Below, piece after piece: positions 1 through 33,832 of a stretch of DNA of 33,832 bases. This DNA is from Rhizobiales bacterium Ga0077524 (lineage in GTDB: Bacteria > Pseudomonadota > Alphaproteobacteria > Rhizobiales > Hyphomicrobiaceae): positions 1 through 33,832 of the forward strand of contig LNDR01000383.1 of assembly GCA_001464755.1 (NCBI GenBank), written 5' to 3'. Numbering within the stretch: position 1 is the first letter of the stretch; every line of letters starts with the position of its first letter. Under the pieces are notes generated by a model. That model did no database searches. It was not told where the DNA came from and worked only from the letters and a program-made list of their open reading frames with translations. Position numbers and translations under genes: made by a program.

Positions 1-89
1 TCTGGACGACGGTGACTTTCATGGGCGGTCCCTGGCATGGTGTGTCGCCGAGAGCATACACCGACCACGTCCCGCGCAAGGAGCCCCCG

Positions 90-548
90 ATGCCCGAGTT
101 GAAAAGCGAGTTCCTGTTCACGCTCACCGCGTCGGTGACGCAACTGCTCGACGTGGGCGAGGTGCCGGTCGGTCGGCGGCATGTGGATCTGCTCGGGGCG
201 GGCACGTTCGAGGGGCCACGCCTCAAGGGCGAGCTGGTGGCCGGCGGCATCGACATGAAGACCATCCGCCCGGATGGGGCCGTCATTCCCAACGTGCGGC
301 TCGTGCTCCGGACCGACGATGCGGCGCTGATTTTCATGCACTACACGGGCATCCGCTGCGGAGCGCCCGAGGTGATGGTGCGCATCGCCGCCGGCGAGAT
401 CGTCGACCCATCCGTGTACTACCACCGCAGCACGCCCTACTTCGAGACGGCGTCGGCGAAATACGCGTGGCTCAACCGCATCTGCTCGGTCGGCCTCGGC
501 TGGCGCAAGGCCGATCGCGCGGGCTACGACGTGTTCGAGATCCTGTAA
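90..548 (+). CDS. DUF3237 domain protein
   Basis: A 152-residue soluble protein that resembles the DUF3237 family, whose function is unknown. The reading frame is open from further upstream, but the ATG at 90 has a clear AAGGAG six bases before it, and the residues from there (starting MPELKSEF) match the expected family start. Family-like features are the early GxxxVGxRR turn, the GTFEGPRLKGEL segment, a conserved YHRSTPYFET stretch, and a C-terminal AWLNR motif. No signal peptide or membrane segment is seen. It stands alone, convergent with the epimerase gene on the other strand, so its neighbours say little about its role. The family assignment is likely; no biochemical function is proposed. 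Confidence 0.85.
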   Translation: MPELKSEFLFTLTASVTQLLDVGEVPVGRRHVDLLGAGTFEGPRLKGELVAGGIDMKTIRPDGAVIPNVRLVLRTDDAALIFMHYTGIRCGAPEVMVRIAAGEIVDPSVYYHRSTPYFETASAKYAWLNRICSVGLGWRKADRAGYDVFEIL

Positions 549-557
549 GACGCGAAA

Positions 558-582
558 CGGGCGGAGCCAGGAACCCCGCCCG
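558..582. terminator. possible hairpin between convergent genes
   Basis: A 7-bp perfect stem (CGGGCGG at 558-564 pairing with CCGCCCG at 576-582) with an 11-base loop lies in the 60-bp gap between the stop codons of two convergent genes. No T-run follows on either strand, so it is not a classical intrinsic terminator. It may act as a bidirectional stop or an mRNA 3' end stabiliser. Confidence 0.3.
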
Positions 583-608
583 ATGTCGTTGGCGGTCGAC
601 GTGGCCGA

Positions 609-1598
609 TCACGCCGCCTTGGCGGTGCCGCGTTGACGCGCGATCTGGACCTGTTGCGCGATCCAGGCATAGGTTTTGGCGAGGCCGTCGCGCAGCGGCT
701 GCGACGGGCGCCAGTCGAGCTTCTCGGAGATCAGCGTGTTGTCCGAGTTGCGCCCGCGCACGCCGAGCGGCCCCGGAATGTGGCGCTTCACGACCGTTTT
801 GCCGGCGATCGAGGCGGCCATGTCGGCGAGGCCGTTGATCGAGACCATCTCGTCGGAGCCGATGTTGACGGGGCCCTGCCAGCCCTGGCGCATCAGGCGC
901 GTCGTGCCCTCGAGGCACTCGTCGATATAGAGAAACGAGCGCGTCTGGTTGCCGTCTCCCCAGACCTCGACCTCGCCGCCGTTGTCGGCTGCTGCAACCT
1001 TGCGGCAGATGGCGGCCGGCGCCTTCTCCTTGCCGTCGTTCCAGGCGCCCTCGGGGCCGAAGATGTTGTGGTAGCGCGCGATGCGCACATCGAAGCCGTG
1101 GTTGCGCGCATAGGCCATGTAGAGCCGCTCGGAGAACAGCTTCTCCCAGCCGTACTCGCTGTCGGGGCCGGCCGGGTAGGCGTCGTTTTCGGCGAGGCCC
1201 GGGTTGTTCGGGTCCATTTGCCGGGACTCGGGATAGATGCAGGCCGAGGACGAGTAGAAGATGCGCCACGAGTTCCGCCGACGGCACGCCTCGAGCATGT
1301 TGAGGTTGATCTGGGCGGAGTTGTGCATCACGTCGGCGTCGTTCTCGCCGGTGAAGATGTAGCCAGCGCCGCCCATGTCGGCGGCGAGCTGATAGACCTC
1401 GTCGAAGCGAGTGTCGACGACCTCGCGGCAGACGCTCATCTCGCGTAGATCGCCGAGGATGAAGTCGTCGGCCTCGGTCTCGCTGAAACGGGGATACTTC
1501 AGGTCGGTGCCGCGGACCCAGAAGCCTTCCCGCTTCAGGCGCTTGACGAGGTGCGAGCCGATAAAGCCGCCGGCGCCGCAAACGAGTGCTTTCTTCAT
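609..1598 (-). CDS. GDP-mannose 3,5-epimerase-like SDR protein
   Basis: A 329-residue extended short-chain dehydrogenase/reductase that closely resembles plant GDP-D-mannose 3',5'-epimerase, which makes GDP-L-galactose and GDP-L-gulose. The NAD-binding glycine motif GAGGFIG is at residues 8-14. Residues equivalent to the plant catalytic set are all present with identical spacing: S118, C120, Y149 and K153 (YxxxK), K192 and R281, a constant offset of 25 from plant S143, C145, Y174, K178, K217 and R306 (plant numbers recalled from the literature). The motif around K192 (GKEKAPAAICRK) is also typical. It is the last gene of a minus-strand polysaccharide operon, 69 bases after a glycosyltransferase gene, so it probably supplies an unusual nucleotide sugar to that pathway. 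A different NDP-sugar epimerase activity cannot be excluded. Confidence 0.88.
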   Translation of the reverse strand: MKKALVCGAGGFIGSHLVKRLKREGFWVRGTDLKYPRFSETEADDFILGDLREMSVCREVVDTRFDEVYQLAADMGGAGYIFTGENDADVMHNSAQINLNMLEACRRRNSWRIFYSSSACIYPESRQMDPNNPGLAENDAYPAGPDSEYGWEKLFSERLYMAYARNHGFDVRIARYHNIFGPEGAWNDGKEKAPAAICRKVAAADNGGEVEVWGDGNQTRSFLYIDECLEGTTRLMRQGWQGPVNIGSDEMVSINGLADMAASIAGKTVVKRHIPGPLGVRGRNSDNTLISEKLDWRPSQPLRDGLAKTYAWIAQQVQIARQRGTAKAA

Positions 1599-1667
1599 CC
1601 CACTACGATCCCTGTATTGCGCCCGCGAGGCGGTCGCTGTCTCTTATTCCGATCACTGTCGGGTTGA

Positions 1668-2582
1668 TCAAGGCTTGTTGCCTCGTTTGGTTTCCACCTG
1701 AAGGCCTGTTGGGCCCATCACTTGACGTGCCGGCTGCTCGGCCAGATACCAGCGCATCAGTCCCTCGAGGCGGCCGAGAGACCGGCCGGCGCCCGCCGCC
1801 AGGTCCGGTCCCGGCGTGGCGAGGAGGGGGGCGAGCAACCCGCGAGCGATCACCCAGGCCGGCAGGCGGTGCTTGGCATAAAGTGCGCCTGTGCCGCGGG
1901 CCCGGGCTCGCTCCTGGCCGAAGCGCGCATCGTGGCGAGGAGCGCCCGCGACCGCATGGTGAACGATCACCTCTGGCGCGTGCGCGATGCGATAGCCGCG
2001 CGCCACGAGTGCCAGGACGAGGTCCGTCTCCTCGCCCGAGCCATACCAGCGGCCGACGCCGATACGCTCGTCGAAGCCGCCGACGGAAAGAACCGCGTCA
2101 CGCTTCAGCATCAGCGTGATCGAGGCGACGTTGCCGCCGCGAAACATGCGGATGGCGCTGGGGCTGATCGGGCCGGTGGAGAGATCGCCTGGCTCCAGAG
2201 GCGCCTCGGCCCAACGGGCGGCGAGGCCGTCGAGATCGGTCGCCGACGAGAGGCAGGCGGCGGCAAGGGCGAGCGTGTCGGGATCGTACCAGCAGTCATC
2301 GTCGGGAAACGCGACATACTGGCCTTTTGCCGCCGCCAGGCCCGCATTGCGGGCTGCCGACAGGTTGGGCTCGGGTAGCCGGATATGCGCGCCGAGCCGT
2401 CCCGCTGCCCTCAGCGGCTCGAGCAGCATGACGACGCGATCGTCGGGGTTCTGGTCCGCGACGACGACCTCGAATGACTGGCATGACTGCGCGGCGAGCG
2501 ACGCGACGAGCGGCTTCAGCACCTCGGCTCTACCGTAGGTGGCGACGATCAGTGAGAACATCGGAACCGCGCTCGTGCTCAT
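1668..2582 (-). CDS. glycosyltransferase family 2
   Basis: A 304-residue GT-A fold glycosyltransferase. The nucleotide-sugar-binding start FSLIVATYGR is near residues 9-18. The LSAARNAGLAAAKG segment is followed by a metal-binding acidic motif in FPDDDCWYDPD, and the later GSGEETDLVLALVARG block fits the catalytic-base region of GT2 enzymes. No membrane helices are obvious, so it should act at the cytoplasmic face of the inner membrane, adding a sugar to a lipid-linked repeat unit. Its start codon overlaps the stop of the upstream glycoside hydrolase gene by four bases (ATGA), indicating translational coupling. Donor and acceptor cannot be deduced from sequence. Confidence 0.88.
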   Translation of the reverse strand: MSTSAVPMFSLIVATYGRAEVLKPLVASLAAQSCQSFEVVVADQNPDDRVVMLLEPLRAAGRLGAHIRLPEPNLSAARNAGLAAAKGQYVAFPDDDCWYDPDTLALAAACLSSATDLDGLAARWAEAPLEPGDLSTGPISPSAIRMFRGGNVASITLMLKRDAVLSVGGFDERIGVGRWYGSGEETDLVLALVARGYRIAHAPEVIVHHAVAGAPRHDARFGQERARARGTGALYAKHRLPAWVIARGLLAPLLATPGPDLAAGAGRSLGRLEGLMRWYLAEQPARQVMGPTGLQVETKRGNKP

Positions 2583-3808
2583 GCGTGGGCTACCGTTCCG
2601 TCGACGAAGGAGAGCCAGATCGTCTCGTCATCCAACCGCGCTGCGGCAATCAGCGTGCGGCCGCGCATGGCATTGCGCGCCTCGGCGATGGCGCGGGCGA
2701 TCACCGGGTCGCGCGCCGGATCGCCCAGCGTGTGCAGGGTCGAGTGCTTGTATAGGTAGACGGCTGAAAATCCAAGGGCTGCAGGAATGAAGAGCCACCG
2801 TTTCACGGAGAGACTCTTCTGCGCCGAAGATGGGCGATCCCGGGTCCAGGCCATCGGAGCCTCGGCACCGACCTCCGTGAGAAAGGCCGGAAGTCCGGGC
2901 TTGTAGCCGGCCTCTGCGAAGCGCTGGCGGTAGCCTTTCAACTCACGAATCAGACTGTTCGGGTCGTCGCGGTACGTGTAGGCGTGGACGGACAGCGCAT
3001 CGACATGGTCGCGGCCGAGGCCACCGCCGCCGTCCGGGGCGAGCGAGAAGCGAACCAGCGAGTTGCCGCGCCCGCCCTCGAGGGCCTGGCCCTCCCAAGC
3101 GCCGGCCATCAGTCGGACACCGTCTGGTAGAACGCTCTTCACGGCACGGGCCAGTGCGGCGAGGTCGGCGGCTGTGCCGGTAAAGAACCCGGGCTCGCGC
3201 GAATGCTCGGGCCAGCGCCCGGCCGCACCGCCGCGACCAGGGCCGAAGTTCGGCTCATTCCAGACCTCGACGAAGTGGATCTGGCCGGGATGGCGGGCGA
3301 GAAGTGCCCGGATGAACGCGGCCGCAACGGTTGGGTCGCGGGGTGGCGAGCCGCCACCCGGCAGGTATGGGTAGCGCCACGGCTCACCGGGGTATTTCTG
3401 GTAGAATGCCGGGCAGCCGAACAGGACCCAGATGCGTGTCTTGCCGAGGTGGGCGGCCAGCCATTTGTCGACGGCGGTCCAGTCGTAGCGGCCCGGCTCC
3501 CGCTCGATGCGCGACCATTGGGTAGCGGGCCAGCCGTCCGCATCGTCGGTGTCGTGGGAGCGGATGGCGTCGTAGGGATACGTCGGCGCCGGCACCGGCT
3601 TGCCGAGCCCATGGTCCGAGTGGAGGCCCACGTAGTCGTCCGGGACGCGGAATGGCAAGTCGCGGGCGCTATGCAGCCATTCGGCGACCGGGCGGGGCGG
3701 CTCGGCACGGGCTTGTGACGCAACGAGCGATCCGGCAAGCGCGCCCACGCCGGCAAGCAGGTCGCGGCGGGTCGGTCGTACGAAGCGATGGGGACGGCGC
3801 GCGGTCAT
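2579..3808 (-). CDS. Tat-exported clan GH-A glycoside hydrolase
   Basis: A 409-residue secreted protein with a twin-arginine signal: TRRDLLAG at residues 13-20, then a hydrophobic stretch and a likely cut after the ARA at 33-35. The mature part has the hallmarks of a clan GH-A retaining hydrolase: VEVWNEPN with the acid/base candidate E185, and FLTEVG with the nucleophile candidate E312. The layout suggests GH39-like or GH5-like enzymes, including those in exopolysaccharide loci that cut the polymer in the periplasm. It sits tightly between two glycosyltransferase genes, with a 2-base gap upstream and a 4-base overlap downstream, so it is made together with the biosynthetic enzymes. Likely roles are trimming polymer length or clearing misplaced polysaccharide. 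Substrate and exact GH family are unknown. Confidence 0.82.
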   Translation of the reverse strand: MTARRPHRFVRPTRRDLLAGVGALAGSLVASQARAEPPRPVAEWLHSARDLPFRVPDDYVGLHSDHGLGKPVPAPTYPYDAIRSHDTDDADGWPATQWSRIEREPGRYDWTAVDKWLAAHLGKTRIWVLFGCPAFYQKYPGEPWRYPYLPGGGSPPRDPTVAAAFIRALLARHPGQIHFVEVWNEPNFGPGRGGAAGRWPEHSREPGFFTGTAADLAALARAVKSVLPDGVRLMAGAWEGQALEGGRGNSLVRFSLAPDGGGGLGRDHVDALSVHAYTYRDDPNSLIRELKGYRQRFAEAGYKPGLPAFLTEVGAEAPMAWTRDRPSSAQKSLSVKRWLFIPAALGFSAVYLYKHSTLHTLGDPARDPVIARAIAEARNAMRGRTLIAAARLDDETIWLSFVDGTVAHA

Positions 3809-3810
3809 GA

Positions 3811-4800
3811 TCAGATCCGCCCCAGCCGGACTGGGCGCCCGAGCAGCGCGTTCGCGCAGACGATCGCCGCCGAGCGCAACCGGTAGATCGGCCGATGGCG
3901 TGTCACGGGATCGCCGAGCAGGGCCTGGGCGCCGTGTCTATCGCCGGCCTCGGCGCGGGCGCGGGCGATATTGAGCCAATGTGTGGCGACAAGGCGAAGG
4001 GCCGCAGCCCGATGGGCGGCGGGGAAATCGGGCTGCGCGAGGCGTGCCTTCAGCCGCGCATAGGACGGGAGAGGGTCCGTGACGGTGCCCGAGCCGGTGA
4101 GGCTTGAGCCCAGGCCGATCGTGTAGAGTGTTCCGACGCTTTCGCTCCACGCGATAGGGCCGCTCTCGACCAGTCTGAACCAGAGGTCGTGATCCTCGCC
4201 GAGCTTCTCGCCCTTGGGGAAGGCCGGCGCCAGCCTTTCCAGTGCGGTTCGGCGCACGATCGCCGACGACGTGAAGAAAAACGCTCCCTGCTGCCAGCGG
4301 TCGAAAAAATCGGACACGATGCAGGACGGCGCGTCGGGCTCGTCGGCGAGCGCTCTGGCTATTTCGTCCTGGCGGCCTTCGGCGACCTCCCGATATGCGG
4401 CAGCAAGAACATCGACCTCCGGATGGCGGGCCGCGAGACGGCCAGCGCGCTCGAGATGGCGGGGGAGCAGCACGTCGTCTGCGTCCAGGAACGCGACCCA
4501 TGCCCCCTTTGCCTCGGCGATGCCCCGGTTGCGCGCAGCCGAGGGGCCGGCGTTGGTCTGACGGACGATCCGCACGCGGGAATCCTGGGCGCTCAAGCGC
4601 TCGACAATCGCGGGGCCGTCATCACGGGAGCCGTCGTCGACGACGACGATTTCGCGCGGAGCGAGTGTCTGGCCGAGCGCCGAGCCGATGGCGCGGCCGA
4701 CATAGGGCGCTTTGTCGAACAGGGGCACGACGACGGAGACGTCGAGCACCGGGGTCCGGCCATCGAGCGCCGGATCGTCTTTGGTGGCGCTCGCGGGCAT
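3811..4800 (-). CDS. glycosyltransferase family 2
   Basis: A 329-residue GT2 enzyme. The frame is open further upstream, to 4992, but those residues are Arg/Cys-rich and unlike the family. The ATG at 4800 (MPASATKDD) places the canonical start DVSVVVPLFDKAPYVGRAI about 20 residues in. Other family blocks are EIVVVDDGS, the GPSAARNRGIAEAKG segment, the FLDADD metal motif, and GEDHDLWFRL near the catalytic base. It is the first gene of the minus-strand operon that continues into the glycoside hydrolase, a second GT2 and the epimerase, transcribed from the 364-bp region shared with the divergent wzy-like gene. The ribosome site before 4800 is weak, so the start is less certain than the family call. 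Confidence 0.87.
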   Translation of the reverse strand: MPASATKDDPALDGRTPVLDVSVVVPLFDKAPYVGRAIGSALGQTLAPREIVVVDDGSRDDGPAIVERLSAQDSRVRIVRQTNAGPSAARNRGIAEAKGAWVAFLDADDVLLPRHLERAGRLAARHPEVDVLAAAYREVAEGRQDEIARALADEPDAPSCIVSDFFDRWQQGAFFFTSSAIVRRTALERLAPAFPKGEKLGEDHDLWFRLVESGPIAWSESVGTLYTIGLGSSLTGSGTVTDPLPSYARLKARLAQPDFPAAHRAAALRLVATHWLNIARARAEAGDRHGAQALLGDPVTRHRPIYRLRSAAIVCANALLGRPVRLGRI

Positions 4801-5164
4801 GGTGATCAGCGGTTCGACTCGACAAAGGCTCAACAAGCGGCATCCCGCTCGACGTAGACGGACACAGTACAACGATCCCGGTCCAGGCGCTGCACTCTTG
4901 GCACATCTCCAAGACGCGCGGTTAACGTCGATGAGCGACCGCGGCCGCGGTAACTTTGCTCGCAGGCAGCCTGCTGATAGAACGAGGCCCAATACGACGC
5001 AAGCGTCCCGATTGCGAAGTTCGTCTCGTTTCTCGTCATCTCCGAACGAGCCTTGCGATCAGGAACGTCTTCAAGTTGGTTGGTCCGGTGCAACGCCACA
5101 CTAGGATCACAGCGTTACTGGTATTCCCGGTGGTTCCGACTGAACCGTTGGCGCGGGGAGGCAA
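4801..5164. promoter_or_regulatory. divergent control region of polysaccharide genes
   Basis: A 364-bp gap between the minus-strand glycosyltransferase operon and the plus-strand wzy-like gene. It should hold promoters for both. Two dyads are visible: a perfect 14-bp palindrome at 4938-4951 (ACCGCGGCCGCGGT), and a 5-bp inverted repeat at 5132-5146 (GGTTC, 5-base loop, GAACC). No convincing -35/-10 pair or small gene was recognised. Longer frames across it are GC-driven and lack support. Confidence 0.45.
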
Positions 5165-6649
5165 ATGTCGGAACCGGAACACCAGCGGCGCCGTATCCGC
5201 CTCGATGGCCTCGACCTCAGGACGGCGACCCTCATGGCGGCCCCTCTGACGATCACCCTGCCCACGCTTCGAGCCGCGGTGCCTTGCCTGCTGCTCGCGA
5301 TCCTGCTCGGACCCTCGGTGGGCACCATCCTCTCGGGGCGCGACCTGCAGCAGCCGGAAACGCTCGATCCGGGTAACCTCAACGTGCTCTCGGAATGGCT
5401 GCTTCGCCTGATCACATTGAGCATCGTCGGGTTGTCGGCGCTGGTTGTCGGTGAGCGGTGCCTCAGGCGTGACCGGCAATGGCCCGACACAGGGCAGCTC
5501 TGGCTGATCACGGCGTTTGCCATTTTTGCTGTCGGCAACGTCCTGGTGCCGGGCCTCCTTGGCGCGGAACCGGGCTTTCAACGCAACTATTTCTACGTCT
5601 CACTTGTGCTGCTGGCGATTTATGCGCGCCGCACGGACGGCGCGATGTTGCTGATCGACGTTCTGAAATGGACGCTCGTCGGCTTCATGGTGGCCTCGTT
5701 CGTCTATGCCGCAGTCAGTCCGTGGGCTGCCCTCAGGACCTATGCGCCGGAGTTGCGTTTGCCTCTGGTGCCGTTCCGCTTCTGGGGGCTCGGGCCGAAC
5801 GCGAACGCGATGGGGCCGCTGGCTCTCGTGCTGATGTTGCTGTTGTTCGTGCGACCCATCGAGCGGCGCGCAGCCAACGTGCTGGCACATGTCGTGGCAT
5901 GGGCCGTGCTCCTGCTCGCGCAATCACAGACCGCCTGGCTGGCTACACTCCTGATCGTCCCCCCGTTGCTGTTCTATCGATCCTGGCTAAGGCGCTTCGG
6001 TGAGATCCGATGGCGGCCTTCAACGGGACTCCTTGTGGCGACGCTGGGCGTGGCCGTGGGCCTGGCTGTGCTCGGTGTCGCCCTGTTGCTGCAGGGGATG
6101 CCAGGCAGCAGGATCGAGCCCACGAGTGGTTTGACGGGCTACGGCGAGTTGCTGACGGGACGTGGCAGCATCTGGCGGGTCGCAATCAAGATCTTCCTCG
6201 AGCACCCGATGTTTGGCTACGGCCTCAGCACCTGGACGCTCGATTTCCGAACAGCGCTCGGCATGCCGTTCGCGACCAGCGCGCATAATCAATGGCTGCA
6301 AGCACTGTCCGTCGCTGGAATATGCGGCTTCGTTGCCGTTTCGATCTATATCGCCGTGCTCGTCGCTCTCTCGTTCGGTCGCGCCGCCAGCCTCAGCGGC
6401 GGCTTGGCCCCGTCGCTCATGGCGCTGACCGTGTTGCGCTGCCTGACGGAAGTCCCCCTCGATATGGGGACCTTGCTGGTCGTCGACGTGGTGATCCACG
6501 GGCTGCTGTTTGCGGTCCTGCTTGATCGGAGAGGCTTGAGTGCGATCCGACCGTTGGTCGTGCCCGAGCCTTCGCCGTCCCGATCATCGCCGCGCCGCCA
6601 TGACCCCGAGCCGGCCCCGGTTCGTCGCACCGGGCTCTATATCCGCTGA
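5165..6649 (+). CDS. O-antigen ligase/Wzy-type polymerase
   Basis: A 494-residue multi-pass inner-membrane protein with about ten or more hydrophobic helices between residues 25 and 460 and a Pro/Arg-rich cytoplasmic tail. The segment GRGSIWRVAIKIFLEHPMFG, followed by YGLSTW and a downstream HNQWLQALSVAGICG block, is characteristic of the Wzy_C/O-antigen ligase domain (PF04932). Such proteins join undecaprenyl-linked repeat units (polymerase) or transfer glycans to lipid A (ligase). Placed with Wzx-like and Wzc-like genes, polymerase is the more likely role. The ATG at 5165 has GGGGAGG just upstream. The gene is convergent with the wzx-like gene, with 26 bp between them. Confidence 0.87.
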   Translation: MSEPEHQRRRIRLDGLDLRTATLMAAPLTITLPTLRAAVPCLLLAILLGPSVGTILSGRDLQQPETLDPGNLNVLSEWLLRLITLSIVGLSALVVGERCLRRDRQWPDTGQLWLITAFAIFAVGNVLVPGLLGAEPGFQRNYFYVSLVLLAIYARRTDGAMLLIDVLKWTLVGFMVASFVYAAVSPWAALRTYAPELRLPLVPFRFWGLGPNANAMGPLALVLMLLLFVRPIERRAANVLAHVVAWAVLLLAQSQTAWLATLLIVPPLLFYRSWLRRFGEIRWRPSTGLLVATLGVAVGLAVLGVALLLQGMPGSRIEPTSGLTGYGELLTGRGSIWRVAIKIFLEHPMFGYGLSTWTLDFRTALGMPFATSAHNQWLQALSVAGICGFVAVSIYIAVLVALSFGRAASLSGGLAPSLMALTVLRCLTEVPLDMGTLLVVDVVIHGLLFAVLLDRRGLSAIRPLVVPEPSPSRSSPRRHDPEPAPVRRTGLYIR

Positions 6650-6675
6650 TCGGGCGCGGTATCGGCTAAAAAGCC

Positions 6676-8217
6676 TCAACTCGAACGATCGCGTAACGGA
6701 ATCAGCATGTGCAGCAGGTGATGGCCGCCGTCGCCCGGCACTTTGCTCGCCAGCGCCGAGAGCAGATGGCGAATGTCGTCGTCGACGGATGCATGCAGCA
6801 GCCGCAGGCCCGCCAGCATGGCAACGCCGCAGGCCACCATGTCGGCGACCAGCAGGAAGGGGCCTTGGCCCAGCGTTCCGGCCAGGAGGCGATCCGCCGC
6901 CAGCCCGGCGAGGCCGACGATACATGAGAGCCACAGCCCCGCCCGGCATCGCGTAACGAGTTCGGCAAGAGGCATCTCGATCGCCCGCAGCGTGGCTCCG
7001 ATGATGACCGCGGCACGCACGACAAAGAGCGCGAGCACGCACCAGGCGAGCACAGGCAGCGATCCGTTCTGAGCGACGAGCCACAGGGCGACGACCCATA
7101 CGACGGCAATGGGGATCTGCAGCTCGAGCTCGCGGCGTGTGGCGCCCGAAGCCCACAGCACGGGCGTCGCCAGCCCCATCATCAACTGCGCGATCATGGC
7201 CAGCGCCAGCGGGGCAAGCACATCGCCACCACCGGCCCAGCGTATTCCGTAAAGGCTGACCATGATTGTTTCGGCGGCGGCGGCGACCCCGGTGAAGACT
7301 GGGGCGGCAAAGAGCAGCACCGTTCCAAACAGCGTGCGCAGGCCTCGGCCCAGCTGCTTTCGATCGTCCTGGACCTTCGCGCTGGCCGAATAGAAGACCG
7401 ATTGCAGCAGAGACAGGATCGTCGAAGAGGGGGTGCTGATCAGATTGTAGGCGGTCGCATAGAGGCCAGCCGAGGCGACGCCGAGCGAGGTGCCGACGAT
7501 GGCGCGGTCGATGCCGGCCATGGCCCAGTTCACGAGGTTGGTCGCGAGCACCGTCGCGCCGAACCCGAGCATGGCCGGCGCGCCACTTTGCCAAAAGAGC
7601 GGGCGAATGGTGTGGCGCACCTTCGCATACTGGATCGCCCCGTAAAGTATCGCCTGGACGAGAAAACCTCCGGCAAGCGCCATGACACCGGCGCCGGACA
7701 GAGCCAACGGAATGGCGACAAGAAAGTAGCCCACCGCGTAGCTCACGACGGCGGCGATGTTGAGGGTGCGGAAGTCCATCTCCCGACGCAGCAAGGCGCC
7801 CGAGGCCGAGGAGATGCAACTGACCAGGCACGTGGGGGCGAGCATGACGACCACCGGCACGACGCGGGGGTCACCGTAGAGCGCGCCGACATAGGGTGCG
7901 CCGAACCACAAAAGTGCGGAAGCGACCACTCCCAGGATCAGTTGCCAGGTGAAGACGAAGCGGATGTCGTCTTCGCTCACGTTGCGCTTTTGTATGAGCC
8001 CGTAAGCAAGTCCAACGTCGGCAAAGAGGCCCGATAGCAGCACGATGACCAGCGCGATGGCGAACACGCCGTAAAGTTCGGGCCCGAGAATGCGCGCCAA
8101 TACGATCTGGCTGACGATCTGCAAGACGATGCGCGCAGCACCACCACCTGCGCCCCATAGCGTGGCCGTGATGCTGCGATGGCCCAAGCCGTCGCGGTCT
8201 GCTCCGACGTCAGCCAT
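6676..8217 (-). CDS. Wzx-like oligosaccharide flippase
   Basis: A 513-residue integral membrane protein of the polysaccharide transporter (PST/MOP) superfamily. The N-terminal half has the family pattern: a GAGGGAARIVLQIVSQIVLARILGP-type amphipathic and transmembrane start, then ELYGVFAIA, and DVGLAYGLIQKRNVSEDDIR around residues 65-85. About 12 to 14 hydrophobic helices follow. It would flip undecaprenyl-linked repeat units across the inner membrane for the Wzy-like polymerase. It lies 63 bp downstream of the Wzc-like gene on the same strand, suggesting a two-gene operon. No strong ribosome-binding site is visible before the ATG at 8217, so the exact start is less sure. Confidence 0.87.
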   Translation of the reverse strand: MADVGADRDGLGHRSITATLWGAGGGAARIVLQIVSQIVLARILGPELYGVFAIALVIVLLSGLFADVGLAYGLIQKRNVSEDDIRFVFTWQLILGVVASALLWFGAPYVGALYGDPRVVPVVVMLAPTCLVSCISSASGALLRREMDFRTLNIAAVVSYAVGYFLVAIPLALSGAGVMALAGGFLVQAILYGAIQYAKVRHTIRPLFWQSGAPAMLGFGATVLATNLVNWAMAGIDRAIVGTSLGVASAGLYATAYNLISTPSSTILSLLQSVFYSASAKVQDDRKQLGRGLRTLFGTVLLFAAPVFTGVAAAAETIMVSLYGIRWAGGGDVLAPLALAMIAQLMMGLATPVLWASGATRRELELQIPIAVVWVVALWLVAQNGSLPVLAWCVLALFVVRAAVIIGATLRAIEMPLAELVTRCRAGLWLSCIVGLAGLAADRLLAGTLGQGPFLLVADMVACGVAMLAGLRLLHASVDDDIRHLLSALASKVPGDGGHHLLHMLIPLRDRSS

Positions 8218-8280
8218 GCGACGGGTTCGTCTGCGGAGCCGGTTTCCGCTGCAGCGGGCTGGTGCGAGCCAAATGTGGGA

Positions 8281-10464
8281 TCACGCAGGTTGCACCATGA
8301 CAATGCGGACCTTGCCGCTCGTTGTCCCATCGAGCCAACCGATGGCGTCCTCGACCACGGCCTTGCCTGCACTGCCCTCCTGCGCGACGAGGAGGCACGC
8401 ATCGGCGTGCCCGGCGATAGCCTCGGTCAGGCGGTCGCGACCGCCTGCCGTGGCATCGACCACGATAACGTCGTAGGCGTCGAGCGGCGCCAGCAACGTC
8501 TCGCTGAGGCGGTGCAGTTGAGCGCGGGACGGGCGGGCCGCCTCCAACTGTCCTGCGGGCAACAGATGCACGGGCGGGTCCGTCCGCTCGACGATGGCCG
8601 TCAGACACGGGACCGATCCCAGCACGATCTCGGCGAGCCCCGGCTTGTCGGCGGCGCCGGCGTCGAGCGTTGCAACCCTCGCGTCACGATCGGCATCGAT
8701 CAGCACGACATTGTCGCCAGCCCGGCTCGCGGCTGCCGCGAGGTTCAGTGCCACGGTCGATTTGCCCTGATAGGGCTCGCTGGCGATCACGACATAGACT
8801 TGGCTCGCGGCTCGGCGGCCGCTGCTGGCGAGCGAGCGATACAGCCGATCCGTGGCGACCGCGGTCGCGCTGCCGGGGACAGCGGCGAAATAGAGGGCAC
8901 GCTCGGGGCGTGAGCCGGCACCAAGGCGCAGGCCTCCGCGGCGAGGCGCGGGAACTGGAATGCGATATATGTTGTCGGGAGCGATCAGGCTCTCGAGCTG
9001 GAGGTGGCTGTAGAGACGCGGGTCGCGGCTGTCGCGGCGCAGTGCGAAGGCCGCACCGAGCCCGAGGCCGGCAATGCCGGCGGCGGCAACCACGGGTAGG
9101 AGGCCGGGGCCCGATGGCACGCGGCCCGGCTCGGCCGAGGCGAGCATCACGGCGATGCTCGGGTCGATGCGCTGCTGCTCGACGAGTTCGCGCGTGCGCA
9201 CCAGGAACGACTGATAGATGGAGCGGTTGGCTTCCGCGATCCGTTCCAGCTCGCGAAGCTCGACCGTAGCCGCGCTGTCGCGGGCTGCAACCCGGGTCAC
9301 GTCTGTCAACTGCCGCTCGAGCGCCCGCTCGGTCGAGCGTGCCCGTTCCAGAGCCGCCGTGGCCGTCTCTGCGATGCGCGTGAGCTCTTGGTCGACGCTG
9401 CGTTCGACCGACTGCACCTCTTGGCGGGCCTGACGAACCAGAGGGTGCGAGGGGAGCATGGTCGCCGACAGTGAGGCCTCGCGCTGGCGTGCCACCGCCT
9501 GGCTGCTGCGCAAGCGCTCTAGCGTCGGTGATTGCAGAGCCTCGAAACCGGCGTTGGAGCCGGCACGATTGCGGCGTGCGGCATTGATCTCGTCAACGTT
9601 AGTCTGGGCACGCACCGTCTCGCCGCGGGCGACCTGGAGCTGCGTGCTGAGTTCGCCCATGCGCTGCTCGGTGAGGAGGCGCCCCGAGGAGCTGGCGAGG
9701 CCCTTCTGCTCCTTGTATCGCTCGACGGCGGCGTCGGTTTCGCGGACCTTCTCGCGCAGCTCGCCGAGACGGCCGTCGATCGCCTCGGCGGCCTTGCGGG
9801 AAGCCTCCGCGCGACCGTCGAAGCGGGCACTGATGTACTGCGAGGCCACCGCATTGGCGATGCGGGCGGCCAGGTCTCGGTCCTTGTTCGCGACCGAGAC
9901 GTCGACGACGTACGTGTTGGGTTGGCGTGAAACGCGGACGGAGCGCTGCAACTGCAGCATTTCCGCTTGCTCGGCAGTCATCGCCGTGGCGGAGCGGCCG
10001 AGCATCGCCTTCAATCGATCGATTGCGCTGCCGATCGTATCGCGGATGGCGAGCAACGGCGCGGGCATCGATGATGCGGAGGCCTCATCCTTCGACGGCG
10101 CCGCGAGGCCAAGATGATCGATCACCCGGTGCAGCACGAGATCCGAGCCGAGAATGCGCATCTCGCTCTCGATGATTGAAACGCTGAGGTCCGGCTCGCG
10201 CGCCTGAGGTGCGATATCCTTCTCGACGACCTTCAGGCCGCGGGGATCGATGAGAATCTGCGCCGTCGAGGTGTAGCTTCGCGGTATGGCGAGAGCGACG
10301 GCTCCCGCCGCCAGTGCGAGCGCTAGCCCGGTGAGCACGATCATCGATTTGCGGCGCCACAGGGCCTGCAACAGGGCTGCTGGGCGAACCACATGACCCT
10401 GCGAGACTGCTGCCCCTGAGGGGGAAAGCCGCCGCGGGTGGTCAAGTCGGTGCGTCATATCCAT
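8281..10464 (-). CDS. Wzc/ExoP-like polysaccharide co-polymerase
   Basis: A 727-residue inner-membrane protein controlling chain length and export. A cytoplasmic N-terminus precedes a transmembrane helix at about residues 41-60 and a Wzz domain starting near PRSYTSTAQILIDPRGL. A long Arg/Glu-rich coiled-coil periplasmic region follows (about 160-400), then a second helix near 452-470 and a cytoplasmic P-loop ATPase domain. The Walker A is a variant, SEPYQGKST near residue 560, and the second motif VVLIDADRD follows. The C-terminus ends at MVQPA with no tyrosine cluster, unlike classical autophosphorylating BY-kinases. I chose the ATG at 10464 because the family-like sequence begins there; an upstream in-frame start to 10560 is possible but looks non-coding. 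It is the first gene of an operon with the wzx-like gene. Confidence 0.86.
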   Translation of the reverse strand: MDMTHRLDHPRRLSPSGAAVSQGHVVRPAALLQALWRRKSMIVLTGLALALAAGAVALAIPRSYTSTAQILIDPRGLKVVEKDIAPQAREPDLSVSIIESEMRILGSDLVLHRVIDHLGLAAPSKDEASASSMPAPLLAIRDTIGSAIDRLKAMLGRSATAMTAEQAEMLQLQRSVRVSRQPNTYVVDVSVANKDRDLAARIANAVASQYISARFDGRAEASRKAAEAIDGRLGELREKVRETDAAVERYKEQKGLASSSGRLLTEQRMGELSTQLQVARGETVRAQTNVDEINAARRNRAGSNAGFEALQSPTLERLRSSQAVARQREASLSATMLPSHPLVRQARQEVQSVERSVDQELTRIAETATAALERARSTERALERQLTDVTRVAARDSAATVELRELERIAEANRSIYQSFLVRTRELVEQQRIDPSIAVMLASAEPGRVPSGPGLLPVVAAAGIAGLGLGAAFALRRDSRDPRLYSHLQLESLIAPDNIYRIPVPAPRRGGLRLGAGSRPERALYFAAVPGSATAVATDRLYRSLASSGRRAASQVYVVIASEPYQGKSTVALNLAAAASRAGDNVVLIDADRDARVATLDAGAADKPGLAEIVLGSVPCLTAIVERTDPPVHLLPAGQLEAARPSRAQLHRLSETLLAPLDAYDVIVVDATAGGRDRLTEAIAGHADACLLVAQEGSAGKAVVEDAIGWLDGTTSGKVRIVMVQPA

Positions 10465-10881
10465 GGAGCCGCTTCTTGTCGCGCCGGTGTCCTCGTTCGA
10501 GACGGCCTTTTGCACCTTATAGACGATTGTGCAGCTGGCTGACGCATGGCCTGAAAGCATGGTTTCGATGCTGCAGACGCGAGATGCGAGGCGCCTCGCT
10601 GGCTCGAGTTGGCGCTCCGTCGGACCCTTGTAGCGAATTGACCCGGCGTTGCATATCCATTACTCCGATGTCGAATGACTGTTATAAGGAAGTTCCCTCC
10701 TGCGTCATTTCGGGATATATGTTGCACTGCAGCGTTGTGGCACGGGCAATGCATGTGGGGATGTGCTCCCGATTGCGAGCGCGCCGTGTGACGGGTCGCG
10801 AGGGACAGTCGAGTTTGGCGTATCAGCAACTTGAGGTCGGCCTATCGTCCGATCTCGCATCGTGTGACGTGGGAGTGTTTT
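10465..10881. promoter_or_regulatory. divergent control region, wzc-like/wecB-like
   Basis: A 417-bp gap between two divergent polysaccharide genes. It contains a perfect 14-bp palindrome at 10586-10599 (GCGAGGCGCCTCGC) and a relatively AT-rich stretch at about 10640-10735. TTGACC at 10638-10643 could be a plus-strand -35 box, but the -10 position 17 bases on (TACTCC) is poor. No RNA gene or convincing small protein was seen. Confidence 0.4.
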
Positions 10882-11661
10882 ATGGCAGGGGCGATCTCGG
10901 CCGTGGATGCCACGAAGGCGGTCGATACAATCGGTAGCTGGATACGCGAGCGCGCGGGCACGAGCAGCAAGTCGCGCTACGTTTGCGCCTGCGATGTCTT
11001 CAATGTCACCCGTGCACAGAGTGATGCGACGCACATGCGCGCCTTGAAGGGCGCGGATATGGTGGTTGCGGACGGGGCGCCACTCGTCTGGGTAAGCCGG
11101 CTCAGGGGTGAGAAGAACCTCCGCCGTGTGCCCGGACCGGATCTGCTCGCCGCGATCTGCGAGCGCTCGGCACGCGAGGGTTGGTCGCATTATTTCTATG
11201 GTGGAGCGGAAGGCGTGGCAGGCACCCTCGCCGAGCGCCTGTCTGTGCGATACCCCGGCCTCAACGTGGCGGGCACCGCCTGCCCGCCGTTCCGCCCGAT
11301 GTCGGCCGAGGAGGTCGATCGCGACATTGCCCGCATCAACGGTTCGGACGCCGATATCGTCTGGATCGGCCTCGGGTGTCCGAAGCAGGAAATCTGGATG
11401 CTGGATAACCATGAGCGGCTGCAAGGCCGCATTGTGATCGGCGTCGGCGCGGCGTTCGATTTCCACTCCGGTCGCATCGAGCGCGCGCCGCTTTGGATGC
11501 GCGAGAACGGCCTCGAGTGGCTTCACCGGCTGCTGTCGGAGCCCAAGCGGCTGTGGCGCCGGTATCTCGTTTTTGCTCCGACCTTCGTTGCGCTGAGCCT
11601 CGCCGAGACGGCCAGCCTGATGGGGCGCCGTGCCATGGCGCAGTTGTCGCCAAAGGGCTGA
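10882..11661 (+). CDS. WecB/TagA/CpsF family glycosyltransferase
   Basis: A 259-residue GT26-type transferase, as used for ManNAcA or related sugars in teichoic acid, enterobacterial common antigen and capsule synthesis. Seen are ADMVVADGAPLVWVSR near residue 60, with the DG motif that carries the catalytic Asp. GLGCPKQEIWM, GVGAAFDFHSG and APLWMRENGLEWLHRLLSEP with a following RRY complete the signature C-terminal half. The ATG at 10882 has GGGAG seven bases upstream. The family usually has a few more residues before this point, so a GTG at 10864 in the same frame is an alternative start. It would act on a lipid-linked intermediate at the inner membrane. It is transcribed away from the wzc-like gene and ends convergent with the cupin gene. 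Confidence 0.88.
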   Translation: MAGAISAVDATKAVDTIGSWIRERAGTSSKSRYVCACDVFNVTRAQSDATHMRALKGADMVVADGAPLVWVSRLRGEKNLRRVPGPDLLAAICERSAREGWSHYFYGGAEGVAGTLAERLSVRYPGLNVAGTACPPFRPMSAEEVDRDIARINGSDADIVWIGLGCPKQEIWMLDNHERLQGRIVIGVGAAFDFHSGRIERAPLWMRENGLEWLHRLLSEPKRLWRRYLVFAPTFVALSLAETASLMGRRAMAQLSPKG

Positions 11662-11689
11662 GGATCGGGTTACGTACATCGTCGCGGAT

Positions 11690-12037
11690 CTACGCGGGAG
11701 TGCGATCGCCCCGCGTGGTCGGTTGCGAGATGACCAGGAACTCGACAGGCTCGGTCCCCTCGTTCAAGGCCTGATGCGGCGTACCGGGGGCGACCTCGAG
11801 GCCGGTCTCGCGCCCCAGAACGTGTCGTGTGCCGTTGACCTCGAGCGTCAGCGTGCCAGCCAGAACGAAGAAGTATTGCCGCGCCACGGCGTGCCGATGC
11901 CGCTGCTCGCTGCGCGCGGCCGGCATTCGCTCGTGAATGACACTGAGCGATTGCCCGTCGACGAGGCGCCAGCCGTCACAGTCGCCGCCCCAGACATAGT
12001 GCTCGGCGTTGGCCTTGCTCGTTGGCTGGTGAGCCAT
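11690..12037 (-). CDS. small cupin-domain protein
   Basis: A 115-residue single-domain cupin. Motif 1 is degenerate: H47 and H49 are present, but the usual metal-binding Glu position is Gln (Q54). The glycine of that motif (G61) is in place, and motif 2 provides H88 in the PGTPHQALNEG stretch. It can therefore still form a three-His metal site. Function cannot be named; such proteins range from sugar isomerases to regulators and dioxygenases. It lies 27 bp downstream of the M48 protease gene on the same strand and may be co-transcribed with it. It is convergent with the polysaccharide transferase, so a link to the polysaccharide locus is not implied. Confidence 0.82.
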   Translation of the reverse strand: MAHQPTSKANAEHYVWGGDCDGWRLVDGQSLSVIHERMPAARSEQRHRHAVARQYFFVLAGTLTLEVNGTRHVLGRETGLEVAPGTPHQALNEGTEPVEFLVISQPTTRGDRTPA

Positions 12038-12064
12038 GGGTGTCGACCTCGCCTTCAGCCGCGC

Positions 12065-12979
12065 CTAGCCTCTCCCGCCCTTCAGGAGTGGGGCAGGCTG
12101 GGCCGCCCCTGGGAATGCCGGCGGCATCGGGCCACCGGAGGCCTTGGCGGCCTTGGCGCGCTCATATAGCCCGGCCACGTCCTTCAGGTTGTCCTTGATG
12201 ATCTTGATGCGGGTGTCGCCGGCGGGGTGCGTCGACAGCCATTGCGGTGGGGCGCCCTTCGCGGCCGCGCTCATCTTCTCCCAGAGCGTGATGCCGGCAG
12301 CGGGGTCGTAGCCGGCACGCGCCGCCAGTTCCATGCCGATCAAATCGGACTCGAGCTCGTCGTTCCGCGAGAACTGCAGCGTCAGCAGGTTGCCGCCGGC
12401 GGCCCCGATCAGCTCGCCCGCGCCGCCACCGAAGATCAACGAGCCGATGATGCGGCCGCCGACGTTGGTCAGCGTGTTCTTCGCGGCGCGCTCGCGCGCG
12501 TGCTCGCGCAGCGCATGGGCAATCTCGTGGCCCATCACCATCGCGATCTCGTCGTCGGTCAGTTGCAGCTTGTCGATGATGCCGGTGAAGAATGCGATCT
12601 TGCCGCCCGGCATGCAGAACGCATTGATGTTGGCGGAGCGGATCAGGACGACCTCCCACTTCCAATCCTTGGCGCGGGGGTTCCATTTGTGGGCGTGCGG
12701 CAGTAGATCGCGGGCAATGCGGTGCAGGCGGACACTCTGGGGATGAGTGGAGGGCACGAGGGCGCCCTTTCCGGTCGCCTCGCGCTTGAGGGCGCCGTAT
12801 TGCTGTAAGGCGGCGGTTTCGAGCGTCTCGGCGGGTACGAGCCGGCGCACGAAGGACGGGTTGCCGACCTTCACGCCGTCTTTGTCGGACACGGCCGGTT
12901 GCGCTGTCTGTGCTGAGGCGCCGAAGGACCACGCCATCAGCACGACCGCGACACTGGCAACTATCGAACGTCTCGCCAT
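12065..12979 (-). CDS. M48 family zinc metalloprotease, exported
   Basis: A 304-residue periplasmic protease. Starting at the ATG at 12979 gives a clear Sec signal peptide (MARRSIVASVAVVLMAW..., cut near ASA at 21-23) with GAGAGG upstream; the longer frame to 13063 adds an unlikely Arg-rich leader. The zinc motif HEIAH is at 151-155, and the third ligand is probably the first Glu of NDELESDLIGM. Relatives of this layout (BepA/LoiP/YcaL-like peptidase M48 proteins) act in envelope quality control. There is no C-terminal TPR region of the BepA type. It is followed closely by the cupin gene and is divergent from the FemAB-like gene, with 128 bp between them. Confidence 0.88.
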   Translation of the reverse strand: MARRSIVASVAVVLMAWSFGASAQTAQPAVSDKDGVKVGNPSFVRRLVPAETLETAALQQYGALKREATGKGALVPSTHPQSVRLHRIARDLLPHAHKWNPRAKDWKWEVVLIRSANINAFCMPGGKIAFFTGIIDKLQLTDDEIAMVMGHEIAHALREHARERAAKNTLTNVGGRIIGSLIFGGGAGELIGAAGGNLLTLQFSRNDELESDLIGMELAARAGYDPAAGITLWEKMSAAAKGAPPQWLSTHPAGDTRIKIIKDNLKDVAGLYERAKAAKASGGPMPPAFPGAAQPAPLLKGGRG

Positions 12980-13107
12980 CACAGCCTCTCGTGCTGATCG
13001 GAGCGCCGCGCTCCGTCGTAATGCTCGGACTGTAACGTGGAGATGGTCTTTGATCCACGCCATGCTCTCCGGATAATGTGATCGTGCGGCATCGGGAGTT
13101 CACGCGA

Positions 13108-14289
13108 ATGACGGGCAGCGAGGCAGTGGTGCGGGTGGCCGGGGGGATGGCCGAGATCGCCGCCACCGATTGGGACCGTTGCGCGAACCCGGCGGAGCTA
13201 CCTTTCGACCCGTTCATCTCGCATGCCTTCCTGAAGGCGCTCGAGGATGCCGAGACGGTCAACCGGCGCACGGGCTGGGTGCCGCAACACCTCGTGCTCG
13301 AGCAGGACGGGGCCGTGACTGGCGTCATGCCGCTCTACGTCAAGGGTCACTCCAAGGGCGAGTACATCTTCGATTACGGCTGGGCGGAAGCCTTTGAGCG
13401 GGCGGGCGGCAGCTACTATCCGAAGCTGCAGTGTGCGGTGCCGTTCACGCCGGTACCGGGGCGGCGTCTGCTGGTGGGTGCGGGGGACGGAGCGGCCGAG
13501 CGCGAGCGCATGCTGCTCGCCGCAGCCATCGAGGTCGCAAAGCGGGGCGATCTCTCGTCGCTGCACATCACGTTCTGCAGCGACGGCGAATGGACGCGCG
13601 CGGGAGAAGCGGGCTTCCTCCAGCGCACCGACAAGCAGTTCCACTGGCACAATCAGAGCTACACCACGTTCGACGACTTTCTCGCGACGCTCGCCTCGCG
13701 CAAGCGTAAGGCGATCCGCAAGGAGCGCGCGCAGGCCATCGAGAGCGGCCTGGTCATCGAGCGGATCACCGGCGCCGACATCACCGAGGCGCATTGGGAC
13801 GCGTTCTTCCAGTTCTACATGGACACCGGCAACCGGAAATGGGGGCGGCCCTACCTCAACCGAAAGGTCTTCTCGCTGCTCGGCGAGACCATGCCGGATA
13901 AATGCCTGCTGATCATGGCGCGACGAGGCGACGCCTACGTCGCGGGCGCACTCAACTTGATCGGCGGCGATTGCCTCTATGGCCGCTACTGGGGCACCAC
14001 CGAGCACCAGCCCTTTCTGCATTTCGAGATCTGCTACTATCAGGCGATCGAGTTCGCCATCGAGAAGCGCCTGCCGCGCGTCGAGGCCGGCGCCCAGGGC
14101 GAACACAAGCTGGCGCGCGGCTACCTGCCCACACCCACCTACTCCGTCCACTGGATCGGCGACGCCGGCTTCCGCAAAGCCGTCTCCCGCTACCTCGACG
14201 ACGAGCGCCGCTACATGGAACGCGAACGCGAAGCGCTGGCGGAATACGGGCCATACAAGCGATTGAGTGCGGACGAGGTGGCGGAGTAG
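13108..14289 (+). CDS. FemAB-like GNAT protein (DUF482)
   Basis: A 393-residue protein of the peptidogalycan/FemAB-like family (PF04339, COG3146), predicted acyltransferases with a double GNAT fold. Matching features are FDPFISHAFLKALEDAETVNRRTGWVPQHL, split early in the protein, then KGHSKGEYIFDYGWAEAFER and the YYPKLQCAVPFTPVPGRRLL block. Further on come RKRKAIRKER and the C-terminal VEAGAQGEHKLARGY motif. Substrate is unknown. The frame is open from a GTG at 13078, but GGGAG at 13094-13098 favours the ATG at 13108. It is divergent from the M48 gene. Downstream lies the GIY-YIG remnant on the other strand. Confidence 0.88.
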   Translation: MTGSEAVVRVAGGMAEIAATDWDRCANPAELPFDPFISHAFLKALEDAETVNRRTGWVPQHLVLEQDGAVTGVMPLYVKGHSKGEYIFDYGWAEAFERAGGSYYPKLQCAVPFTPVPGRRLLVGAGDGAAERERMLLAAAIEVAKRGDLSSLHITFCSDGEWTRAGEAGFLQRTDKQFHWHNQSYTTFDDFLATLASRKRKAIRKERAQAIESGLVIERITGADITEAHWDAFFQFYMDTGNRKWGRPYLNRKVFSLLGETMPDKCLLIMARRGDAYVAGALNLIGGDCLYGRYWGTTEHQPFLHFEICYYQAIEFAIEKRLPRVEAGAQGEHKLARGYLPTPTYSVHWIGDAGFRKAVSRYLDDERRYMEREREALAEYGPYKRLSADEVAE

Positions 14290-14356
14290 GGGGGAGCGGT
14301 TTCGAGAAGCTGTGGACGTTTGCTTGGCGGTCCGGACTTTCCCACAGGGCGCTGCG

Positions 14357-14628
14357 CTAGACGCTGTCATCCTCGCGCTTGTCGCGAGGACCCATCCGGA
14401 CGCTTGCTCGATCGATGCGATTGCCCGGTAGCGCCAGCAGTGCGGGATAGAGATCGGCCCACCTCGGGTTCTCTCGCTCGATGAGGTTGATCTTCCATTG
14501 CCGCACCCAGTGTTTCAGCGTCTTCTCGCGCTGGCGACGCGGCCGAGCAGACTGTTGGTCACGCCGATGTAGAGCGTGCCGTAAGGCTTGCTGGCGAGGA
14601 TATAAACCCAATAGGTGTGCTCGTTCAC
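14357..14628 (-). pseudogene. GIY-YIG endonuclease remnant, deleted and frameshifted
   Basis: On the minus strand a GTG at 14628 opens a frame reading NEHTYWVYILASKPYG then TLYIGVTNSLLGRV, the N-terminal half of a small UvrC-like GIY-YIG nuclease. After this the frame runs into a TGA within about ten codons. The family C-terminus continues in the next frame: REKTLKHWVRQWKINLIERE then NPRWADLYPALLALPG, to a stop at 14357. Intact relatives have about 40-50 residues between these halves, including the catalytic Arg/Glu region, so the gene has lost its middle and shifted frame. The last codons of the remnant lie inside the left copy of the inverted repeat. It cannot encode a working nuclease. A sequencing error cannot explain the missing middle. 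Confidence 0.85.
14365..14395 (+). repeat. 31-bp inverted repeat, left copy (REP-like hairpin)
   Basis: This copy matches 14666-14696 perfectly in inverted orientation over 31 bases. Inside it is a hairpin with an 8-bp stem (TCCTCGCG at 14370-14377, CGCGAGGA at 14383-14390) and a 5-base loop. It overlaps the 3' end of the GIY-YIG remnant. Confidence 0.92.
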
Positions 14629-14665
14629 GGCTGAACTCCCCGTGGCCATTCGAGCTTGCTGCACC

Positions 14666-14696
14666 ATGGGTCCTCGCGACAAGCGCGAGGATGACA
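14666..14696 (-). repeat. 31-bp inverted repeat, right copy (REP-like hairpin)
   Basis: This is the inverted partner of 14365-14395, with its own hairpin (TCCTCGCG at 14671-14678, CGCGAGGA at 14684-14691). It lies 37 bp outside the start of the GIY-YIG remnant and 29 bp past the amidohydrolase stop codon, so the pair brackets a 270-bp interval containing the remnant. Confidence 0.92.
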
Positions 14697-14725
14697 ATTC
14701 GACGGATGGGGCGGCCCGCGCCCCC

Positions 14726-15751
14726 TCACCCAATCCGATAAACCCTCTCCGCCGTGCCCCGGAACATGGCCGCCTTCTCATCCGCCGAGAAACCCTTGGC
14801 AAGGATCTTGAAACTGTTCCACAGCACCGTGGCGCTGCACGACAGCTTGTCGACCGGGAAATTGCTCTCGAACATGCAGCGTGACGGGCCGAACTTCTCG
14901 ATCGTGTAATCGAAATAGCGGCGCGTCGCTGCCGCCAGCTCGGCTGACGTCGGGGGCTTCGGCTTGTGGTGCCAGTCGTAGCCGTTGACCTCCATGTTGA
15001 GGCCGCCGAGCTTGGCGTAGACGTTCGGGCACTTGGCAATCTCGTCGATCTTCGTCTTCCAGTCGGCGAACACCTCGTCGGCCTTGCCCTTGTAGGGGCC
15101 GATGCCGATCGGCCCGCCGAAGTGGTCGAGAATGATGGTCGTATCCGGGAAGGCGCGGGCGAGGCTCACCGCGTCGGGAATCTGGGGATGCGAGCACCAG
15201 ACCTCGAACGACAGCTTGCGTGGCCCGAGATGCTTGAAGCCCCGGCGGAAGTCCTCGCGCAGCAGCAGGCCCTCGGGCGGCTGGGTGCGATGGTTCTCGA
15301 CCTCCGGGCTCGCGTGCCAGAAGGCGCCGCGCCGGATGCCGTGGAAGCGCCCGCCGCCGGCCGCGATCTGCGCGTCGAGCACGTCTCCCGCCGCATCCCC
15401 GATGCGCAGGTCGCACGTCCCGATGATGGTGGCTGCAACTCGCGCGCGGCCGTAGCCGCCCGACGCGCTCATGGCCGCGATTCCGTTGACGAACTCCGTC
15501 TCGCCGACGCAGCGGAAATTCTCCGGCCCGTCCGCCTTGAACATGGCGCCGCACTCGATGAACACCGACGAGACGATGTTGTGGCCGCCCGACATGTCCT
15601 CGAGGATCTCGTCCAGCAGATAGCGCGGCTGCACGTAGCCTTTGCGCGCGTCCCAGAGGTGATGATGGGGGTCGCAAATGGGCAGATCGGGCTCCAGCGC
15701 CGTCTCGTGCACCTGGGCCAGCCAGCTCTGATTGTTCGATTGTACGGCCAT
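14726..15751 (-). CDS. amidohydrolase family 2 (TIM barrel)
   Basis: A 341-residue cytoplasmic metal-dependent hydrolase of the amidohydrolase-2 family (PF04909, COG3618), which includes 2-pyrone-4,6-dicarboxylate and lactone hydrolases. The first metal motif is ICDPHHHLWD, with histidines at 29-31. The VFIECGAMF, GRFHGIRRGAFWH, TTIILDHFGGP and YAKLGGLNM strands of the barrel follow, then the C-terminal RCMFESNFPVDK with the catalytic Asp region in the late barrel. The ATG at 15751 is preceded by a modest GGGAGAA. The gene stands 108 bp downstream of folC but need not be part of that operon. The true substrate cannot be told from sequence. Confidence 0.86.
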   Translation of the reverse strand: MAVQSNNQSWLAQVHETALEPDLPICDPHHHLWDARKGYVQPRYLLDEILEDMSGGHNIVSSVFIECGAMFKADGPENFRCVGETEFVNGIAAMSASGGYGRARVAATIIGTCDLRIGDAAGDVLDAQIAAGGGRFHGIRRGAFWHASPEVENHRTQPPEGLLLREDFRRGFKHLGPRKLSFEVWCSHPQIPDAVSLARAFPDTTIILDHFGGPIGIGPYKGKADEVFADWKTKIDEIAKCPNVYAKLGGLNMEVNGYDWHHKPKPPTSAELAAATRRYFDYTIEKFGPSRCMFESNFPVDKLSCSATVLWNSFKILAKGFSADEKAAMFRGTAERVYRIG

Positions 15752-15859
15752 GGCGTTCTCCCGGCGTGGATGGTGGGACGCCAGTCTAGCCAGGAAACCC
15801 GGAGCCGGTCACGCGCGGGATGAGGCGGACCGGGCCGGCGCGCCCGTGTTGGGCCGCAC

Positions 15860-17200
15860 TCAGTTCGTCTGCACCTGGGTGCCGTCCTGCAGGGCAAGGA
15901 CGTGGCCGGCGAGATAGAGCGATCCACAAATCAGCACGCGGGCCGCGCCCTTCCGGAGCGTGCGGATGCGCTTCAGCGCTGCCTCGACGGAAGGTGCCGC
16001 CTCGGCCTGGAAGCCGAGATTGCGCGCCAGCTCGGCCAATCGAGCCGGGTCGGCCGGGGCCTCGTGCGCGTCAGGGACCGGCACCGTGATGATCTGCTCG
16101 GCGAGGCCTCGGAACGCGCCGAGGAAGCCCGCCGCATCCTTCTGGCCCATCATGCCGACGACGAGCCAGAGGGGGCGGGAGCTGCGCTCCTCCAGATCCG
16201 CAAGGGTCTCGGCGAGCGCAACGCCGGCTCCGGGGTTGTGGCCGCCATCGAGCCAAAGCTCGGTGTCGGGTCCGGCCAGGTCCGGAAGCGGCCCGCCGAC
16301 CAGCCACTGCATGCGCGCTGGCCAGCGCACCTCGGCGAGGCCTCGGGCGATGGCTGTCTCGTCGATGTGGAACGCTCGTGCCTCGAGTGCCGCGGCGATG
16401 GCAACGCCGGCATTGCCGATCTGGTGACGCCCGACCAGAGCCGGCAGCGGCAGGTCGAGCAGGCGGTCTTCGCGCTGGAAGACGAGGCGGCCGTTCTGGC
16501 GAAAGGCGTCGAACTCCTGGCCCATCCGAACGAGCGGCGCACCGACCTCGGCCGCCCGTGCCTCGATGACGGCGAGCACCTCGTCGGTTTGGCGCGCGAC
16601 CACGGCTGGAACTCCCGGTTTCAGGATGCCTGCCTTCTCGAAGGCGATGCTCTCGAGGGTGCCACCCAGGCGCTCGGCGTGGTCGATCGATACCGGCGTG
16701 ATCACGCAAACAGCGGGTTTGGCGACGACGTTGGTCGTGTCGAGCCGCCCGCCGAGGCCAACCTCGAGCAGCACTGCGTCGGCCGGCGTCTCGGCGAAGG
16801 CGAGCAGCGCCGCGGCCGTCGTGATCTCGAAGAAGGTGATCGGCGCGCCGTCATTCAGAAGCTCGAGGCGCTCGAGCAGGTCGCCAAGGGCATCATCGTC
16901 GATCGGCTTGGCGCCAGTCTGGCCAGCGATTTGGCCGGCGATCTGGATGCGCTCGTTGAAGCGCACCAGATGGGGCGAGGTGTAGACATGGACGCGACGC
17001 CCGGCCGCCTCGAGCATCGCCTTGAGGTAGGCCGTCACGGAGCCCTTGCCGTTCGTGCCAGCGATATGGATCACCGGGGGGAGACGCTGCTCGGGATGCT
17101 GGAGCGTCGCCAGGAGACGCTCGATGCGGCCGAGCGACAGATCGATCGACAAGGGATGCAGGCGCTTCAGACGCGTCAGAATGTCGTCGATGCGGGCCAT
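15860..17200 (-). CDS. folC: bifunctional folylpolyglutamate/dihydrofolate synthase
   Basis: A 446-residue Mur-ligase-type enzyme that adds glutamate to dihydropteroate and to folates, an essential step of folate metabolism. The ATG at 17200 gives the typical start MARIDDILTRLKRLHPLSID and has AAAGG nine bases upstream; the longer frame to 17266 is Arg-rich and unlikely. The ATP-binding loop is in HIAGTNGKGSVTAYL, followed by YTSPHLVRFNERI, the VGLGGRLDTTNV block and ITPVSIDHAERLGGTLESIA. The C-terminal domain has ELWLDGGHNPGAG and LVVGMMGQKDA. It follows accD on the same strand in the trpA-accD-folC order common in alphaproteobacteria. Confidence 0.96.
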   Translation of the reverse strand: MARIDDILTRLKRLHPLSIDLSLGRIERLLATLQHPEQRLPPVIHIAGTNGKGSVTAYLKAMLEAAGRRVHVYTSPHLVRFNERIQIAGQIAGQTGAKPIDDDALGDLLERLELLNDGAPITFFEITTAAALLAFAETPADAVLLEVGLGGRLDTTNVVAKPAVCVITPVSIDHAERLGGTLESIAFEKAGILKPGVPAVVARQTDEVLAVIEARAAEVGAPLVRMGQEFDAFRQNGRLVFQREDRLLDLPLPALVGRHQIGNAGVAIAAALEARAFHIDETAIARGLAEVRWPARMQWLVGGPLPDLAGPDTELWLDGGHNPGAGVALAETLADLEERSSRPLWLVVGMMGQKDAAGFLGAFRGLAEQIITVPVPDAHEAPADPARLAELARNLGFQAEAAPSVEAALKRIRTLRKGAARVLICGSLYLAGHVLALQDGTQVQTN

Positions 17201-17334
17201 TCGACCAGGCCTTTCGATTTCAACGCAAGTGATTGGCGAGGCCGGCCTGGCTCGGCGGCGGCGCAACGACCAAACGGGTATGGGACCAACGCACGGGGCT
17301 GGGGCTGGGGAGGCGGCTGCAGCGACCCGAGGCC

Positions 17335-18426
17335 TCAGGGCGAACCCTTGCCCCCCGGCGCGCTCTTCCCTTTTTCGGCCTCCGGCCGGGTCGTCATGCG
17401 GCCCTCTGGTTTTCTCGTCTCGAACCGCTCGTCGTCGGAGACTGGCTCGATCATGGCATTGCCCTCGCGGGCCAGTGCCTCCATGGCCTTGCCGTCGAGC
17501 GCGCTGCCGTTGAGATGTCCGTTGGCTTTCGGGCGGCCATTGGGGCGGCCCCGACTGCGCTTGCTTGTCGCCACGGCGTTGCCGGCCAGCACGGCTACGA
17601 TGCGCGACAGCGTCTCGCGCAGCTTGTGGCGATGGACGACCATATCGACCATGCCGTGGGCCAGCAGGTACTCGGCGCGCTGGAAGCCCTCGGGCAATTG
17701 CTCGCGGATGGTTTGCTCGATGACACGCGGGCCGGCAAAGCAGATCAGGGCGCCCGGCTCGGCGATGTGGATGTCGCCCAGCATCGCGTAGGACGCCGTG
17801 ACACCGCCCGTTGTCGGGTCGGTCAGCACGACGATATACGGCAGGCGGGCCGCCCTCAGACGGCGCACGCCGATGGTGGTGCGCGCCATTTGCATCAAGG
17901 ACAGCACGCCTTCCTGCATGCGGGCGCCACCCGATGCGGCGAACAGGATGAACGGGGTCTGCTTCTCCACCGCGCGGTCCATCGCAGTCGCCACGGCCTC
18001 ACCGGCGGCCATGCCGAGTGACCCGCCCATGAAGCGGAAATCCTGGGCCGCGGCCACGATGGCACGGCCGTCCAGCAGCCCCTCGCTGATCAGCACGGCA
18101 TCGGCAAGCTCCGTACGGGCCTTGGCCTCCTTGAGACGATCGGTGTAGCGCTTGCCGTCCCGGAACTTCAGCGGGTCGAGCGGCACCTCGGGCGCGGGCA
18201 CCACGGTGAACTCTCCGTTGTCGAAGAGTTGTTTCAGGCGTGCTCGCGCATCCACTCGATCGTGGTGGTTGCAGCAAGGGAAGACGAAGGCGTTCTGCTC
18301 GAGCGCCTTCTTGTCGGTCATTTGTCCGCAGCCGCCGCATTTCCGCCAGAAGTCGTCGGGCGGCTCCCGCCTCGTAGTGAGGAGGCTGCGGATCTTCGGA
18401 GGGACGACGTTGTTGATCCAGTTCAA
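17335..18426 (-). CDS. accD: acetyl-CoA carboxylase carboxyltransferase beta subunit
   Basis: A 363-residue subunit of the carboxyltransferase that makes malonyl-CoA for fatty acid synthesis, working with AccA. I place the start at the TTG at 18426: it yields the family N-terminus (M)[15 protein letters not shown], and AAGGAG lies nine bases upstream. The frame's earlier GTG at 18453 would put that ribosome site inside the gene. Crotonase-fold motifs are present, such as [24 protein letters not shown] and [18 protein letters not shown]. The N-terminal zinc ribbon is altered: C30 and C33 are present, but the third ligand position is F49 (F-P-C-C instead of C-P-x-C). A polar low-complexity tail of about 78 residues (286-363) extends beyond the usual end. 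Confidence 0.95.
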
Positions 18427-18529
18427 CTCTCTAGGCTCCTTGAACCCAGGCACTGGCGCCGGTCGCCCGGTTTGCGCGTCGCTGCGCTTTGCGACGCATT
18501 TGCGACGGCCTTTGGCGTATGGCGCGCTG

Positions 18530-19357
18530 TCAAGTCACACGCAAGGCCTGGCTGAGACTTTTCACCAATTCTAACACGTCGGAGACGGTCCCGGGCCCCG
18601 CTGCGTCGCCGGGACCCAGCGACTCCTTCAACTTGGTTACCAACGCGGAGCCCACAACCACTCCGTCGGCGCCGCGGGCGATCTCTCGAACCTGCTCCGG
18701 TGTCCTCACCCCGAACCCGACGGCGACAGGGAGCGAGGTGTGGCGCTTGATGCGTGCGACCTGAGCGTGCACATCCGTGGCAATGGGAGCCGCAGCCCCG
18801 GTGATGCCGGTGATCGACACGTAGTAGATGAAACCCGAGGCATTGGCGACGACCTGAGGCAATCGCTTCGCGTCCGTCGTCGGCGTTGCCAGCCGGATGA
18901 AGGCGATGCCCCGGTCGCGGGCCGGCAGACAAACCTCGTCATCGGCCTCCGGGGGCACATCGACCACGATCAGCCCATCGACGCCCGCCTCGCGAGCATC
19001 GTCGAGGAAGGTGTCGGTCGGATAGACGTAGATCGGGTTATAGTAGCCCATCAGAACGACAGGCGTCGTCTTGTCGCCCTGACGGAAGCGGCGGACCAGG
19101 GCTAGCGTCTTCCTCAGGGTCATGCCGGCGGCCAGCGCACGCTGCGATGCGGCCTGGATGGCGGGGCCGTCAGCCATGGGATCGGAAAACGGCATACCGA
19201 GCTCGATGATGTCGGCGCCGGCGGCAGGCAGGCCTTCGAGAATGCGCGCGGACGTCTCGAGATCGGGGTCGCCAGCGGTCAGGAACGTGACCAGACCGGC
19301 GCGGCCCTCCTGGCGAAGAGCGGCAAAACGCGCGTCGATGCGACTTCCGGCTGTCAT
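18530..19357 (-). CDS. trpA: tryptophan synthase alpha subunit
   Basis: A 275-residue TIM-barrel enzyme that cleaves indole-3-glycerol phosphate to indole and passes it to TrpB. Starting at the ATG at 19357 gives the usual [20 protein letters not shown]; the open frame upstream of it is not family-like. Catalytic residues are E52 in [11 protein letters not shown] and D63 in the same loop (E49 and D60 in E. coli). The phosphate-binding loops [11 protein letters not shown] and VVGSALV are present. It heads the minus-strand trpA-accD-folC run. trpB and trpF, often directly upstream of trpA in this group, are absent: the next gene upstream is a divergent alkaline phosphatase. Confidence 0.96.
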
Positions 19358-19494
19358 ATCTGCCCGACTATCCTTGCTCCCTCGTCCATCCGTGCGGACG
19401 CCCGGTGGTCCTAGGCCGGCAGGTGCGCGACGGTCAAGCGTGCCAACGGTCCCCCATTGCCACAGGCAGCCATGCCAACACCCAAGAGGCCCGC

Positions 19495-21201
19495 ATGTTG
19501 AAACATCTCCTTGTGGTGTTGCCATGGTTGCTTGCAGCGGGCGGTCCGGTGCTCGCGCAGACGATTTATCCCCTCGATCGGGCTGAGATCCTGTTGGGCT
19601 CCCGGTTCGACTTCAAGGTCGAACTTCCGGGGGCGCCCGCCATCGACGACGTGAGCGTCACCATCAACGGCCGGCCGGCGCCCGAGGTGCTGGGTGCCCC
19701 GCTCGATTTCGTGCGCAACGAGGATGGCCAGGACCATTCCGCATATTGGGTCCGCGATGCGGCGCTTGCCACCCCCGGGCGCTATACCGTGGAAGCACGG
19801 CATGGCAACGCCAATACAATCGTGCACTGGGAGGTGTTCGGCACGCCGGCCGCGACCGCGCGGAACGTCATCCTGCTGATCGGCGATGGCATGGCGAACG
19901 CCCACCGTGTCGCGGCGCGCATGCTGGCCAAAGGCGTCAGCGAGGGCCGCTACGGGGGTGAACTCGCCATGGACGACATGCCGCACATGGCGCTCGTCTC
20001 GACGGCGGGCACGGATTCCATCATCACCGACAGCGCGAACTCGGCCTCGGCCTTCACGACCGGGCACAAGTCGTGCGTCAACGCCTTGGGCGTCTACTGC
20101 GCGCGCAACAAGGACGACGAGGCGCATCCAAAGGTCGAGACCATCTCCAGCCTGGCCCGCCGGCTCTCCGGCAAGGCGATCGGCATCGTGACGAACACCG
20201 AGGTGCAGGACGCGACGCCGGCCGCCATGGTCGCCCGCACCCGCCGACGCGCCAACTACGACCGTATTACTCAAATGCTGCTCGAGGTCGCGCCCGAAGT
20301 CATCCTCGGCGGCGGTAGTGCGGGCTTCTTGCCGGCACCAGAGGGCCGGCGGCGCGACAATGCCAACTACCTGGTGAAATTCGAGACGGCAGGCTACCGC
20401 CTCGCAGCGACCAGTCGCGACATGGGCCTCATCGCGAGTGACCCGGCAACCACAAAGCTGCTCGGCCTCTTTCACACGCGCAACATGGACGGCGCGCTCG
20501 ACCGCCTCATCTTGAAGAAGGGCACCACCGCCACCTTCCCCGACCAGCCGGATCTCGTTGATCAGTTGCAGGCGGCGCTGTCGGTGCTCTCGCGCAGCGA
20601 CAATGGGTTCGTGCTGATGGTCGAATCCGGCATGATCGACAAATATGCGCACGCCCTCGATTGGGAGCGGTCGGTCTACGATACCATCATGCTCGATAAC
20701 GCGGTCGCAGCGGCGAAGACCTGGGCGGGTGATCGAAACGATACGCTCATCATCGTGGTCGCGGACCACGCCCATCCTGTCTCGATCGTCGGCACCTACG
20801 ACGACGCGCGTCCCGGCACCACGCTGCGCGACAAGCTCGCCATCTATCAAGCGGCGGGCTTCCCGAACTATCCGCCAGCTGGTGAGACTGGCTATCCGGC
20901 GAGCATCGATGTGTCGCGACGTCTGGCATTCACGTTCTCCGCCTACCCGGACCATTGCGACGCGGGGCGACCGTTCCTGGCCAATCCGAACAAGCCGGGT
21001 GACGAGGCGGTGTGCGCGCTACCAGGTGCGGCGCGGCGTGTCGGCAACTTGCCGCTGCGGGCAACGAGCGGGGTGCACAGCGGGGAGGACGTGATCCTTA
21101 CTGCCATGGGGCCTGGCGCCGAGCTGTTCCGGGGACGTATTGACAATACCCGGGTCTTCCGTGTGATGGCGACGGCGCTGGGCTTGGGCAAAGGCAACTG
21201 A
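19495..21201 (+). CDS. alkaline phosphatase, exported
   Basis: A 568-residue PhoA-superfamily phosphomonoesterase. The ATG at 19495 has AAGAGG upstream and begins a Sec signal peptide ([22 protein letters not shown], cut near residue 21). An N-terminal beta-rich segment (about 30-115) precedes the catalytic domain. That domain has ILLIGDGM with metal ligand D131, the nucleophile S180 in [47 protein letters not shown], and a C-terminal GVHSGEDV with the last zinc histidine. It should release phosphate from organic phosphoesters in the periplasm. It is divergent from trpA with 137 bp between. No convincing PhoB box was found there, so phosphate control is not shown. Confidence 0.93.
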
Positions 21202-21229
21202 GCCGGCGGCGGAGGCATAGCTCATGCCA

Positions 21230-21258
21230 TTGTTCGGTCGCGATGGGCGATGTAATGT
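21230..21258 (+). promoter_or_regulatory. candidate promoter of zinc-type operon
   Basis: TTGTTC at 21230-21235 and TAATGT at 21253-21258 are separated by 17 bp, a plausible sigma-70-like -35/-10 pair. The -10 box lies inside the dyad at 21249-21272, which is where a repressor site would be expected. Found by eye only. Confidence 0.35.
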
Positions 21259-21272
21259 TATGTTGTTACATC
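21249..21272. promoter_or_regulatory. candidate Zur-like operator
   Basis: A 24-bp AT-rich dyad with perfect 7-bp arms, GATGTAA and TTACATC, around a 10-base centre, lying 23 bp before the DUF2796 start codon in otherwise GC-rich DNA. Its left part contains GTAATGTTAT, which looks like a classical Zur half-site; the right half matches that consensus less well. The downstream operon encodes a histidine-rich ZrgA-like protein, and related systems are repressed by Zur when zinc is plentiful. The operator role is inferred. Confidence 0.45.
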
Positions 21273-21295
21273 CAGCCCCATAGGAGACCTCCCGC

Positions 21296-21937
21296 ATGAT
21301 GCGACGTGCTCTCATCTCGCTCGTTCTCGTCGGGCTCGCAGCTCCGGCGTTCGCCCAGGAAGCCCGCCGTCAACTCGATGCGCACGCGCATGGCGAGGGC
21401 CGACTGTCTATCGCCATCGACGGAGCGCGCATCGAGATGGAACTCGAGGCCCCGGCGTATGATCTCGTCGGCTTCGAGCATGCACCCAGCAACGCCAAGC
21501 AGCGCACGGCGATCGCGGACGCCAAGAAGCGGCTGGCCAAGCTCGCGGATCTACTGGTGCTCCCGAAGGAGGCCGGCTGCAAACTGGCTTCCGCGAAGGT
21601 CGAAGTGATCGGGGCAGCCGCCGGCTCGGGCAAGGGGCACAAGCACAGTCATTCCCACGGCCACAGCCATGATCATGGCCACAAGCACGGCGATGCCAAG
21701 AAGACCAACGACAAGGAACCGGCCAAGGCCGAGGCGGATCATGCCCATTCCGAGTTCAAGGCCGTCTACGCGCTCGATTGTGCGGCGCCTGCCAAGCTCG
21801 CATCGATCACCTTCGATTATTTCAAGCACTTCAAGGGCGCCGAGAAGCTGACCGTCACCGTGATCGGGCCCAAGGGGCAGTCGAGCTTCGCCGTCACGCG
21901 GGCCAAGCCCGTGCTCGATCTCGCCGGGCTGTCGTGA
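21296..21937 (+). CDS. DUF2796/ZrgA-like zinc-binding protein
   Basis: A 213-residue periplasmic protein with a Sec signal (MMRRALISLVLVGLAAPAFA, cut after residue 20) and AGGAGA upstream of its ATG. The start of the mature form, RQLDAHAHGEGRLSIAIDG, is typical of DUF2796, the family of ZrgA from the Vibrio cholerae ZrgABCDE zinc uptake system. An inserted loop at 115-131 has nine histidines in strict alternation (H-x repeated), a strong zinc-binding signature, followed by a Lys/Glu-rich linker. The C-terminal part (EFKAVYALDCAAPAKL, then a beta-rich end) is also family-like. It is the first gene of an operon with an ABC ATPase, a permease and a DUF3299 protein, and probably hands zinc to or works with that transporter. 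Confidence 0.85.
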   Translation: MMRRALISLVLVGLAAPAFAQEARRQLDAHAHGEGRLSIAIDGARIEMELEAPAYDLVGFEHAPSNAKQRTAIADAKKRLAKLADLLVLPKEAGCKLASAKVEVIGAAAGSGKGHKHSHSHGHSHDHGHKHGDAKKTNDKEPAKAEADHAHSEFKAVYALDCAAPAKLASITFDYFKHFKGAEKLTVTVIGPKGQSSFAVTRAKPVLDLAGLS

Positions 21938-21940
21938 CGC

Positions 21941-22681
21941 ATGGCCGACCGCCCCGGCACAACCCGCCTGCTCGAGGTCGAGGCCGTTCGGTATCGCTGG
22001 CCGGGTGAGGCGGGGTTTGCGCTCGAGGTGCCGCGGCTGTCGCTGGATCGTGGCGAGCGGCTCCTCTTGATCGGCCCCTCGGGGAGCGGCAAGTCGACGC
22101 TACTGGCCCTGGTTGCGGGCATCGTTGCGCCGCTCGAGGGCCAGATCCGGGTGCTGGGCGAGGACATAGCGCGTCTCGGTGCGTCGGCTCGCGATCGGTT
22201 CCGGGCCGAGCACATGGGCGTCGTCTTCCAGATGTTCAATCTGCTGCCGTACGGCTCGGCGGTCGACAACGTGCTGCTTCCGCTGAGCTTTGCGCCCAAG
22301 CGGCGCGCCCGGGTGGGATCGCATTTGGCCCAGGAGACCGAGGCGCGGCGCTTGCTGGCGCGGCTCGGGCTCGATGCATCGGCGATCGGTCGCCGCCGGG
22401 CCGCCGATCTCAGTGTCGGTCAGCAGCAGCGGGTGGCGGCCGCTCGCGCGATGATTGGCCGTCCAGAGCTGATGATCGCCGACGAGCCGACCTCGGCACT
22501 CGACACGGAGACGCGCGACCAGTTCCTGGATCTCGTCTCAGGCGAGCTTGCCGAAAGCGACGCTGGTCTGCTCATGGTCAGTCACGACGCGGCGCTGGCG
22601 CCCCGGTTCGACCGGGTGGTGCGCCTCGCCGATATCCTGCGCGATGGGCGCAGTGTGCCGGTGCCGGTGGCGGTCCCATGA
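21941..22681 (+). CDS. ABC transporter ATPase (LolD/MacB-like)
   Basis: A 246-residue cytoplasmic ABC ATPase. Walker A is GPSGSGKST (45-53). A Q-loop follows in VVFQMFNLLPYGSAVDN, the signature is LSVGQQQRVA, Walker B is LMIADEPTSALD, and the switch histidine is in MVSHD. The sequence is closest in style to LolD/MacB/FtsE-type ATPases that pair with FtsX-fold permeases, which is what the next gene encodes. It starts 3 bp after the stop of the DUF2796 gene and overlaps the permease gene by 4 bp (ATGA), so the operon is tightly coupled. The linked DUF2796 and DUF3299 genes suggest a role in zinc handling rather than lipoprotein sorting. Confidence 0.9.
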   Translation: MADRPGTTRLLEVEAVRYRWPGEAGFALEVPRLSLDRGERLLLIGPSGSGKSTLLALVAGIVAPLEGQIRVLGEDIARLGASARDRFRAEHMGVVFQMFNLLPYGSAVDNVLLPLSFAPKRRARVGSHLAQETEARRLLARLGLDASAIGRRRAADLSVGQQQRVAAARAMIGRPELMIADEPTSALDTETRDQFLDLVSGELAESDAGLLMVSHDAALAPRFDRVVRLADILRDGRSVPVPVAVP

Positions 22682-23937
22682 TTGTCCTGCGGTTGGCACT
22701 CAAGTCGCTCGCGAACCGCTGGCTGACCGCGCTGCTGACCGTGGCTGCGATCGCGGTCAGCATCATGCTGCTGCTTGGCGTCGAGAAAGTGCGGGTCGGT
22801 GCACGCCAGAGCTTCGCCGATACGATCTCGGGCACCGATCTCATCGTCGGCGCCCGCACGGGCAGCCTGCAACTGCTGCTTTACTCGATCTTCCGTATCG
22901 GCAACGCCACCAACAACATCACCTGGGCGAGCTACGACGAGATCAGGCAGCAACCGGAAGTCGCGTGGGCTGTGCCGTTGTCGCTCGGCGACAGCCACCG
23001 CGGGTTCCGCGTGCTCGGCACGACGACCGAGTATTTCACTCGCTACCGCTACCGGCGCACCCATGCCCTCGAGCTGGTCGCCGGCAAACCCTTCGACGAT
23101 CTTTTCGACGCCGTCGTCGGGGCGGAGGTCGCAGCCTCGCTCGGCTACAAGGTCGGCGACCGGATCGTCATCGCTCATGGGCTCGGCTCGGTCTCGTTCG
23201 TCGAGCACGACGACAAGCCATTCCGCGTGTCGGGCATCCTGGCTCGGACCGGCACGCCGGTCGACCGGACCGTGCACGTCAGTCTCGAGGCGATCGAGGC
23301 GATCCATGTCGACTGGCAGGGCGGTGGCCGGGTGCCCGGTCAGGCCATCTCCGCGGACGAGGTTCGCAAGATGGAGCTCAAGCCGAAGGCCGTCACGGCG
23401 GCGCTGATCGGGCTCAAGTCGAGGATCGCGACCTTTCGGCTGCAGCGGGCAATCAACGACTACCCGCGCGAGGCGCTGGTCGCGATCATTCCAGGCGCTG
23501 CGCTGCAGGAACTCTGGGGGCTGGTCGGAATCGCCGAGACGGCCCTCGCAGCGGTGTCATGGATGGTCGTCGCCACCGCACTCCTTGGGCTCGCGACCAT
23601 GATTCTGACGACCCTCAACGATCGCTGGCGGGAGATGGCGATCCTGCGGTCGGTGGGCGCCAGGCCCGCCACGGTGCTCGGCCTCCTCTCGGCCGAGGCG
23701 GGCCTCCTGACCCTCGCGGGGGTGCTCCTGGGGACCGCCCTCACCTATGTCGGCCTCGTTGTCGCGCGTCCGCTCATCGACCGGCTTTACGGCTTGCATC
23801 TCGCCATCGATCCGCCGACATGGGGTGAGATCGGGACGCTGGCCGCAATCGTCCTGGCAGGTGTGATCGCGGGTTTGGTCCCGGCTTTCCGGGCCTACCG
23901 GCTTTCGCTGGCGGACGGGATGACGGTCAGGACGTAA
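22678..23937 (+). CDS. ABC transporter permease, FtsX-like
   Basis: A 419-residue inner-membrane protein with one N-terminal transmembrane helix (about residues 15-35, LANRWLTALLTVAAIAVSIMLLLG), a large periplasmic region of about 250 residues, and three C-terminal helices, the MacB_PCD plus FtsX arrangement. The DRWREMAILRSVGA motif between the helices is the coupling segment of FtsX-type permeases. Such proteins usually transmit ATPase motion to periplasmic partners rather than form an import channel. The partners here would be the DUF2796 and DUF3299 proteins of the same operon. The start overlaps the ATPase stop codon. Confidence 0.9.
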   Translation: MIVLRLALKSLANRWLTALLTVAAIAVSIMLLLGVEKVRVGARQSFADTISGTDLIVGARTGSLQLLLYSIFRIGNATNNITWASYDEIRQQPEVAWAVPLSLGDSHRGFRVLGTTTEYFTRYRYRRTHALELVAGKPFDDLFDAVVGAEVAASLGYKVGDRIVIAHGLGSVSFVEHDDKPFRVSGILARTGTPVDRTVHVSLEAIEAIHVDWQGGGRVPGQAISADEVRKMELKPKAVTAALIGLKSRIATFRLQRAINDYPREALVAIIPGAALQELWGLVGIAETALAAVSWMVVATALLGLATMILTTLNDRWREMAILRSVGARPATVLGLLSAEAGLLTLAGVLLGTALTYVGLVVARPLIDRLYGLHLAIDPPTWGEIGTLAAIVLAGVIAGLVPAFRAYRLSLADGMTVRT

Positions 23938-23948
23938 GGGAGGCACGC

Positions 23949-24515
23949 ATGGGCACTCTACGGAGCCGCTGCTGGACGGTGGCTGTGGCGGTGGTCGCTG
24001 TAGCCCTTGCGCTTCCGGTGGCTGCCCAGGACTCGCCACAGGCTTTGAAATGGGCGGATTTGATCCCGCCTGTCACAGCGCCGGTTGCCCCGAGGTCGTT
24101 TCTCGCCAACCGGCCGAAGGACGGCGGCAACCCGAATCACGACCCGCAGGTAACCGAAGGCCGCTGGCTGTCGCCGGGTGCATTGTCTCAACCGGGAGCC
24201 GGCCAGCCACCCGCCGTCGTCGAGGCGCTCGACGGCAAGCGCGTCAAGATCGGGGGATATGTCGTCCCGCTCGATTTCGATGCGACCAAGGTCAAGGAAT
24301 TCCTGCTGGTGCCGTTCGTCGGCGCCTGCATCCACGTGCCGCCGCCGCCGGCCAACCAGCTCGTCTATGTGAGGAGCGAGGCGGGCTTCGAGGTGAAAGG
24401 GTCGTTCGACCCGGTCTGGGTCACCGGGAAAATGCAAACCAAAATCGCATTCACCGGACTGGCCGAGGCCGGCTACTCGCTCGAGGCGGAGAAAGTAGAG
24501 ACGCGCGCCGAATAG
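23949..24515 (+). CDS. DUF3299 periplasmic protein
   Basis: A 188-residue exported protein with a Sec signal (cut near residue 26, VAAQ). The family core is visible: ALDGKRVKIGGYVVPLDFD and FLLVPFVGACIHVPPPPANQ, with the conserved Cys-Ile-His and proline run, then LVYV and a closing strand. DUF3299 proteins are found in ZrgABCDE-type operons; their function is not established, though the Cys/His pair could bind metal. Eleven bases separate it from the permease stop, with GGGAGG just upstream. It is the last gene of the four-gene operon; a 138-bp gap follows. Confidence 0.86.
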   Translation: MGTLRSRCWTVAVAVVAVALALPVAAQDSPQALKWADLIPPVTAPVAPRSFLANRPKDGGNPNHDPQVTEGRWLSPGALSQPGAGQPPAVVEALDGKRVKIGGYVVPLDFDATKVKEFLLVPFVGACIHVPPPPANQLVYVRSEAGFEVKGSFDPVWVTGKMQTKIAFTGLAEAGYSLEAEKVETRAE

Positions 24516-24653
24516 GCGGAAAGGGTGTGACGAGCCCGCCGAGGTCACGTCAGTGTGAAATCTCGGCGCTTGGCGGCAGATGGCGGTTCATGGCACCACG
24601 CGTCAGTCTCTCCGTGGGCGGTGGGATCGTTTCAGTGATCAAAGGTGACCTTC

Positions 24654-25223
24654 ATGCTGCGGCATCGGATCGGATTGGCGTTGGCCGCCTGTGCAACCAT
24701 CGGCGCGGCGGCCACTAGCGCATCGGCCGAAGGGCAGCTCTGCCTCAACGAACTCGAGAAGCAGGTCGAGAGGGAGTACACGGACGTCGGCTCTCTGTTG
24801 CCGCATCAGGCGCACGATCTGCTCAAAGCCGGTGGTGATATTCTGCTGCTCGATGTGCGAGATGCGGGCGAGTTCCAGATCAGCCACCTGCCCGGCGCCG
24901 TGTGGGTCGATCCGGAAATCACCATCGACCAGTTCATGGATCGGTTCGGTCACCTGATCGCCGGCAAGCGGGTGCTGCTCTACTGCTCGGTGGGTGTGCG
25001 CAGCTCGCGCCTCGGCGAACGGATCAGGGCCGAGGCCGCCACTCGAGGCGCGACGGGCGTCTACAACATTCGCGGCGGCATCTTTGCCTGGCATAACTAC
25101 GGCAAGCGGCTCGACATGGCGAAGGGGCAGACCGAGTTGGTCCACCCCTACAGCACGCGCTGGTCGCGCTATCTCGATTTCCCCAACTACACGAGCTTCG
25201 GTGCCCGCCCACGTTGGTGGTGA
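24654..25223 (+). CDS. exported rhodanese-domain protein
   Basis: A 189-residue protein with a Sec signal peptide (cut near residue 25, ASA) and a single rhodanese domain. The ATG at 24654 has AAAGGTGA just upstream and was chosen over the frame opening at 24645. LLLDVRDAGEFQISHLPGA is the CH2A-type motif. The active-site loop is C101-S-V-G-V-R106 with the expected cysteine and arginine, so sulfurtransferase activity or sulfur-carrier binding is plausible. The C-terminus after about residue 155 adds an aromatic-rich extension (YSTRWSRYLDFPNYTSF). It lies downstream of the zinc-type operon but is spaced by 138 bp, so common transcription is uncertain. It is convergent with efp. Confidence 0.85.
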   Translation: MLRHRIGLALAACATIGAAATSASAEGQLCLNELEKQVEREYTDVGSLLPHQAHDLLKAGGDILLLDVRDAGEFQISHLPGAVWVDPEITIDQFMDRFGHLIAGKRVLLYCSVGVRSSRLGERIRAEAATRGATGVYNIRGGIFAWHNYGKRLDMAKGQTELVHPYSTRWSRYLDFPNYTSFGARPRWW

Positions 25224-25250
25224 GCGAGCCCGTTTCGGCCACAGACCGAC

Positions 25251-25817
25251 TCAGGCCTTGGCGCGCTCGACGTACTCGCCGTCCGTGGAGACGACAATGC
25301 GCGTGCCGCTCTCGATGTGCGGCGGCACCATCACGCGGACGCCGTTCTCGAGCTTGGCGGGCTTATAGGACGACGACGCCGTCTGCCCTTTCACCACGGG
25401 ATCGGCCTCGACGATGGTCAGCGTCACGCGGGGTGGCAGCTCGATGGCGACTGGTACACCCTCGAACAGCTGCACGTCGCAGCTCATATTTTCCTGCAGC
25501 CACGCCGCGCTGTCGCCGATCAGGTCCTTCGAGATCGAGATCTGTTCGAACGTATTGGGCTCCATGAAGTTGAATCCCATATCGTCCTCATAGAGGTAAT
25601 TGAACGTCTTCTGGTCGAGGAAGGCGCGCTCGACCGATTCCGTCGTACGATAACTCTTCACAATTTTCACGCCGTCAGAAATGCGGCGCATGTCGATATG
25701 CGTCGTCGGCGTGCCCTTGCCCGGACGGATGCTCTCGGCCTTCAGAACCGTGCACAAGGTGCCCTCGATGTCGAGCACGTTCCCCTTGCGCACCTCACTC
25801 GCGATGACCTTGACCAC
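25251..25817 (-). CDS. efp: elongation factor P
   Basis: A 188-residue translation factor that relieves ribosome stalling at polyproline stretches. The three beta-barrel domains are recognisable: a KOW-like N-domain (VKVIASEVRKGNVLDIEG), the central domain (DVQLFEGVPVAIELPPRVTLTIVEADP) and the C-terminal signature KPAKLENGVRVMVPPHIESGTRIVV. The modified lysine is K34 in the RPGKGTP loop, the residue beta-lysylated by EpmA/EpmB, whose genes lie about 2 kb away in this window. Translation starts at a GTG at 25817 with GGAG upstream. The TIR gene ends 165 bp upstream on the same strand, so the efp promoter should lie in that gap. Confidence 0.97.
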   Translation of the reverse strand: MVKVIASEVRKGNVLDIEGTLCTVLKAESIRPGKGTPTTHIDMRRISDGVKIVKSYRTTESVERAFLDQKTFNYLYEDDMGFNFMEPNTFEQISISKDLIGDSAAWLQENMSCDVQLFEGVPVAIELPPRVTLTIVEADPVVKGQTASSSYKPAKLENGVRVMVPPHIESGTRIVVSTDGEYVERAKA

Positions 25818-25982
25818 AGGCAGTACTCCGTTCTCTTGCAGGCCGCCGGCGCGATGCCAACAGCGGCCCCTCCGGTCTCGCGTGAGACGGGGGCGGATAA
25901 GCTCTCGGCGCGTTCTTAGCTGCTTTGCGACGCGCGGGGAAGGGGCGTGGCCGCGTCCGCAATTCAGCCGAGGCCTCGACCG

Positions 25983-26531
25983 TCAGATTGAAGTCGTCTC
26001 GAGACCGCAACCAGCGAGCGCGGCCAAAATCGCGGGCGTATCGTCCGCCGAGACGCAGTGTAATTGCCGGAAACCAAAGGGAATTGCACAAGCTTCAAGA
26101 TCGCCCAAGCGGCAGGTTACGAGTTTGCCAGCGCTTTTTCCCGCCTCAGCTTCGTCGATTACGAAGTCGGAGCAGGTCGAATATTGCGACCAGAGCACCA
26201 TGACAACGGTCGCCTTCGAGATCATCTCGCCCAGGCGCAGCCGGAAATGTTGTCCGCCCAGAAGATCCTGATCCCATTCGACGCGAATGCCATGAGCGCG
26301 GAGCGCCGCGACGACTTGGGCGGCTGGAGATGCATCCTCACGCGCGTATGCAACGAAGACGAAGGGTCCCCGATCAGGCGTCTCCGTCGTGGCAAGTCGC
26401 ATCGAGCGAGTCGGGGCGGCGGATGAAGAGGTGGGAAGCGTCAACCGCTTCGGCTTTGCCGCCTCAAGCATGCTGTCGCGGCTGAGCTTGGCCGCGGCTT
26501 CGAGCGCTTCTGGTGATTTTCTGATGGCCAT
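25983..26531 (-). CDS. TIR-domain protein
   Basis: A 182-residue protein. Residues 1-55 form a charged helix-prone N-terminus and a Ser/Thr/Pro-rich linker. A TIR domain follows at about 57-165: strand A and loop FVFVAYAREDASPAAQ, LRAHGIRVEWDQDLLGGQHF, then MISKATVVMVLWSQYS. The SDFVIDEAEAG helix carries the probable NADase glutamate (E127). No signal peptide or membrane helix is present. Bacterial TIR proteins often cleave NAD as effectors of antiphage systems, but activity here is inferred. The ATG at 26531 was chosen over an upstream TTG at 26576. It lies 61 bp after the ribbon-helix-helix gene on the same strand and appears to be the last gene of a parA-led operon. Confidence 0.83.
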   Translation of the reverse strand: MAIRKSPEALEAAAKLSRDSMLEAAKPKRLTLPTSSSAAPTRSMRLATTETPDRGPFVFVAYAREDASPAAQVVAALRAHGIRVEWDQDLLGGQHFRLRLGEMISKATVVMVLWSQYSTCSDFVIDEAEAGKSAGKLVTCRLGDLEACAIPFGFRQLHCVSADDTPAILAALAGCGLETTSI

Positions 26532-26592
26532 GGGCGGGCGATCCCCCGTCTTTGAACACAACAACGAGTGAGCCAACCGAATGAACGGCAGC

Positions 26593-26895
26593 TCAAGCTA
26601 TCGGCTTGAGGCGATTGGACTCGAAAAGCAGATTGATGGCTTCGAGCCCAATCGTCTGAACGCTCTTGCGTTGGTCGTGGGCCAATCGAGCCAACTGCTC
26701 CTTGGCTTCGGGTGTCAGGTAGATCACCACGCCTTTGCGGTCTTTGCGGCTCTTGGTCGACGGGGGCTGCGCTGCCACAGGGGTGGCGATGGCGCGGACA
26801 CTCGAAGCCTTCTGCATCGCCATGCGGCTCCGCTCGGCGTGGTCGGCGAGACGGACCTCGATGCTGTCTTTTGCCTTACGTTTGGGTTTGCTCAT
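26593..26895 (-). CDS. ribbon-helix-helix protein, ParA partner
   Basis: A 100-residue basic protein. Residues 1-53 are Lys/Arg/Ala-rich and probably flexible. Residues 54-92 look like a ribbon-helix-helix domain: a beta strand (KGVVIYL, 54-60), helix one (TPEAKEQLARLAHDQ) and helix two (SVQTIGLEAINLLFE). Its ATG overlaps the parA stop codon by four bases, the usual arrangement of ParA with a small RHH centromere-binding protein (ParG- or omega-like). Such proteins bind short tandem repeats upstream of parA, and three GCTAGC repeats are found exactly there. It probably binds that site, represses the operon and stimulates the ATPase. Confidence 0.8.
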   Translation of the reverse strand: MSKPKRKAKDSIEVRLADHAERSRMAMQKASSVRAIATPVAAQPPSTKSRKDRKGVVIYLTPEAKEQLARLAHDQRKSVQTIGLEAINLLFESNRLKPIA

Positions 26896-27560
26896 GCATT
26901 CTCCCGCTTGCGCGTCCTTTCGATGCGGCGGCTGTGCCTAACCAGATCATCCAGAAGCGTGATGACGTTTTCGGCGGCCTTGGAGTTGCGGCTCTGCTCG
27001 ACGATGCCTTTGCCCTTGCCGAGCGAACTCGCCAGCGCGGCGCTGTCTGCAAGTCCCGGCGAAAGCAGCGGGGTGCCGTAGTCGCGCGCCAACCGTTCGA
27101 TGCCGGTGAGCATCGCCTTGTCACCGTTCGGAGCATTCAGGACGAGAATTGTCCGGTCGAGCTTGTCGGCATCCATCAACGCCTGCAACGTGTCGCGTAA
27201 GGCATCCACGTCGAGGGTCGAGGTTCGTGTCGGGACGATGATCATGTCGGCGACGCCGCCGGCCCGCAGAGTCGTATTGTTCGTGGCTGGCGGTGTGTCG
27301 ATCAGCACGAGATCGTTGTCGGCGCTGCGGGCAGCCTCGATCATCCGATCGATGTCGTGGAGCAGGGCCGGCACGATGGCTGGCGCCGCCTTCTTTACCT
27401 TGAGACGTCGGAGCGCACCCCATTTCTCGGCCGAGCGTTGCGTATCGAGATCGATGATCGACACGGCCTTGCCGCGATCGATTGCAGCCATTGCCAGGTG
27501 CAGGACCAGCGTCGTCTTCCCGCTGCCGCCCTTCTGACTGAGCACCGTCCAAACACGCAT
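26892..27560 (-). CDS. ParA-family ATPase (type Ib-like)
   Basis: A 222-residue deviant Walker ATPase. The P-loop is KGGSGKTT (10-17) with the signature lysine K10. Switch I is IIDLDTQRSAEKWG, with D39, and the Walker B-like strand is LVLIDTPPA, with D88. There is no N-terminal helix-turn-helix, as in short plasmid-type (Ib) ParA proteins. The ATG at 27560 starts at MRVWTVLSQKGG with GGAAG upstream; the open frame to 27629 would run through the repeat array and was rejected. It heads an operon with the RHH and TIR genes. Possible roles are partition of a lost or integrated plasmid, or positioning of another cargo. Nothing else plasmid-like (rep, integrase) is in the window. Confidence 0.9.
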   Translation of the reverse strand: MRVWTVLSQKGGSGKTTLVLHLAMAAIDRGKAVSIIDLDTQRSAEKWGALRRLKVKKAAPAIVPALLHDIDRMIEAARSADNDLVLIDTPPATNNTTLRAGGVADMIIVPTRTSTLDVDALRDTLQALMDADKLDRTILVLNAPNGDKAMLTGIERLARDYGTPLLSPGLADSAALASSLGKGKGIVEQSRNSKAAENVITLLDDLVRHSRRIERTRKRENA

Positions 27561-27600
27561 GACATCTTCCGACTGGGACAACGAGGATTGGTTCAGATTC

Positions 27601-27630
27601 GCTAGCAGTGCTAGCAAAAGTGCTAGCACT
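27601..27630. repeat. GCTAGC repeat array upstream of parA
   Basis: Three copies of the palindrome GCTAGC, at 27601-27606, 27610-27615 and 27622-27627. They grow in symmetry from a 6-bp core to the 12-bp perfect palindrome AGTGCTAGCACT at 27619-27630. The array lies 41 bp before the parA start codon. CTAG is generally rare in bacterial DNA, so three in 27 bp is striking. It is a likely operator or centromere-like (parS) site for the RHH protein. Confidence 0.75.
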
Positions 27631-27784
27631 GCTTACACTGCGATTAAGGGGAGTTTTACGGACTATCCGAGCGGCTGACAAGGGTTCTGATTCGCATTAA
27701 CCGACCTGCCTACCGCTGGCACTGGCAGAAACACGCACGATCGACTAACAACAGGTAAACAGGTTCGACGGCGATCCATCTGAA

Positions 27785-28858
27785 ATGATCAAGAACATCA
27801 ACCCCTTCTGGAACCCCGCCCGCCATGCCGACAGGCGGCCGGTGCTGTTGGCGCGCGGCCGTATCAAGGCGGCGATCCGGCGGTGGTTCGAGGACCAGGG
27901 CTTCGTCGAGGTGGAGACAGCTTGTCTACAGGTGTCGCCCGGCAACGAGGCGCATCTCCACGCGTTTGCGACGGAATGGCGAAGTGAGGCGGGGGCACGC
28001 CATCCCCTCTATCTGCACACCAGCCCCGAGTTCGCCTGCAAGAAGCTGCTGGCGGCCGGCGAAACCCGGATCTTCACCTTCGCGCCCGTGTTCCGGAACG
28101 GCGAGCGCAGCGCCTTGCATGCGCCCGAGTTCACGATGCTCGAGTGGTATCGCGCCGGCGCGCCCTACACGACGCTGATGGAGGACTGCGCCGCGTTGCT
28201 CCGTATCGCCGCCGACGTCACGGGGCGCGACCCATGGACGTTCCGCGGTCGCTCGGCGCGGCCCACGCTCGTTCCACATCGGGTCGGCGTGGACGAGCTG
28301 TTTCGCCGGCACGCAGGTATCCGCTTACTCGAGCACACGCTGCCCCGAGGTCTGCCCGATCGGGATGCGCTCGCCCGGGAGGCCAGCCGGATCGGCGTTC
28401 GGGTGGCTATCGATGACACCTGGTCGGATCTCTTCTCGCGCATCCTCGTCGAGCGGATCGAGCCTGCGCTCGGCGCCGAGCCGGATGCCGCGCCGGTCGT
28501 GGTCGATGCCTATCCGACGCACGAGGCGGCCCTGGCACGGCCGTCGCCGGCCGATCCCCGCGTCGCCGAGCGGTTCGAGCTTTATGCCTGCGGCGTCGAG
28601 CTTGCCAATGCCTTCGGCGAGTTGGTGGACCCGGTCGAGCAGCGCCGCCGCCTCGAGACGGAGATGGACGAGAAAGAGCGCATCTACGGCGAGCGCTACC
28701 CGATCGACGAGGATTTCCTGGCGGCGCTCGCGCTGATGCCGCCCGCCTCCGGTTGTGCCCTCGGCTTCGATCGACTGGTGATGCTGGCGACGGGGGCCAC
28801 GCATATCGATCAGGTGCTCTGGACGCCGGCGCCTGATTTGGGCACAAGGGGCCTGTGA
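27785..28858 (+). CDS. epmA: EF-P--(R)-beta-lysine ligase EpmA
   Basis: A 357-residue class II lysyl-tRNA-synthetase-like enzyme without the anticodon-binding domain. It attaches (R)-beta-lysine to Lys34 of EF-P. Motifs are FVEVETACLQVSPGNEAHLHAF near the N-terminus, LHTSPEFACKKLLA, motif 2 (FAPVFRNGERSALHAPEFTM, then LEWYRAG), ELANAFGEL and motif 3 (GCALGFDRLVML). The length is close to the usual 325-350 residues. The ATG at 27785 has no strong ribosome site. The stop overlaps the start of epmB by four bases. It is divergent from the parA operon, which separates it from efp. Confidence 0.94.
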   Translation: MIKNINPFWNPARHADRRPVLLARGRIKAAIRRWFEDQGFVEVETACLQVSPGNEAHLHAFATEWRSEAGARHPLYLHTSPEFACKKLLAAGETRIFTFAPVFRNGERSALHAPEFTMLEWYRAGAPYTTLMEDCAALLRIAADVTGRDPWTFRGRSARPTLVPHRVGVDELFRRHAGIRLLEHTLPRGLPDRDALAREASRIGVRVAIDDTWSDLFSRILVERIEPALGAEPDAAPVVVDAYPTHEAALARPSPADPRVAERFELYACGVELANAFGELVDPVEQRRRLETEMDEKERIYGERYPIDEDFLAALALMPPASGCALGFDRLVMLATGATHIDQVLWTPAPDLGTRGL

Positions 28859-29892
28859 AAAGCGCCCCGAAACACTTGAGAACACTCGGCGATCTCGCCG
28901 ACGCGGGCCTTGTCGCGCAGCCTGCCGTCGAAGCCCTGGAGGCTGTTGCGCGTCGCTACGCCATCGCGATTACGCCCGAGATGGCCGCGTTGATCGACCC
29001 CAGTGATCCCGACGACCCGATCACGCGCCAGTTCGTTCCGTCCGTGCAAGAGCTCGACGAGACACCCGGCGAGCACGCAGACCCGATCGGCGATCATGCG
29101 CACGAGAAGCTGCCGGGACTCGTGCATCGCTACCCGGACCGCGTGCTGCTCAAGGTCACCCATGCCTGCCCGGTCTACTGCCGCTTCTGTTTTCGCCGCG
29201 AGATGGTGGGGCCGGGCGGGCCGCCTCCCATGGTCGGCGAGGCGCTCGCACGGGTGATCGACTACATCCGGGCGCGACCCGAGATCTTCGAGGTGATCCT
29301 GACCGGCGGCGATCCCCTCGTTCTGGCGCCGCGCCGGATCGCCGAGATCACGGGTGCGCTGGCCGAGATCGCACATGTGAAGGTGTTGCGCTGGCACAGC
29401 CGGGTGCCGGTGGTTGATCCCGGGCGGGTCACCGAAGACATGACGAAAGCGCTGACAGCCACCGGGCAGACCGTCTACGTCGGCATTCACGCCAACTATC
29501 CCCGCGAGCTGACATCGGCCGCGCGGACGGCCATCACGCGCCTGCGGCAAGCCGGGATTGTGCTCCTCAGCCAGACCGTGCTGCTCAAGGGCATAAACGA
29601 CGACGCGGCGATACTGGAGACGCTGTTCCGGGAGTTCGTCGCGCTGGGCATCCGGCCCTACTACCTGCATCATGCCGATCTCGCCCCCGGCACGGCGCAT
29701 TTTCGGACAACGCTCACGGAAGGTCAGGCTCTGATGCGGGCCTTGCGCGGACGGGTGAGCGGATTGGCACAGCCGACCTATGTGCTCGATATTCCCGGCG
29801 GCCACGGCAAAGTGCCGGTCGGGCCCGCCTATGCCGACCCGGCAGCCGGCACGGTGGCCGATCCGTCAGGCCACATGCACGACTATTCCTGA
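28855..29892 (+). CDS. epmB: EF-P lysine 2,3-aminomutase EpmB
   Basis: A 345-residue radical SAM enzyme that converts L-lysine to (R)-beta-lysine for EpmA. The iron-sulfur motif CPVYCRFC has cysteines at 105, 109 and 112. The segment VILTGGDPLVLAP is the SAM-binding GGD-type motif. The PLP-binding lysine is K319 in DIPGGHGKVP. It starts at a GTG overlapping the epmA stop, so the two are translationally coupled. The shortened C-terminus compared with true clostridial lysine aminomutases fits the EpmB group. No epmC (EF-P hydroxylase) is visible. Confidence 0.93.
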   Translation: MKSAPKHLRTLGDLADAGLVAQPAVEALEAVARRYAIAITPEMAALIDPSDPDDPITRQFVPSVQELDETPGEHADPIGDHAHEKLPGLVHRYPDRVLLKVTHACPVYCRFCFRREMVGPGGPPPMVGEALARVIDYIRARPEIFEVILTGGDPLVLAPRRIAEITGALAEIAHVKVLRWHSRVPVVDPGRVTEDMTKALTATGQTVYVGIHANYPRELTSAARTAITRLRQAGIVLLSQTVLLKGINDDAAILETLFREFVALGIRPYYLHHADLAPGTAHFRTTLTEGQALMRALRGRVSGLAQPTYVLDIPGGHGKVPVGPAYADPAAGTVADPSGHMHDYS

Positions 29893-29944
29893 GGCGACGC
29901 ACCCGCTAGTCTCGGCGGCCTGACCAACCGATTGGGAGCCGACC

Positions 29945-31027
29945 ATGCGTGCCGCCATTTTCCGCAAAGGCGAGATCGTCGTCGATACCATGGCCGAGCC
30001 GAAGCCGGGCGCCGGTCAGGTCCTGGTGAAGCCGCTCGCGTGCGGCATCTGCGGTACGGATCTGCATGCTCGGCTACACGCGCCGAAGATGGTGGAGATG
30101 TCCCAGTTCGTGCCATGGAGGAAAGCCATGGACCTGTCACGCGACGTCGTATTCGGCCACGAGTACTGCGCCGAGATCCTGGAGTTCGGTCCGGGCTGCA
30201 AGGGCACGCTCGGCAAGGGGAGCCGGGTGGTTTCGGTGCCACGTCTGATCGTCGACGGCCGGATCGAGGGGATCGGCTACTCCAACGACAACATCGGTGC
30301 CTATGCCGAGCGGATGCTTTTGTCTGAGCAACTTCTATTGCCGGTGCCGGATCACGTGTCGAACGAACTCGCTTCGCTCACGGAACCGCTTTCCATCGGT
30401 ATACATGCCGTCAACAAGGCCCGGCTCAGTGGCGACGAGGTGCCACTCGTGATCGGGTGCGGGCCGATCGGTCTCGCGGTGATCGCAGCACTGAAGGGCA
30501 GGGGGCTCGGCCCGATCATCGCGTCGGACTACTCGCCCAAGCGCCGCGAGCTTGCAATCCGGCTAGGCGCCGACGTTGTCGTCGATCCTGCAGCGACGTC
30601 GCCCTTCAAGACCTGGGAGCAGCACGCGACGCTGAGCCCTGACGAGATCGCGCGCCTGCCGACCTCGATCGTTCCGTCGGCGCCGCTGAAGCCGTCGGTG
30701 ATCTTCGAGTGCGTGGGCGTCCCGGGCCTGATCCAGAGCATCTTCGAGCAGGCGCCTCAAAACGCGCGGGTCGTGATCGTCGGCGTGTGCATGGAGACCG
30801 ACCAGCAGAAGCCGATGTTCGCCATCTTCAAGGAGCTGAGCGTGCAATACGTGGTCGGCTGCACGCCGGACGAGTTTGCACAATCGCTGGAGCTGATCGC
30901 CAGCGGCAAAGTTGACGCTGGCGCCATGATCACTGGGACCGTCGGCCTGGACGAGGTAGCTGGTGCGTTCTCCGACTTGGCGAGCCCCAACCGCCACACC
31001 AAGATTGTCGTGCAGCCCTGGCGCTAG
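29945..31027 (+). CDS. zinc-type medium-chain dehydrogenase
   Basis: A 360-residue MDR-family alcohol dehydrogenase. Catalytic zinc ligands are likely C36 (ACGICGTDLH), H72 and E73 (GHEY), with LTEPLS in the second domain. The NAD(P)-binding motif is VIGCGPIGLAVIAALKGRG. The lobe that normally carries four cysteines for the structural zinc has none: the segment CKGTLGKGSRVVSVPRLIVDGRIEGIGYS replaces it, in parts of about 15 residues each. Structural-zinc-free MDR enzymes exist, so it may still be active. Substrate is not predictable. GGGAG lies six bases before the ATG. It follows epmB by 52 bp but is probably functionally unrelated, and is convergent with era. Confidence 0.88.
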   Translation: MRAAIFRKGEIVVDTMAEPKPGAGQVLVKPLACGICGTDLHARLHAPKMVEMSQFVPWRKAMDLSRDVVFGHEYCAEILEFGPGCKGTLGKGSRVVSVPRLIVDGRIEGIGYSNDNIGAYAERMLLSEQLLLPVPDHVSNELASLTEPLSIGIHAVNKARLSGDEVPLVIGCGPIGLAVIAALKGRGLGPIIASDYSPKRRELAIRLGADVVVDPAATSPFKTWEQHATLSPDEIARLPTSIVPSAPLKPSVIFECVGVPGLIQSIFEQAPQNARVVIVGVCMETDQQKPMFAIFKELSVQYVVGCTPDEFAQSLELIASGKVDAGAMITGTVGLDEVAGAFSDLASPNRHTKIVVQPWR

Positions 31028-31054
31028 GGCGGAGCCGTTGTCGGCAGCGCAGCG

Positions 31055-32011
31055 CTACTCTCTCGGAAACTCCAGGCCCATCTCGCGGTAGTGCTCGGGA
31101 TTGTTCTCCCAGCCTTCGGCAACCTTGACGTGGATGAACAGGTGCACGGGGCGCCCGAAGAGCTTGGCCAGTTCCTTGCGCGAGGTCATCGAGATCTGCT
31201 TGACCGCGCGACCGCCTTCACCGAGCACGATGCGCCTCTGACTGTCGCGCTCGACGAACACGATCTGCTCGATGCGCACGGAGCCGTCGGTCTTCTCCTC
31301 CCAGGCGGTCGTCTCGACGGTGGTCTGGTAGGGCAACTCCTCGTGCAGGTACTCGTAGATCTTCTCGCGGGTGATCTCGGCAGCGGTCGAGCGCTCCGTC
31401 GCGTCCGTGATCTCGTCCTCGGGGTAGTGCCAGGGGCCGGCGGGCAGGCTCGCGGCGAGCCAGGTCTTGAGGTCGTCGACGCCGCTTCCCTTCAGCGCGG
31501 AGATCATGAAGGTCCGCTCGAAGGCGAGCTTCTCGTTGACCGCTGCGGCGAGCCCGAGCAGCGCATCCTTCTTGATCTTGTCGACCTTGTTCAGAATCAG
31601 GATGCGGGTCGTGGCGAGCGGCTTCAGCACGGAGATCAGGCGGTCGAGGCTGTCGTCGATGCCCTTGACCGCATCGATGAGGAGTGCGGCGACATCGGCG
31701 TCAGCCGCGGCACCGGTGGCCGCACCGACCATTGCGCGGTCGAGGCGGCGGCGCGGGGCAAAGATCCCGGGGGTATCGATGAACACGATCTGGCTCTTGC
31801 CGACCATGGCGATGCCGCGCACCGGCACGCGCGTCGTCTGCACCTTGCGGCTGACGATCGAGACCTTTGTGCCGACCAAGGCGTTGAGCAACGTCGATTT
31901 TCCGGCGTTGGGCGCGCCAACCAGGGCGACGAACCCGCAGCGCCGCCCCTCCTCGTCGGGCGCGGAGGCCTCGGCGGGAGCGTCGGGAGGCAGGTCGGGG
32001 TGGTCACTCAT
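31055..32011 (-). CDS. era: GTPase Era
   Basis: A 318-residue GTPase for 16S rRNA maturation and 30S assembly. An acidic, Pro/Ala-rich extension of about 25 residues precedes the G domain. G1 is GAPNAGKST, the G2 region is TTRVPVRGI, G3 is DTPG, G4 is NKVD and G5 is SALKG. The C-terminal KH domain includes RIVLGEGGRAVKQI and the ending LGLEFPRE. Its ATG lies inside the end of rnc, an 8-bp overlap, showing translational coupling. The order lepB-rnc-era is common in alphaproteobacteria. Confidence 0.97.
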   Translation of the reverse strand: MSDHPDLPPDAPAEASAPDEEGRRCGFVALVGAPNAGKSTLLNALVGTKVSIVSRKVQTTRVPVRGIAMVGKSQIVFIDTPGIFAPRRRLDRAMVGAATGAAADADVAALLIDAVKGIDDSLDRLISVLKPLATTRILILNKVDKIKKDALLGLAAAVNEKLAFERTFMISALKGSGVDDLKTWLAASLPAGPWHYPEDEITDATERSTAAEITREKIYEYLHEELPYQTTVETTAWEEKTDGSVRIEQIVFVERDSQRRIVLGEGGRAVKQISMTSRKELAKLFGRPVHLFIHVKVAEGWENNPEHYREMGLEFPRE

Positions 32012-32711
32012 CGGTCGGAATTCCTCGGATCACGCCCTCTCGGGCGAGCATGGCTGAGGCGGCGGCCTGCTCGGCGGCGCGCTTGTTGGCACCGCTGCCG
32101 CGCGCCGGCTTCTTGCCGTCGATCGAGACCTCGGTCGTGAAGACGGGCGCATGGTCGGGACCCTTGCGCTCGATCTCGACATAGCGCGGCAGGGGCAGCC
32201 CCTGTCCCTGTGCCCACTCCTGCAGCATTGACTTGGCGTCTGCAACCGTCTCCGGCAATCCGTCGAGCAGGGGTGACCATAGCAGGCGTATCACGTCCCG
32301 CACCACGGCGAAGCCTGCCTCGAGGAAGATTGCGGCCAAGAGCGCCTCGATCGCGTCGGCCAGGATCGTATCCTTGTCGCGGCCGCCGCTGTCGTCTTCC
32401 GCAGAGGAGAGCACCATCAAGGGCCCGAGGTTGATCGACCGCCCGACCCGGGCGCACGTCTCCTTTCGGACGAGACGGTTGAAGCGACGGGCGAGGGCGC
32501 CTTCGCTGGCTTTGGGATCGCGCTCGATAAGAAGCTCGGCGATGGCAAGTCCGAGCACACGGTCGCCCAGGAACTCCAGACGCTCGTTGTCTTCGCCTTT
32601 TGACTGGTCGCTACGTGTCGAGGCATGGGTCAGCGCCCGCTCCAGCACGGCGCGGCTCTTGAAGCGGTAGCCGAGTGTCGTCTCGAGCCCTTTGATGTTG
32701 CGCCGCGCCAC
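32004..32711 (-). CDS. rnc: ribonuclease III
   Basis: A 235-residue double-strand-specific RNase that processes rRNA precursors and other RNAs. Starting at the GTG at 32711, which has AGGAGG six bases upstream, gives (M)ARRNIKGLETTLGYRF; the open frame to 32885 overlaps lepB and is not family-like. The signature is NERLEFLGDRVLGLAIAELL, and the second acidic site is DAIEALLAAIFLEAG. A C-terminal dsRNA-binding domain follows (AKSMLQEWAQGQGLPLPRY to ANKRAAEQAAASAML). It lies between lepB (125 bp upstream) and era (8-bp overlap). Confidence 0.97.
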   Translation of the reverse strand: MARRNIKGLETTLGYRFKSRAVLERALTHASTRSDQSKGEDNERLEFLGDRVLGLAIAELLIERDPKASEGALARRFNRLVRKETCARVGRSINLGPLMVLSSAEDDSGGRDKDTILADAIEALLAAIFLEAGFAVVRDVIRLLWSPLLDGLPETVADAKSMLQEWAQGQGLPLPRYVEIERKGPDHAPVFTTEVSIDGKKPARGSGANKRAAEQAAASAMLAREGVIRGIPTDE

Positions 32712-32836
32712 GATCGGCCTCCTGCCTGCTTGGAGCGCGTGGCGCCTCCAACTGCTGTCTCCATCCGAGCCCGCATTCGACCCGTAAGGGACCGATACTA
32801 GCACAGTGCGGGTGCGGAGGAACGCACGCGGCTGCG

Positions 32837-33625
32837 TCAGCGCACGATGTCCAGAATCCGCGACCAGCGGACGTCGAACGGCCAAGTCCAGGGTGTCAGC
32901 AATTGAAACCGGCCGGGTTCATCCACAGCCGCCGAGAAAAAGATGATGTCCGCGCGACCCACGAGGTTCTCGAAAGGAACGAAGCCGACCCCGAAACGAT
33001 GCGCGGGGACACGGCTATCGGTCGAGTTGTCGCGATTGTCGCCCATCATGAAGTAGTGGCCGGCGGGCACCTTGTAGGGTCCGACGTTGTCGTAGTCGCC
33101 GTCAGGGCGCTGATCCACGACCAGATACTTGACCCCGTTCGGCAGCGTTTCCTCGAAGCGCGGCGTGCGGCGCTCGCGTCCGTCGTCGTCGATCTGGACG
33201 AAGTCCGTAACCTTGCGGCGCTGGACCTCTTGGCCGTTGATGTAGACGACGCCGGAGCGAAGCACGATCTCGTCGCCGGGCAGACCGATGACGCGCTTGA
33301 TGTAGTCGGTCGAGTTGTCACGCGGCAGCTTGAAGACGACGACGTCGCCGCGCTTCGGCTCGGTGGCCAACACGCGTCCCGAGAAGAGGTTGAGCCCGAA
33401 AGGCAAGGAGTAGCGGCTGTAGCCGTAGGACAGCTTGGACACGAAGAGATAGTCGCCGATCAACAGCGTCGACTGCATCGATCCAGAGGGTATGTTGAAG
33501 GGCTGATAGAAGAAGACGCGGACGAAAAAGGCGATGATCAGTGCGTGCAGGAAGATCTTGCCGATCTCACCCCAACTCTCCTGCTTCGCCAGCTTACCCT
33601 TGTCCGAGCCGGGTTTGGATGTCAT
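32837..33625 (-). CDS. lepB: signal peptidase I
   Basis: A 262-residue membrane-anchored protease that removes Sec signal peptides. One transmembrane helix (about 24-38, IFLHALIIAFFVRVF) precedes the catalytic serine S49 in IPSGSM; the lysine base is K110 in DYIKRVIGLPGD. Box E, GHYFMMGDNRDNSTDSR, is present. The active site faces the periplasm. It is the first complete gene of lepB-rnc-era; the ATG at 33625 is not preceded by a strong ribosome site. Confidence 0.96.
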   Translation of the reverse strand: MTSKPGSDKGKLAKQESWGEIGKIFLHALIIAFFVRVFFYQPFNIPSGSMQSTLLIGDYLFVSKLSYGYSRYSLPFGLNLFSGRVLATEPKRGDVVVFKLPRDNSTDYIKRVIGLPGDEIVLRSGVVYINGQEVQRRKVTDFVQIDDDGRERRTPRFEETLPNGVKYLVVDQRPDGDYDNVGPYKVPAGHYFMMGDNRDNSTDSRVPAHRFGVGFVPFENLVGRADIIFFSAAVDEPGRFQLLTPWTWPFDVRWSRILDIVR

Positions 33626-33784
33626 GCAACTTTCCGCTGCTGGCGCAACCTTCCCCGACGGTCCGATCGATCGTGGGCACGTGTTTAAGGTGTTTCCTCG
33701 GGGCGTGCAAATTCGACGTGGCGTTCTTCCGTGGAGACCTCGCGGTGTCGTCTTGGCGGCCCTCGGTGGATCGTCACGGCTCTC

Positions 33785-33832
33785 TCATCGCGGGTCCAGC
33801 TTCAGTGGACGGGCTGAGATGATGACGATCGC
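33785..33832 (-). CDS. C-terminal fragment of an unknown gene
   Basis: On the minus strand a frame enters the window at its right edge and ends at a TGA at 33785-33787, reading AIVIISARPLKLDPR. It has the hydrophobic strand expected at the end of a small enzyme. In related genomes acpS (holo-ACP synthase) often precedes lepB, and this could be its tail, but 15 residues are too few to say. A 159-bp gap without other features separates it from lepB. Confidence 0.3.
   Translation of the reverse strand, partial: AIVIISARPLKLDPR

Follow-up and report, generated by a model that had tools for sequence, protein, structure and literature searches.

Three GCTAGC palindromes clustered just ahead of a parA gene make up a genuine DNA site that evolution has conserved, and they are most likely a switch: we put at roughly 0.77 the probability that they form an operator through which a ribbon-helix-helix (RHH) protein autoregulates a chromosomal cassette of parA, the RHH gene and an effector gene. 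The operon joins plasmid-partition-type genes, which encode ParA and its DNA-binding partner, to an immunity-type TIR or caspase gene. The site would be ordinary as the operator mechanism of a ParA-RHH operon and unusual in the genes controlled. The features that matter here, within the stretch of 33,832 nucleotides that was analyzed (the window), are as follows.

25251..25817, minus strand: efp, left neighbor of the cassette
25983..26531, minus strand: TIR-domain effector gene (TIR_2, 4.1e-13), with an EA-motif glutamate; alternative start TTG at 26576
26593..26895, minus strand: RHH protein of 100 aa, with a C-terminal ribbon-helix-helix (PF20605) and a low-confidence N-terminal tail; its first 4 bp overlap the end of parA
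26892..27560, minus strand: parA, a 222-aa ParA ATPase with a KGGSGKTT Walker A motif; best PDB matches 5u1g (ParA) and 4dzz (ParF)
27601..27636, no strand: candidate composite operator, GCTAGC-3-GCTAGC-6-GCTAGC-3-GCTTAC, a dyad overall
27608..27617, no strand: second core, GTGCTAGCAA, the window's second-best match to the motif derived from relatives
27620..27629, no strand: core, GTGCTAGCAC, the window's top match to that motif and the sole exact copy in the genome
27785..28858, plus strand: epmA, divergent right neighbor of the cassette

The repeat site and its rarity

The preliminary description had placed three clustered GCTAGC copies just upstream of parA, one of them inside a perfect 12-bp palindrome, and all of this was borne out: the copies start at 27601, 27610 and 27622, 9 and 12 bp apart, the palindrome AGTGCTAGCACT occupies 27619-27630, and 40 bp separate the repeats from the parA ATG (27560, minus strand). 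A larger dyad had been overlooked, as had the third, TIR-domain gene of the operon. The dyad runs from 27601 to 27636 with perfect 13-nt arms around a 4-nt spacer, GCTTAC at 27631 being its degenerate fourth unit, and its 28 self-matching positions out of 36 are the most found in any 36-bp stretch of the window (the runner-up has 26).

The further claim, that the clustering makes chance an unlikely origin, stands; the count itself is not unusual. The window holds five GCTAGC against 5.9 expected from dinucleotide shuffles, so the signal lies in the clustering and not in the number. The genome-wide scan for clustered copies that had been proposed returned no pair elsewhere: of the 362 GCTAGC in the 5.12-Mb genome, no two are separated by at most 20 bp except at the present site. 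A formula puts the probability of three random copies this close anywhere in the genome at about 4e-4, and none of 4000 simulations produced such a cluster. A plain count of 6-mer repeats over the 150 bp ahead of parA misses significance (p = 0.11), which leaves rarity in the genome and conservation to carry the case. Within the window, Rfam gave no match at gathering scores, and a scan of 25800-28000 turned up no sigma-70-type promoter with which the repeats might overlap, a point against an operator.

The cassette and its chromosomal setting

The ParA of the cassette is small and lacks an N-terminal DNA-binding domain, as type Ib ParAs do, and a profile built from nine ParAs matches 5u1g and 4dzz among PDB sequences across nearly the full length. 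Its partner likewise has the type Ib form, a protein with a putatively disordered tail encoded next to parA, in which the predicted structure confines the RHH fold to residues 52-97. The RHH profile matched no PDB sequence up to an E-value of 1, and PF20605 (Antitox_RHH) matches the window's RHH protein and two of its relatives. Of three plasmid stretches examined around relatives of the RHH protein, two have an adjoining ParA-type gene and no TIR annotated nearby, and the third lists no parA.

The third gene product has a predicted structure that matches the TIR domains of SPARTA TIR-APAZ, AbTir and SARM1, and its EA-motif glutamate is invariant in all seven aligned TIRs, a residue that we take to be catalytic. 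By modeled fold and conserved glutamate it is a candidate TIR NADase effector, with putative NADase activity; its cassette partners, ParA and an RHH protein, set it apart from these three. Across the ten related operons that we compare below, ParA always precedes the RHH protein, and the gene that follows encodes a TIR protein in eight and a caspase in one, the contig ending there in the tenth. In the caspase operon (L049 of genome G063, 214-1452, minus strand), a Peptidase_C14 protein (6.8e-42) replaces the TIR protein; by eye it has GHG and DAC motifs and a hydrophobic segment, and its N-terminus holds two copies of an SLTxAV-type peptide. The TIR gene of L042 (G117) lies in two frames, as a disrupted gene or through an assembly error. 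On the cassette, PADLOC gave only weak or single-domain matches. The TIR protein drew SAVED_TIR (1.9e-7) and a generic TIR effector (2e-4), ParA drew mad8 (1.1e-4) along with two weaker ATPase matches, and the RHH protein drew none. Neither an Argonaute nor another known defense partner was recognized in the cassette. Plasmid relatives of the TIR protein came from two records, one listing no partition gene in the vicinity and the other unannotated.

The three genes share the minus strand and are flanked by efp on one side and by epmA, which is divergent, on the other; the cassette occupies this position in three of four genomes of the genus (G000, G001 and G003). A search with EpmA of nine genomes of the family found efp beside epmA in every one, with no ParA, RHH or TIR match in the locus; these cassette-free loci include that of G002, of the same genus, and four of the nine genomes (G014, G028, G063 and G117) carry the cassette on other contigs. 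The cassette is an accessory insertion in the chromosome, and its place between efp and epmA, from which it is absent in nine genomes, is not that of a gene set belonging to the replicon that it partitions. Two observations concern the flanks. Between efp and the TIR gene, a 47-bp block (25903-25949) is 96% identical in G003, and a 25-bp part of it is 92% identical in G001; it has no Rfam match, a 23-bp segment taken from it has a single occurrence in the window, and it may be a leader or terminator element of efp. The gene after epmA (28855-29892, plus strand) scores above the cut-off for TIGR03822 (lysine-2,3-aminomutase-like) and below it for EpmB, TIGR03821.

Conservation of the site upstream of parA

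A first scan for related loci found none, and in the best 80 loci of a second scan ParA identity was at most 39%, with no match (0/80) to five-member RHH or TIR profiles. Within the family, a ParA-profile search at an E-value of 1e-30 found matches in 39 of 103 genomes; ten ParAs scored at least 269 bits and the next 199, but nine of these ten had gone into the profile, so that the gap is in part by construction. In a tree of 50 ParAs the ten motif-bearing sequences form one clade (support 91/89). All ten operons come from one bacterial family and from multi-contig assemblies. RHH profile searches matched 24 of 103 genomes in the family and 23 of 397 in the order, and an extended profile matched 25 of 103 in the family and 7 of 385 in the class, our own genome counted; the six other loci of the class-wide search had no TIR-profile match and no caspase in their listed ORFs.

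A palindromic motif was sought de novo in the 200 bp upstream of parA in eight relatives, the window being excluded, with 60 restarts for the real set and 8 for each of 20 Markov-resampled controls. The motif returned was GTGCTAGCAC, with a total score of 134.8 against 82.5 +/- 3.5 in the controls (maximum 88.4). Applied to the whole 33.8-kb window, it placed its two highest scores at the repeats, 17.7 at 27620 and 15.1 at 27608, the third being lower at 12.3. A score of at least 15 occurs within 300 bp upstream of parA in 10/10 clade operons, eight of which are training rows and two of which (the window and G117) lie outside training, and a score of at least 12 in 2/40 other parA loci, the exceptions being L020 and L241. 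By the preliminary description's own criterion, absence of the repeats upstream of orthologous operons would refute its proposal. The outcome did not refute it and supports the operator half: a core of the GTGCTAGCAC type lies no more than 150 bp upstream of parA in the window and in all nine other clade operons, eight of these nine being the training set.

The location of the site is near-unique. Exact GTGCTAGCAC occurs in 11 copies in the ten carrier genomes (46 Mb), seven of them directly upstream of a clade parA. There is one copy each in G000, G001, G003, G028, G115 and G117, three in G062, two in G063 and none in G014 or G114, and in G000, G001, G003, G115 and G117 the lone copy is the one upstream of parA. 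At the site itself G014 has the variant GTGCTAGCAA, G028 ATGCTAGCAT and G114 GTGCTAGCAT. In the gap between parA and epmA, the longest block common to G001 and G003 is 15 bp and lies at the site, the exact blocks shared with the window (12 bp for G001, 10 bp for G003) also lie there, and matches outside the GCTAGC sites among these three do not exceed 9 bp. The position of the site relative to parA ranges from -26 to -146 across the ten operons, each of which has one to three GCTAGC in the 300 bp upstream, most with fewer copies or other spacings than the window.

The parA frame stays open as far as a GTG at 27629, so that the repeats could in principle be Leu-Ala codons of an N-terminally extended ParA, but GGAAG lies immediately upstream of the ATG at 27560, and because the phase of the site to parA differs among the ten operons, with an in-frame stop between site and start in 6/10, the motif is non-coding. 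Together with the conservation across the clade, this makes an origin as a coding repeat or by chance exceedingly improbable.

Elsewhere, repeats ahead of parA take other forms. Upstream of the parA of L036 (G028) there are tandem 8-bp units, ATGCTAGC ATGCTAAA ... ATGCAAGC CTGTAAGC, with a spacing that we take to resemble that of met boxes. L020, L022, L023 and L238 belong to another ParA clade of the same family with its own CTAG-based repeats upstream of parA (six GCTAGC in 330 bp in L238), which suggests that several RHH lineages favor CTAG palindromes. A rule that every ParA-RHH locus has upstream repeats was also considered and is unsupported by 6-mer counts, which reached p < 0.05 in only 7/44 loci, some of them duplicates.

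Proposed operator function, alternative readings and the effector

In the mechanism that we propose, dimers of the RHH protein would bind the GTGCTAGCAC palindromes ahead of parA, with two good copies of the GTGCTAGCAC type, flanked by the third GCTAGC and the degenerate fourth unit, as their targets within the dyad. Bound RHH protein would repress parA, its own gene and the effector gene, as type Ib centromere-binding RHH proteins do. On this view a plasmid partition module would have acquired an effector gene (for a TIR protein, in one case a caspase) while its cis site persisted as a switch. We infer the RHH protein as binder and repression as outcome because type Ib RHH partners have both functions, binding at the centromere and shutting the operon down from sites that lie ahead of it (PMC5016525, PMC7308502, PMC9499535). 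The spacing between units, which by eye is 8, 9, 12, 13 or 14 bp, is loose for a cooperative RHH array and counts against an operator.

Among the closest comparators is TP228 parFGH, whose ParF is one of the two PDB ParA sequences nearest to the clade and which, as far as the accessible text describes it, also has a small ParA ATPase, an RHH partner with an unstructured N-terminal tail and repeats upstream of the operon for repression. It differs in being plasmid-borne, with a degenerate tetramer array (parH) in addition to its operator and no effector gene mentioned in that text, whereas the present cassette is chromosomal, has GTGCTAGCAC palindromes and carries a TIR or caspase gene in third place. 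In the delta-omega-parS system of pSM19035, according to the sections available, an RHH partner likewise binds short repeats overlapping partition-gene promoters, but there 7-10 consecutive non-palindromic 7-bp repeats occur at six sites, and here there is one site of separated palindromes.

A rival reading takes the site for a centromere (parS), on which the RHH protein would load and ParA move the attached DNA, so that the cassette would segregate or position this chromosomal locus or a mobile element. The PDB neighbors of ParA, the predicted RHH fold preceded by a low-confidence N-tail in ParG-like fashion, the double use of type Ib upstream repeats as centromere and operator and the several ParA-RHH pairs outside the clade that adjoin replication-initiator-like genes (by eye; others adjoin unrelated genes) would all fit. 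Yet the cassette sits at efp-epmA in three genomes of the genus and is missing there in the fourth, and the genome has one exact core and no second GCTAGC pair. In pSM19035, full ParA activation requires four or more contiguous repeats (PMC9499535), against one to three GCTAGC per 300 bp here, an analogy only, as pSM19035 is another system; the present array has three good units and one degenerate unit, with gaps. The centromere half of the preliminary description, set against a single locus, a chromosomal cassette absent from a sister species and one to three GCTAGC in place of a contiguous array, is accordingly disfavored, and we regard such a role as improbable. Somewhat less doubtful, though still unlikely, is a toxin-antitoxin-like module in which the RHH protein directly neutralizes the TIR protein, with the repeats serving as an operator of the ordinary antitoxin kind. 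The Antitox_RHH matches, the resemblance of the TIR model to NADase TIRs and the order of an antitoxin-like gene followed by an effector gene point that way, and such a module would be compatible with an operator; against it stand the ParA ahead of the RHH protein in every operon, the plasmid relatives of the RHH protein that adjoin a ParA-type gene without an annotated TIR, and a C-terminal RHH with a free N-tail, which is the ParG layout and unlike the usual antitoxin layout.

Other systems make use of palindromes containing CTAG; this, the accessory nature of the cassette and the 4 of 11 exact GTGCTAGCAC copies that lie away from a clade parA would suit a site for an unrelated regulator or for insertion or recombination of the cassette. 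However, the site travels with parA to different chromosomal places (G014, G028, G063 and G117), and in three genus members no GCTAGC occurs in the DNA that separates efp from the TIR gene, making this very unlikely.

Beyond the operator, we considered a bolder and weaker proposal, tentative at best, for the effector itself: that its N-terminus shares the ParA-docking peptide of the RHH tail, so that ParA might retain the effector as nucleoid-bound cargo, or ParA might be contested between the effector and GTGCTAGCAC-bound RHH protein. Loss of RHH occupancy at the operator or of ParA cycling, for example upon phage attack, would then derepress and release the effector, and a partition machine would have been turned into an immune or cell-death device. 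In ParA/MinD systems it is a disordered N-terminus by which the partner protein docks on the ATPase (PMC10241942), and residues 8-22 of the ParG tail fold into a short helix against ParF (PMC7308502). In several of the present operons the effector N-terminus is similar to the RHH tail; the positioning systems differ in that the accessible text of PMC10241942 describes neither TIR nor caspase cargo, the term TIR having 0 occurrences in the paper. The clearest RHH tail/effector pairs are those of G063 (SMTDAIKASAG / SLTEAVRQTAG), G001 (SLKAKLQAVSG / RLKQKLQLVAS) and G115 (NLVHASVAMGQ / SLAKASRSMNT).

Similarity between cognate RHH tails and effectors in nine pairs gave p-values from 0.008 to 0.47 (a barely significant 0.044 for the window). 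An unbiased search for the best 11-mer in eight pairs, the near-copy L042 being dropped, gave a cognate permutation p of 0.013 and a Fisher value of 0.0022 at 150 shuffles per pair, with a non-significant p = 0.89 for the window pair; these unbiased statistics are modest. Hand-picked RHH 11-mers gave 7e-5 by permutation and 8e-7 by Fisher (window 0.49), values that are biased in that the peptides were chosen after viewing both sequences; six control scans of the TIR domain gave p from 0.07 to 0.82. A docking motif for the whole family was set aside. Its matrix, from 26 thinned N-termini of 37 in RHH proteins of loci outside the effector clade, did not convincingly recognize effector N-termini (Fisher p = 0.055) and also missed effector-type RHH tails (p = 0.068), and an earlier sampler run had locked on Pro/Ala-rich composition (p = 0.21).

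Among the literature matches listed, for a search with most preprints and subscription papers outside its scope, there is no published description of an operon of ParA, RHH and TIR or caspase genes. As far as their accessible text goes, PMC10853773 describes another system, as does PMC7159879, in which MinD/ParA-like domains, predicted to be inactive, are parts of effectors. What the present site offers is a concrete, testable candidate operator for a chromosomal ParA-RHH operon, one of a clade in a single bacterial family whose operons are accompanied by TIR or caspase effectors. Should the effector prove to be a client of ParA, ParA positioning machinery would be linked to bacterial immunity, and this would provide one answer to the role of orphan chromosomal ParAs.
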